A DNA stretch of 51,118 nucleotides, taken from contig JAJDAN010000084.1 of assembly GCA_029261855.1 (NCBI GenBank), positions 1 through 51,118 on the forward strand. The letters are read 5' to 3'. The position numbers and the translations under genes are program-made. This DNA comes from Deltaproteobacteria bacterium. GTDB lineage: Bacteria > Myxococcota_A > UBA9160 > UBA4427. Under the pieces are notes generated by a model. The model ran no database searches. It was given only the letters and a program-made list of their open reading frames with translations, and had not been told where the DNA came from. This document shows, in pieces, positions 1-51,118 of the stretch. Each line of letters begins with the position of its first letter. Position 1 is the stretch's first letter.

Positions 1-20
1 CGTCCGCGTTTTTTTTGACA

Positions 21-52
21 CCCCGGGGGGGGCCCCCCCGGGGGCCCCCCCG
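21..52. repeat. G/C homopolymer palindromic block at window edge
   Basis: Successive runs of 4 C, 8 G, 7 C, 5 G and 7 C, preceded by a T run at 9-16. The block can fold on itself very strongly, so it could act as a terminator-like hairpin for a gene to the left, or be a low-complexity assembly artefact. No gene is visible in bases 1-91. Confidence 0.6.
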
Positions 53-91
53 CGACCATTCCAGGCGACGACTGCGGGAGTGCCCTCGGCG

Positions 92-1078
92 ATGAGCGAG
101 CAGCAAGCGGACCTGAGAGCGATGCAGAAGGTTCGCGGGCCCCTCGTGGTCGGGCTCGCCTTCATGGAGATCGGCAAGCGCGTCGGCCTCGGGAAGACCT
201 TCCTACGCTTCGCGCTCCGCCGCATGTTCTCCCGTCGCTTGAAGGAACGCGCCTTCGCCGGCTACACGCCGAGCGCTTCCGACGTCTTCGTCGCGACCTT
301 CGCCAAGAGCGGCACGAACTGGATGATGCAGATCGCGCAGCAGATCGCCTGGCGCGGCGCGGCCGACTTCGACCACATCCACCAGATGGTCCCTTGGCCC
401 GAGTCCCCCGGTCCGGGCCCGGTCGGGCTGCTGAAGAGCCAATCCCTGGCCGCCTCCCCGACCGGTCTTCGCGTCATCAAGACCCACCTCGAGACGGACT
501 TCGTACCCTACGACGAACGCGCCACCTACCTCACCGTGGTCCGGGACCCAAAGGAAGTGGTCGTGTCCGCCTACCACTTCCTGGGTGGCATCCTCAACGT
601 GCTCACTCACGTAGACATGGACACGTGGTACGACGTCTTCATGGAGCCGGAAGGTCTGATGCGAGCCTGGGCCGTCCACACTGCCAGCTACTGGGAATGG
701 CGCCAGCGCCCGAATGTCCTCGTCGTCAGCTACAACGCGCTGAAGCAGGCGCCCCGAGAGAACATCGAGCTGGTGGCCACCCGGATGGGCGTAACCCTCG
801 AAGACGCGGAGCTGGCCCGGGTCGTCGAGCGCGCGAGCTTTCCCTACATGAAGGCGAACGAGTCGCAGTTCGCGCCTCCGCGCTCTCCGTTCGCCAGCAA
901 GGGCGCCCCGACGGTCATGATCCGCAGCGGCAAGACGGGCGCGAGCGACGAGCTGCTGTCCGCCCCGCAGCAGGTCGAGATCGACCGCCGCGCCCGGGAA
1001 GAGCTGGCGCGGCTGGGTTCGGACTTCCCGTACGGGGAGACCTTCGATCCGGCCGAGAAGGCCGATACGGCCGCCTGA
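92..1078 (+). CDS. Sulfotransferase domain protein
   Basis: Cytosolic-type sulfotransferase of 328 residues, expected to transfer sulfate from PAPS to an alcohol, phenol or amine; the acceptor cannot be told from sequence. The 5'-phosphosulfate-binding loop F-A-K-S-G-T-N-W-M lies near residues 70-78, and a 3'-phosphate-binding segment V-V-R-D-P-K-E-V-V-V-S-A-Y follows in the middle. No signal peptide is evident, although residues 12-45 are moderately hydrophobic and basic. The ATG at 92 is chosen because GGGAG at 75-79 sits about 12 bases upstream; a GTG at 80 would leave no room for it. The antiporter gene begins two bases after the stop, so the two are probably co-transcribed. Confidence 0.85.
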   Translation: MSEQQADLRAMQKVRGPLVVGLAFMEIGKRVGLGKTFLRFALRRMFSRRLKERAFAGYTPSASDVFVATFAKSGTNWMMQIAQQIAWRGAADFDHIHQMVPWPESPGPGPVGLLKSQSLAASPTGLRVIKTHLETDFVPYDERATYLTVVRDPKEVVVSAYHFLGGILNVLTHVDMDTWYDVFMEPEGLMRAWAVHTASYWEWRQRPNVLVVSYNALKQAPRENIELVATRMGVTLEDAELARVVERASFPYMKANESQFAPPRSPFASKGAPTVMIRSGKTGASDELLSAPQQVEIDRRAREELARLGSDFPYGETFDPAEKADTAA

Positions 1079-1080
1079 AC

Positions 1081-2292
1081 GTGTACGAGGCTCTCGTCGT
1101 ACTGTCCGTCTTCGCGTTTGCGTACAGCGTGATCGCGACCCGGCTGGCGCGGGGTGTCGTCAACGGCGCTGTCGTCTATCTCGCCTTCGGCGTCGTCGCC
1201 GGGCCATTGGGCCTGGGCTGGCTGGACCTGTCCGTCGGCAGCGAGGGTGTTCGCACCATCGCCGAGCTGACCCTGGCGCTCGTCCTCTTCACCGACGCGT
1301 CGAACGCGAACCTCGCGGTGCTGAGACGGACCCTGAAGCTTCCGCGGCGTTTGTTGCTCGTCGGCCTACCCGGAACGATCGCGCTGGGCGCCGCTGCTGC
1401 GGCGCTGCTGTTCCCGCATCTCGGTATCTTCGAGATCGCGATCCTGGCCACGATGCTCGCACCCACGGACGCCGCACTCGGCAAGGCGGTGGTCACGAAC
1501 CCGGTGGTGCCGGCCACGGTGCGGGAGTCGCTGAACGTCGAGAGCGGCCTCAACGACGGCATCTGCGTGCCCATCCTGTTCACCTTTCTCGCACTCGCGG
1601 TCGACGACGAACGGGCCGGCGCGCCCATGACCCTGGCGCTGCGCCTCGTGGCGGAGGAAATCGGGATCGGCCTGGTCATCGGCGTAGCCCTCGCGGCAGG
1701 CGCGAGCTGGGTGCTCAGAACGGCGGGTCGCCGCGGCTGGATCGCCGAACCCTGGACGGGGATTCCCGTCGTCGCGCTCGCCCTTGCGAGCTTCGGGCTC
1801 GCCCAACTCACGGGCGGCAGCGGCTTCATCGCCTGCTTCGCGGGAGGCCTCACCTTCGGCGCGCTCACGCGGGAGCACAAGCATGCCGTCCTCGAAGGAG
1901 CCTTGGGGTCCGGTGAGGCACTGTCGCTCGTCACCTGGGTGATCTTCGGCGCTGCGTTGGTCGGCCACTATGCCGGGGCGGTGCTCGACTGGCGGGTGTG
2001 GGCATACGCGGTCCTGAGCCTGACCGTCAACCGCATGCTGCCGGTCTTCCTCAGCGTGATCGGACTCGGTGTCCGCACCAACGAAAAGTTGTTCCTGGGT
2101 TGGTTCGGGCCACGGGGGCTGGCGAGCGTCGTCTTCCTGGTGATCGTCGTCGACGCGAATGTTCCCGGCAGCGCTACCCTGGTCGCGACAGTCGTCGCCA
2201 CTGTCGTGCTCAGCGTCCTGGCCCACGGGCTCACCGCGAACCCGCTGGCCACGGCCTTTGGCGGACCGCCCAGGCCTCCCGAGCCCTCCTAG
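1081..2292 (+). CDS. CPA1-family cation/proton antiporter (NhaP-like)
   Basis: A 403-residue polytopic inner-membrane protein with about 12 hydrophobic segments, expected to exchange Na+ or K+ for protons. The conserved core is visible: A-P-T-D-A-A-L-G in the fifth-to-sixth segment, followed by E-S-G-L-N-D-G, the ion-binding Asp motif of the NhaP/CPA1 branch. Near the C-terminus W-F-G-P-R-G-L-A-S matches the conserved Arg-containing helix. There is no long cytoplasmic tail or TrkA-type domain. The start is taken as the GTG two bases after the sulfotransferase stop; the same frame stays open further upstream, but that part only shadows the sulfotransferase gene. No strong ribosome site precedes the GTG, so translational coupling is likely. 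Confidence 0.85.
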   Translation: MYEALVVLSVFAFAYSVIATRLARGVVNGAVVYLAFGVVAGPLGLGWLDLSVGSEGVRTIAELTLALVLFTDASNANLAVLRRTLKLPRRLLLVGLPGTIALGAAAAALLFPHLGIFEIAILATMLAPTDAALGKAVVTNPVVPATVRESLNVESGLNDGICVPILFTFLALAVDDERAGAPMTLALRLVAEEIGIGLVIGVALAAGASWVLRTAGRRGWIAEPWTGIPVVALALASFGLAQLTGGSGFIACFAGGLTFGALTREHKHAVLEGALGSGEALSLVTWVIFGAALVGHYAGAVLDWRVWAYAVLSLTVNRMLPVFLSVIGLGVRTNEKLFLGWFGPRGLASVVFLVIVVDANVPGSATLVATVVATVVLSVLAHGLTANPLATAFGGPPRPPEPS

Positions 2293-2373
2293 GTGTCAGT
2301 TCCAAGACGTGATCTTGGGGAGACCGGCAACGACACAGGGGTGGCAGACCGCGGCTTGGGCCCGATGCGGCGC

Positions 2374-2739
2374 TCACTCGGACCTGCCTCCGGCCCCTCC
2401 GCCGATCTCGTAGACGTAAACCGCCAGGCCGGCGATCTCGGCGTCGTCGAGGCTCTTCCAGGCCGGCATGTCGCTACCGGGCCGGCCCTCGCGGATCAGC
2501 GATCGCAGCTCTTCGAGCGACTTGTCCTGCCGCCAGGCCTGCCGCGTGAAATCCGGAGGTTTGCGGAAGAGGCTGCGGCGACGCGGGCCCTGACCATCGC
2601 CTCGGTCTCCGTGGCAGATGGCGCAGCTCTCGACGTAGAGGGCTCTGGCCGCAGCAGGGGAGACGGCGACAACCGCCGGCTCGCCCGCGTCACAGGCCGA
2701 GAATGCGAGCAGCAGGATCCCCCGCGTGAGCCACCGCAT
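2374..2739 (-). CDS. Monohaem c-type cytochrome, probable lipoprotein
   Basis: A 121-residue exported cytochrome c. A hydrophobic signal with a lipobox-like F-S-A-C around residue 16 suggests attachment to a membrane in the periplasm. The haem motif C-A-I-C-H lies near residue 38, and D-M-P-A-W supplies a Met as likely axial ligand, typical of class I cytochromes of the cbb3-CcoP/cytochrome c6 type. It is the last gene of the hydrogenase operon and its start lies 50 bases inside the end of the maturation protease gene. Inference: it takes electrons from the hydrogenase or its cytochrome b and passes them to periplasmic carriers, instead of or in addition to quinone reduction. Confidence 0.85.
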   Translation of the reverse strand: MRWLTRGILLLAFSACDAGEPAVVAVSPAAARALYVESCAICHGDRGDGQGPRRRSLFRKPPDFTRQAWRQDKSLEELRSLIREGRPGSDMPAWKSLDDAEIAGLAVYVYEIGGGAGGRSE

Positions 2740-3247
2740 CCTTCAGATCTCCGGTGCGAGTTCGAAGACGGTATCCGGAAGCCGCGAGTTCCCGCGCCAC
2801 CGCGGCCACCAGGCTCTCGAGCCCCGCGGCCACCCGCGGCGACAAGCCGATGCCGAGCGCGAAGCTCTCGGGCACCAGGCCGAGCACGCGAACCTGTTTC
2901 GGCCAGGTATCTCGCCAGTGCATGGCGTCGAGCAGATCGGCAACGCCAATCTGATGCGGCGAGAGACGTTCGCGGAGAGCCGGCTCGACGTCCTCCCCGG
3001 CCAACGAGACGAGGGTTCCCGGCGGCGCGTCCGCCGCCACGGCATCGAGGATCCAGACGCGACGCGCCGACTCCAGGGTCGGCAGCAGCGCCAGTCCGAG
3101 CGTCCCGCCATCGACGAACGAGACATCCTCGGACGCTTCGAAGCGGCGACGGATCACCTCCAGGGCCACGATTCCCAGGCCGTCGTCCGCGCACAGCAGG
3201 TTGCCCAGGCCGAGCACCAGGACGGGGCGAGCCCCCTCCTCGCTCAT
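2690..3247 (-). CDS. hyaD: Hydrogenase maturation protease (HyaD/HupD family)
   Basis: Nickel-dependent endopeptidase of 185 residues that removes the C-terminal extension of the hydrogenase large subunit after metal insertion. The N-terminus V-L-G-L-G-N-L-L-C-A-D-D-G-L-G is the family signature and contains a conserved acidic metal ligand. A second acidic ligand lies in I-L-D-A-V-A-A-D, and S-P-H-Q-I-G carries the conserved His. The ATG overlaps the cytochrome b stop by four bases (ATGA). Its 3' end overlaps the downstream cytochrome c start by 50 bases, an unusually long overlap for this operon. Its expected substrate is the 15-residue tail of the HyaB-like protein at 3972-5678. Confidence 0.92.
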   Translation of the reverse strand: MSEEGARPVLVLGLGNLLCADDGLGIVALEVIRRRFEASEDVSFVDGGTLGLALLPTLESARRVWILDAVAADAPPGTLVSLAGEDVEPALRERLSPHQIGVADLLDAMHWRDTWPKQVRVLGLVPESFALGIGLSPRVAAGLESLVAAVARELAASGYRLRTRTGDLKDAVAHAGDPAARILGL

Positions 3248-3975
3248 CGGTCCTCCTCGATGTGCTTCCGCGCGCGGTGCGCGATATCCGGGGTGAGCAC
3301 CTTGTAGCCGCTGAAGATCGAATCGATCAGCGACGAACGTTCCACCGTGCCGACGAGGAAGGCGCTCCAGACGTGATGCGCGACGAAGCCGATGATCAGC
3401 CACATGCCGATGTGATGGAGGAAGTGGGCCATCTGCAGCCCGCCGCAGAGAGGGATCAGGAACTGGAACGACGACAGCATCGAATCGACGTGAGCGCTGG
3501 CCGAAGCCATCGCGAGGCCCGTCGCGATCATCACGAAGCAGAGCCCGTAGACGACGCAATAGACCAGCCCGGCGAGCGGATTGTGCCCCACGAAGGCCGG
3601 CGAGTCCTTCTTCAGGAATAGATAGAACGCGGCCGTCTCCCAGATGCCCTTCAGCCGCCGTGCACTCACGGGGACGAACTGATGCCAACGCGCATAGGGG
3701 TTCCCCGCGAACATCCACAGGACGCGGCTCAGCACCGAGAGCAGGAAGACCATCGCGGCGATGAAGTGGATGGACTTCATCGTCCCCATCACGAAGTGCC
3801 GCGTTGCCTCGCCCGTCACCGGCAGGAACGGATTCCCGATGTAGATGCCGGTGACCGCCAGCACCACCACCGAAGCCGCGATCGACCAGTGAAAGAGGCG
3901 CACCGGCCACTCCCACACGTACACCCGGTCGAGATGCCCATGGTTGTTGGTCGCACTGTCAGTCGTCGCACTCAT
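3244..3975 (-). CDS. hyaC: Ni/Fe-hydrogenase b-type cytochrome subunit
   Basis: A 243-residue integral membrane dihaem cytochrome b (HyaC/HupC family) that anchors the periplasmic hydrogenase and links H2 oxidation to the quinone pool. Hydrophobic helices carry His pairs typical of the family: V-R-L-F-H-W at the first helix, K-S-I-H-F in the second, and A-H-F-L-H-H-I-G-M with V-A-H-H-V-W in the last. The start overlaps the large-subunit stop as ATGA and its own stop overlaps the protease start in the same way, showing tight coupling. The length is normal for the family. Confidence 0.93.
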   Translation of the reverse strand: MSATTDSATNNHGHLDRVYVWEWPVRLFHWSIAASVVVLAVTGIYIGNPFLPVTGEATRHFVMGTMKSIHFIAAMVFLLSVLSRVLWMFAGNPYARWHQFVPVSARRLKGIWETAAFYLFLKKDSPAFVGHNPLAGLVYCVVYGLCFVMIATGLAMASASAHVDSMLSSFQFLIPLCGGLQMAHFLHHIGMWLIIGFVAHHVWSAFLVGTVERSSLIDSIFSGYKVLTPDIAHRARKHIEEDR

Positions 3976-5678
3976 TGGATCTTGACCTCCGCCAGGGTGC
4001 GGCCGCGACCGTCGACGACGTGCACCCCGCACGCCATGCACGGGTCGAAGGAGTGGATCGTGCGCAGGATCTCGAGCGGTTGCTCCGGGTCGGCGATCGG
4101 CGTGCCGATCACGGCCTGCTCGTAGGGCCCGCGCTCCTGGTCCGCGTCGCGGGGCCCCGCGTTCCAGGTGCTCGGCACCACGCACTGATAGTTGGCGATC
4201 TCTCCCTTGCGGATGTGGACCCAGTGGCCGAGCGCACCGCGCGGGGCCTCGTGGAAGCCGGCCCCGGTGCAGTCTTCCGGCCAGGTCGAGGGATCCCACT
4301 TGTCGTTGTCGCAGATTCGCAGGTCTCCCGCGCCCATGTTGACGAGCAGCTCGTCCACCCAGCCCTCCATCTTGTCCACCATGATCTGTGTCTCGATGGC
4401 GCGCGCGGCGATGCGCCCAAGGGTGGAGTGCAGCGCCGCCGGACCTGCGCCGAGCGCGCCGAGGACGTAGTCGACCAGACCCTTTGCTTCGGGCCGCCCG
4501 GCTGCGTAGGCGACCAGGGTGCGCGCCAGGGGACCGACCTCCATGGGCTGCCCGTCGTAGCGCGGAGCCTTCAACCAGCTGTACTTGCCCTCGACATTCA
4601 GGAACTCGTACGGGGGCTCTGGACCGGTGTAGTTCGGCGAGGTCTGTCCCTCGGAGGGATGCAGCCCGACGTCGTCTCCTCCTTCATAGTCGTACCAGGA
4701 ATGCGTCACGTACTCGTGGATCTTCGACGCATCGAGCGGCTCGAGCTTTCCCAGGTCACCGTTGCGAATCACGCCGCGGGGCATGATCCGCGGCGACGCC
4801 GGGTCCGCCGTCTCGTGATACTCGCCATAGGCCATGTAGTGACCGTTGGTCGCGCCAAGAGACGCCCAGTCGAGATACGACGGTGCGATCGCGAGCACGT
4901 CCGGGATGTAGACCTGTGACACCACCGCCTGCGCGCCCCGGATCAGCATGCGCACCTGCTCGAGGGAGCCGACGTTGAGCGACGCCTGCTCGTTCGGGTC
5001 GATGGGGACCGCCATTCCGCCGACCAGGAAGCTCTGGGGATGCGGGTTCTTGCCACCGAGGATCGCGTGGATCTTGATGAACTCGCGCTGCCAGTCCAGG
5101 GCCTCCAGATAGTGGGCGACCGCCATCAGGTTCGCCTCCGGCGGCAGCCGGTAGGCCGGATGCCCCCAGTAGGCGTTGGCGAAGGGACCGAGACGCCCGG
5201 AATTGGCGAGGCTCTGAAGACGGTCCTTCACGCCCGCGAAGTAGCGCGGGCTCGTCTTCGGCCAGTCGGAGATCGACTGGGCCAGCGCCGAGGTCTTCGC
5301 CGGATCGGCCGAGATCGCCGAGACGATGTCCACCCAGTCCAGCGCGTGCAGGTGGTAGAAGTGGATCACGTGGTCCTGCACGAGCTGCGCCGACATCACG
5401 AGCTTGCGGACGAGCTCGGCGTTCGGCGGCGGTGTCGCCCCGATGGCGTCCTCGACGGCTCGGATCGACGTGATCGCATGCACTGTCGTGCAGACGCCGC
5501 AGATGCGCTGGGCAAAGGCCCAGGCGTCGCGTGGGTCGCGGCCCTTCAGGATGATCTCGATGCCGCGAAACATCGTGCTCGAGGACCAGGCATCCTTGAC
5601 GACGCCGTCCTCGACCACGGCCTCGATGCGCAGGTGTCCCTCGATGCGTGTCACCGGATCGACGACGATGCGAGTCAT
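3972..5678 (-). CDS. hyaB: [NiFe] hydrogenase large subunit, group 1 type
   Basis: A 568-residue catalytic subunit of an H2-uptake hydrogenase. The N-terminal L1 motif R-I-C-G-V-C-T-T-V-H has Cys60 and Cys63. The C-terminal L2 motif D-P-C-M-A-C-G-V-H has Cys547 and Cys550, giving the four cysteines that hold the NiFe(CN)2CO centre. A 15-residue tail follows His553 and should be removed by the HyaD-like protease encoded downstream. The residue at the first L2 position is Cys, not selenocysteine. It has no signal peptide of its own, so it should be co-exported with the Tat-targeted small subunit. Both ends overlap neighbours by four bases. The sequence resembles membrane-bound HyaB/HybC enzymes; the exact subgroup needs phylogeny. 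Confidence 0.95.
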   Translation of the reverse strand: MTRIVVDPVTRIEGHLRIEAVVEDGVVKDAWSSSTMFRGIEIILKGRDPRDAWAFAQRICGVCTTVHAITSIRAVEDAIGATPPPNAELVRKLVMSAQLVQDHVIHFYHLHALDWVDIVSAISADPAKTSALAQSISDWPKTSPRYFAGVKDRLQSLANSGRLGPFANAYWGHPAYRLPPEANLMAVAHYLEALDWQREFIKIHAILGGKNPHPQSFLVGGMAVPIDPNEQASLNVGSLEQVRMLIRGAQAVVSQVYIPDVLAIAPSYLDWASLGATNGHYMAYGEYHETADPASPRIMPRGVIRNGDLGKLEPLDASKIHEYVTHSWYDYEGGDDVGLHPSEGQTSPNYTGPEPPYEFLNVEGKYSWLKAPRYDGQPMEVGPLARTLVAYAAGRPEAKGLVDYVLGALGAGPAALHSTLGRIAARAIETQIMVDKMEGWVDELLVNMGAGDLRICDNDKWDPSTWPEDCTGAGFHEAPRGALGHWVHIRKGEIANYQCVVPSTWNAGPRDADQERGPYEQAVIGTPIADPEQPLEILRTIHSFDPCMACGVHVVDGRGRTLAEVKIQ

Positions 5679-6796
5679 TCCTCGTCTCCCTCTTCGGGCT
5701 TGACTGCGTTTCGTTTGCGCTCGGCGTTCTTGCGGGCGACGTGGAGCGCGGTGTGGGTCGCGAACGCCGCACCGACGCCCACGGTCACGCCCAGTCCCAC
5801 CTTGTCGAGACTGGTGTGGGGACCCAGCCCGGGGATCTCCGGCAGATGCCGGTAGAAGGGCGTCATCCGGTCCCAGAAGCTCGGCTCGGCGCAGCCGATG
5901 CAGGGATGCCCGCAGCCCACGGGCCAGTTGGTGTTCTCGTTCCAGCCGACGTTCGGGCAGTTCTGGTGGGTGACGGGCCCCTTGCAGCCCATCTTGTAGA
6001 GGCAGTAGCCCTTGCGATGGCCATCGTCCCCCCAGGCCTCGGCGTACTGCCCCGCGTCGTAGTGGGCCCGCTTCTCGCACGCGTCGTGGATCAGCTTTCC
6101 GTAGGCGTAGAGCGGGCGCCGCAGCCCGTCGAGCTCCGGGAGCCGGCCGAAGGTCACGTAGTAGACGATCAACGCGGCCAGGTTCTCGCCGTTGGCCGGG
6201 CACGCCGGCATGTTGATGAGGTTCTCCAGGCCCGGGACCGCGTCCGCGACGCTGAGCGCCCCGGTGGGGTTGGGGGCGGCTGCCGGAAGCCCGCCGAAGG
6301 ACGCGCAGGTGCCGATGGCGACCGTCGCCGCCGCGCCCTCACAGACCTCCCGCGCGATGTCGAGCGCGCTGCGCCCACCGATCGTGCAGTAGGCGCCCCC
6401 GGCACCGGTCGGGATCGAACCCTCGATCACCGCGATGTAGGCGCCGTGGTCGCGGGTGATGGCGTCGCTCAGATTCTGCTCGGCCTGGTGGCCGGCAGCG
6501 GCCATGATCGTCTCGTGGTAGTCGATCGACAACGTGTCCAGGATGATGTCGGCCACCGTGGGTCGCGACGCGCGCAGAAACGACTCGGTGTTGCCCGCAC
6601 AGTCCTGGAACTCGAGCCACACCAGGGTGGGCTTGGGCGCCGTCTCGACGGCCCGTGCGATGCGGCTTCCGAACAGCGGTGGTAGCGCCAACGCGGTTGC
6701 CATCGTCCCGCAGAAGCCCAGGAAGTCGCGCCGCGAGACACCGCGACGCTCGAGCTCACGCTCGAACCAGTCTTGCTCGGCCGTTCTCTTGTCCAT
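5675..6796 (-). CDS. hyaA: [NiFe] hydrogenase small subunit, Tat-exported
   Basis: A 373-residue iron-sulfur electron-transfer subunit. A Tat signal S-R-R-D-F-L-G-F lies at residues 21-28 and a hydrophobic C-terminal helix anchors the enzyme to the periplasmic side of the inner membrane. Medial/distal cluster cysteines are visible in G-Y-C-L-Y-K-M-G-C-K-G and G-C-G-H-P-C-I-G-C. The proximal-cluster segment reads F-Q-D-C-A-G-N-T-E-S with Asp65, Cys66 and Asn69, so the usual second Cys of the C-x-x-C is Asn. The ATG at 6796 is preceded by a strong AGGAGG about 7 bases away; an in-frame TTG six bases upstream is less likely. Confidence 0.93.
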   Translation of the reverse strand: MDKRTAEQDWFERELERRGVSRRDFLGFCGTMATALALPPLFGSRIARAVETAPKPTLVWLEFQDCAGNTESFLRASRPTVADIILDTLSIDYHETIMAAAGHQAEQNLSDAITRDHGAYIAVIEGSIPTGAGGAYCTIGGRSALDIAREVCEGAAATVAIGTCASFGGLPAAAPNPTGALSVADAVPGLENLINMPACPANGENLAALIVYYVTFGRLPELDGLRRPLYAYGKLIHDACEKRAHYDAGQYAEAWGDDGHRKGYCLYKMGCKGPVTHQNCPNVGWNENTNWPVGCGHPCIGCAEPSFWDRMTPFYRHLPEIPGLGPHTSLDKVGLGVTVGVGAAFATHTALHVARKNAERKRNAVKPEEGDEE

Positions 6797-6825
6797 GCCC
6801 AATCCTCCTCTCCTCGATCAGAAGC

Positions 6826-7587
6826 TCAGTCGAAAGTGGCGTGATCGTGATCGTGATGGTGTTCGTGTTCGCTGCCCACCGATCCTGTCGGCGCGGCCGG
6901 CTTCGCGTTCGCGCGGAGTGCCCGCAGCCAATCCGCCCAGCCGGCAAGTCCCTCTCCCGTGGTCGCCGAGACGACCAGCATCCGCGGCTCGGGCATCACC
7001 CGCGCCAGGGCGTCGCGGATCTGCGCGGGATCGACGTCCTGCAGATGCGGCAACAGGTCGCTCTTGGTCAGGACGACGAGATCTGCCGCCCGGAACATCA
7101 CCGGGTACTTGAGCGGCTTGTCCGGCCCCTCGGTGACCGACAGTGCCACCACGTTGGCGGCTTGCCCCAGGTCGTAGATCGCCGGGCAGACGAGATTGCC
7201 GACGTTCTCGATGAAGAAGAGGTCGCTCGCAGGTCCGTCCCAGTGATGGAGCGCGTGGTGGACCATCGATGCATCCAGATGGCAGGCCGTACCGGTGGTG
7301 ATCGTACGCGCGGGCACCCCTGCTGCTTCGAGCCGCGCCGAATCGTGATCAGTGGCCAGGTCCCCGCTGACGGCCGCCAGCCGCAGGTCCGGCAACATGC
7401 GCTTCGTCGCCTCGATGAGCGCGGTCTTCCCCGCACCGGGAGATCCCATCAGGTTGATGGTGAGCATGCCGTGGCTTCGAAAATGATCGCGGTTGTGATC
7501 CGCCACGCGGTCGTTGTCGCTCAGGATCTTTGCATGCAGGTCTTCCGACACGATCGCCGGATCGCCACATCCACAGACGTCACACAT
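6826..7587 (-). CDS. hypB: Hydrogenase nickel incorporation GTPase HypB
   Basis: A 253-residue GTPase that works with HypA to insert nickel into the hydrogenase large subunit in the cytoplasm. The N-terminal C-D-V-C-G-C-G is the high-affinity Ni motif of HypB. The P-loop G-S-P-G-A-G-K-T spans residues 48-55, and G-T-A-C-H-L-D-A carries the metal site at the dimer interface. The C-terminus has a His-rich tail (H-E-H-H-H-D-H-D-H), so nickel storage may sit at the C-terminal end here instead of the N-terminal His stretch of many HypB proteins. It starts immediately after the hypA stop, with the small subunit gene following after 29 bases. Confidence 0.95.
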   Translation of the reverse strand: MCDVCGCGDPAIVSEDLHAKILSDNDRVADHNRDHFRSHGMLTINLMGSPGAGKTALIEATKRMLPDLRLAAVSGDLATDHDSARLEAAGVPARTITTGTACHLDASMVHHALHHWDGPASDLFFIENVGNLVCPAIYDLGQAANVVALSVTEGPDKPLKYPVMFRAADLVVLTKSDLLPHLQDVDPAQIRDALARVMPEPRMLVVSATTGEGLAGWADWLRALRANAKPAAPTGSVGSEHEHHHDHDHATFD

Positions 7588-7929
7588 CTACACCACCTCC
7601 ATCTCGATCCGGTCGAGCACGAGCTCGTCACCGGAAACCAGTTGCGCCTTGCCGCCGCACGTGACACACGCGAGCAGACTCCCCTGCGCGATGGAAGCCC
7701 CACAGCCACTGCACTCCCAGCGCGCGGGCGTGAACGTGATCGCGAGGTCGACGCCGTCACAACAGCTACGCTCGCGCACCAGGGACCAGGCGGTCTCGAG
7801 CAGCCCCACCTCGACCCCGGCGAGTTCGCCGATCCGCAGCTGCAGACCCAGCACGCGCGCGGCGGCGTGCTTCGCCGCCTGCTCCTCGGCCATCCGGAGC
7901 AGGGAAGAGGCGATCGAGTACTCATGCAT
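7588..7929 (-). CDS. hypA: Hydrogenase nickel metallochaperone HypA
   Basis: A 113-residue zinc- and nickel-binding protein that delivers Ni with HypB. The N-terminus M-H-E-Y carries the His2 nickel ligand. The zinc site is formed by W-E-C-S-G-C and L-A-C-V-T-C, two C-x-x-C pairs about 15 residues apart. Length is normal. The gene lies 5 bases after the crotonase gene and abuts hypB with no intervening base (stop 7588-7590, hypB start at 7587). Confidence 0.95.
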   Translation of the reverse strand: MHEYSIASSLLRMAEEQAAKHAAARVLGLQLRIGELAGVEVGLLETAWSLVRERSCCDGVDLAITFTPARWECSGCGASIAQGSLLACVTCGGKAQLVSGDELVLDRIEMEVV

Positions 7930-7934
7930 CGGCG

Positions 7935-8777
7935 TCAGGACCTCCTCCTTGCGGGCGGGTCGTCGAAGAAGCGAGCGAGCCCGCGTTCGAAGTCTTCCGA
8001 GTCGGCGCTCGCCACCAGCGCCTCGACCTCGGCGTCGAGGTGGGCGTCGAGGGCGTCCATACCGGCGGCGCGGTTGAGCAGGCGCTTCTGACGCGCGAGT
8101 GCCGCGGTCGGCCCGGCAGCCAGGCGCTCGGCGAGGGAGCGCAGCTCGGCGTCGAACTCGTCGCGCGCCAATACGCAGCTGACCAGGCCGCGCCGTTCGG
8201 CCTCCCGCGCGTCCAGCCGCGGACTCAACAGCGCGAGATCGAGCGCCCCGCGCAGGCCGATCAGGCGCGGCAACAGGAAGGTCGCGCTCTCGGCCCCGGA
8301 CAGCCCCGTCTTCCCGTACGCCCACTCGAAGCTGGCCTGCTCCGAGGCGACGACGAGGTCGCAGCACAGGGCCAGGCCCAGACCACCTGCGGCCGCCACG
8401 CCCTCGACACCCGCGATGAACGGCTTCGGGGCGCGACGGATCTCCGAGATCGTCGAGTTCACGTACTCGAGGACCTGCTTGAAGATGGACCCCGCGCTGC
8501 GCGGCCCCGACGCCCGATCGCGTCCGGGAACCAGATAGCCGAGGTCTTCGTCACGGCCCCCCTCCCGCACGTACTTGAGATCGACCCCGCTGCAGAAGAC
8601 TTCTAGGCGTCCGCGCAGCACGACGCAGCGGATCTTCTCGTCGCGCGCCATCGCGAGACCCGCCCGGCGCAGATCCTGGGCCGTGCGGACGTCGAGAGAA
8701 TTGAAGCGGTCGGGACGATCGAGGACGATCACGCCCACCGCACCCATTCGCTCGATCCGAACCGCGCTCTCGCTCAT
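7935..8777 (-). CDS. Crotonase-superfamily protein inside the hyp operon
   Basis: A 280-residue enoyl-CoA hydratase/isomerase-fold protein. The oxyanion-hole region reads F-C-S-G-V-D-L-K and the second helix A-A-G-G-L-G-L-A-L. The first catalytic Glu of true hydratases (in G-G-G-x-E-L) is replaced, and the second region reads T-G-L-S-G-A-E-S-A-T-F, so the chemistry may be isomerase-like or different. It sits between hypE (37-base gap) and hypA (5-base gap), so it is transcribed with hydrogenase maturation genes. Known family fact: HypX, which makes CO for the NiFe cofactor, has a crotonase-type C-terminal half. A stand-alone role of that kind is only a hypothesis; an ordinary fatty-acid or aromatic CoA function remains possible. 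Confidence 0.8.
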   Translation of the reverse strand: MSESAVRIERMGAVGVIVLDRPDRFNSLDVRTAQDLRRAGLAMARDEKIRCVVLRGRLEVFCSGVDLKYVREGGRDEDLGYLVPGRDRASGPRSAGSIFKQVLEYVNSTISEIRRAPKPFIAGVEGVAAAGGLGLALCCDLVVASEQASFEWAYGKTGLSGAESATFLLPRLIGLRGALDLALLSPRLDAREAERRGLVSCVLARDEFDAELRSLAERLAAGPTAALARQKRLLNRAAGMDALDAHLDAEVEALVASADSEDFERGLARFFDDPPARRRS

Positions 8778-8814
8778 CGATGTCTTCTCCCCCTCCCCGG
8801 CGGGACCCATTCCC

Positions 8815-9840
8815 TCAGCAGATCCGCGGCAGCAGCTCGCCGTCCGATTCGGCTACCAGCCGCCGCCCGAAGCCCGTGTCCAACACCACCCGCCCCGGAA
8901 GCTCGTCGCTGCAGCGGCCGATCCGGCATGCATCGCGGCCCAGTGGATGCGCGCGCAGGGCCTCGAGCACCCGCTTCGCCTCCTGCGGCCGGACGCCCAG
9001 CAGCGCCTTCCCCTCGTTCGCGACATGCAGGACGTCGATGCCGAGCAGCTCCGAAGCGGCGCGAACCGCGCGACGGACCGGGAGCGACACCTCGTCGAGC
9101 AGTACACCGACCCCGCTCTTCGCGGCCATCTCGCAGAGCGCCCCCGCGACGCCACCCCGGGTCGGGTCCTTCATGGCCACGACGGTCTCTCCGCCTGCGG
9201 CGAGCGCCCTAGCCACCAGACCGTTGAGCGGCGCCACGTCCGAACGCAGCTCGCCGTGAAGCGCGAGATCGTGACGCTCGGCCAGGACGGCGAAGCCGTG
9301 ATCGCCGAGGGTCCCCGTCACCAGGATCTCGTCGCCCGGTCGCAGTCCATCGTCGCGCACGATCCGGTCCGCGAAGCCGAAGCCGGTGGTCGTGATCACG
9401 ATGCCGTCGACCTCGCCGCGCCCCATGACCTTGGTGTCACCCGTATGGATCGCCGTGCCGGCTTCCGCGCACGCGCGCTCGATCGAATCCTGGATGCGAA
9501 GCAGCGCCGTGCGCTCGAAGCCCTCCTCGAGCACGATCGCGCACGCCAGTCCCAGGGGCTCGGTCGCGCCCATCATCGCCAGATCGTTGACGGTGCCCGA
9601 GACGGCGAGTCGACCGATGTCCCCGCCCCGGAAGAAGATCGGCTTCACGACATGTGCATCGGTGGTGTAGACGAGCCAACGCTCACCGACGCGGACGGCG
9701 GCGCCGTCGTCGAGCTGGGCGAGACCGAGGCTGTCTCCGCCGGCGTCGCCCGCGTTTCTCGCGAAGACGCTCTGAACCAGCTCGCGCATCGCGGGACCGC
9801 CTGCGCCGTGCCGCAGCCCGATCCGGTCGTCGCGAGTCAT
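8815..9840 (-). CDS. hypE: Hydrogenase maturation protein HypE
   Basis: A 341-residue ATP-dependent dehydratase of the PurM/ThiL fold that turns its carbamoylated C-terminal Cys into thiocyanate, the source of the cyanide ligands. The protein ends in P-R-I-C, the invariant C-terminal acceptor. N-terminal G-H-G-A-G-G-type and D-D-G-A-A motifs and the V-N-D-L-A-M-M-G-A core are present. The ATG overlaps the hypD stop (ATGA at 9837-9840). Confidence 0.95.
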   Translation of the reverse strand: MTRDDRIGLRHGAGGPAMRELVQSVFARNAGDAGGDSLGLAQLDDGAAVRVGERWLVYTTDAHVVKPIFFRGGDIGRLAVSGTVNDLAMMGATEPLGLACAIVLEEGFERTALLRIQDSIERACAEAGTAIHTGDTKVMGRGEVDGIVITTTGFGFADRIVRDDGLRPGDEILVTGTLGDHGFAVLAERHDLALHGELRSDVAPLNGLVARALAAGGETVVAMKDPTRGGVAGALCEMAAKSGVGVLLDEVSLPVRRAVRAASELLGIDVLHVANEGKALLGVRPQEAKRVLEALRAHPLGRDACRIGRCSDELPGRVVLDTGFGRRLVAESDGELLPRIC

Positions 9841-10997
9841 CGCGCCGCCCTCTCCAGAACCGGGTGCTCGCCGTACTCGGTCCAGATGCGGCAGGTCCCT
9901 TCTGCCGACACCATGCAGGCACCGATCGGGGTCGCCGGCGTGCACGGGCTGCCGTAGAGGCGGCAATCTCGCGGCGTCGAGATCCCCGCCATGATGTCTC
10001 CGCAGCGACACTCGTCCGCCTGCCGGCCGACACTCGACGACACCCGCCCGCCATCGATCTCTGCGGCGAAGCGCAGACGCGCGTCGTAGCGCGCGAACTC
10101 ATCGCGCAGTCGGAGATTGCCGTTCGGCACGCGCGCGATCCCGCGCCACACCCCGCCCGCCGGCTCGAACACCGCCCAGAGCTGCTCCTGGGCGCGGCGG
10201 TTCCCCTCGCGCGTCACCATGCGCGGGAAGCAGTTGTCCACCACCGGCTCGTCGCGGCGGATGCGCTCGGTGAGTCGCGCCAGACCCGCCAGCAGATCGA
10301 GCGGCTCGAAGCCCCCGACTGTGACCGGCACCGCGTGCCGTCTGACGAACGGCTCGAAGACACCCCAGCCCGTGATGCTCGCGGCATGACCCGCCGCCAG
10401 GAATCCCTCGACGCGGGTCTCCGGCATCTCGGCGACGATCTCCATCACCGGAGGGATGTACTTGTGTGCGGACAGCACCGAGAAGTTCGCCGGCAGGTCG
10501 CGGAGCAGTACGGCGGCGGTCGCCACAGCGGTGGTCTCGAAGCCCGTGGCGAAGAACACGACCTCTTCGTCGGGGCGTTCGGCAGCGCGCTCCACCGCCT
10601 TCGAGATGCTGTACACGACCTCGACCCGCGCGCCTTCGCCCCGCGCATCGTCGAGAGACCCATAGGACCCGGGCACGCGTAGCATGTCTCCGTAGGTGAG
10701 GATCCGAACGCCGCTTCCGGCGAGCGCTACCGCCTCGTCGATCTCGGGTGCATCGGTCACGCAGACCGGGCAGCCCGGCCCGGTGATGACGCGCAGCCCC
10801 GGCGGCAACACGCTGCGCAGACCGAATCGCGCGATCGCCTGCTCGTGACTGCCGCACACGTGCATGATCGACACCGGGTCGTCGACGCGATCCTCCGTCC
10901 AGCGGGCGATCGCGTCGATCAGCGCCCTGCCCCGTTCGGGATCGCGGAACTCGAGAGGGGAGCGCTGCGGAGCGAGCGCCTCGGCAGGCTCAGCCAT
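9837..10997 (-). CDS. hypD: Hydrogenase maturation protein HypD
   Basis: A 386-residue iron-sulfur scaffold that, with HypC, assembles the Fe(CN)2CO group. Conserved motifs are C-G-S-H-E near residue 50, G-P-G-C-P-V-C, G-F-E-T-T-A, and a C-terminal cysteine cluster (C-R-C-G-D-I, D-C-R-L-Y-G, G-A-C-M-V) that holds the [4Fe-4S] cluster. The ATG at 10997 gives a normal length and overlaps the hypC end by eight bases; an upstream extension to 11042 lies inside hypC and is rejected. Confidence 0.95.
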   Translation of the reverse strand: MAEPAEALAPQRSPLEFRDPERGRALIDAIARWTEDRVDDPVSIMHVCGSHEQAIARFGLRSVLPPGLRVITGPGCPVCVTDAPEIDEAVALAGSGVRILTYGDMLRVPGSYGSLDDARGEGARVEVVYSISKAVERAAERPDEEVVFFATGFETTAVATAAVLLRDLPANFSVLSAHKYIPPVMEIVAEMPETRVEGFLAAGHAASITGWGVFEPFVRRHAVPVTVGGFEPLDLLAGLARLTERIRRDEPVVDNCFPRMVTREGNRRAQEQLWAVFEPAGGVWRGIARVPNGNLRLRDEFARYDARLRFAAEIDGGRVSSSVGRQADECRCGDIMAGISTPRDCRLYGSPCTPATPIGACMVSAEGTCRIWTEYGEHPVLERAAR

Positions 10998-11295
10998 CGG
11001 ACGCCTCTCCTTCGGATCGCTGGCCAGCCAGGCCCATCTCACTGCGCACGTCCTGGGCCATCAGGTCTTCCCGATCGAGCTCGGCCAGGATCTGGTCGTA
11101 GAGGGCGAGCGTCTCCGCCACCTCCTCTTCGGGAATCCTGCGGATGGCGAAGCCGACGTGGTTGAGCACGTAGTCGCCCTCGGCGACTGGCTCGTCGACG
11201 ATGTCGAGGCGGACTTCACGCTCGATCCCAAAGAACTCGACCCTCGCGGTGAGCCCGTCGATCTCCAGCACGCGACCCGGCACGCCAAGGCACAC
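10990..11295 (-). CDS. hypC: Hydrogenase assembly chaperone HypC
   Basis: A 101-residue HypC/HupF chaperone that carries the Fe(CN)2CO unit with HypD. It starts at GTG two bases after the hypF stop, reading C-L-G-V-P-G-R-V after the initiator, so Cys2 is the essential iron ligand. The start is therefore fixed by the need for Cys at position 2. The protein is slightly longer than many HypC proteins (about 75-95 residues). Confidence 0.94.
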   Translation of the reverse strand: MCLGVPGRVLEIDGLTARVEFFGIEREVRLDIVDEPVAEGDYVLNHVGFAIRRIPEEEVAETLALYDQILAELDREDLMAQDVRSEMGLAGQRSEGEASDG

Positions 11296-11297
11296 GG

Positions 11298-13619
11298 TCA
11301 GCCCTCCCCTTGCGCCGACTGCGCGTCGGCCACCAATGCCTGCCCGAAGGCAAGGCCTCCGTCTCCCGGCGGCAGTCGAAGCGCGCGAAGCACGTCGAAG
11401 TCCTCGCCGAGCCGACTCTCGAGAGCATCGACGAGGATCGAGTTCCCGAAGCACCCTCCCGCCAGCACCACCCGCGCACGGCCTCCCGACGCCTCGCCCG
11501 ACCGGTCCAGTGCCACCTCGAAGCCCTCGCGCACGCTCGCCTCACCGGCTGCCGCGAGCGTGGCGTGGAAGCGATCCGCCAGGCCTTCCGGCGGCTCGCC
11601 GCTCAGCAGGTCACGAACCAAGGCGCGGACCGCGGGGCGCAGATCGATCTGCCAGGGAGACGACGCCGTCTCCAGCACGAAGGGGTACGGGCGCGCCGGC
11701 CGACCCGTCGCGAAGAAGTTGAGGCCCTGGGCCAGCTCGCCCGAGTAGCTGATGGTCGGCTGCCGCAGCAGCAGCGCGCCGATAGCGTCGAAGTAGCGCC
11801 CGACCCCGTGCGCCGGGACACACAGCTCCGGCCGCTCGAGCAGCGCGGCGGCGCGGTCCAGCTGGTCTTCCGGCACATCGAGAAAGCGCGCCATGGCGGC
11901 GGCTGGCGGGCTCCCGTCGAACGCGTCCCGCAACAACGCGAAGGTCAGCCGCCAGGGCTCGCGGATCGCCCGTTCACCACCCGCGAGCGGAATCGGCCGG
12001 AAGGTCGCCAGTCGCCGGACCGCGGCGGCATCGCCCTCCAGAAGCTCGCCGCCCCAGGCCGAGCCGTCGGTTCCGGCGCCCGTGCCGTCCCATACGAGAC
12101 CCAGCGCCGGCCCGCGCACGCCGTGCTCGCCGAGGACCGCCGCCATGTGCGCGTGGTGGTGCTGGACGCCGATGCTACGACCCTGGGACCAGTCCAGGGC
12201 GAGCCGCGTGCTCTCGTAGCCCGGGTGCAGGTCGTGGGCGACGACCGTCGGCTCGATGTCGAGCCAGGACAGCCAGCGCTCGACCGTCTCTGCGAGGCGC
12301 GCGACGCTGTCGGGGGATTCGACGTCACCCACATGCGCGCTCGGCCAGGCCCGGTCGCCGCTTGCCACGCAGACCGTGTTGTTCCACTGGCCACCGAACG
12401 CGAGCACGCTGTGTCGCAAGGGACCCGCCAAGCGGATCGGGCGCGGGACGTAGCCACGAGACCGGCGCAGCACGATCGGCCCGCTGCGCGCGGAGGTCAG
12501 GACCGAATCGTCACAGGGAGCGATGATCTCGCGATCGCTCACGAGCACGGCATCCGCCACGCCGGTGAGCATCGACCCCGCTTCGTCCGGGCGGTAGACG
12601 ATCGGCTCCTGCGCCCGGTTCGCCGAGGTCATCACCAGCGGTCCGCCGAAACCCTCGACCAGCAGGGCGTGCAGCGGCGTATAGGCGAGCATCAGGCCGA
12701 GCCTCGAGCTACCCGGCGCCAACGAAGACGAGAGGTTCGCGTCGGTCCGCCGTCGCAACAACACGATCGGGCGCGCGTCGGACGCCAGCAGCCGAGCTTC
12801 GGCAGCGTCGATCACCGCGCACTTCTCGGCGTCGGCGAGCGAGCCGACCAGGACGGCCAACGGTCGACGAGGTCGCCTCTTGCGCGCGCGCAGACGCTGC
12901 AACACCTCGTCACAAGCCGCGTCGCAGGCGAGGTGGAAGCCGCCGACCCCCTGGACCGCGACGATTTCCCCGCGGCGCAGGACTTCGAGGGCCTGCGCCA
13001 GGGACGCCTCGTTTCCCGTCGCGACGACTCCCTTGGCCGACAGGCAGTACAGGGCCGGACCGCAGACCGGACACGAGATCGCCTCCGCATGGAAGCGTCG
13101 ATCGTCCGGGTCCCCATACTCGTCTGCGCAGTCGTTACACAGCGGGAAGTGGACCATTGCAGTTCGCACCCGGTCCCATGGCAGATCGTATGCCAGCGTG
13201 TAGCGCGGTCCGCACGCCGCGCAGGTGACGAACGGATAGCGATATCGCCGCGAAGAAGGATCCTTCAGCTCGGCGAGACAATCGCTGCAGCAGCGCAGGT
13301 CCGGTGCGAGCGCGAGATCGGCGGAACCGCGCTCCCGCGAGCGACCGAGACTTTCGACGATCTCGAAAGCGCGGGGCAAGATCGCTGCATCGAGCGGACG
13401 TGACTCGACGGCATCCACGAGGCAGCCTGCGAGGGCCGGCTGCGTGACCCGCGACTGGAAGGAAGCGAGCGCGGGAGTCGTACCGAACGCATCGATGCGA
13501 ACGCCGTCGGGGGTGTTCGCGACCGTGCCGCGCACATCGAACTCGCGCGCGACCCGCAAGACCCAGGGCCGGAACCCGACGCCTTGAATGCTTCCGCGCA
13601 GGCTGAGACGGACTCCCAT
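11298..13619 (-). CDS. hypF: Carbamoyltransferase HypF
   Basis: A 773-residue enzyme that converts carbamoyl phosphate to carbamoyl-AMP and transfers the group to the HypE C-terminal Cys. Domains in order: acylphosphatase-like (S-I-Q-G-V-G-F-R-P), two zinc fingers built from C-S-D-C, C-A-A-C, C-N-D-C and C-P-V-C, a YrdC-like domain, and a Kae1-like domain with Q-H-H-H-A-H. The ATG at 13619 has GGGAG about 7 bases upstream. It is the first gene of the hydrogenase operon, an order unlike the common structural-genes-first arrangement. Confidence 0.95.
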   Translation of the reverse strand: MGVRLSLRGSIQGVGFRPWVLRVAREFDVRGTVANTPDGVRIDAFGTTPALASFQSRVTQPALAGCLVDAVESRPLDAAILPRAFEIVESLGRSRERGSADLALAPDLRCCSDCLAELKDPSSRRYRYPFVTCAACGPRYTLAYDLPWDRVRTAMVHFPLCNDCADEYGDPDDRRFHAEAISCPVCGPALYCLSAKGVVATGNEASLAQALEVLRRGEIVAVQGVGGFHLACDAACDEVLQRLRARKRRPRRPLAVLVGSLADAEKCAVIDAAEARLLASDARPIVLLRRRTDANLSSSLAPGSSRLGLMLAYTPLHALLVEGFGGPLVMTSANRAQEPIVYRPDEAGSMLTGVADAVLVSDREIIAPCDDSVLTSARSGPIVLRRSRGYVPRPIRLAGPLRHSVLAFGGQWNNTVCVASGDRAWPSAHVGDVESPDSVARLAETVERWLSWLDIEPTVVAHDLHPGYESTRLALDWSQGRSIGVQHHHAHMAAVLGEHGVRGPALGLVWDGTGAGTDGSAWGGELLEGDAAAVRRLATFRPIPLAGGERAIREPWRLTFALLRDAFDGSPPAAAMARFLDVPEDQLDRAAALLERPELCVPAHGVGRYFDAIGALLLRQPTISYSGELAQGLNFFATGRPARPYPFVLETASSPWQIDLRPAVRALVRDLLSGEPPEGLADRFHATLAAAGEASVREGFEVALDRSGEASGGRARVVLAGGCFGNSILVDALESRLGEDFDVLRALRLPPGDGGLAFGQALVADAQSAQGEG

Positions 13620-13762
13620 TCGGAGTCTCCCGCTACCGCACCGGGCAGCCTCACCACAGAGAATTCCCGGGTGCCAATCGGAAAACCTCTCAGGACCGAA
13701 GCGCCATAGCGCACCCGCCGGTGGTTCTGCGATGTGCCTGCGGCCTCCGGATTCCCCGAAAA

Positions 13763-13771
13763 AGCATACCA
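13763..13771 (-). promoter_or_regulatory. Possible extended -10 for the hydrogenase operon
   Basis: On the minus strand this reads TGGTATGCT, an extended -10 (TGn plus TATGCT), followed by a T run. No good -35 lies 17 bases upstream. If used, the transcript would carry a leader of roughly 135-140 bases before hypF. The assignment rests on a single short match. Confidence 0.3.
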
Positions 13772-13844
13772 ACCGCGCAGGCTGCGCACAGTAGTGTCGA
13801 GGGAGTCGATGCCAGAGAAAGGCACGCGTCCGCTGCGACTGCGT

Positions 13845-13861
13845 CGTGGCATCGCGCCACG
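13845..13861. promoter_or_regulatory. Inverted repeat, possible operator
   Basis: CGTGGC and GCCACG arms of six bases are separated by five bases, a perfect dyad of the size a dimeric regulator would bind. It lies about 110 bases upstream of the NapC-like start and on the far side of the hypF promoter candidate. Confidence 0.35.
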
Positions 13862-13933
13862 CCAGTGTCGACTATTGGTGCACCGGCTTGTCATACGACC
13901 CACTATCCGATGGGCTAGCGTTTCGCCGCGCGC

Positions 13934-13952
13934 GACCCTCGCTGCGAGGGTC
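13934..13952. promoter_or_regulatory. Perfect 8-bp hairpin before the NapC-like ribosome site
   Basis: Arms GACCCTCG and CGAGGGTC with a three-base loop end five bases before the GGAGGAG ribosome site at 13957-13963. In RNA it would form a stable stem next to the start. It may control translation or mark an operator. Confidence 0.45.
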
Positions 13953-13971
13953 TGCCGGAGGAGTCCAGAGG

Positions 13972-14571
13972 GTGTCGTTCATTCGCGCCACGTTCAGGAC
14001 GTTGACCACCCCCAGCCGACGAATCGCCGCGGGCGTTCTCGTTCTCGTCGGGTTGATCTTCGGCGCATTCGGCATGACCGCCTTCGACGCTACGATGCAC
14101 GCCACCAACACGGACGCGTTCTGCGTGTCCTGTCACGAGCTTCGCGACAACGCGCTCGAGGAATTCGTCGGCACGCCCCATCACACCAACGCGTCGGGCA
14201 AGGTTGCCGGCTGCGGCGACTGCCACGTCCCCAAGGAATTCGTCCCGAAGATGATGCGGAAGTTCAGGGCCGCAGGCGAAGTCTACCACCACCTGCTCGG
14301 CACCATCGACACGCCCGAGAAATATGACGAGCACCGCCTGTGGATGGCCAAGAAGACCTGGGCGTTCATGAACGCGCGCGACTCGCAAGAATGCCGGAAC
14401 TGCCACGACACGGCTTCCTGGGATCTCGAGCTACAGAGCCTGAAGGCGCGAAACTACCACTCGGAGGCGCTCTCCCGGGGCAAGACCTGCATCGACTGCC
14501 ACAAGGGCCTCGCCCACGACCTACCCCCGGGCATCCTGGAGGACGAACAGCTCGAGGGGATCGATCTCTGA
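13972..14571 (+). CDS. NapC/NirT/CymA-type tetrahaem cytochrome c
   Basis: A 199-residue membrane-anchored cytochrome with one N-terminal hydrophobic helix (about residues 18-42) and four haem motifs, C-V-S-C-H, C-G-D-C-H, C-R-N-C-H and C-I-D-C-H, matching NapC/NrfH/CymA quinol dehydrogenases. The family takes electrons from menaquinol or ubiquinol and feeds periplasmic partners. The GTG start is fixed by GGAGGAG eight bases upstream; reading from an ATG at 13846 would add an improbable tail. The stop overlaps the next start (TGATG), so its direct partner is likely the multihaem protein that follows. In this context it could be the hub between the quinone pool used by the hydrogenase and the outer-membrane conduit. 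Confidence 0.9.
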   Translation: MSFIRATFRTLTTPSRRIAAGVLVLVGLIFGAFGMTAFDATMHATNTDAFCVSCHELRDNALEEFVGTPHHTNASGKVAGCGDCHVPKEFVPKMMRKFRAAGEVYHHLLGTIDTPEKYDEHRLWMAKKTWAFMNARDSQECRNCHDTASWDLELQSLKARNYHSEALSRGKTCIDCHKGLAHDLPPGILEDEQLEGIDL

Positions 14572-15407
14572 TGCGAGAGGCTGCGCACATCACCCGAACG
14601 CGGAGGCGAGCAGTAGCGTGGCTCGCGGCAGGACTGCTGGGCCTCCACCCCGGCTCCGGCCTCGCGCAGCCAGGCTTCGCGGGCGAAGGGGCGAAGGCCT
14701 GCATCGACTGCCACGGCAACGAGCATGTGCTGGGCATCCTCAAGACCGCGCATGCGAAGGTCGAGGACCCGAATACGCCCGCGGCACAGAAGGAATGCCA
14801 GAGCTGTCACGGACCCAGCGCGGTCCACATGAAGTACCCGATGCAGGTCGGGAACCTGCACTTCGGCAAGGAGTCCAAGGCGCAGCCCGAGGTGCAGAAC
14901 CAGGCCTGTCTGGAATGCCACTCCAAGGGCGATCGAGCGAACTGGAAGGCGAGCGCGCACGGCTTCGAGAGGATCCTCTGCAGCAATTGCCACAGCATCC
15001 ATGATCCCAAGAAGATCGTCCCGTCCGAGGCGACGGTGAGCAAGGGGTGCAGCGTCGACGGTTGCCACGCCACCCTGATGCGCGGCAAAGACCTGGCAGG
15101 TTTCAGTCATGCGGTCGGCAAGAAGCTCGAGATGAAAGGGATGAAGTTCACCAACGACGGTCGACTCACCTGCGCAAGCTGCCACAACCCCCATGGACCG
15201 CTGAGCTCGACCCGCTGCATCGATTGCCACGCCCAGTCCCCGGAAGTACTCGCCAAGGAATCCGAGAAGGCGCGCCGCTACCACGAAATCGCGGCCCGCA
15301 AGGGAACGCAGTGCATCCGCTGCCACCAGGAGCTGTCCCACCCCATCAGGCCTCTCGAGGAGCTGCGCAAGAAGGAGGCGATGGAAGCCGCCTCGGCGAG
15401 GCCCTGA
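14571..15407 (+). CDS. Periplasmic multihaem cytochrome c (7 CXXCH plus one CX4CH)
   Basis: A 278-residue exported protein with an N-terminal signal ending near G-L-A-Q. Haem motifs in order: C-I-D-C-H, C-Q-S-C-H, C-L-E-C-H, C-S-N-C-H, then C-S-V-D-G-C-H (a CX4CH spacing), C-A-S-C-H, C-I-D-C-H and C-I-R-C-H. Eight haems are possible if the CX4CH site is used, as happens in some tetrahaem cytochromes c3. It resembles DmsE/MtrA-like periplasmic carriers. The gene is translationally coupled to the NapC-like gene and its end lies 13 bases from the end of the convergent beta-barrel gene. Confidence 0.85.
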   Translation: MREAAHITRTRRRAVAWLAAGLLGLHPGSGLAQPGFAGEGAKACIDCHGNEHVLGILKTAHAKVEDPNTPAAQKECQSCHGPSAVHMKYPMQVGNLHFGKESKAQPEVQNQACLECHSKGDRANWKASAHGFERILCSNCHSIHDPKKIVPSEATVSKGCSVDGCHATLMRGKDLAGFSHAVGKKLEMKGMKFTNDGRLTCASCHNPHGPLSSTRCIDCHAQSPEVLAKESEKARRYHEIAARKGTQCIRCHQELSHPIRPLEELRKKEAMEAASARP

Positions 15408-15420
15408 ACCCGGTACGCTG

Positions 15421-17580
15421 TCAGCGCGCGAAGAAGTCGCTGTTGAGCGTGACACCCAGCGTGAGCGTGTGCTGGTGCGTCGATGGGTCGAAGGGCGCGA
15501 CGACGCTGGCAATGCTCTCCGGCGGGAGCGAGGCGTGATTCTTGTAGTTCTGGTAGCGGTAGCCGGCCAGGACCCGCAGCCCATCGACGACCCAGCGCCC
15601 GACCTCGAGCGAAACGGCCTGGGTGTCGGAATCGATCTTGTGGTTGTCGGAGACCAGGTCCAGGAAGGCCGTCGCGTCCGAGCCGCTGTAGTCCGCTTCC
15701 GCGCGTGTGAAGGAATAGCTGAGTGACCCGTCTGTCCGCGGGTCGAGCTGGTAATGGAGACCGAGCACCACGCTGGTCTGCTTGTTCTCGTAGCGGCTCT
15801 TGCCGTCGCGGGTGAAGTCCAGGAACGCGATGTCCTGGAAGTAGCGCTGCAGGGGCGAGAGATCGAGCGTGGCGTCCTGATCGGCCCGGCTATAGAAGAA
15901 CGACGTGGACACGCTCAGGCGTTCGATGGGCGAGACGCTCGCCGTCAGGCCAGCCACGAAGTTCGATGCCTCGTAGGACCGCGGAAGCCGCGCACCGTCG
16001 GGCACCGGACCCTGACCGGAGACCATCGTGAAGTCCTCGTTCTTGCCAGTCGCCCCGCGCAGGTAGCCCGATAGCGTGGCGGGCCGCGTCCAGGCGAAGA
16101 CGTACGACGCCCGGATCTCGCCGTAGAGGTTGTCGTCGAGCTCGGTCGCGTATCCGGTCTCCGGCGCCCAGCGGTAGCCGAGCTCGGCATCGACCCGGAA
16201 GCGCCGGAAGGGGCGCACGGAGGTGCGTCCGTACAGGGTGACGATGCGGCTGTCGTCGTCGATCTGGGCGTTCTCGCGCAGGATGCGACGCACGCCGAAG
16301 GGCGAGAACTCGAGGTCGCGCGTGACGTCCTCGTATCTCAGCCCGACTCCCCCCCGATTGACGCCCAGGAAGCGCAGCTCGAGCTCGCCGCCGGCAAGGA
16401 AGCGCTGCCAGTGGTCCAGGAATGGATAGACCTGGGTCGCGTCGTTGAACAGCGGCGTGCTGCGATCGATGTGATGCTCGCGCCGGTCGTACTTGACGAA
16501 GCCGTTGAACGAGAGGTCGTCGACCAGCTCGACGTCGACGGCCGCGTTGGCCGCGTAGTAGCGGACCTCGTTGCCCTCGAGCCCCGCGCTGCGCTGGTCC
16601 GGGGTGTACTGGCCTACCTGCTCGAGCTCGCTGTACTGGAATCCGCCTTCGATCACCGCGCGGCCAAAGAGTCTGCTGTTGAACCGGAAGCTGACGGTGT
16701 TGCGGTCCGTCTCCGGCACGAAGTCGATGGTGCGCGTGGCCTGGGGCGGTGGGTACCCGAGGTCGGCCTCGGTGAGGATCGGGCCGTCCGTGCGGAAGCG
16801 TTGGTGATCGAAATCGGCGGTCAAGGTCAGCAGACCGTCCGGTGCGAAGAGCAGCCCTCCCCCGACGTCGGCGACGGATCGGTCTTGCGATTCGGCGCGG
16901 CCCAGCCACTGGTTCGTGGGGCCGCGATGGAAGACGAGCTGCTTCTTGCCGCCGCGGTCGTCGTAGCCTCCCCGCAAGGACAGCTCGGGCTGGAGCCAAC
17001 TTCCGGGCAGCGTCGATTCGTCGTCCAGGACTTCGTAGGGTCGAAGCCGGGCCTCGACCTCGAAGCCGGTTCGATCGCGGTAGAAGCGGTCGTTCGCGCC
17101 GCTCTCGTCCTCGAAGATCAGCCCCGGGCCCTCGGTGTTCGGGAAGGTCCGAAGCTGCTCTGTCCGGATCCTGCGGTACGAGAGGTCGAGGTCGATGCCC
17201 TGCAGTCGCGTCAAGGCCTCGACGCGCTGGTTGAAGAAGGGATCGTCGATCTGTGAGCCCGACACGCCCAGGTTCGAGGTCGGGCTCCAGAGGCGAGATT
17301 GGAACACGGCCGTCTCGCGGTCGCCGCGGAACAGGTCGAGCCGCCCGTCGCGAACGCCCAGCTCGAAGGGAAAGGCGCTGCCCTTGTTCGGCGTGAAGTC
17401 GTACTGGTCGAACCAGCCGCCCACGTGGTCGTCGTTCTCGGGCGACGGGATGATATCGACCTCGCCGATGAGGGTCGCCGACCAGCCGACTCGCAAGGTC
17501 GTGTCCGTTTCCGAATCGGCCAGGCCGGACGGAGCCCATGCGAGAAGCACGATTGCGAGACCTGTGGCAACGAGGCGCAT
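15421..17580 (-). CDS. MtrB/PioB-family outer-membrane beta-barrel protein
   Basis: A 719-residue outer-membrane protein with a cleavable signal (ending A-P-S-G-L-A-D) and alternating amphipathic strands throughout, as in decahaem-associated barrels that sheathe an MtrA-type cytochrome. Repeated short turns rich in Asp, Arg and Gly separate the strands, and the C-terminus ends in a hydrophobic strand closing with F-F-A-R. The N-terminal C-x-x-C of Shewanella MtrB is not present. The gene follows the MtrA-like gene after 11 bases; the GAGGAAG that ends the MtrA-like gene serves as its ribosome site. The function as a conduit sleeve is inferred from the gene set and fold. Confidence 0.85.
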   Translation of the reverse strand: MRLVATGLAIVLLAWAPSGLADSETDTTLRVGWSATLIGEVDIIPSPENDDHVGGWFDQYDFTPNKGSAFPFELGVRDGRLDLFRGDRETAVFQSRLWSPTSNLGVSGSQIDDPFFNQRVEALTRLQGIDLDLSYRRIRTEQLRTFPNTEGPGLIFEDESGANDRFYRDRTGFEVEARLRPYEVLDDESTLPGSWLQPELSLRGGYDDRGGKKQLVFHRGPTNQWLGRAESQDRSVADVGGGLLFAPDGLLTLTADFDHQRFRTDGPILTEADLGYPPPQATRTIDFVPETDRNTVSFRFNSRLFGRAVIEGGFQYSELEQVGQYTPDQRSAGLEGNEVRYYAANAAVDVELVDDLSFNGFVKYDRREHHIDRSTPLFNDATQVYPFLDHWQRFLAGGELELRFLGVNRGGVGLRYEDVTRDLEFSPFGVRRILRENAQIDDDSRIVTLYGRTSVRPFRRFRVDAELGYRWAPETGYATELDDNLYGEIRASYVFAWTRPATLSGYLRGATGKNEDFTMVSGQGPVPDGARLPRSYEASNFVAGLTASVSPIERLSVSTSFFYSRADQDATLDLSPLQRYFQDIAFLDFTRDGKSRYENKQTSVVLGLHYQLDPRTDGSLSYSFTRAEADYSGSDATAFLDLVSDNHKIDSDTQAVSLEVGRWVVDGLRVLAGYRYQNYKNHASLPPESIASVVAPFDPSTHQHTLTLGVTLNSDFFAR

Positions 17581-17591
17581 GCTTGGGGCGT

Positions 17592-18503
17592 TCACTTCCT
17601 CAGGTTGTGGTCCGAGAACGAGCCGTGGACCGCGCTGTGGCAGTCGGTACAGGCCGTCGTGAAGGCGTACGGCTGATGGACGGCACCCGCGATCGGAAGC
17701 GTGTGGCAGGAAATACAGACCGCCGGCTGGCTGGCTTCCAGCAGATCGTCCGCACTGGCTCCGTGAGGAACGTGGCAGTAGCCGCAGTCCTCGGTGACGG
17801 GCGCATGCTCGTAGATGAAGGGCCCAGCGACGTCCTGATGGCATGCCACGCAGCGTTGGGTCAGGGCGCCGAGGGTCTCCCGGCGGGTCTCGTGCGCGCC
17901 GTGACAGTCGGTGCAGTCGAGCATCCCCTCTGCCAGCGGGTGGTGCGAGGGAAGCCCGAGCTGTGCGGTGACCTCCGGATGGCAGCCCGCACACATGCGC
18001 GTGACCTCGCTCGCGTGTGGCAGAAGCGCCGCCCGCACCGGGCTCACCTGGCGTAGATGCCACAGCTGCCGGTTGTGGGTGTCGTGGCAATCGCTGCAGA
18101 TCACGTTGGACCGCTCGTGCACCGACCGCGTCCAGCCCAGTAGCTCCCGGCCGCCGATCTGGTGACAGTCCGCGCAGTCGCGACTGCTCGGATAGCGGAT
18201 GTCCGAGGCTTTGGCGGTATAGGCATGCAGCTCTGCCGGACCGTGGCAGGACTCGCAATCGGCGTGAGCGTCACTCGCGACGAAGTGCCCCGCGAACGAG
18301 TCGTGACAGTCGTAGCAGGCCGCCGCGCCGACTTCCGAACCGGCCCCGGAGACGGGGTCGGTCCGATGCCTGCCTTCGGGTTCGGGTCGCGCCCAGTGGC
18401 CCACGCAAGCGAGTAGACCGGCCAGTAGCGCGCATGCCACGAGAGCCGAGAAACGTCGCACGCGCCGCCTCTCGACCTCGTCGGAGGCCTCGCCTTCCGT
18501 CAT
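17592..18503 (-). CDS. MtrA/DmsE-like decahaem c-type cytochrome
   Basis: A 303-residue exported decahaem protein. Ten C-x-x-C-H motifs are spread over the whole chain (C-Y-D-C-H, C-E-S-C-H, C-A-D-C-H, C-S-D-C-H, C-A-G-C-H, C-T-D-C-H, C-V-A-C-H, C-G-Y-C-H, C-I-S-C-H, C-T-D-C-H). The N-terminus has a basic segment, a hydrophobic core and a possible lipobox L-L-A-C, so it may be lipidated, unlike soluble MtrA. In Mtr/Pio systems such a wire threads the barrel and carries electrons across the outer membrane. It lies between the OmcA/MtrC-like gene (18 bases upstream) and the barrel gene. Confidence 0.88.
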   Translation of the reverse strand: MTEGEASDEVERRRVRRFSALVACALLAGLLACVGHWARPEPEGRHRTDPVSGAGSEVGAAACYDCHDSFAGHFVASDAHADCESCHGPAELHAYTAKASDIRYPSSRDCADCHQIGGRELLGWTRSVHERSNVICSDCHDTHNRQLWHLRQVSPVRAALLPHASEVTRMCAGCHPEVTAQLGLPSHHPLAEGMLDCTDCHGAHETRRETLGALTQRCVACHQDVAGPFIYEHAPVTEDCGYCHVPHGASADDLLEASQPAVCISCHTLPIAGAVHQPYAFTTACTDCHSAVHGSFSDHNLRK

Positions 18504-18521
18504 TCGCGCCCCGAGCTCGAG

Positions 18522-20750
18522 TCAGCGCCGACCATACCGGCGCAGTCGCCGACGTGCGAGCAGGCCCATCGTACAGAGGGCCGCCAGCGATAGCTGCAAT
18601 CCTCCGGGTTCGGGTGCCGGAATCAGGATGTCGAGGTCGAAGGCGCCGAAGCTGCCTCCGTTCGCCCTCATGTGGTCCTTCGCCCGGTCGCTGTCGTGGC
18701 ACGAGGAGCAGACGGCGGTGACGGGCGAGATGTTGAGATCGTCCGCCGGGTCCGTCACGTCGGCACCACTGTCGATGGTGGAAGGCAGGGTCGTCCAGGC
18801 GTCGTCGGTGCTGTAGGTCCCGGGGCGGTGGCAGGTCAGGCAGTTCTTGTTGTTGCCGATGAACTCCACGCCCGCGTAGTCGTGTACCGACCCCCCGAAG
18901 CCGTAGACCACGAGCGGCTCTTCCAGGTCGCCGCCCATGTGGATCATGTGGATCATGCGCTTCATGTCCACGGATTCCTCGACCTTGCCATCGGGAGTCG
19001 TGCCCGGGTCCAGGGGCCTGCGCCGGATGTCCGTCGCGTTCGGGTTGTGACACATCACGCAGACCTGCATCTCGCCGGTGCGGTTCGTTCCGTGCAGGGA
19101 GATGCCAGCGCCCCCCGAATCGTGGCAGGCGTTGCATTTGGCGATGTCGATCACCTGACGGCGCGGCCGCAGCGGGACGCGGGGCTCGAAACTCACGAAG
19201 CGGACGGCGCTCTTGACCGGGATCGCGCTGTACTGCCCCATCCCCAGCAGATCTGCCTGGGGGTGTCCTTCGATGCCGACTCCGACGCCGTCGAATCCGA
19301 AGGTGGATACATCGACAACGGTCCGGTAGCTGCCATTGCCGAGATCGCTGACCGCACCTCCCACATCGAGGAGGTTGCGCCCGATGGGCTGTGCGGGCGC
19401 GGGGGTGCTGTCGCTGCCCTCGTTGGTGTAGTCGTCGGTGCTCCAGGCCACGTCCAGCCCGAGCCGCGCGCCGTTGGCCCAGCGCGGATCCGTCTGCAGG
19501 CTCATCTTCTGGCCGGCACGTGTTACCGAGAAGTCGACCGTCAGGGTCTCCGCGACGCGATCGAAGGTGGCGCTCTCGATCGCGATGCCGTTTCCGGCGC
19601 CGCGGTACTGTGCGCCCTCCTGCGCCCGGGCAACGCCCTGGTGAACGGCCGAGACCGGGAAGGTGCTGTCGGTGATCGGGCCGTCCGACGGATGGCAGTT
19701 CGAGCAGAAGCGATTGTTCGGCTGCTGCCCGCCGTCGCTGTGGTTCAGCCCCGTATCGAAGTTGACGTCGTCGTGGCAGGACCCGCACGCCTCGCGATTG
19801 GGCTCGGTCTTCCAGTTGAACTGATCGAACCCGCCCTGCTCGTGGCACGAGGTGCAGTTGTCGATGTCCTTCGTGAAGGTCACGTTGTCGAAGTCACCGC
19901 CCAACCACTCCTGGGTGAGCTGCGATCCGTAGTGGATTTTGTGGACGAGGGTCGTGAAGCCGGTCTCCGGATTTCGGTCCGGGTTGTGGCAGACGACGCA
20001 ATACTCGACCTCGGTGCGTCCCCCGTCGCGGTGGAAGGCCAGCTTCGTATCGCTGGTCACCCCGTGGCAGCCGTTACAAGTCGCAGTCTGTACGATGTCC
20101 CGGGTCAGCGCAGTACCGCTCACGCAGTCGTTCGGAGACACGAGGTCGGCATCAAAGTCACACCAGCCGTTCCCGGCCGGGATATCGGACGCAGACAGCT
20201 GAATGGCCGCCCGCAACGTCTCGCCCGTCGCGATCGGAACCAAACTGGGATCGAAGAGCGTCACCAGGCGATAGTCAGGACCGCCGAGATACTGGAAGCT
20301 CCCACCATCGTCGAAGTCCTCCTGCACGAGGCGCTGCCACTGCGTGGGATCGCCAGAAGTGGCAGGCACCCCGGGAACCACACCGGGGTCGAGCTTCGCA
20401 ATGACCAGGCGGCCGTCCGTATCGAAGATGTTGGCGACGGCCGCGCCGTTCTCGTCCGCGACCGAGAAGTCGATGATGGCCGAGCTGCCCGTGACGTCGA
20501 CCGAACTGATCGAGATGTTCAGCTGGCGATAGGTCGAAGGCGTCTCGGGCCCATCCGAATCGAGGTCGATGTGGTGCAGGTCTGCCGGCGTCGAGATCAT
20601 GCCGACCTGTGCCTGCTCGCCCAGCGCGTGGCAGCCGACACAGCCTTCGACCGAGGTCTGTTGCGCACTTGCCGCTCCGGGGAACACGGCGACCGCGACG
20701 AATATCGAAGCAAGTGACGCGACACAACAAGACCCAAACCCGTTCACCAT
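18522..20750 (-). CDS. OmcA/MtrC-family decahaem c-type cytochrome with PEP-CTERM-like tail
   Basis: A 742-residue surface-type cytochrome. After a signal peptide ending A-A-S-A-Q, haem motifs start near residues 37, 225, 251, 299, 322, 349, 539, 564, 637 and 681, ten in all, with beta-rich segments between the clusters as in OmcA/MtrC proteins. There is no lipobox. Instead the C-terminus has P-A-P-E-P-G-G at about 711-717, a hydrophobic helix and an Arg-rich end, the layout of a PEP-CTERM (exosortase) signal. A GAGGT ribosome site sits about 9 bases before the ATG. It heads a three-gene operon with the MtrA- and MtrB-like genes and is the likely terminal partner outside the cell. Confidence 0.88.
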   Translation of the reverse strand: MVNGFGSCCVASLASIFVAVAVFPGAASAQQTSVEGCVGCHALGEQAQVGMISTPADLHHIDLDSDGPETPSTYRQLNISISSVDVTGSSAIIDFSVADENGAAVANIFDTDGRLVIAKLDPGVVPGVPATSGDPTQWQRLVQEDFDDGGSFQYLGGPDYRLVTLFDPSLVPIATGETLRAAIQLSASDIPAGNGWCDFDADLVSPNDCVSGTALTRDIVQTATCNGCHGVTSDTKLAFHRDGGRTEVEYCVVCHNPDRNPETGFTTLVHKIHYGSQLTQEWLGGDFDNVTFTKDIDNCTSCHEQGGFDQFNWKTEPNREACGSCHDDVNFDTGLNHSDGGQQPNNRFCSNCHPSDGPITDSTFPVSAVHQGVARAQEGAQYRGAGNGIAIESATFDRVAETLTVDFSVTRAGQKMSLQTDPRWANGARLGLDVAWSTDDYTNEGSDSTPAPAQPIGRNLLDVGGAVSDLGNGSYRTVVDVSTFGFDGVGVGIEGHPQADLLGMGQYSAIPVKSAVRFVSFEPRVPLRPRRQVIDIAKCNACHDSGGAGISLHGTNRTGEMQVCVMCHNPNATDIRRRPLDPGTTPDGKVEESVDMKRMIHMIHMGGDLEEPLVVYGFGGSVHDYAGVEFIGNNKNCLTCHRPGTYSTDDAWTTLPSTIDSGADVTDPADDLNISPVTAVCSSCHDSDRAKDHMRANGGSFGAFDLDILIPAPEPGGLQLSLAALCTMGLLARRRLRRYGRR

Positions 20751-21095
20751 TTCTAGACACCTCGATCGCTTTGCACAGTGAACCGTGAATGGTCGCGCCG
20801 CACGGGTGAAGTGCAAGAATCGAAACCACCATTTCCGCACGAATCGAAGGCGACGCGAGTGCCATTCAGCCGACATAGGGCATCGCGGTACAGAAGCCGC
20901 GAGGCACTGAGTCAAAGTGACACGATGAACGGCCGAACCGGAATCGAGCCCGGCCGCCATGCTGTTAGTCGATATATACCCCGCCCCGCTACGCGCGGCA
21001 GGAGCGGGCCGGAAGCCGCCTTCGATGGCGGAGCGCCGGGCGCAACATAGACTTGCGTGGCACCCCGCCTCAGCAGAACCGTGGAAGGGACCCGC
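20751..21095. promoter_or_regulatory. Divergent intergenic region
   Basis: These 345 bases separate the leftward cytochrome operon from the rightward PhoX-like gene and should hold both promoters. An AT-rich TATATA at 20973-20978 could serve as a -10 in either direction, but no matching -35 is convincing. No protein-coding evidence was seen. Confidence 0.45.
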
Positions 21096-22422
21096 ATGAA
21101 CCGGCGCAACGCACGCACGGGGGAACCCGGACTCTCGCGCAGGGGTTTCTTGCGAGGTGGCGCGCAGACCGGCGCTGCCGTCGCGCTCTCGCTGTTCGGA
21201 CAGGCGGTTGCCGCTCCTCCGGCGAACGCTCTCGGAGGCGCCGACGCGTTCGGCCCGCTGCAGCCTGCCGACGGGAACGGCCTCAGGTTGCCGCCGGGGT
21301 TCTCCTCGCGGGTCGTCGCCGTCACGGGTCTCGCGGTGGGCACGACCACGCACAGCTGGCATCCAGAGCCCGACGGCGGCGCGACCTTCTCTGCACCGGA
21401 TGGCGGCTGGGTCTATGTGTCCAACAGCGAGGTCGCGTCCGGAGGGGTGGGCGCCATCCGCTTCGGACCGGGACGCCTATTCGATCCTGTCGGGCACGTC
21501 GCAGAACTGCGCGGGCGGCCCGACTTCCTGGGGCACCTGGCTTTCCTGCGAAGAGTTGGACGACGGTCAGGTCTACGAGTGTAGTCCACTCGACCCGGGA
21601 TCCTCAGGGCAGCTACGGGCCGCGCTCGGCAGCTTCCGCCACGAGGCGGCCGCCGTGGACGCAGACACCCGGCAGCTCTACCTGACCGAGGACAAGTCCG
21701 ACGGCCGCCTGTATCGCTTCACGCCGGACCAGTACGCAGATCTCTCGAGCGGAGCCCTCGAAGTGGCCGAGATCCTCGATCCGGACCAGATGGGAGACAT
21801 CGTCCCCGGCCAGCGGCGAGCGGTCCGCTGGCTGTCCCTGCCAAATGCCGAGCCCGCGGGAGGCGGCGTGCAGAACGCGAATCATCTGCCCGTCGAAGAA
21901 CGGGCGACTCGCTTTCAGGTCCCGGGCTCGACGGCCTTCCAGCGCGGCGAGGGATGCTGGTTTGCAGACGGGTTCGTGTACTTCGCCACGACGACCGACT
22001 CGCGCGTCTGGCGCCTCGATGCGGCCTACGACGAGATCGAGATCCTGTACGACCCGACGACCTCAGCCGACCCGGAACTCGGCGACGCCGACGGCGTCTT
22101 CGCGGCACCGGGCGGCGACGTCTATGTGGCCGAGGACCGGGGCGATCTCCAGATCGTCGCGCTGACGGCCGCGGGCCAGGTCCAGCCCTTCGTACAGATC
22201 GACACGAGTGCGAACACCGAGGTCACCGGCGTCGCGCTCAGTCCGGACGGCCAGCGCCTCTACTTCAGCTCGCAACGCAGCCCGGGAACCACCTTCGAAG
22301 TCACCGGACCGTTCCTCGCGCGAGTCCCGGCGGTCCCCCTGGCCGGTCTCCCCGGCCGTGGCCTGCTGGCGCTGGCGCTCCTGGCCGGGGCGGCCTGGCG
22401 ATTGCGCTCCCGGGCGGTGTAG
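21096..22422 (+). pseudogene. PhoX/DUF839-like Tat-exported protein, frameshifted
   Basis: Two frames together encode one beta-propeller protein of the PhoX/DUF839 type. The first (21096-21464) carries a Tat signal (S-R-R-G-F-L-R-G) and reads to A-I-R-F; the second (from 21466) continues D-A-Y-S-I-L-S-G-T and N-C-A-G-G, then W-G-T-W-L-S-C-E-E, the family hallmark. Dropping one G at 21465-21466 joins them into about 441 residues. The first frame otherwise runs into unrelated sequence and stops at 21582-21584. The tail has V-P-L-A-G-L, a hydrophobic helix and basic residues, resembling a C-terminal sorting signal. GGAAGGGA precedes the ATG. The shift could be a real mutation (small insertion or a deletion of several bases) or a sequencing error. 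Confidence 0.75.
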
Positions 22423-22639
22423 GACGCCAGCTGGCCCCGACCACCGGGCGCTGCGTCATTTTGCCCTTGCCAAGCAGGGGGTCGGGATCTATTAGCTGCG
22501 CTGCATGAATGGACGTCCGGCTGGCGCACACGTTGTCGGTTGACCGGCGAGCCACTGACGGGTCGGACTCCTCCGCTCCCCGCCCTGGGAACGCCGGCGG
22601 AACGAGCTTGCGAGTGCGCGCCTCGAGGCAGAACCACAC

Positions 22640-23266
22640 TTGATCCATCCACACACCGAGCTGCGAGAGGTCGATCCCCAGATCGGCCTCGGGGTCTTCG
22701 CGACCCGCCCCCTGCCACGCGGGACCATCACCTGGGCCCTCGACGCGCTCGACCAGCGGGTCGACGCAAGCCGGCTGCGAAGTCTCGGCCGGCTCTACCG
22801 GCCGCTGATCGACCGCTACGCCTACCTCAACGGGCATGGCGAGCGGATCCTGTGCTGGGACATCGGGCGCTTCATGAACCATTCGTGCGACGCCAACTCG
22901 ATCAGCACGGGCTGGGACTTCGACCTGGCCATCCGCGACATCGCCGCGGGCGAGCAGATCACGAACGACTACGCGCTCCTCAATCTCGACCAGCGCTTCG
23001 AATGCGCCTGTGGGGCCCCGAACTGCCGGGGAGTGGTCAGCTCGACCCCCGCGGAGTGGGAGGCCCTGACACCGGGGCTCGACGAGCAGGTCCGCCTGGC
23101 GTCGCATGCCGCAGGGCATGTCGAGCAGCTGCTCTGGCCCTGGGTCAAGTCCAAGCAGAAGGTCGCGCGTGCCTTCCGGAACCCGGCGCTGGTGCTGTCC
23201 GTGTCCGAGCACCGCTTCGATTCCCTGCCGGACGCGCTGCCGGCGCGTGTCCCCGCGATCCGGTGA
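22640..23266 (+). CDS. SET-domain protein, putative lysine methyltransferase
   Basis: A 208-residue cytoplasmic protein with a complete SET fold: G-L-G-V-F-A-T-R near the N-terminus, R-F-M-N-H-S-C-D-A-N in the middle, the N-D-Y-A-L-L motif, and a post-SET cysteine group C-A-C-G-A-P-N-C-R-G. SET proteins use S-adenosylmethionine to methylate protein lysines; bacterial targets are mostly unknown. The start is a TTG at 22640, since no ATG or GTG occurs in frame before the domain; GAGGCAG lies about 10 bases upstream. Its stop overlaps the GTG of the next gene, so the two are coupled. Confidence 0.8.
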   Translation: MIHPHTELREVDPQIGLGVFATRPLPRGTITWALDALDQRVDASRLRSLGRLYRPLIDRYAYLNGHGERILCWDIGRFMNHSCDANSISTGWDFDLAIRDIAAGEQITNDYALLNLDQRFECACGAPNCRGVVSSTPAEWEALTPGLDEQVRLASHAAGHVEQLLWPWVKSKQKVARAFRNPALVLSVSEHRFDSLPDALPARVPAIR

Positions 23267-24894
23267 CGGCTCGCGCCACGACCCGGGGCAAGGGCCAGAA
23301 CGAGAAGCAGGACAAGTCGACGGACAAGGGCGGCCCGCAGCCCAAGCCCCGGGTTCGCCGCGCCCAGGCGGCGGACGTGCCGGGAATCTACGCCTGTCAG
23401 CGAGCCGCCTATGCGTCGTTCAGCGACGCGGGTCTCTGCGACGAGCGCCAGCTGGCGATGCAGCTGGAGGTCTTCCCGGAAGGCCAGGTGGTCGCGATCC
23501 TGCGCGGGGAGGTCGTCGGCTACGCCACCTCACTGATCGTGACCCTGGACGACGAGTCGCCCTGGTTCTCCTATGCGGAGATCACGGGCAACGGCACCTT
23601 CAGCTCCCACGACCCCAGCGGCGACACGCTCTACGGTGCCGACATCGGGGTGCATCCCGAACACCGAGGCCGCGGCATCGCGGGACTGCTCTACGACGCG
23701 CGCAAGCGCATCCTGACCCGCTTCAACCTGCGGCGTCTCGTCGCCGGGGGGCGCATCCCGGGCTACCGCGCGTACTCGGGCCGGATGACCGCCGAGGAGT
23801 ACGTCGACCAGGTGATCGCCGGCGAGCTCAAGGACCCCGCACTCAACGCCCACCTGAAGGCCGGCTACAGCGTACGCGGCGTCCACATGGGCTACGTGCG
23901 CGACGAGCAGAGCCTCGACTACGCCACCTACATCGAGATGGAGAACCCCACCTACCGGGCGGCCCGTCGCCGCATCGCAGCGGCGCCCCTGCGCAGCCCG
24001 GTCCGCAAGGTGCGGATCTGCGCCGCGCAGTACCGGATGCGGAACATCGCGGACTGGGCCGAATTCGAGCAGCAGGTCGAGTTCTTCGTGTCGGCGGCCG
24101 AGCAGTACGACTGCCACCTGCTGCTGTTGCCCGAGCTCTTCACCGCCGAGCTCTTCGCGACCCTGCCCAAGGACACCAACGATCGCGACTCGATCGCCTG
24201 GCTGGCGGACCAGACCCCGCGCTACGTGGAGCTCTTTCGCGGAGCCGCCCGGCGGTCCGGCCTCATGATCGCGGCTGGCTCCCACCCGGTTCGCAGCCCG
24301 ACAGGCATCCGCAACGTCGGACACCTGTTCACGCCATCGGGCAACGTCTACACCCAGGACAAGCTCCACGTCACCCCGACTGAACGGGAGGCGTACGGCA
24401 TCGTTCCCGGCGACGGTCTGCAGGTCTTCGACACCCCACTGGGCCGGATCGCGATCGTCATCTGCTACGACATCGAGTTCCCGGAGCTGACGCGGCTGCT
24501 CACCCTGTCCGGCGTCGAGCTCGTGCTGGTACCGTTCAGCACCGACGAACGTCGGGGCTACATGCGCGTGCGCTACTGCGCTCAAGCGCGCGCCGTCGAG
24601 AACATGATCTACGTCGCCATGTCGGGGAACGTCGGCAACCTGCCCCAGGTCGAGAACTTCCTGCTCAATTACGCCCAGGCTGCGATCCTGACCCCGAGCG
24701 ACTTCCCCTTCCCCACCGACGCGGTGGCGGCGACCGCCGAGCCCCAGTCGGAGACCGTGGTCATCACGGACCTCGACCTCGGCGCTCTCGAACAGGTGCG
24801 CCAGGCGGGGACGGTCCGGTTGCTGCGAGACCGGCGGACCGACCTGTACAACCTCGAAGCGCGTGTACCCATCGAGGTCGTTCGCGTGACATGA
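23263..24894 (+). CDS. GNAT acetyltransferase - carbon-nitrogen hydrolase fusion
   Basis: A 543-residue two-domain protein. Residues about 25-210 form a GNAT domain with G-V-H-P-E-H-R-G-R-G-I-A, the acetyl-CoA loop. Residues about 245-530 form a nitrilase-superfamily domain with the full triad Glu291 (L-L-P-E-L-F), Lys367 (Q-D-K-L-H) and Cys401 (I-C-Y-D-I-E-F-P-E), so amidase or N-acyl activity is plausible. An N-terminal 25-residue Lys/Arg/Gln-rich segment is probably disordered. The GTG start overlaps the SET stop (GTGA) and the stop overlaps the next ATG (ATGA), placing it in a three-gene operon. Similar fusions are known in proteobacteria, but the substrate is not. Confidence 0.88.
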   Translation: MTARATTRGKGQNEKQDKSTDKGGPQPKPRVRRAQAADVPGIYACQRAAYASFSDAGLCDERQLAMQLEVFPEGQVVAILRGEVVGYATSLIVTLDDESPWFSYAEITGNGTFSSHDPSGDTLYGADIGVHPEHRGRGIAGLLYDARKRILTRFNLRRLVAGGRIPGYRAYSGRMTAEEYVDQVIAGELKDPALNAHLKAGYSVRGVHMGYVRDEQSLDYATYIEMENPTYRAARRRIAAAPLRSPVRKVRICAAQYRMRNIADWAEFEQQVEFFVSAAEQYDCHLLLLPELFTAELFATLPKDTNDRDSIAWLADQTPRYVELFRGAARRSGLMIAAGSHPVRSPTGIRNVGHLFTPSGNVYTQDKLHVTPTEREAYGIVPGDGLQVFDTPLGRIAIVICYDIEFPELTRLLTLSGVELVLVPFSTDERRGYMRVRYCAQARAVENMIYVAMSGNVGNLPQVENFLLNYAQAAILTPSDFPFPTDAVAATAEPQSETVVITDLDLGALEQVRQAGTVRLLRDRRTDLYNLEARVPIEVVRVT

Positions 24895-26141
24895 GCTTCG
24901 ATCCGCTCTCGAGCCCGCTGGGGCGGCGGCTTCTTCTCGCCGCGCTCTACGTGTGCGAAGGGGCGCCGATCGGGTACCTCTGGACTGCGCTTCCCACCAA
25001 GCTGCGCGCCGCGGGCGTCCCCGTCGAAGAGATCGCGGTCCTGGGCGCCTTGCTGACGGTCCCCTGGACCTTCAAGTTCGTGTGGGCGCCCGCCGTCGAC
25101 GCGCTGCGATCGAAGCGATTCGGGCTGCGGCCGTGGATCGTCGGCGCACAGCTCGCGATGGCCTTGACGCTCCTGCCCCTGGCCCGGGACATCGGGCCCG
25201 CGGACCTGGCCTGGCTGACCCCGTTCCTGCTGGCGCACGCGTTCTTCGCGGCAACCCAGGACGTGGCGATCGACGCGCTCGCGGTCCGTCACCTCCCCCT
25301 GAGCGAGCGCGGTACGGCCACGGGCTGGATGCAGCTCGGCATGGTGCTCGGACGCGTGGCGTTCGGAGGCCTGGCCCTGTGGGCCGAGAAGAGCGTGGGC
25401 GCGGCTCCCGTCGTGTTCACGCTGGCGGCGCTGCTGGTGGCATCGGCCGCGTTGTCGATCAGCGCCCGGGATCACGCCGACGAAGGCGCCGGCGCGGTCT
25501 CACCGCACCGGCGCATCCTGGCCTCCGCACGACTGCTGCTCGACGCCTTGCGACGTCCGATGACGCTGCTGGGTCTTGCCCTCGCGACGCTCGCCGGTGC
25601 AGCGATGGAGACCGTCGCGGGACTCGCGGGCCCGATGCTCGTCGACCAGGGCATGGACTCCGCGAGCGTCGGGCGCTTCCTCGCGGCAGCCGGCGTCGTC
25701 GGCCTCGGCGGAGGATCCCTGGCGGGCGGACTGCTCGCGGACCGCGTCGCGCGGACCCGCGCGGTCGGCATCGGCGTCGCGTCCGTCGCCGGGCTCACGC
25801 TGGTACTGGCCGCCGGTCTCGACACCCTTGGCATCACGGCGGTCCTCGGCGTGCTCGGCCTCGGCTACTTCCTGTTCGGTGTCCTCACCGCGGCCACCTA
25901 CGCCCTGATGATGGACCTCACCGAGCCCAGGATCGGCGGCAGCCAGTTCAGTGCGTTCATGGGTGCCGTGAATCTCTGTTACGTCTGGTCCGTGGCGCTC
26001 GCCGGCCAGCTCGTGCCCAGGGTGGGCTATCCGGGCGCCCTGGCGTTCGCGGCCTGCGCCTCCCTGGTCGCGATCGGGCTGCTGCCCGCCATCCGGCGGC
26101 GACTCGAATCGAGACCCGGATTGCGGAGCCCCTTGGCCTGA
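24891..26141 (+). CDS. AmpG/SLC33-like MFS transporter
   Basis: A 416-residue, roughly 12-helix inner-membrane transporter. The segment A-A-T-Q-D-V-A-I-D-A-L-A-V matches the AmpG/acetyl-CoA transporter (PAT) signature, and the N-terminus Y-V-C-E-G-A-P-I-G-Y also fits that branch. AmpG imports muropeptides; relatives carry other solutes, so the substrate is open. Translation is coupled to the GNAT-nitrilase gene, suggesting that the transported compound is an amide or N-acylated molecule handled by it. The stop codon falls inside a 12-base tandem repeat. Confidence 0.8.
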   Translation: MSFDPLSSPLGRRLLLAALYVCEGAPIGYLWTALPTKLRAAGVPVEEIAVLGALLTVPWTFKFVWAPAVDALRSKRFGLRPWIVGAQLAMALTLLPLARDIGPADLAWLTPFLLAHAFFAATQDVAIDALAVRHLPLSERGTATGWMQLGMVLGRVAFGGLALWAEKSVGAAPVVFTLAALLVASAALSISARDHADEGAGAVSPHRRILASARLLLDALRRPMTLLGLALATLAGAAMETVAGLAGPMLVDQGMDSASVGRFLAAAGVVGLGGGSLAGGLLADRVARTRAVGIGVASVAGLTLVLAAGLDTLGITAVLGVLGLGYFLFGVLTAATYALMMDLTEPRIGGSQFSAFMGAVNLCYVWSVALAGQLVPRVGYPGALAFAACASLVAIGLLPAIRRRLESRPGLRSPLA

Positions 26142-26170
26142 ATCTCGGCCTGAATCTTGGCCTGATGATT
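26135..26170 (+). repeat. 12-base tandem repeat, about three copies
   Basis: GGCCTGAATCTC, GGCCTGAATCTT and GGCCTGATGATT follow head to tail. The first copy contains the stop codon of the transporter gene, so slippage here would change its C-terminus: each full unit carries an in-frame TGA. Confidence 0.8.
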
Positions 26171-26184
26171 TAGAAAGCATTTTG

Positions 26185-26213
26185 TTGACTTAATATCGAA
26201 CCCCGTCTAGCCT
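26185..26213 (+). promoter_or_regulatory. Putative sigma-70 promoter, possibly leaderless
   Basis: TTGACT and TAGCCT are separated by exactly 17 bases in a short AT-rich stretch that stands out in this G+C-rich DNA. The -10 ends only seven bases before the ATG at 26221 and there is no ribosome site, so a leaderless transcript is possible. Confidence 0.4.
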
Positions 26214-26220
26214 GCGGCCC

Positions 26221-27609
26221 ATGCTCTCCACGGGCCGACTGGCGCTCCTGGCAGGCAGCCTGCTGGCGGTGACGCTCCACGCGTTCGACGAACTCGCCGT
26301 GACCACCATGCTGCCGGTCATCGTCGACGAGCTCGGCGGGCGATCGCTCTACGGCGCGGTCTTCTTCTCCTACCTGCTGGCGAGCCTGGTCGGGCTCGTA
26401 ATCGGCGGCGGCGAGGCCGGGCGACACGGCCCGGCGATACCCTTCGCGCTCGGACTCGTCGTGTTCGGGGCAGGACTCGCCGTGGGCGCCCTGGCCCCGA
26501 ACATGGAGATCCTGGTCCTCGGTCGCGCATTCCAGGGTCTCGGAGGCGGAGTCGTGTCGGCGACGGTGTACGTGGTCATCAACCGCGGCTTCGACGACGA
26601 CGAACGCCCACGCGTGCTCGCCCTGCAGGCGTCGGCCTGGATCGTGCCGGCGCTGATCGCGCCGGCCGCCGCCGGCGCGCTTTCCACCTTCGCGTCCTGG
26701 CGCCTCGTGTTCGCCGCGCTGCTGCCCCTGGCCGGACTCGCGCTGGTGCTCGGATTGCCCTCCATGCGGCGACTCGGACCGGGCGGGGCGGAACGCAACC
26801 GACGCGAAGAGCTCATCGACGGCATCCGCCTGGCCGCGGGTCTCGGCGTCGCGCTCTTCGGCCTCGCGCGTCCCCCGGGCTTCCTCGAAGTCGCCATGGT
26901 CTTCGCCGGCTGCGCGCTCGCCCTACCCGCATTGCGCCGGGCGCTCCCGGTCGGCATCGCGTTCGCACGGCCGATCCTTCCGGCCGCCGTCGCGCTCAAG
27001 ATGTTGCTCGTCTTTGCGTTCTTTGGTGCCGAGGCGTTCGTTCCCCTGGCCCTGATCGAGATCCACGGACTGTCTCCGATGCACGCCGGCCTCGCTCTCA
27101 CGGGCGCTGCCCTCGGCTGGGCGCTCGGCGCACATCTGCAGGCCAGCTGGGTACAGCGCTTCGGAATGCGCGCACTCGGGACGATTGGCGCCGTCTGCGT
27201 GTTCGTCGCGATCGGCGCGATGGCGGCGGTTCTGCACCCCGACACCCCGACGGCAATCGCCTTCGCCGCCTGGACCCTCAGCGGACTGGGCATGGGCCTC
27301 GGCTACGTGACGGCGACGGCCACCGCCATGGCCCATACCCCGGAAGGCGCCGAGGGAAGCACTTCCACCGCCCTCGGCGTCGCGGACGCCGTGGCCATCA
27401 GCCTGGCCACCGGGCTCGGTGGTGCCGCCCTCTCAGCGGCGGACCGCGGCGGCGTTTCCACGGAGGTCCCCCTTGCCTGGGTGTGGGGAGGCATGGCGGT
27501 GGTGGCAATCCTGGCCGGACTCGTCGCGCGACGCCTCGAGCCGCGAGGCAGGGCACGCGAGGGAGAGCCGAGCGCAATCGGGTCGACCTCCTCGCTGCCA
27601 ACCGCCTGA
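26221..27609 (+). CDS. MFS transporter, drug:H+ antiporter type
   Basis: A 462-residue polytopic membrane protein with about 14 hydrophobic segments. The first helix contains D-E-L-A-V-T-T-M-L-P-V-I, and L-G-R-A-F-Q-G-L-G-G-G follows, corresponding to motif C/D features of DHA2-like multidrug exporters. An acidic residue within the first helix (F-D-E) is typical of proton-coupled efflux. The substrate cannot be predicted. It has its own promoter candidate and no ribosome site before the ATG. Confidence 0.78.
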   Translation: MLSTGRLALLAGSLLAVTLHAFDELAVTTMLPVIVDELGGRSLYGAVFFSYLLASLVGLVIGGGEAGRHGPAIPFALGLVVFGAGLAVGALAPNMEILVLGRAFQGLGGGVVSATVYVVINRGFDDDERPRVLALQASAWIVPALIAPAAAGALSTFASWRLVFAALLPLAGLALVLGLPSMRRLGPGGAERNRREELIDGIRLAAGLGVALFGLARPPGFLEVAMVFAGCALALPALRRALPVGIAFARPILPAAVALKMLLVFAFFGAEAFVPLALIEIHGLSPMHAGLALTGAALGWALGAHLQASWVQRFGMRALGTIGAVCVFVAIGAMAAVLHPDTPTAIAFAAWTLSGLGMGLGYVTATATAMAHTPEGAEGSTSTALGVADAVAISLATGLGGAALSAADRGGVSTEVPLAWVWGGMAVVAILAGLVARRLEPRGRAREGEPSAIGSTSSLPTA

Positions 27610-27637
27610 TCGACATCGCCAGCCCGAGGGCGGGCGG

Positions 27638-29548
27638 CTACGAGATCGCGTACGCCAGCGCGCCGGAGATCAGAACACCCGCGGTCTGCGCCAGGATGCC
27701 GGGCACGAGACTGAGAGAACGCTCGCGAACGACTGCCAGGGCGAGGCCCACGATGAACATCGCGCAGGCGATCACCGCGATGCCCTCGAGCCGCCCGGTG
27801 CCGAGGGGCGACAGGGTCCAGCGCGTCAGTCCGTCCAGCAACACGGTCGCGACCACCGCATAGCCGGCGGCAGACACACACGCGGCCCGGGACAGCAGCC
27901 AGGCGCCGCGGGGTCGCTGTACCGGGTAGTCCGCCACCAGCAGACCGTGGACGAGCCCGCGAAACCACAGCTCCATGGCGGCGAGCCCGAGAGCTCCCGC
28001 AGCGAGTGCGGCCAGAAGCTCGGACGCCTGCGCGCTCAGCCGCGGAAAGACCCAGGCGGCGACGGGCAAGGCGCCGAGCAGCAGGATCGGAGCCAGCCAC
28101 CAGCCACCCCCGTCGGCGGGCAGGCGCCAGCCAAACACCCAGGGCCGCTTCTTCGACGCCACGCGAACCAGCAGCGCTCCCGTCGCGAAGGCGACTCCCG
28201 CGCCGAGCGCCACGCGGAAAGCCGACGTCAACCCGGGCGAGAGCGTCGGCAGCGGCACCCATGAGGCGAGCGCGCTCGCAACCGGCCAGAAGACGAGGAA
28301 CGACGCGCCCAGCAGCAGGGAAGCGCCGACCTGCCTCACACGCGACCAACGCGTCGAGGTGCGGTAGGCGCGCGCCAGGGTTTCGAGCACCTCCTCGGCG
28401 CTCAGTGCCGTGCCCTGGGGCCGCGGCGAACCGCCGATATCTCGTGAGCCGCCCCACCGCTTGCCCGCGGGCCGCCCGTCCACCGCCGCATCGATGCGGT
28501 TGAGGAAGTCGTACGCGGGCTCGAGCTGCGGCCCGGCGACCGAGTTCACGCGCCGCAGCGTGTACTGACCGGGCTGGTTCTCGAGTGCGATGAGGCTGAG
28601 CTGATCCCCCCAACGCGCCTTCAGATGCTGCTCGACCTGATAGATGCCCGAACGGTCTCGGCAGGCCACGGCCACCCGCCGCGGCGCGACTTCGACATGG
28701 CCGTAGATCTCTTCGATGCGGGTGTAGTCCCCGAAGTCCTCACCTCGGTACACGAGGGCGTCGACCGCCCGCAACATCTCGATCGTGTAGGCGTGGACAT
28801 TCTTGCTGCCCCAGGATCCCGTCTGCTTCAGCCCGCGTTCGCGCGCCAGCAGGTCGTCGATGCGGAGCTGCGTCTGTTCCAGCAGCGCCGTCGGCAGACC
28901 GCAGAGCAGGGCCAGATCGTGACCGTTGGCGTCGATGGCGCCCTCGAGACGCAACAGCGGCAGCAGGACGTCTCGCGCTTCCGGGCGCAGCTCGCGCAGC
29001 CGCCGGTGATTCAACAGGCACCAGATCGCGAGCACCGTGTCCAGGTCCGGATCGTTGGCGTAGAGCGTCCAGTCCCCCTCGGAAAGCTCAAGGCCGCTCT
29101 GCACCATCAGTAGAGCCTGCTCACAGGTGGACAGCGTGAACAGCCGCTCGCAACCCGCGTGGTGATCGAGGTTGTAGAGGTCCCGGTCGTTGTCGATCAG
29201 CGGGCCGAAGTTGCCCGCGCCGTCCAACAGGATGACGCGTTCGCCGAGGGAGATGGCCTCGGACCGGGAGATCGACATCGACGGGTCGATGATGACGCGC
29301 AGGCGCGGCGCCTCCTCGCAGGAGAGGGAGCGAACACCGTCCTTGTCCCGAAGCGCGTAGCGCTCGGGAATCACCTGCAGCTTGCGCACAGCTGCGGTCG
29401 CCACCTGGGCAGGCAAAGAGGCCGGCTCCCGGGTCGAAGACCGGAAACCCGCCGGCTGGAGCGGGGGATCCGGCACGGACAGAGCTCTCCTGACTGGTCG
29501 CGGAACCCCGGCAGCGTGCGGTCGCGGCGCCCCGTTGGCAAGTGTCAT
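27638..29548 (-). CDS. DHH-like phosphoesterase domain fused to CPBP-like membrane domain
   Basis: A 636-residue protein. Residues about 80-370 form a soluble domain with N-L-D-H-H-A-G (Asp128-His-His) and A-N-D-P-D-L-D-T-V near 165, plus a later G-G-S-R motif, resembling DHH-family phosphodiesterases, though the order of motifs is not the usual one. After a linker, residues about 405-636 form roughly eight hydrophobic helices of the CPBP (Abi/CAAX-protease) type with M-E-L-W-F-R-G in place of E-E-x-x-x-R, and I-L-A-Q where the family has a catalytic His. The membrane half may therefore be non-proteolytic. GAGGAGAGGGGA directly precedes the chosen ATG; the frame is open up to 29704 but that extension lies in the promoter region. 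Confidence 0.6.
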   Translation of the reverse strand: MTLANGAPRPHAAGVPRPVRRALSVPDPPLQPAGFRSSTREPASLPAQVATAAVRKLQVIPERYALRDKDGVRSLSCEEAPRLRVIIDPSMSISRSEAISLGERVILLDGAGNFGPLIDNDRDLYNLDHHAGCERLFTLSTCEQALLMVQSGLELSEGDWTLYANDPDLDTVLAIWCLLNHRRLRELRPEARDVLLPLLRLEGAIDANGHDLALLCGLPTALLEQTQLRIDDLLARERGLKQTGSWGSKNVHAYTIEMLRAVDALVYRGEDFGDYTRIEEIYGHVEVAPRRVAVACRDRSGIYQVEQHLKARWGDQLSLIALENQPGQYTLRRVNSVAGPQLEPAYDFLNRIDAAVDGRPAGKRWGGSRDIGGSPRPQGTALSAEEVLETLARAYRTSTRWSRVRQVGASLLLGASFLVFWPVASALASWVPLPTLSPGLTSAFRVALGAGVAFATGALLVRVASKKRPWVFGWRLPADGGGWWLAPILLLGALPVAAWVFPRLSAQASELLAALAAGALGLAAMELWFRGLVHGLLVADYPVQRPRGAWLLSRAACVSAAGYAVVATVLLDGLTRWTLSPLGTGRLEGIAVIACAMFIVGLALAVVRERSLSLVPGILAQTAGVLISGALAYAIS

Positions 29549-29672
29549 TCCCCTCTCCTCTCGGCCCCTCCAGGGCCGAGTAGCCACTGGCGACTCGTTC
29601 CCGGCATCGGTGAGGCGTGCCCTGCCCACTTGTGATCCCGCGCACGGACTTGTATGAATATCCTTTATCGAT

Positions 29673-29738
29673 AATTCATTGAATTTCGAGGCTTGATCGT
29701 TCACACTCGACTTCTCGTTTACACCCCCTCGTTCACAT
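29673..29738. promoter_or_regulatory. AT-rich divergent control region with dyad and three direct repeats
   Basis: AATTC-ATT-GAATT at 29673-29685 is a perfect short dyad in an AT-rich stretch. Just downstream, TCGTTCACAC (29697-29706), TCGTTTACAC (29715-29724) and TCGTTCACAT (29729-29738) form three near-identical direct repeats. This lies between the divergent DHH-CPBP and amidohydrolase genes and may bind a regulator such as the TetR protein encoded two genes on. Confidence 0.45.
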
Positions 29739-29787
29739 CGGGGCCCCCGATCCGCGATCCATCCGATAGACCCACAAGGAGCAATCC

Positions 29788-30966
29788 ATGGCCGACCTCG
29801 GCTTCGAGGCCTTCGACGCAGACCACCACTACTACGAGGCCGAGGACGCGTTCACCCGGCACGTCGATCGGCGCATGCAATCGCGCTGCATGCAGTGGGC
29901 CGAGATCGGCGGCCGCAAGCGGCTGCTGGTCGCGGGCAAGGTCAACCGCTTCATCCCGAACCCAACCTTCGATCCGGTCGCCCAACCAGGCATCCTCGAC
30001 GAGTTCTTTCGCGGCCGGAACCCGAAGGGCGCGAGCGTCGCCGAGCTGTTCGGTCGCCTCGACCCGATCTCACCGGCCTATCGCGACCGCGACGCCCGGG
30101 TGAAGCAGATGCTCGAGCAGGGAATCGCCGGTGCGATGTTGTTTCCGACACTCGGTGTCGGCATGCAGGAGAGCCTGCGACACGATCCGGTGGCCGCGTG
30201 CGCAGCCTTCGAGGGCTTCAACAAGTGGCTCGAAGAAGACTGGGGCTTCCACTACCAGAACCGCATCTACGCGGCTCCCTACATCTCGCTGATGGACCCG
30301 GCCTGGGCCGAGCGGGAAGCCGAGCGGCTCATCGCCGCAGGCGCTCGGGTGCTGTCCATGGTGCCGGGCCCCGTTCCGCTGGGGGGTGACGCAAGCACTT
30401 CTCCCGGCGATGCGCGCTTCGACGGCTTCTGGAGCCGGGTTGCCGAGGCCGGCATCCCCGTCGCCTTCCACTCGGGCGACGCCGGCTACCGCCGCATCGC
30501 CGAGCAGTGGGGTGGCGACCGGGAGTTCCGCGCCTTCGCGTACAACTCGCTAACGGGCTGCCTGTCGTCCGAGCCGATCCACGACACCCTGGCCGCGCTG
30601 ATCTGCCACGGCGTGTTCGAGCGGCATCCGCGGGTGCGGGTCGCCACCATCGAATGCGGCAGTGCCTGGGCGCCGGACCTGATCCGTCGGCTGAAGAAGG
30701 CATACGGCCAGATGCCCATGGCCTTCCAGAAGGACCCGGTCGATCAGCTTCGCGACAACGTCTGGATCGCCCCCTACTACGAGGACGACATCGCCGGGCT
30801 GCGCGATCTGATCGGTGCAGAGAGCATTCTCTTCGGGTCCGACTTCCCCCACGCCGAGGGTCTCGCGGTCCCGACGGACTTCGTGAACGACCTCGACGGC
30901 TTCAGCAGCGCCGAGGTCCAGGCGATCATGCGGGACAACGGCAGCCAGCTCGTGCAGCCCATCTGA
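29788..30966 (+). CDS. Amidohydrolase-2 family metal-dependent hydrolase
   Basis: A 392-residue TIM-barrel protein of the amidohydrolase-2 (COG2159) group, which includes decarboxylases and hydratases of aromatic or cyclic acids. F-D-A-D-H-H-Y near residue 10 gives the N-terminal metal-binding region. V-A-F-H-S-G-D and the late L-F-G-S-D-F-P-H-A motif, with the catalytic Asp, are intact. A good ribosome site (AAGGAG) lies 7 bases upstream. It is followed after 9 bases by a TetR gene and then a second family member, a set often linked to degradation of steroids or aromatics, though no substrate can be read from sequence. Confidence 0.85.
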   Translation: MADLGFEAFDADHHYYEAEDAFTRHVDRRMQSRCMQWAEIGGRKRLLVAGKVNRFIPNPTFDPVAQPGILDEFFRGRNPKGASVAELFGRLDPISPAYRDRDARVKQMLEQGIAGAMLFPTLGVGMQESLRHDPVAACAAFEGFNKWLEEDWGFHYQNRIYAAPYISLMDPAWAEREAERLIAAGARVLSMVPGPVPLGGDASTSPGDARFDGFWSRVAEAGIPVAFHSGDAGYRRIAEQWGGDREFRAFAYNSLTGCLSSEPIHDTLAALICHGVFERHPRVRVATIECGSAWAPDLIRRLKKAYGQMPMAFQKDPVDQLRDNVWIAPYYEDDIAGLRDLIGAESILFGSDFPHAEGLAVPTDFVNDLDGFSSAEVQAIMRDNGSQLVQPI

Positions 30967-30975
30967 AGACGGCCC

Positions 30976-31611
30976 GTGACCGAGGCAACCCACGTGGAAG
31001 AAGGACCCGTCGCCGGCCGGCGGCAGGAGCAGAGCGAACGCCGCCGGCAGGCCATCCTCGCCGCGGCGCGGCGCTGCTTCGGGCGAGACGGCTACGCCGG
31101 AGCGACGGTCGCGGTCATCGCCGAGGAAGCCGGCGTCTCGAACGGCCTCCTCTATCAGTTCTTCCGCAACAAGGACCACCTGCTCGAAGTCGTCTTGAAG
31201 GACGTCGTCCGCGACTGGGTGCGGGCCCTCGTCCCGCGCGAGGACGAACGCGACCGGCCCTCGCTTGCCCTCGAACAGATGTTCCGGCGCTCGGTCTCCT
31301 TCTGCGCGACGAACCCCCTGCTACCCGCGCTGCTCTCGAGCGACCCCGGCCTGCAGCTGCAACGCATCACCTCGGCGAGCGCCGGGCGGCTGGAGGCGCA
31401 CCGCGCGCTGATCGCGGAGATCCTCGAACGGGGGATCACCCAGGGCGAGTTCCGGGCCGACCTCGACGTCGCTTCGTCCGCGGACCTCATCTGCCAGCTC
31501 AACTCCGACTATTCGCGCCGCGCCTATGCGGCCGACCCCGACTTCCCCGTGACTCCCGCGATCATCGACGCCGTCGTTCGCTTCATCCTCGACGGCGTCC
31601 GGGCGCGCTAG
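30976..31611 (+). CDS. TetR-family transcriptional regulator
   Basis: A 211-residue regulator. The N-terminal helix-turn-helix is clear from R-Q-A-I-L-A-A-A-R-R-C-F to N-G-L-L-Y-Q-F-F-R-N-K at residues about 24-64; the remainder is a helical ligand-binding domain with no obvious homology. The GTG start is nine bases after the amidohydrolase stop. It probably represses its own operon, perhaps through the repeats at 29673-29738, in response to a small hydrophobic ligand. Confidence 0.88.
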   Translation: MTEATHVEEGPVAGRRQEQSERRRQAILAAARRCFGRDGYAGATVAVIAEEAGVSNGLLYQFFRNKDHLLEVVLKDVVRDWVRALVPREDERDRPSLALEQMFRRSVSFCATNPLLPALLSSDPGLQLQRITSASAGRLEAHRALIAEILERGITQGEFRADLDVASSADLICQLNSDYSRRAYAADPDFPVTPAIIDAVVRFILDGVRAR

Positions 31612-31650
31612 TCGGCGCGTCCCTCGACTTCGAAGAACCAGGAGCCCTCC

Positions 31651-32517
31651 ATGCCCATGCCGACCGACATACCGATCATCGACCTGATGCTCGGCATCCC
31701 GAGCGAAGAGGCAAAGCGCAGCTACGACTTCATGCGACCCCTGTTCCGCGACGCCCAGAGCCTCGAGAGCTTCGACTTCCCCGTGGAGTACATGTTCAAG
31801 GACGTGCCGACCTTCTCGAGTCTCGGCGACCGCATCAAGTTCACCTTGCAGGAAATGGACAAGTACAACATCGAACAGGCCCTGATCGGTGTTTCCCTCA
31901 CGGACGAAGTCGCGCAACAGGCGCTGCGCGAGCATCCGGACCGCTTCCTCGCTTCCTGCGGAACCGACCCGAACCGGGGCATGGAGGACATCCGCGACAT
32001 CGTCCGCATGCACGAGCAGTTCGACATCAAGGCCGTCAGCGCGTTCCCGGCTGGATGCGTGCCCCAGGTACCCATCGACGACAAACGCTTCTACCCGGTC
32101 TACGCGAAGTGCGTCGAGCTCGACGTCCCGATCTTCTGCTGCGTCGGCGTCCCGGGGCCGCGCATCCCCATGGCCTGTCAGCATGTGGAACGCATCGACG
32201 AGGTGATGTGGTTCTTCCCGGACCTGAAGTTCGTCATGCGCCACGGTGCCGAGCCGTGGGAAGAGCTGGCCGTCAAGCTGATGCTCAAGTGGCCGAACCT
32301 CTACTACTCGACCAGCGCCTTCGCTCCCCGGTACTACCCGAAGGCGATCGTCGACTACGCCAACACCCGGGGCAGCGACAAGGTGCTCTACGCGGGCTAC
32401 TTCCCGATGGGCCTGTCGCTGGAGCGCATCATGCGGGACATGCCCGGTGTGCCGTTCCGGGACGCCGTGTGGCCGAAGTTCCTGCGCGAGAACGCCGTCG
32501 CGCTACTCGGCCTGTAG
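31651..32517 (+). CDS. Amidohydrolase-2 family protein lacking usual metal ligands
   Basis: A 288-residue relative of the protein at 29788-30966. The position of the N-terminal H-x-H reads I-I-D-L-M-L-G-I, without His. The late G-S-D-F-P is Y-A-G-Y-F-P, lacking the catalytic Asp. The central F-V-M-R-H-G-A-E-P-W keeps one His. The fold is therefore probably kept while standard metal chemistry is lost or altered, so it may be a partner subunit or a divergent enzyme. CAGGAG lies six bases before the ATG. It ends just before a hairpin shared with the convergent P450 gene. Confidence 0.78.
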   Translation: MPMPTDIPIIDLMLGIPSEEAKRSYDFMRPLFRDAQSLESFDFPVEYMFKDVPTFSSLGDRIKFTLQEMDKYNIEQALIGVSLTDEVAQQALREHPDRFLASCGTDPNRGMEDIRDIVRMHEQFDIKAVSAFPAGCVPQVPIDDKRFYPVYAKCVELDVPIFCCVGVPGPRIPMACQHVERIDEVMWFFPDLKFVMRHGAEPWEELAVKLMLKWPNLYYSTSAFAPRYYPKAIVDYANTRGSDKVLYAGYFPMGLSLERIMRDMPGVPFRDAVWPKFLRENAVALLGL

Positions 32518-32531
32518 TACGCGCTCGGAGC

Positions 32532-32554
32532 GTGCGCGGCAGAAGGCCGCGCAC
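32532..32554. terminator. Hairpin between convergent genes
   Basis: Perfect 9-bp arms GTGCGCGGC and GCCGCGCAC with loop AGAAG lie between the converging amidohydrolase and P450 genes. There is no T run on either side, so it would be a factor-assisted or bidirectional stop. Confidence 0.6.
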
Positions 32555-32583
32555 CCGCAGCAAGCCGGAACGGCTTCGGCCGG

Positions 32584-33861
32584 CTAGCGGGGGTGCACGC
32601 GCACCGGCAGCTGCGCATAGCCCTTCACGAAGTTCGAGTGGACCCGCACCGGATCCCCGACGACTTCCACCTCGCGGTAGCGCGCGAGCACTTCTTCCCA
32701 GAGGACCCGCAGCTGCATCTCGGCCAGGCGGCTGCCCATACAGAAGTGCACGCCCAGCCCGAAGGACAGATGCTGCTTGGCGTTCTTGCGGTCGATGAGA
32801 AGCTCGTTCCCCCGGTCGAAGACTTCCTCGTCCCGGTTTCCGGACACGTACCACATGACGACCTTGTCGCCCTGCTTGATCCGCTTGCCCCCGAGCAGGG
32901 TGTCCTGGGTGGCCGTTCTGCGCATGTGGGCCAGGGGGGTCTGCCAGCGGATGATCTCGCTCACCATGTTCGGGATCAGGCTCGGGTCGTCCCGCAACTT
33001 CTGGTACTCGTCCGGGTACTCGTTCAGGGCCACGACACCCCCCGAGATCGAGTTGCGCGTCGTGTCGTTGCCGCCGACGATCAACAGCACCAGGGTCCCG
33101 AGATACTCCATCGGCGCGAGATCCCGGGTCGCGGCGGAGTTGGCGAGCGCCGTCACGAAGTCCAGACGCTCGGTCGGGGGCCCGCCCTGCCGCTCCTGCC
33201 AGAGCTCGGTGAAAGAGTCGAGGCATTCCATGAGCGACGCCTGACGCTGCTCTTCGGTGATCCCCGTCAGCGCGCCAGTATTCGCACCGCTCGTCGCCAT
33301 GTCCGACCACCTGGTGAGGCGGCGGCGCTGCTCGTAGGGAAAGTCGAAGAGCGTCGCGAGCATGCCCGTCGTCAGCTCGATGGACACGCGGTCGACCCAA
33401 TCGAAGGTCTCGCCGACCGGCACGCCGTCCAGGATCTCGCCGACCCGCTCGCGGATCAACGGCTCGAGCACCTTGAGGTTGCGCGGGGAGGCCACCGGCT
33501 GCACCACCTTGCGGTGGGCGTCGTGCCGGGGGCCGTCCATGGTGATGAAGCCCGCCTCGAGCGGGAAGTCCGGGTCCGGGTCACCGATCACGATGCTGTG
33601 CGCCGACGAGAAGATCTCGTGGTTCTTCTCGACGTGCACGATGTCGTCGTACCGGGTCACCGACCAGAACGGCCCGAACTCGCTGTCGGCCCGGTAGTGG
33701 ACCGGGTCTTCCTTTCGCAGGCGTTCGAAATAACCCCAGAGCGTATCGGTCTCGAAGAGCTCGGAATCGGAGACGTCGATTTCGGCCAGGGGAATCGAGT
33801 AGGGGTCGACGCCGGCTTGACCCTGGGAAGGCGTCTCGCTCGAGTCGGGAGCTTCGCTCAT
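32584..33861 (-). CDS. Cytochrome P450 monooxygenase
   Basis: A 425-residue soluble bacterial P450. The I-helix oxygen-binding motif G-G-N-D-T-T is at 263-268, the E-x-x-R pair at Glu302/Arg305, and the haem loop F-G-L-G-V-H-F-C-M-G carries Cys374. G-G-N-D-T-T-R-N-S-I resembles the CYP124/125/142 group, which hydroxylates steroid side chains or branched lipids; that assignment is tentative. The redox partners are not encoded nearby. GGAGG lies 4 bases before the ATG. The neighbouring amidohydrolase-2 genes and the GFA-like gene fit a catabolic locus. Confidence 0.93.
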   Translation of the reverse strand: MSEAPDSSETPSQGQAGVDPYSIPLAEIDVSDSELFETDTLWGYFERLRKEDPVHYRADSEFGPFWSVTRYDDIVHVEKNHEIFSSAHSIVIGDPDPDFPLEAGFITMDGPRHDAHRKVVQPVASPRNLKVLEPLIRERVGEILDGVPVGETFDWVDRVSIELTTGMLATLFDFPYEQRRRLTRWSDMATSGANTGALTGITEEQRQASLMECLDSFTELWQERQGGPPTERLDFVTALANSAATRDLAPMEYLGTLVLLIVGGNDTTRNSISGGVVALNEYPDEYQKLRDDPSLIPNMVSEIIRWQTPLAHMRRTATQDTLLGGKRIKQGDKVVMWYVSGNRDEEVFDRGNELLIDRKNAKQHLSFGLGVHFCMGSRLAEMQLRVLWEEVLARYREVEVVGDPVRVHSNFVKGYAQLPVRVHPR

Positions 33862-33971
33862 GGGGCCTCCAACCGCGGCGCGTGCGGCAGCCCTGCAAGG
33901 CTACTCGAATCGCACCGCCTACGAAAACGCACGCGACGGTGGCGGACGGCTCGTTCTGATACGCTGCCGGC

Positions 33972-34433
33972 ATGATCCCGCTTCCGCAGGCCGGTGGCTG
34001 CATCTGCGGCGACATCCGCTTCGTGTTGCGCGATGACCCAGTCACCGTCTACGCGTGCCACTGTACGGACTGTCAGACCGAGACGGGCTCGACCTGCCTG
34101 ATCGCCGTCATCGTCCGGCGAAGCAAGGTCGACTTCACCGGCGCGACACCCGAATCGTGCGGCGTCACGCTCCCGGACGGTCGCGAGAAGAGCGGCCTTC
34201 GCTGCCCGCGTTGCCGAGGCCCCGCGGGCGGAGACTCACGCGGCGCCGGGCTGATGATGCTCGAGGGCGGAACCTTCGACGACACATCCTGGCTCGAGCC
34301 GGCGGGGCACATCTGGACACGCAGCGCCCAGCCGTGGGTTCGCATCCCCGAGGACGCCCTGTGCTTTGCCGAGCAGCCCAGCGGCGAAGAGTTCGTGTCG
34401 CTCGCGCGTGCGTGGAAGGAACGCGCTAGCTGA
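33972..34433 (+). CDS. GFA-family zinc protein
   Basis: A 153-residue protein of the glutathione-dependent formaldehyde-activating (GFA/CENP-V) fold. G-G-C-I-C-G-D near residue 10 and A-C-H-C-T-D-C at about 29-35 give the zinc cysteines; a second set C-P-R-C-R-G lies near residue 80. The family name comes from one enzyme and most members have unknown function. It diverges from the P450 gene over 110 bases. Confidence 0.75.
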   Translation: MIPLPQAGGCICGDIRFVLRDDPVTVYACHCTDCQTETGSTCLIAVIVRRSKVDFTGATPESCGVTLPDGREKSGLRCPRCRGPAGGDSRGAGLMMLEGGTFDDTSWLEPAGHIWTRSAQPWVRIPEDALCFAEQPSGEEFVSLARAWKERAS

Positions 34434-34483
34434 TCCCTAGCCGGAGGCCAGGCAGAACGACGAGGCAGAAACGAGACAGGCGA

Positions 34484-34984
34484 TCAGCGACTCGCGCGCA
34501 GCCCTTCTCGCGGGTCGTAGGTCGCCAGCCACTCGCCGGTCGAGTTCGCGACGATCTCGACCGTGCCGCCACCACCCTGGCACTGCGACATCCAGCTCGC
34601 GAGTCCGGCGCGGGTGCTGCTCAGGGTCCGATGCCAGGCAGCCGCGTCGACTCCGAGAGTTCGCTGCCCGGCGGGTGTCGGGCGAAGCGGGGACTCGGAC
34701 AGGCGGATCCAGTTCTCATCCGCGCAGAACGCGGCGAGCTGCGACACCGGTGCCGCGTCCGGATCCGGTCGGCGCACCTCGCGCTCCGCGAAGGGCGCTG
34801 GCATGTGCTCCGGCGGGATCGGCGGCGGCGTGGTGACGCCGGGGACCGGCACGACCCGCGCCGTCTGCTCGAGGGGGCCTGCGGGCGCCTCGTCGCGGAG
34901 CGCCAGGTACGAGACGAGGACGATTCCAGCGACCAGCAGGGACGCAAGCGCCAACGCAACCCCGGAGCCAGGCGGTCTATGCAT
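34484..34984 (-). CDS. Membrane-anchored protein of unknown function
   Basis: A 166-residue protein I do not recognise. An N-terminal hydrophobic helix (about residues 9-29) anchors it, followed by a Pro-rich linker and a small soluble domain with two Cys (F-C-A-D-E-N and S-Q-C-Q-G-G) that could pair. It should face the periplasm. The ATG has AAGGAGG eight bases upstream and lies eight bases inside the end of the upstream large gene, so it is probably a partner of that exported protein. Confidence 0.7.
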   Translation of the reverse strand: MHRPPGSGVALALASLLVAGIVLVSYLALRDEAPAGPLEQTARVVPVPGVTTPPPIPPEHMPAPFAEREVRRPDPDAAPVSQLAAFCADENWIRLSESPLRPTPAGQRTLGVDAAAWHRTLSSTRAGLASWMSQCQGGGGTVEIVANSTGEWLATYDPREGLRASR

Positions 34985-37900
34985 GGCGAGACCTCCTTCG
35001 CCACGCCATTGCGGCAACGGCGGTTCCGATCAGCAGCACGGCCAGGAAGACACGAGCCGCGCCGTCGAGGCCGGGTACCTGCCCCGGGAAGGAGCCGCTG
35101 TCGTTCGGATCTGTTCCGACGGCGACCTCGATGCCATCGTCGAAGCCGTCGCCGTCCGTGTCGGCCACCAGAGGATCCGAACCCGTATCCATGGCGGACA
35201 CGAACACCCCCGTGTTCGTCTCGTATACATCGAGCGCCAGATCGTTGTCGTCGTCCGGGTCGCAGACGTCTCCCAGGCCGTCGCTCTCGTGGTCCGCCTG
35301 GTCGTCGTTCGGGACGCCGGCGCAGTTGTCGTTCCCGTCCAGGTGGCTGTCCCGGTCGGCGTTGACACCCATGCGGATGCCCGAACCCGGCGGCGCGCAG
35401 GTATAGGTGAGCGGCCCTTCGGAAGCGGCGAGAAGCCGCAGGCTCGCATCGTCGATGGATCCACCCACGTCGTCCTGGAACAACGCGCCGTCGAAGCGCC
35501 AGCCTCGCAGCGCGCCCCCGACGCTGCCCTTCACGACGAGGTCGCATTCGTTGGCGCCGCCTCCGAGCACCAGCGAGTCGAACGGTGTGGTCGCGCGCGC
35601 GATCAGCAGGTCGATGCGGGGGCCGGCCACCCCCGCGTTGCCGGCGTCGAGGGTCACCTGCTGGCCCACGACGGGCGCGACGTCCGTATCGAACACGAGC
35701 ATGAAGTCTTCCATCTGCTCGCGCTGGGGCTGGGTCAGCGTGTCGAAGCCCATGTTGAAGTTCAACAGGGTCGGCACCGTGCCGTCATGGAGGTAGCCGT
35801 AGCCCCGGATCTGGTCGCCGGTGCTGAAGCCCACGATGCCGAAGGAGATCCCGAACATCCCGACCTTCGTATACAGGTTGCGGAGGTGGGGGATCTTCAT
35901 GTTCTGGGTCGAGCCCTCGGGCGTCTGACCGCCGTCGGTACCGAAGAAGCCCTCTGCGGGCGACTGCCTGTGGCACAGCTCACAGGTAAAGGTGTCGTTG
36001 ATGACGGGACCGGGGTCGATGTCGACATCGTCGAGCACGGTATTGAAGACGGTCTCTCCATCCGCCTGGGATGTGGTGAGCGAGTTATCGAGGTTGCGGT
36101 TCGGATTCGGCGGCAGCATCAGCTGGAGCGCAAAGTCCGAGAAGGTCTGCATGTCCAGCGGATCGATGGGGTCCGGGGCGCCAACGAGCCCTTCGAAGGC
36201 CACGGCAAAGTTCCGGAAGGCCCGATCCTCGTCGCAGGCGGCGCCGCTGAGCTCGGTGCAGTCGTCGATGCCCAGGATGCCGGTCACGCGATCTCCCCTC
36301 CAATGCAGAGCGCCGTGGGTGCTCATGCCGCGCAGGGTCTGCGTCGTCATCGGGCCCTTCATCGGGTGGAAATCGTCGGCTCCGGTCGGAATCTCGAAGA
36401 GCGCCGGAGGCGATGCGGGCGGCGGCTGCAGATTCACCGTCACGACGTCATCGGGGTTTCCCAGGTCCCACGCCAGATTGTCGTTGTCGCCGAAGATGTG
36501 GCAGCTCGAACAGGACGCCTCGCCGTTCCCCGATGTGAGCTGCGCGTCGTAGAGGAAGCTGCGACCCAGGATGATGTCCGGCGACTCGGGGTTGCTGAGC
36601 GTCACCCGCTGGACCAATCCGGTGCTCGTCCGATCGATCACCGCGACCTCGTTCTGGAAGCGCTCGAGCACGTAGATCCGGTCGCGCGGCTCGTCGAGGG
36701 CGAGTCCCGCCGGCCCGCCTCCCGTGCCGATGTAGTTCCCACTGTCGACGGTCGGGTCGAAGCTGTCGTTCTCGATGGAATCGGCGCCGAACACGCCGAT
36801 CTTGGCCGAACCGAAGGCTGCGACGTAGAGCGTGCCGGCGCTGTCGATCACCATCTGCAACGGCGTCGCCAGACTACGGGCCTTGGCGAGAGGATCGAGG
36901 TCCTGCTGGAGCAGCGAGTAGTCGAGGTGCTTGTTCAGGTGCCGCGGCTCGACGCTGTTCGACGGCCCAGCGGTCAGTACGCTGATCCGCGTCTCGGAAA
37001 GGTGCCCCTGCACGGTGCTGCCGCCGTGGATGCCAGGCCCCTCGAAGCGCACCTCGTTCGGCGACTCGGTGTTGCTCACAAAGATCTTCCCGCTGGTCGG
37101 ATTCACGACCATGTTGAACAGGATCGTGCCCGCATGGTCGAAGATCTCGAGGCTCGCCGGGTCATCGTCGAGAGAGTTGGCATCGACGCCGAACACGTCG
37201 TGGTCCGGCAGATCGAAGGGGATGGCGGGCGCCCAATCGCGTCCGAGGGAGTCGTTCCATTCCAGGGACTGGGGGTCGAAGCGGACGATCAGCCCGGTCT
37301 CCGGAGCCGAGGCCCCCGCCGCATTGTCCGACGGACCCGGCAAGCCCCCCGGCACGACATTGCCGGGGTTGCCGCCGAAGCCCGGCGCGTTGCAGGGCCC
37401 CGCCAGGGTGAAGCCGTCGCACACGGTGCGTTCGGGAATCGTCGTGGTCTGGTTGCCGGAATGGAAGGCCGCGACGTAGACGGTGTTGCCGTCCGGGCTG
37501 ACTGCCAGCGCCCGCGGCGTGTCCGCAAAGAAGGAAAGGATGCGGAGCGGAAGACCGCCGACCGCGCCCCCGAGATTCGTCGAGTCGAAGACCCAGACGT
37601 CTGCGCGCGGCACGCTCTGGGTCGTGAGCTGCGGATCGCCCGCACCCGGAACCCCTGCGACCGAGGCATGCGTCCGGTGCTGGCCCCGGTGTGCAGTGGA
37701 GACGAAGGCCCGGCTGCCGCCGGCGCCCGCGAAGACGATGTCCCGCGGCTCGTCTCCGACGAGCAGCGTCCGCACGACCCGGGGTGGCGATGCATCCACA
37801 TCGACGATGCTGATGCTGTCGGACATGTGGTTGACGACCCAGACGAGGCCGTCGGGCGCGATGGCGACCGCACACGGCTCGAGGCCGACGGGCACGGAGG

Positions 37901-38120
37901 CGACCGGCACCAGCCCCGCCTCGCTGACGTCGAAGATCTCGAGCCGGTTGTCGGGGATGTTCGTGACGAACAGCGCGCTGCCGTCGGCACGGAGCGCCAG
38001 AGGACGGACGGGGCCGGTCTCGAAGAGCAGGTAGTCCTGGGCGTGAGCCTCGAACAGGGCGACGCCGGTTCCCAGCCAGAGCAGGAGAGCGGATGCGGCT
38101 GCAGCCAATGAGGGACGCAC
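34977..38120 (-). CDS. Exported beta-propeller / dihaem cytochrome / thrombospondin-3 protein
   Basis: A 1047-residue secreted mosaic protein. After a signal peptide (ending F-E-A-H-A-Q), residues about 30-500 hold repeated A-V-S-P-D-G-type blades of a YVTN/NHL-like beta-propeller. Two haem motifs follow, C-S-S-C-H at 537 and C-E-L-C-H at 713, in a region resembling dihaem peroxidases (H-L-R-N-L-Y, Y-L-H-D-G-T). Next come calcium-binding thrombospondin-type-3 repeats (D-G-N-D-N-C, D-T-D-G-D-G-F-D-D-G). The tail V-P-G-L-D-G plus hydrophobic helix plus W-R-R-R-S-R resembles a C-terminal sorting signal. The GTG at 38120 is chosen because AGGAG lies 7 bases upstream. Role unknown; a surface redox enzyme is possible. 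Confidence 0.82.
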   Translation of the reverse strand: MRPSLAAAASALLLWLGTGVALFEAHAQDYLLFETGPVRPLALRADGSALFVTNIPDNRLEIFDVSEAGLVPVASVPVGLEPCAVAIAPDGLVWVVNHMSDSISIVDVDASPPRVVRTLLVGDEPRDIVFAGAGGSRAFVSTAHRGQHRTHASVAGVPGAGDPQLTTQSVPRADVWVFDSTNLGGAVGGLPLRILSFFADTPRALAVSPDGNTVYVAAFHSGNQTTTIPERTVCDGFTLAGPCNAPGFGGNPGNVVPGGLPGPSDNAAGASAPETGLIVRFDPQSLEWNDSLGRDWAPAIPFDLPDHDVFGVDANSLDDDPASLEIFDHAGTILFNMVVNPTSGKIFVSNTESPNEVRFEGPGIHGGSTVQGHLSETRISVLTAGPSNSVEPRHLNKHLDYSLLQQDLDPLAKARSLATPLQMVIDSAGTLYVAAFGSAKIGVFGADSIENDSFDPTVDSGNYIGTGGGPAGLALDEPRDRIYVLERFQNEVAVIDRTSTGLVQRVTLSNPESPDIILGRSFLYDAQLTSGNGEASCSSCHIFGDNDNLAWDLGNPDDVVTVNLQPPPASPPALFEIPTGADDFHPMKGPMTTQTLRGMSTHGALHWRGDRVTGILGIDDCTELSGAACDEDRAFRNFAVAFEGLVGAPDPIDPLDMQTFSDFALQLMLPPNPNRNLDNSLTTSQADGETVFNTVLDDVDIDPGPVINDTFTCELCHRQSPAEGFFGTDGGQTPEGSTQNMKIPHLRNLYTKVGMFGISFGIVGFSTGDQIRGYGYLHDGTVPTLLNFNMGFDTLTQPQREQMEDFMLVFDTDVAPVVGQQVTLDAGNAGVAGPRIDLLIARATTPFDSLVLGGGANECDLVVKGSVGGALRGWRFDGALFQDDVGGSIDDASLRLLAASEGPLTYTCAPPGSGIRMGVNADRDSHLDGNDNCAGVPNDDQADHESDGLGDVCDPDDDNDLALDVYETNTGVFVSAMDTGSDPLVADTDGDGFDDGIEVAVGTDPNDSGSFPGQVPGLDGAARVFLAVLLIGTAVAAMAWRRRSRHA

Positions 38121-38300
38121 GATGAACTCCTTTCCCGGGCTCGAACCCACGACCCGGAAGGAAGTCTCTCACATTCTGTGCTCGAGGAGACAAACCGAAC
38201 GGGATCGGCGAGTTGGCCCGGCACGCCGGTGCGCGCCGAGGAAGTTCGAGGCCGATCGTGGTATTCCGTGCGCGGATCGAGAACGCTACCGGCCACCAGC

Positions 38301-38343
38301 GCCCCTGCCCCGCCCCGCCGCAAGAGGCAGGGGGCAAGAGGCA
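38301..38343. repeat. Imperfect inverted repeat and 9-base direct repeat in leader
   Basis: GCCCCTGCC (38301-38309) faces GGCAGGGGGC (38326-38335), a near-perfect dyad with one bulge, and CAAGAGGCA occurs at 38321-38329 and 38335-38343. They sit just upstream of the permease GTG start and could form a leader hairpin. Confidence 0.45.
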
Positions 38344-38354
38344 TCGGAGATCCC

Positions 38355-40697
38355 GTGAGTCGCACTGCAGGCAGTCTCGGCACCTTCGGCGGGGTTTTCA
38401 CGCCGAGCATCCTCACGATCCTTGGCCTGATCCTGTTCCTGAGGATCGGCTTCGTCGTCGGTCACGGGGGCGTGCTCGATGCGCTCGCGATCCTGGCGTT
38501 GGCGACCGCCGTCTCCGTGCTGACGAGCCTCTCCCTGTCCGCGATCTCGACGACCCGGCGGGTTCGCGGCGGGGGCGTCTATTTCCTGATCTCGCGCAGC
38601 CTCGGTGTCGCCTACGGCGGCGCGATCGGTCTCGTCATGTTCGTCGCGCAGGCCATCTCCGTCGGCTTCTACTGCGTGGGCTTCGCGGAAGGCATCACCA
38701 ATCTGATGCCCCAGCTGCCGGCGACTGCGGCGGCGCCGATCGCGGGCGTGCTGGCCGTCGCGCTGCTGGCCGTCGCCTACCTGGGCGCCGACCTCGCGAC
38801 CCGCTTCCAGTATGTGGTCATGGCGATCCTCGGCGCCGCGCTCGCCTCGGTCTTCTTCGGCGCCACCCAGGCGTTCGACGCCCAGACCCTCGAGTCGAAC
38901 CTCCGCGTCAGCGAGTCTCCATTCGGGTTCTGGGTGCTCTTCGCGATCTTCTTTCCCGCGGTCACCGGCTTCACCCAGGGTGTGAACATGTCGGGCGACC
39001 TCGCGAATCCCGCTCGCAGCATTCCGCTCGGTACGTTCCTCGCCGTCGGGCTCTCGACCGTGGTCTACGCCGCCGTGATTCTGTTGCTCGGCGCTGCGCT
39101 TCCCGCGGCCAGCCTGGCGACGGACCCCAACGCGCTCAAAGAGACCGCTGCGATCTCCTGGCTCGTCGACGGAGGCGTATTGGCGGCGACGATCTCTTCG
39201 GCGCTCGCGTCGTTCCTGGGCGCGCCCCGGATCCTGCAGGCGCTGGCGGCGGACCGCATCTTTCCGCGCCTGGGATTCTTCGCCGCCGGTCACGGCGACG
39301 GCGCGAATCCCCGCCGCGCGGTGCTGCTCACCGGCGCGATCGCATTCGCGACGATCTTCGCGGGCAACCTCAACGCGATCGCGGGCGTCGTGTCGATGTT
39401 CTTCCTGATCTCGTACGGCCTGCTCAACTACGCGACCTACGTCGAGGCCACTGGCGCCAGCCCGTCGTTCCGTCCGCGCTTCCGCTTCTTCCACGCGCGA
39501 GCGAGCCTGGCGGGCACGTTGCTGTGCGCGGGCGTCATGATCGCGATCGACCCCGTTACCGGGATCGTCGCCGCCGCGCTGATCGCCGCGATCTACCAGT
39601 ACGTGAATCGCAACGCCGTCCCGGTCCGCTGGCACGACAGTCGACGCGCCTACCGCTTCCGACGGGTGAAGCTGGGACTACGCGAGATCGCGGCGGAGCC
39701 GGCCGGACCGTCCGACTGGCAACCCCACGTGCTCGTCTTCACCCAGGGGATGGAACGCCGCGCACGCGTGCTCCGCTTCGCTTCCTGGATCACGGGCGGT
39801 TCGGGCCTGGTCACGGCCACCAGCCTCGTCGAAGGCGAAGGCACCTCGGAGCAGACCCTGCGGCGATGCCGGGAGATCGAGGCCGAGCTGCGCGAGGAGA
39901 TCGAAGAGCACAGTCTCGACATCTACCCACTGGTCGTCGGTGCGCCGGACCTGCGCTCGGCGATGACCACGCTGGTCCAGGCGTGGGGGGTCGGCCCGAT
40001 CCGCTCGAACACCATCCTGCTCAACTGGATGGCTCCGGACGGCGCCGACACGAGCCGCGCCGCGGATCTCTGGTACGGGCGCATGATCGCCGGCGCCGTC
40101 CGCCTCAAGCAGCACGTCGTGATCCTGGACACGGACGAGGCAGCCTGGCAACGGCTGGCCGAAATCCCGCCGGCTTCGCGACGCATCGACGTCTGGTGGT
40201 TCGACGACGAGTCGTCGCGACTCGAGCTGCTGCTGGCCCATCTCATGACACGGATGCCGGACTGGGAAGACGCCGCCATCCGCGTGCTCGCACCCGCAAA
40301 CGGCGATTCCGCCCAACGCGTGGGCACCGCCCTGGCCCGCCGCCTCGAAGAGGTCCGGATCGACGCCAGCTCGGAGGTCGTGCCGGAGCCGGACCTCGAC
40401 GAGGTCATCTCGCGTTCGGGCGACGCGGCACTGGTCCTGATGCCTCTCCGGGTACAGGGCATGCGCCTGGCCGACGCCTTCGAGTTCGGGATCGAGGTCG
40501 TCCTCGAACGGCTCCCGATCGTCGCCCTGGTCGCCGCCGCCCAGGACGTGCGTCTGGTCGAGAGCGAGCCCGCCATCGAAGCAGAGAGCGAGACAAAGGC
40601 CGAAGGACAGGGCGAAGGACGGGGCGAAGGACAGGGAGAGGAAAGCGGAAAGGACGACCCAACAACCGAAGCGACCGACGACCCCACACCGTCGTAG
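38355..40697 (+). CDS. Cation-chloride-cotransporter-like APC permease
   Basis: A 780-residue protein. Residues about 1-420 contain about 12 membrane helices of the amino acid-polyamine-cation fold; the opening G-T-F-G-G-V-F-T-P-S-I-L-T-I-L-G with L-F-L-R-I-G is the SLC12 signature. The C-terminal half is soluble, as in SLC12 proteins, and ends in a Gly/Glu-rich low-complexity stretch coded by a 12-base repeat near 40600-40640. Transport of chloride with Na+ or K+ is the family role. GGAGA precedes the GTG by 4 bases; the frame is open to 38178 but that region holds leader repeats. Confidence 0.82.
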   Translation: MSRTAGSLGTFGGVFTPSILTILGLILFLRIGFVVGHGGVLDALAILALATAVSVLTSLSLSAISTTRRVRGGGVYFLISRSLGVAYGGAIGLVMFVAQAISVGFYCVGFAEGITNLMPQLPATAAAPIAGVLAVALLAVAYLGADLATRFQYVVMAILGAALASVFFGATQAFDAQTLESNLRVSESPFGFWVLFAIFFPAVTGFTQGVNMSGDLANPARSIPLGTFLAVGLSTVVYAAVILLLGAALPAASLATDPNALKETAAISWLVDGGVLAATISSALASFLGAPRILQALAADRIFPRLGFFAAGHGDGANPRRAVLLTGAIAFATIFAGNLNAIAGVVSMFFLISYGLLNYATYVEATGASPSFRPRFRFFHARASLAGTLLCAGVMIAIDPVTGIVAAALIAAIYQYVNRNAVPVRWHDSRRAYRFRRVKLGLREIAAEPAGPSDWQPHVLVFTQGMERRARVLRFASWITGGSGLVTATSLVEGEGTSEQTLRRCREIEAELREEIEEHSLDIYPLVVGAPDLRSAMTTLVQAWGVGPIRSNTILLNWMAPDGADTSRAADLWYGRMIAGAVRLKQHVVILDTDEAAWQRLAEIPPASRRIDVWWFDDESSRLELLLAHLMTRMPDWEDAAIRVLAPANGDSAQRVGTALARRLEEVRIDASSEVVPEPDLDEVISRSGDAALVLMPLRVQGMRLADAFEFGIEVVLERLPIVALVAAAQDVRLVESEPAIEAESETKAEGQGEGRGEGQGEESGKDDPTTEATDDPTPS

Positions 40698-40701
40698 GTG
40701 T

Positions 40702-41238
40702 TCAGACGTCCAGCGCCCGGATCGCGCGCAGCAGCTCGCGTCGGGCGCGCTTCGACTTCCGCGGGTCCGCGTCGTCCTTGCGGGCACCTCGAGTCAACGC
40801 GCGGAGACGCTGACGATCCGCGTCCGGGTGCGCGGCGATCAGGGCCTCGACGCCGGCGTCGCCCTCTTCGACGAGCCGAGCCAGCCAGCGATCGGCCAGC
40901 TTGTCGCGCCGCACGACATCGCGATGGATGTTCTTCAACCCTTCGACGCGCTTCCGGATCGCGGCGTGGTCTTCCGCACGCAGCAGCTGGCCGATCAGGC
41001 GATTCTGGCGCCCCCGGCCCCGGGCCTTCAACTGCTGACAGACGTCGATCTCCCGGCGCAGCTGTTCCGGCAGCTCGAGCCGGTCGAGTTCGTCCGGCTC
41101 GAGTGTGCTGAGATGCAGGCCCAGCTCGTTGATCGCCGCCGCCGCGCGCGTGCGCGCGGTTCGCGTCGGGCGTTCTTCGCGATCCGCCGCGCCATCGTCG
41201 GTCGGGTCTTCGTCCCGAGATCCGCTGGGCGCGATCAC
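40702..41238 (-). CDS. darP: Ribosome-associated assembly factor DarP (YjgA family)
   Basis: A 178-residue all-helical basic protein of the DUF615/YjgA family, which binds the pre-50S ribosomal subunit. L-R-R-E-I-D-V-C-Q-Q, G-R-Q-N-R-L-I-G-Q-L-L-R and the C-terminal R-A-R-R-E-L-L-R-A-I-R are typical. It starts at GTG overlapping the RIO kinase stop (GTGA), so both are made together. It ends four bases from the end of the convergent permease gene. The N-terminal 30 residues are acidic and probably flexible. Confidence 0.88.
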   Translation of the reverse strand: MIAPSGSRDEDPTDDGAADREERPTRTARTRAAAAINELGLHLSTLEPDELDRLELPEQLRREIDVCQQLKARGRGRQNRLIGQLLRAEDHAAIRKRVEGLKNIHRDVVRRDKLADRWLARLVEEGDAGVEALIAAHPDADRQRLRALTRGARKDDADPRKSKRARRELLRAIRALDV

Positions 41239-42554
41239 TTCGGCCCGCTCGCCTTGCGGGGCCGCCTGCGCCGCCTGCGCGGGCGCCGGTCCCCGCCTTC
41301 CGGTCGCGGCTCAGGCCGTGTCTGGGGCCGTGTCTGGGGCCGCGTCTGAGGCCGAGCCTCGCCACCGCCTCGGGATCCGGCTGTCCTCCCCTCTTGCCGC
41401 ACCGGGGCGACGTCCGACTTCGGTTGGCCACCTTCCTGTGCACGCGGGCGACCGCGACGGCTCCGTCGCCGGCGGCGGGGACCGTTGGGCTTCGCTGCAC
41501 CATCGGCGGCAGCCGCTTCGCTGCGGGGTGCCCGATCGGGAGCTGGCTTCCCGGCCGGCGGACTCGCGCGACGCTCGCCGCGCACGGGCTTGCTCGCGCG
41601 ACGCCCGGCGCCGGGCCGACCCGGGCCCGGGCTCGCGACCTCGACCACCTTCCGGAAGGGGGACGGAGGAGGCGATACCGGTCTCACCGGAGCATCCAGG
41701 TCGTCGTCTTCGTCCAGGTCGCGGCCGCCGCGACGGAGCTGCTCGTCGCGGCCGGCGTCTTCGATCAACGCCATCACCTCCGCCGTATCGGTCTTGCCCA
41801 CGGGCGCCTGGAAGGCCCCGCTCAGCTCGGTATCCGGCTCGAGACGGTTCTTCTGGAAGAGAGACCAGATCTCCTGGCCATAGGGCCGCACGGGAGTTTC
41901 CGGGGCGAAGCGCGCCAGGAAACGATTCAGGTTGTCGACGTCCCGCAGCAACAGCTTCTGACTGGAGGGGTTGTGGGCCGGATCCACGGACTGGGGGAAG
42001 TCGATCACCACCGGGCCATCGGCGCTCATGAGCACGTTGAAGTCCGAGAGGTCGCCGTGGACGACGCCGGCGCACAACATGCGGACGACCTCGCGCAACA
42101 GCTGGCTGTGGATCTCGCGCGCTTCCGCCGACGAGAAGGTCAGATCGCCGAGCCTCGGTGCGGGCCTGCCCTGGCTGTCCTTGATGAGCTCCATGACGAG
42201 CACACCGTCGACGAAGTTTCGGGGCGCCGGCACCCGTACGCCCGCGTCGCTGAGGCGATAGATCATGTCGACTTCGGTGCTGCGCCAGGCGTCTTCGTCC
42301 TTCTTGCGACCGTGCTGCGTGCGCTTGCCCATGGCACGCTGGTCGCGCGAATTGCGCGTCCGCCGGCCCTCTGTGTATTCCGAGCGATGCTTGAAAGTGC
42401 GCTGGTGGGCCTCCTTGTAGACCTTCGCCACGCACTCCTCGCCACCGGCGACGACTACGTAGACCTGCGCTTCCTTGCCGCTCATCAGGGGCCGGACCAC
42501 CGACTGGATGATTCCGTAATCCAGCAGGGTCTCGAGGCTCTCGGGCGCTTTCAT
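41235..42554 (-). CDS. RIO1-type serine protein kinase with long basic tail
   Basis: A 439-residue protein. Residues about 1-255 form a RIO kinase: S-G-K-E-A-Q-V-Y (loop near 25-32), catalytic Lys44, V-H-G-D-L-S-D-F-N with Asp168 and Asn173, and I-D-F-P-Q with Asp185. Residues about 280-439 are a disordered, Pro/Arg-rich region with R-P-Q-T repeats and an Arg cluster near the C-terminus, a likely RNA-binding tail. RIO kinases act in ribosome maturation in archaea and eukaryotes; coupling to DarP supports a ribosome role here. The start follows GGAGG about 13 bases upstream; GTG codons further upstream are possible but add unlikely residues. Confidence 0.88.
   Translation of the reverse strand: MKAPESLETLLDYGIIQSVVRPLMSGKEAQVYVVVAGGEECVAKVYKEAHQRTFKHRSEYTEGRRTRNSRDQRAMGKRTQHGRKKDEDAWRSTEVDMIYRLSDAGVRVPAPRNFVDGVLVMELIKDSQGRPAPRLGDLTFSSAEAREIHSQLLREVVRMLCAGVVHGDLSDFNVLMSADGPVVIDFPQSVDPAHNPSSQKLLLRDVDNLNRFLARFAPETPVRPYGQEIWSLFQKNRLEPDTELSGAFQAPVGKTDTAEVMALIEDAGRDEQLRRGGRDLDEDDDLDAPVRPVSPPPSPFRKVVEVASPGPGRPGAGRRASKPVRGERRASPPAGKPAPDRAPRSEAAAADGAAKPNGPRRRRRSRRGRPRAQEGGQPKSDVAPVRQEGRTAGSRGGGEARPQTRPQTRPQTRPEPRPEGGDRRPRRRRRRPRKASGPK
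41314..41349 (-). repeat. 12-base tandem repeat coding R-P-Q-T units
   Basis: Three tandem copies of a 12-base unit (GGCCGTGTCTGG, the same again, then GGCCGCGTCTGA on the plus strand) encode successive Arg-Pro-Gln-Thr units in the tail of the RIO kinase. Copy number could vary between strains without shifting the frame. Confidence 0.8.
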
Positions 42555-42712
42555 GCTCGCTAGGGGTCCTCCGGATGCGAGCACTGCCCACACGAATCCC
42601 GATCATACCGCCTTGGGGCGTCACCGCGACGCCGCCGCCCCGCGACCGGGCTTCGGGTCTATGCTCCGCCTCATCGAAACGCGGGCACGCCGGTTCGAGC
42701 GCAGGGAGGAAC

Positions 42713-44395
42713 ATGTCGTCAGCGAGATTCTCGAAGTGGGGCCTCGGCCTGTTGCTCGCGGTCGTCGCCCTCGGACTGCTGGTCTGGCTCAACGCGGCCA
42801 GCGTCATGCTCTTCGTCGTGGGCCTCGCGATGGACCTTCGCACCTCGGCGGGACCCAACCAGCCCGTCGTCTGGGAGACGGGAATCGACCCCGAAGGCCG
42901 GGCCCCCGCGGATCGCCCGCCGAACATCGTCCTGATCCTGGCTGACGACCTCGGCTGGAACGACCTCAGCTTCCGCGGCGGCGGCGTGGCCGGGGGCACC
43001 GTTCCCACCCCGAACATCGACTCGCTGGCCACGGACGGGGTTTCGTTCGCAAACGGCTATGCGGCCAACGGGACCTGCGCGCCGTCCCGGGCGGCCCTGC
43101 TTTCCGGGCGTTACGGAACGCGCTTCGGCTTCGAGTTCACCCCGACGCCCCCTGGCATGCAGCGCATCGTCGGGGCCATCGCGTCCGGCGGAACGCGCCT
43201 GCGCCCGCCCATCCCGAACGAGACTCCGAATGAGAACGGCGGGGGTAGTCTCGACTACGCCGACATGGGGATGCCGGCGTCCGAGATCACCGTCGCCGAG
43301 CTACTCGCCGATCGCGGCTATCACAACGTGCACATCGGGAAGTGGCACGTGGGACGCACCAACGGCATGGCCGCCGAAGACCAGGGTTTCCACGAGAGTC
43401 TTCTCATGGCCAGTGGCCTGTACCTGCCGGAAGACGACCCCGGGGTCGTGAACGCCAAGCAGGACTTCGATCCCATCGACCGCTTCCTGTGGGCCGCGAT
43501 GAACTACGCCGCCTCCTTCAACGGGGGCGACCTGTTCGAGCCGCGCGGCTACCTGACGGACTACTACACCGAGGAGGCCGTCAAGGTCATCGAGGCCAAC
43601 AAGGACCGTCCCTTCTTCCTCTATCTGGCGCACTGGGCACCGCACACGCCGCTGCAGGCGACCGTCGCCGACTACGAGGCCCTCGGTCACATCGAGCTGC
43701 ACCGCGAGCGCGTCTACGCGGCCATGATCCGCGCCCTCGACCGCGGCGTCGGACAGGTCCTGCAGGCGCTTCGAGACAACGGCCTCGAAGAGAACACCCT
43801 GGTGATGTTCACGTCGGACAACGGCGGCGCGGGCTACATCGGGCTCGCCGAGGTGAACGCGCCGTTTCGCGGCTGGAAGATCACCCTCTTCGAGGGTGGG
43901 ATCCATGTGCCGTACCTGATGCGCTGGCCTGCGAGGCTTCCGAAGGGCGTCGAGCTGACGAACCCGGTCCACCACTTCGACATGTACGCGACCGCCGCGG
44001 CCGCCGCAGGCGCCGCCCTGCCGACGGACCGGAAGATGGATGGCGTCGACCTCGTCCCCTACGCCACGGGCGAAGCCGAGGGCGTCCCGCACCGGACGCT
44101 CTTCTGGCGCAGCGGCACCTCGCAGTCGGCCCTCGTCGACGGCTGGAAGCTCAACGTCAGCGACCCACCGGGCCGCGAGTGGCTCTTCGACCTCGAGAAC
44201 GACCCAACCGAGAGCGTCGATCTCGCCAATGCACGACCGGACAAGCTGGCCGAACTGAAGGCAGCTCTCGCCGCCCACAACGCGGAACAGCTGCCGAGCC
44301 GCTGGCCGAGCGAGGGCTCGTTCTCTGTCAATATCGACAAGGACCTGAGCCTGCCCGACGCTCCGGACGACGAGTACATCTACTGGTCGAACTGA
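42713..44395 (+). CDS. Membrane-anchored sulfatase
   Basis: A 560-residue type I sulfatase. One N-terminal hydrophobic helix (about residues 10-43) anchors it, with the enzyme domain presumably in the periplasm. N-I-V-L-I-L-A-D-D-L-G-W starts the domain with the metal-binding Asp pair. Cys122 in C-A-P-S-R-A-A-L-L-S-G-R is the residue oxidised to formylglycine. H-I-G-K-W-H and S-D-N-G-G are the other active-site motifs. A formylglycine-generating enzyme is not encoded in the window. GGGAGGA lies three bases before the ATG. The substrate class (steroid, aryl or carbohydrate sulfate) is not evident. Confidence 0.92.
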   Translation: MSSARFSKWGLGLLLAVVALGLLVWLNAASVMLFVVGLAMDLRTSAGPNQPVVWETGIDPEGRAPADRPPNIVLILADDLGWNDLSFRGGGVAGGTVPTPNIDSLATDGVSFANGYAANGTCAPSRAALLSGRYGTRFGFEFTPTPPGMQRIVGAIASGGTRLRPPIPNETPNENGGGSLDYADMGMPASEITVAELLADRGYHNVHIGKWHVGRTNGMAAEDQGFHESLLMASGLYLPEDDPGVVNAKQDFDPIDRFLWAAMNYAASFNGGDLFEPRGYLTDYYTEEAVKVIEANKDRPFFLYLAHWAPHTPLQATVADYEALGHIELHRERVYAAMIRALDRGVGQVLQALRDNGLEENTLVMFTSDNGGAGYIGLAEVNAPFRGWKITLFEGGIHVPYLMRWPARLPKGVELTNPVHHFDMYATAAAAAGAALPTDRKMDGVDLVPYATGEAEGVPHRTLFWRSGTSQSALVDGWKLNVSDPPGREWLFDLENDPTESVDLANARPDKLAELKAALAAHNAEQLPSRWPSEGSFSVNIDKDLSLPDAPDDEYIYWSN

Positions 44396-44408
44396 CAGAC
44401 CGGAACTC

Positions 44409-44429
44409 CTCTTGCGAAACTCGCAAGAG
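44409..44429. terminator. Perfect 8-bp hairpin after the sulfatase gene
   Basis: Arms CTCTTGCG and CGCAAGAG with loop AAACT lie between the sulfatase stop and the ribosome site (AAGGAG) of the selenoprotein gene. It may stop or attenuate transcription from the sulfatase promoter, or shape the leader of the next gene. No T run follows. Confidence 0.5.
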
Positions 44430-44455
44430 ACTCGAAGGGGAAAGGAGAACACGCC

Positions 44456-45262
44456 ATGAGCGATTCCGCCGGGCTCGCGACCTGGGTCCCGAAATTCGAC
44501 GCGTGGAAGGCAGAGGCGATCCCGATGTTCGGCGCCGGCAAGGCGAAGGAGGCCTTCGCGAGCTACCCCTGGGTCACCACCACCGGCGACCCCTTCGTCC
44601 GGCTCGATAAGCCCGCGTCGGAAGCGCGCTTCGGTCTCATCACGACGGGGGGCTACTCGATCGAGGGGCAGCACGAGCGGTTCTCGGGCTTGCCGGACTT
44701 CGGCGACTCCGCGCCGGACTTTCACGCAATTGGGCTCGACGCCGACCCCACGACGTTCCGGATCGACCACCACGGCTACGACCATCGCTTTGCGAAGGAG
44801 GACTTCAACGCGAACCTGCCGCTCGACCGACTGAAGGAGATGGTCGCCGACGGCGAGCTCGGGTCGGTCGCGAACGACACGATCGTGCTGATGGGGCTGG
44901 TTCCGAACGTCGCGCCCCTGGTCGAGGAGACGATCCCGCGCATCGTGGAGAAATTTCGTTCCGATTCCGTGGAGGCGGCGCTCCTCGTTCCCTCGTGACC
45001 CGTCTGCCATCAGACCGTGAGTCTGATCGCACGAGGTCTCGAGTCGGCGGGAATCCCGACGGCACTGGTTTCGGTGATGCCTCCGCTCAGCAGCGCAGCG
45101 CGACCTCCCCGCCAGCTGATCCGCCGGCTCAACATCGGCGCCACCGTGGGCCGCCCCGGCGACGTTGCGGGGCAGAAGGACACGCTCCGCCGCATGGTCG
45201 CCCTGATCGAAGACGCGGCGGCCTTCGGGGCCGTAGACAAGGACGCAAAGGACGCATCGTGA
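44456..45262 (+). CDS. Selenoprotein, glycine/sarcosine/betaine reductase B-like family (UGA = Sec)
   Basis: Read through the in-frame TGA at 44996-44998, this is a 268-residue protein with selenocysteine at position 181. The codons around the TGA give L-L-V-P-S-U-P-V-C-H-Q-T-V, the U-P-x-C-H-Q motif of the proteobacterial selenoprotein-B-like family. The same frame stays open and conserved-looking afterwards (S-L-I-A-R-G-L-E-S-A-G-I-P-T) until TGA at 45260-45262. The N-terminal half includes G-L-I-T-T-G-G-Y-S and a H-H-G-Y-D region. A SECIS-like hairpin begins 10 bases after the TGA. Known relatives are redox selenoproteins with poorly known substrates. A plain truncated protein of 180 residues is the alternative, but would end exactly at the active-site motif. 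AAGGAG precedes the ATG. Confidence 0.88.
45009..45027 (+). promoter_or_regulatory. Bacterial SECIS-like hairpin
   Basis: ATCAGAC (45009-45015) and GTCTGAT (45021-45027) pair perfectly over seven bases around the loop CGTGA. The GU of the loop is at 45017-45018, 18 bases after the UGA, within the distance expected for SelB-binding elements in bacterial reading frames. The hairpin lies inside the coding sequence. Confidence 0.8.
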
Positions 45263-45275
45263 AGATGGAAGCTCC

Positions 45276-46088
45276 ATGCCGGACGCGCTGATCACGGAAA
45301 GAGAAGGTCGCGTCGTGACCCTCATCAACAACGACGCCCCCTACAACCGCATGACCCTCGACTTCATGGACGAGCTCGAGGAGCTCGTCCCGAAGCTCGC
45401 CCGCGACGCGAGCGTCGGTGCCGTCGTGATCCGCGGCGCCGGGGACGAGCACTTCTCGGTGGGGATGAACCTCAAGCAGCTCGGCGAGGGGACCCGGCGC
45501 AAGGGGAGCTTCGAAGGCGTGCTCGACCAACGCCTGCGGGTGATCTCGAAGATCGAACGCATGTCGAAGCCCTGGATCGCGACGCTCTACGGCTTCTGTC
45601 TGGGGGGCGGGCTCGAGCTTCCCCTCGGCTGTCACTTCCGGCTCGCCGCGCAGGACGGTGCGCAGATCGGGCTGCCCGAAATGGATCTCGGCACGGTTCC
45701 CGCCTGGGGCGGAAGCGCGAGGCTCGCCCGCTGCGTTGGCCGAGATCACGCGTTGGACATGATCCTACGGGCGAAGAAGATCAGCGGCCCCGAAGCCCTG
45801 CGGATCGGACTCGTGCAGGAAGTCTGGCCAAACGACGAGCTGCAGGCCCGCGCCCGGGATCTCGCTCACGAGCTTGCCGCCCAGCCGTCCGGGGCGGTCG
45901 CGGGCGTGCTCGACGCCATCGTCGGGTCCGGCGCCCTGTCTCTCGAAGAAGGCATCGCGGCGGAAAGACGAGCGGTCGTCGCCACCTTCGGGACGAAGGA
46001 GAACCAGGAGGGCATCCGCGCGTTCCTCGAGAAGCGAGCGCCTGTCTTCTACCCGGAGAACGACTCGAGTCCCGATTCCGACACGTGA
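45276..46088 (+). CDS. Enoyl-CoA hydratase/isomerase family protein
   Basis: A 270-residue crotonase. Both hydratase glutamates appear to be present: one in G-G-G-L-E-L-P-L-G-C-H and one in G-L-P-E-M-D-L-G-T-V-P-A-W-G-G. The CoA-binding loop is H-F-S-V-G-M-N-L-K. True hydratase activity is therefore likely, unlike the crotonase inside the hyp operon. It begins 13 bases after the selenoprotein ends, with GGAAG before the ATG, so the two are probably co-transcribed and may act in one pathway. Confidence 0.88.
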   Translation: MPDALITEREGRVVTLINNDAPYNRMTLDFMDELEELVPKLARDASVGAVVIRGAGDEHFSVGMNLKQLGEGTRRKGSFEGVLDQRLRVISKIERMSKPWIATLYGFCLGGGLELPLGCHFRLAAQDGAQIGLPEMDLGTVPAWGGSARLARCVGRDHALDMILRAKKISGPEALRIGLVQEVWPNDELQARARDLAHELAAQPSGAVAGVLDAIVGSGALSLEEGIAAERRAVVATFGTKENQEGIRAFLEKRAPVFYPENDSSPDSDT

Positions 46089-46234
46089 ACCGGGTCGATC
46101 CGCCTGGTGGGTAAACTTCCTTCAGCTCCGGATCTCCGCACCGGGGACGCGCGCGAGGCTGTCCGCGTAGCCCGCCGCAGCCTGGCGGCACCGCGCGGGA
46201 ATCGGGTCAACTCGACCTGTGGGCGGGCCGATCC

Positions 46235-48043
46235 ATGGGGTCGAACCCACCGGACCTTCGCGTGCATCCGCAGTTCTTCGAAGCCTGCTTCACCATCCTG
46301 CTGGCGTCCTCCCTGGCGCTCTACACACTCGTGTTCGGTCAACCGGGTCGTGCCCGGCAGCTCTTCCTCGCACTGATCGGATCCATCGTCGTGTGGTCCG
46401 GCGGCGTCGCCCTGAGCCGGGCGCTGAGCGATCCGGCGGCTGCCAACCTGGCGGTGCGCGCGTCCTTCGTCGGCATCTTCGCGTTGCCACCCGTCTGGTA
46501 CGCGCTCGCGCTGCACCTCACCCGACGCGCCGAGTCCCTGCGCGCCTCCGGTGCAAGCTGGCTGCTGGCGATCCCGTCCGGGCTCGCCCTCGTCTGCGTG
46601 GCGACCAACCCCTGGCACCACCTGTACATGCGCGATCCCAGCATGATCAACGTCGCCGGCCCTCTCGACTGGGCCGGCCCGCTCTTCTGGGCATGGGCAG
46701 CGTGGGCCTATCTGCTCGTCTTCGGCGCATCCGTGCGCTACGTCGGGTGGTCGTGGCGACTGGTGGCCGGTGACGCACGCTGGCGAGGCGGTCTCGTCGC
46801 GGTCGCGTCGATCCTGCCGCTCAGCGGCAACGTCGCGCATCTGCTGGGATGGACCGCAGCGGGCCACGACTTCACACCCCTGCTGCTCGGCGCGGCGACG
46901 GTCATGCTCTTCGTCGCGGATTGGCGCTTCCGCCTGCTCGACACCCTGCCCATCGCACGCCGGGACGTGATCGAGCAGCTGCGCGACGGCGTCATCGTCG
47001 CAGATGCCCGGGGCGTGATCCTCGACATGAACCCCGCCGCGGAGCGCATGGTCCATGCACCCCTCGCCGAACTGGTCGGCAAGCCCATCGTCCGCGCCGT
47101 CGCGGCCCAGGCCGTCGACCGTTTCGACTTCGACGAGACGGCCTTCAATGCGGCGGTCGTCCAGATGTGCAGCTCTGCAACGGGCTTCGAGACCCAGGTG
47201 GAGAACTACGAAGGGCTCCACTTCGAAGTGCGGGGATCCGGCGTCCGCGATCCCGGCGGCCAGATCTCCGGCCTCTACGTCATCATGCGCGACATCACGG
47301 TACGCAGCCGCCTGGAAGAGGTGCAACGCGAGAGCCGTCGCGCCCAGACGATCGCGAGCCTGGCCGCAGGCATCACGCACGAAGTCAACAACCCGCTCTC
47401 CTATGTCCGCGCCAACCTCAGCCACGTGCTCGACGTACTCTCGGAAGCGAGCGACAAGGACGACCCTACGATCGCCGAGGTGCGAGGGGTGCTCGCCGAG
47501 GCGCTCGAGGGGGCCGACCGCATCGGATCCATCGTCGAGCGCGTCCGTAAGTTCACCCACACCCGCGGTGCGAAGCGCGAGTCGATCTCGATCGCGTCCA
47601 TCGTCGAGGAAGCCTGCCGCCTGAGCGTCCGCCGACCAAGGCTCGCGATCGAGCTGGCGACGGACGTGGCAGAAGATCTCCCGGACGTCTTCGGCTTCCG
47701 CGACGGCCTGCTCGAGGCCGTGCTCAACCTCCTCGACAACGCACAGAACGCGCTGGGGGACGACGGCGGCGCCATCCAGATCCGAGCGTACGCCTGCGGC
47801 ACCGCGGTCCGTATCGAGATCGAAGACGACGGTCCCGGCGTCCCCGACGGAGCTCGCGAGGACATCTTCGAGCCGTTCTTCACCACCGAGCGCAGCGACA
47901 CCGGGACGGGGCTGGGCCTGGCCATCAGCGGCAAGCTGGTTGCGGACCTCGGTGGCACGCTGACCCACGAAGCCCCCGCCGGCGGTGGTTCGCGCTTCGT
48001 CATCGAAGTGCCGGTGGGCGACGCCGGGTCGAAAGGGCCGTAG
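46235..48043 (+). CDS. Sensor histidine kinase with 7TM N-terminus and PAS domain
   Basis: A 602-residue membrane sensor. Residues about 10-230 contain roughly seven hydrophobic helices of the 7TM histidine-kinase type. A PAS domain follows (D-V-I-E-Q-L-R-D-G-V-I-V-A-D near 245, with D-I-T-V-R-S-R-L-E at its end). The H-box T-H-E-V-N-N-P-L carries the phospho-acceptor His382, and the ATPase domain shows N-L-L-D-N-A-Q-N-A, D-D-G-P-G-V-P and G-T-G-L-G-L-A. No receiver domain or response regulator is encoded next to it, so it is an orphan here. The ribosome site is weak. Confidence 0.9.
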   Translation: MGSNPPDLRVHPQFFEACFTILLASSLALYTLVFGQPGRARQLFLALIGSIVVWSGGVALSRALSDPAAANLAVRASFVGIFALPPVWYALALHLTRRAESLRASGASWLLAIPSGLALVCVATNPWHHLYMRDPSMINVAGPLDWAGPLFWAWAAWAYLLVFGASVRYVGWSWRLVAGDARWRGGLVAVASILPLSGNVAHLLGWTAAGHDFTPLLLGAATVMLFVADWRFRLLDTLPIARRDVIEQLRDGVIVADARGVILDMNPAAERMVHAPLAELVGKPIVRAVAAQAVDRFDFDETAFNAAVVQMCSSATGFETQVENYEGLHFEVRGSGVRDPGGQISGLYVIMRDITVRSRLEEVQRESRRAQTIASLAAGITHEVNNPLSYVRANLSHVLDVLSEASDKDDPTIAEVRGVLAEALEGADRIGSIVERVRKFTHTRGAKRESISIASIVEEACRLSVRRPRLAIELATDVAEDLPDVFGFRDGLLEAVLNLLDNAQNALGDDGGAIQIRAYACGTAVRIEIEDDGPGVPDGAREDIFEPFFTTERSDTGTGLGLAISGKLVADLGGTLTHEAPAGGGSRFVIEVPVGDAGSKGP

Positions 48044-48169
48044 CCGCGCCGGGGGTCGCTCGCAGGAAGTGAGATGCCGTGCGCAGCGACTCGGCCCCGC
48101 CCAGGTGCGCAGGCGGCCGCCCGGCGACGACCACTCGCGAATCGGCACGCCGCGTGCCACCCTCCCCAC

Positions 48170-49447
<1,278 letters not shown>

Positions 49448-49448
49448 C

Positions 49449-49472
49449 CCGAAGCGCACGACGCGGCTTCGG
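49449..49472 (+). terminator. Hairpin after citrate synthase
   Basis: CCGAAGC and GCTTCGG arms enclose a ten-base loop that can add a further GC/GC pairing. It begins two bases after the gltA stop and lies before the end of the convergent TetR gene. No T run follows. Confidence 0.5.
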
Positions 49473-49527
49473 TGTGCCGTGAGTGAGGACAGGTCGGGCG
49501 GGTGTTCGGCAGTCCATACGACCATGG

Positions 49528-50994
49528 TCAGCGGGAACTCACTCGGATCGAAGCGACCCCCAGCAGGCCCTGCTCGATGACGCGTGCCGCGGCGCCGACC
49601 TCGACGCGGCTCCGCGCCCTCGCACCGAAGGCGCTGAGCAACGCGACCATCACCAGGCCTTCGGAGTCGATGTCGCCGAAGCCTCGCGGCGCGAGGAAGG
49701 AAGACATCCGGCGTCTGCCCCAGTCGAGCGCGGGAGCCGAGCTGGCCCGCAGCGTGGGATCCTGCAGCGAGGCGTCGACCCACACCCGGATCATCGCTGC
49801 TTCGTTCGCCTGGGTGACGTTGTAGCGGTGCAGCCAGAGGCGGAGCGCCCTCGCGGGTACGATTTCGCCCTCCCCCGGAGCGGGAATCTCGGCGAGGACT
49901 GCGGACACACTCCGGATCGCGCAGGTCGTCAGCAGCCGCGCCAGCTCGTCGAGGTCCTCGAAGTAGCGGTAGAAAGTGGCACGGGACATGCTGGCCGCTC
50001 CGGTCACATCTCCGACGCGCGTGCGGTGGTAGCCGCGCTCGACGAACACCTTCCGGCCGGCATCCAGCAGGGCTTCCCGCGTTCGAATGCCCGCCGCACC
50101 CAGATCGGGTGGAGTCCCGTCCCGGGCGAAGGCGCGGGCGATCGCAGAGTCGAAGGGGACGATCGGTGGTCGCCGTCGCTGCGGCGGATGGACGTTGATC
50201 TTCTCCTGCAGACCGAACAGGGACCGATGAAGGACGTCGGCCAGGGCATCTCCGACCCTCTCTTCGCTGTAGCACCCACTGTAGTGCCTGCCGTAGTTCC
50301 TGTTCCCGTCCGCATCCGAGCGCAGGATCCGCGCCATGTCGTGGGTGCGACTGACGCAATCCAGCAACAGCTGGATCACGGGATCGAGCTCGCGCGCGGG
50401 GAGACGCGTCGCGACGATCCGGGCACGGATCTTCGCGACGGTTCGCAAGCGCCAGCGTGCCGAACCCGTGGCGACGGTCTCGTCGCTTTCCGATGCCGCC
50501 TGAAAGGCGTGGAAGACCGACTGATAGCGTGCGTAGATCGCCGAGTAGCGCGAGACCCACGCGCGCAGGGCGGTCCAACCTGCCGCATCCGCCGTCAGCG
50601 GCTCGAGCGCCTCCGTCGATGCGCCCAGCTGACGCGCCACCTGCCCCGACAGGTGACGGAAGATCTCCGCCTTGCTCGAGAAGTACTGGTAGAACGACGC
50701 CCGCGAACAGCCGGCCCGCTGCGCGATCGAGTCGATACTGGACGGGTCGTAGCCCTCCTCTCCGAACACCAGGATGGCCGCATCGAGGATCGCCTGCTGG
50801 GTGCGCTGGCCGCGTGCGCCGACCTGGGGGTTGTCGGCAAAGGGGGCGCGGCGGACGACGTCCGGAGGCGCATCGACCCTGTCCTCATCGATGGGAATGG
50901 CGGCTCCTGCTCGCTCGTCAAAATCTAACAGGACTGTCGTAGATCTCGCCTTCTGACTTGTGGCCTTCTCAGACGGCCTAGATGTTGGGTCCAA
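49528..50994 (-). CDS. Tandem TetR-domain regulator with disturbed 5' end
   Basis: A protein of about 488 residues with two complete TetR units. The first helix-turn-helix runs from Q-Q-A-I-L-D-A-A to S-F-Y-Q-Y-F-S-S-K; the second, some 240 residues later, from R-E-A-L-L-D-A-G to T-F-Y-R-Y-F-E-D. Each is followed by its own ligand-type helical region. The start is uncertain: no ATG, GTG or TTG occurs in frame between the probable insertion-sequence end near 50959 and the first helix-turn-helix. The listed start is a TTG within the insertion-sequence end. The original start was probably displaced by the insertion, so the gene may be silent or newly expressed. Confidence 0.75.
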   Translation of the reverse strand: MDPTSRPSEKATSQKARSTTVLLDFDERAGAAIPIDEDRVDAPPDVVRRAPFADNPQVGARGQRTQQAILDAAILVFGEEGYDPSSIDSIAQRAGCSRASFYQYFSSKAEIFRHLSGQVARQLGASTEALEPLTADAAGWTALRAWVSRYSAIYARYQSVFHAFQAASESDETVATGSARWRLRTVAKIRARIVATRLPARELDPVIQLLLDCVSRTHDMARILRSDADGNRNYGRHYSGCYSEERVGDALADVLHRSLFGLQEKINVHPPQRRRPPIVPFDSAIARAFARDGTPPDLGAAGIRTREALLDAGRKVFVERGYHRTRVGDVTGAASMSRATFYRYFEDLDELARLLTTCAIRSVSAVLAEIPAPGEGEIVPARALRLWLHRYNVTQANEAAMIRVWVDASLQDPTLRASSAPALDWGRRRMSSFLAPRGFGDIDSEGLVMVALLSAFGARARSRVEVGAAARVIEQGLLGVASIRVSSR

Positions 50995-51118
50995 GGACGT
51001 TAGACACCGCGATCCCTCCGAAGCCGGCTCAAGGGTGCCTGACCTTTGAGTGCGCTGTGGGGTCGTTGTTCGTTGTAGGAGCGTAGCCACTTGGGCAGGG
51101 CTTTGGCTCGCTGGTTGG
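50959..51118 (-). mobile_element. End of an IS481-like insertion sequence (continues off window)
   Basis: The transposase C-terminus occupies 51000-51118. About 40 bases beyond its stop, TGTGGCC at 50959-50965 could be the outer edge of the terminal inverted repeat, since IS481-type ends usually begin TGT. The other end, the inverted-repeat match and the target duplication cannot be seen here, so the boundary is provisional. Confidence 0.6.
51000..51118 (-). CDS. IS481/IS3-like transposase, C-terminal fragment
   Basis: The last 39 codons of a DDE transposase whose start lies beyond the right edge. The frame reads A-L-P-K-W-L-R-S-Y-N-E-Q-R-P-H-S-A-L, the conserved end of the integrase core in IS481 and related elements, then S-R-L-R-R-D-R-G-V and a TAA stop. 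Confidence 0.85.
   Translation of the reverse strand, partial: NQRAKALPKWLRSYNEQRPHSALKGQAPLSRLRRDRGV

Follow-up and report, generated by a model that had tools for sequence, protein, structure and literature searches.

An apparent stop codon that almost certainly encodes selenocysteine in a PrdB-like protein of a deltaproteobacterium

A reading frame interrupted by TGA can be the remnant of a gene, two genes, or a single gene in which the codon is not a stop, and the locus described here raises the question of which applies. It lies on the forward strand of a 51,118 nt stretch of a deltaproteobacterial genome (the window), where translation of positions 44456-45262, stop codon included, yields 180 residues, a TGA as codon 181 (44996-44998), 87 further residues and a terminal TGA (45260-45262). 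This corresponds to a 268-residue protein of the PrdB/GrdB superfamily, with the internal TGA predicted to be decoded as selenocysteine (Sec181). The initial annotation had placed the frame and its internal TGA at exactly these coordinates, and its reading of the surrounding residues as LLVPS-U-PVCHQT also agrees with the translation, as does its prediction of how a standard caller would divide the locus, the mechanically-called ORFs being 44456-44998 and 45017-45262. AGGAG, a likely Shine-Dalgarno sequence, stands 8 nt upstream of the ATG (44443-44447), and the TGC at 45005-45007 encodes the partner cysteine, Cys184, with which the U-x-x-C motif ends and which is invariant across alignment A1 as well as the ortholog group. 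Judged from the sequence, the apparent mid-gene stop almost certainly codes for selenocysteine, making this one 268-residue enzyme; standard annotation would divide the gene into two meaningless fragments, which this reading corrects.

Both sides of the TGA belong to the same family. Against the PrdB model TIGR04483, the first half alone aligns to positions 14-144 with 63 bits; the second half, likewise by itself, aligns in register to positions 150-227 with 41 bits, in keeping with the earlier claim that the downstream part resembles the family's C-terminus. The codon itself is conserved: in a search of 98 genomes, comprising the source genome and its relatives, 69 had homologs, almost all matches carried exactly one TGA, and the TGA occupied the residue-181 codon in 61/61 aligned distinct genes (three of them from the source genome), which are about 29-72% identical. 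Relative to ten close orthologs, sharing 64-72% identity, pN/pS was 0.16-0.43 downstream of the TGA, indicating purifying selection, and 0.40-0.56 upstream, with the downstream value the smaller in each of the ten pairs, these figures being rough as synonymous sites are far diverged. Hence, with both halves matching PrdB in register, an invariant TGA and selection acting beyond it, a chance origin of the two-part frame is excluded.

The orthologs also dispel the concern, raised in the initial annotation, that close homologues might end at the same stop. All ten read through the TGA to a conserved C-terminus, with a terminal TGA or TAG at about the same place as in the window, one (L142) extending into a run of N. 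In a further ortholog (L144:6001-6480, in G085:C266), about 60 codons are deleted in frame, by natural loss or assembly error, taking with them both the UGA and the hairpin described below and leaving the frame open; this copy is hence apparently not maintained universally. Beyond this lineage, cysteine stands at this position in 80/80 distant relatives at 31-36% identity, mainly from Alpha- and Betaproteobacteria, a ratio that is biased because they were fetched partly with a pattern containing Cys, and which therefore provides no estimate of frequency. The pairing of Sec with Cys in homologs, a criterion for bacterial selenoproteins, was found here with a pattern that favoured Cys. In a quickly-inferred, midpoint-rooted tree, the sampled Cys proteins formed one clade, adjoining the third PrdB-like copy of the source genome and one relative.

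Decoding of UGA as selenocysteine would depend on an mRNA structure, and a candidate SECIS hairpin begins 10 nt 3' of the TGA (45009-45027), with a 7-bp stem, ATCAGAC/GTCTGAT, and the loop CGTGA, placing G and U at loop positions 2-3. The bSECIS model specifies a loop of 3-9 nt, an upper stem of 4-16 bp, a G at loop position 1 or 2, a UGA-to-loop distance of 16-37 nt, and a minimum free energy of at most -7.5 kcal/mol (PMC13188914). The hairpin falls within every one of these limits, having a 5 nt loop (CGUGA in the RNA), a 7 bp stem and a distance of 17 nt from the UGA, with -15.2 kcal/mol calculated for the 47 nt following the UGA. The stem is fully paired (7/7) in 60/61 TGA genes and paired at 6/7 positions in the other, yet is fully paired in just 3/80 Cys genes, though the residues encoded there are nearly identical. 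This contrast offers a clean natural control for SECIS requirements. Shuffling of synonymous codons gave full pairing in 4% of cases on average and 11% at most, and for the window gene alone the hairpin had P = 0.002 under such shuffling. Compensatory changes were evident at two stem pairs. The first base of a Thr/Ser/Ala codon covaries with the third base of a Ser/Gly codon as A-U, U-A or G-C, giving a covariation score of 0.361 versus 0.171 in shuffles, none of 500 of which scored as high (counts on 24 sequences). Sliding the partner by 1-3 columns reduced pairing from 99% to 13-40%. An Rfam scan of the window, which is not a test for bacterial SECIS elements, returned zero matches.

The source genome, 98.6% complete, is also equipped to use such a signal. 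It contains selA (517 bits), selB (273 bits), selD (338 bits) and a tRNA-Sec with anticodon TCA, and so all four of selA, selB, selC and selD, the last three of which the initial annotation had made a condition of its proposal. The selD gene (L010; G000:C24:63971-64897, minus strand) itself has an in-frame TGA, within the motif GGUARK, and hence encodes a selenoprotein too. A separate segment of the window's minus strand, 9034-9735, matches the SelD profile weakly, with 61.6 bits against a cut-off of 125, and is probably another AIR-synthase-related protein. Across the 98 genomes, a TGA-containing homolog was present in 67/87 of those with selA versus 1/11 of those without (Fisher p = 2e-5, uncorrected for kinship), such that, of the 68 genomes carrying a TGA copy, 67 also possess selA; the exception (G063), which is 85% complete, has TGA copies and a SelB-like fragment (183 bits), with selA undetected.

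Two readings would deny the codon its role as selenocysteine. That the TGA is a true stop, in a locus that is a pseudogene, contains a sequencing error or codes for two separate polypeptides, accords with the two ORFs of a standard caller and with the use of TGA to end other genes here, the frame at 44456-45262 included. However, it would leave unexplained the same codon in 61/61 genes from many genera, the selection acting on the downstream half, and a covarying hairpin that accompanies TGA and not Cys, and the GTG at 45017 from which a second polypeptide would start has no recognisable Shine-Dalgarno sequence; pseudogene and sequencing error are both ruled out by the conservation of the TGA, the downstream half and the C-terminus, and this reading as a whole is very improbable. 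The cysteine at residue 181 of distant homologs might instead suggest that UGA is read as Cys by suppression, or else as Trp or via general readthrough, which we consider just as improbable: the genome has complete Sec machinery with a tRNA-Sec(UCA), a SECIS-like hairpin sits at the right distance, TGA copies are almost wholly limited to selA genomes, and TGA is also the terminal stop of this frame and, with 32/61 entries counted, of roughly half the aligned genes. It is therefore with high confidence that we regard 44456-45262 as one selenoprotein gene, its UGA predicted to be read as selenocysteine via the SECIS hairpin.

A different alternative, compatible with this decoding, is that the protein is the PrdB of a genuine D-proline reductase, or a GrdB. 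The family search of the joined sequence, suggested by the initial annotation, gave PrdB as the best NCBIfam match of the 268-residue protein (120.2 bits over 14-227), and the U-x-x-C motif is like that of PrdB (PMC1088965). Yet the match is well under the equivalog cut-off of 300, and the GrdB model TIGR01917 was missed by more still (34.6 bits against 602). PrdA, the pyruvoyl subunit, and GrdA were unmatched in the source genome, in searches that had no positive control, the control genomes being equally empty, and the orthologs share no conserved partner gene. A true PrdB or GrdB is consequently unlikely, if somewhat less so than the two readings above. The original label of a selenoprotein B-like protein holds at the level of the superfamily, as Pfam GRDB (PF07355) is matched at residues 97-178 with 31 bits, exceeding its gathering cut-off of 22, but not at that of a subfamily, since the protein falls short of the PrdB and GrdB cut-offs and also of that for TIGR01918, which models the selenoprotein B subfamily (38.3 bits against 65). 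On these profile scores, the Sec181 protein should not be named a glycine or proline reductase.

What the selenoprotein does can be approached by analogy with its better-known relatives. SelB carrying Sec-tRNA(UCA) would bind the hairpin at 45009-45027, enabling UGA 44996-44998 to be decoded as selenocysteine. Following PrdB/GrdB chemistry, the selenol of Sec181 would then act as a nucleophile, attacking or reducing a small substrate, with Cys184 resolving it as a selenenylsulfide that a thiol/thioredoxin system would re-reduce. This redox role, with a selenol nucleophile resolved by Cys184, seems reasonably likely. The predicted structure, of medium confidence (pLDDT 66, pTM 0.74), places Sec181, in the motif U-P-V-C, after the strand 174-178 and directly before the helix 182-197, and a strand-to-helix junction is a usual site for a catalytic selenol or thiol. 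Given this placement, the missed cut-offs, the lack of a PrdA or GrdA match and the unconserved neighbourhood, the protein is probably, by analogy, a stand-alone selenol/thiol (U-x-x-C) oxidoreductase, and not a D-proline reductase; its substrate is probably neither D-proline nor glycine. Searching solved structures by sequence found no convincing relative of the protein, and a Foldseek fold search with the medium-confidence model was uninformative (best E 0.02). A VIA match to microcystinase C (Z 9.1, 158 residues, 11% identity) may, in a comparison dependent on the model, reflect merely a common alpha/beta arrangement.

The neighbouring genes were considered as a route to function, which failed because ortholog neighbourhoods differ. 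In the window, a sulfatase gene lies upstream (42575-44395, forward strand) and an enoyl-CoA hydratase/isomerase gene starts 13 nt 3' of the selenoprotein gene (45276-46088, forward strand), with which it is possibly co-transcribed; neither is retained beside the orthologs, among which no partner gene is conserved. The genes that do adjoin orthologs, read by eye, are what we take to be look-alikes of MDR dehydrogenase, PEP synthase, acyl-CoA dehydrogenase and P450, and of amidohydrolase, amidase and flavin monooxygenase. Several of these resemble acyl-CoA enzymes or enzymes that use oxygen, from which one may guess at a possible role in the metabolism of lipids or xenobiotics. In three loci of one genus (L140, L142 and L143, in G011:C114, G023:C33 and G023:C266 respectively), the selenoprotein gene is preceded by an ORF on the same strand and of the same length, which reads as an amidase in L140 and L143, the two copies inspected, and was not seen beside the other orthologs.

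The window gene is one of several of its kind. The source genome encodes two further, diverged PrdB-like paralogs, each with one in-frame TGA, and up to seven homolog matches occur per genome in this lineage. The second copy (L023, L145; G000:C39:16178-16825) has the motif U-P-L-D-H-Q-T, in which aspartate takes the place of the partner cysteine, and the nine U-P-L-D genes form one clade with 98% support. The third (L024, L146; G000:C21:16097-16708) has U-P-V-C-H-Q-T and, in the tree, adjoins Cys-containing proteins of Proteobacteria. The other subfamilies that were tested likewise fell under the PrdB, GrdB and selenoprotein B subfamily cut-offs. We tentatively suggest, at slightly less than even likelihood, that within this bacterial class a PrdB-like selenoprotein has diversified into five or more subfamilies (U-P-V-C-H, representing two or more, with U-P-L-D-H, U-P-M/L-C-N and U-P-D-C-C), which operate without a pyruvoyl subunit and catalyse reductions unlike those of the namesake amino-acid reductases. 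If so, one subfamily has shed its resolving cysteine, and some copies adjoin genes resembling those of P450, acyl-CoA and xenobiotic metabolism.

Among known systems, the closest is D-proline reductase PrdB (TIGR04483), to which the Sec181 protein aligns over nearly the whole length of the profile (14-227 of 238), being of similar size and having its active-site U-x-x-C in the corresponding position. It differs in having about 40 N-terminal residues unmatched, in its score (120 bits, where the cut-off is 300), and in being accompanied in its genome by two diverged TGA-containing paralogs. With GrdB, GrdF and GrdH (PF07355, TIGR01917/TIGR01918), it shares the C-terminal Sec-bearing domain, but lacks the N-terminal ~200 residues of these 430-residue proteins. 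Marine metagenomes had yielded PrdB-like selenoproteins with a U-x-x-C motif by 2005 (Zhang et al. 2005, PMC1088965), and these rank among the most abundant selenoproteins both in the Sargasso Sea, with 42 such genes (PMC1088965), and in the GOS data, with 235, for which pfam07355 is listed in the table (Zhang and Gladyshev 2008, PMC2398784). Hence the Sec181 gene belongs to an already known kind, and its product is probably of the same broad type as these marine proteins, sharing the family name and U-x-x-C motif in a comparison made by description alone. Unlike them, it comes with a genomic context and several paralogous subfamilies, one of them U-x-x-D. The number of diverged TGA-containing copies within a lineage, including the U-P-L-D clade, may be the less familiar feature: a whole lineage employs selenocysteine in several diverged PrdB-like enzymes, for which the name of proline reductase is probably wrong.
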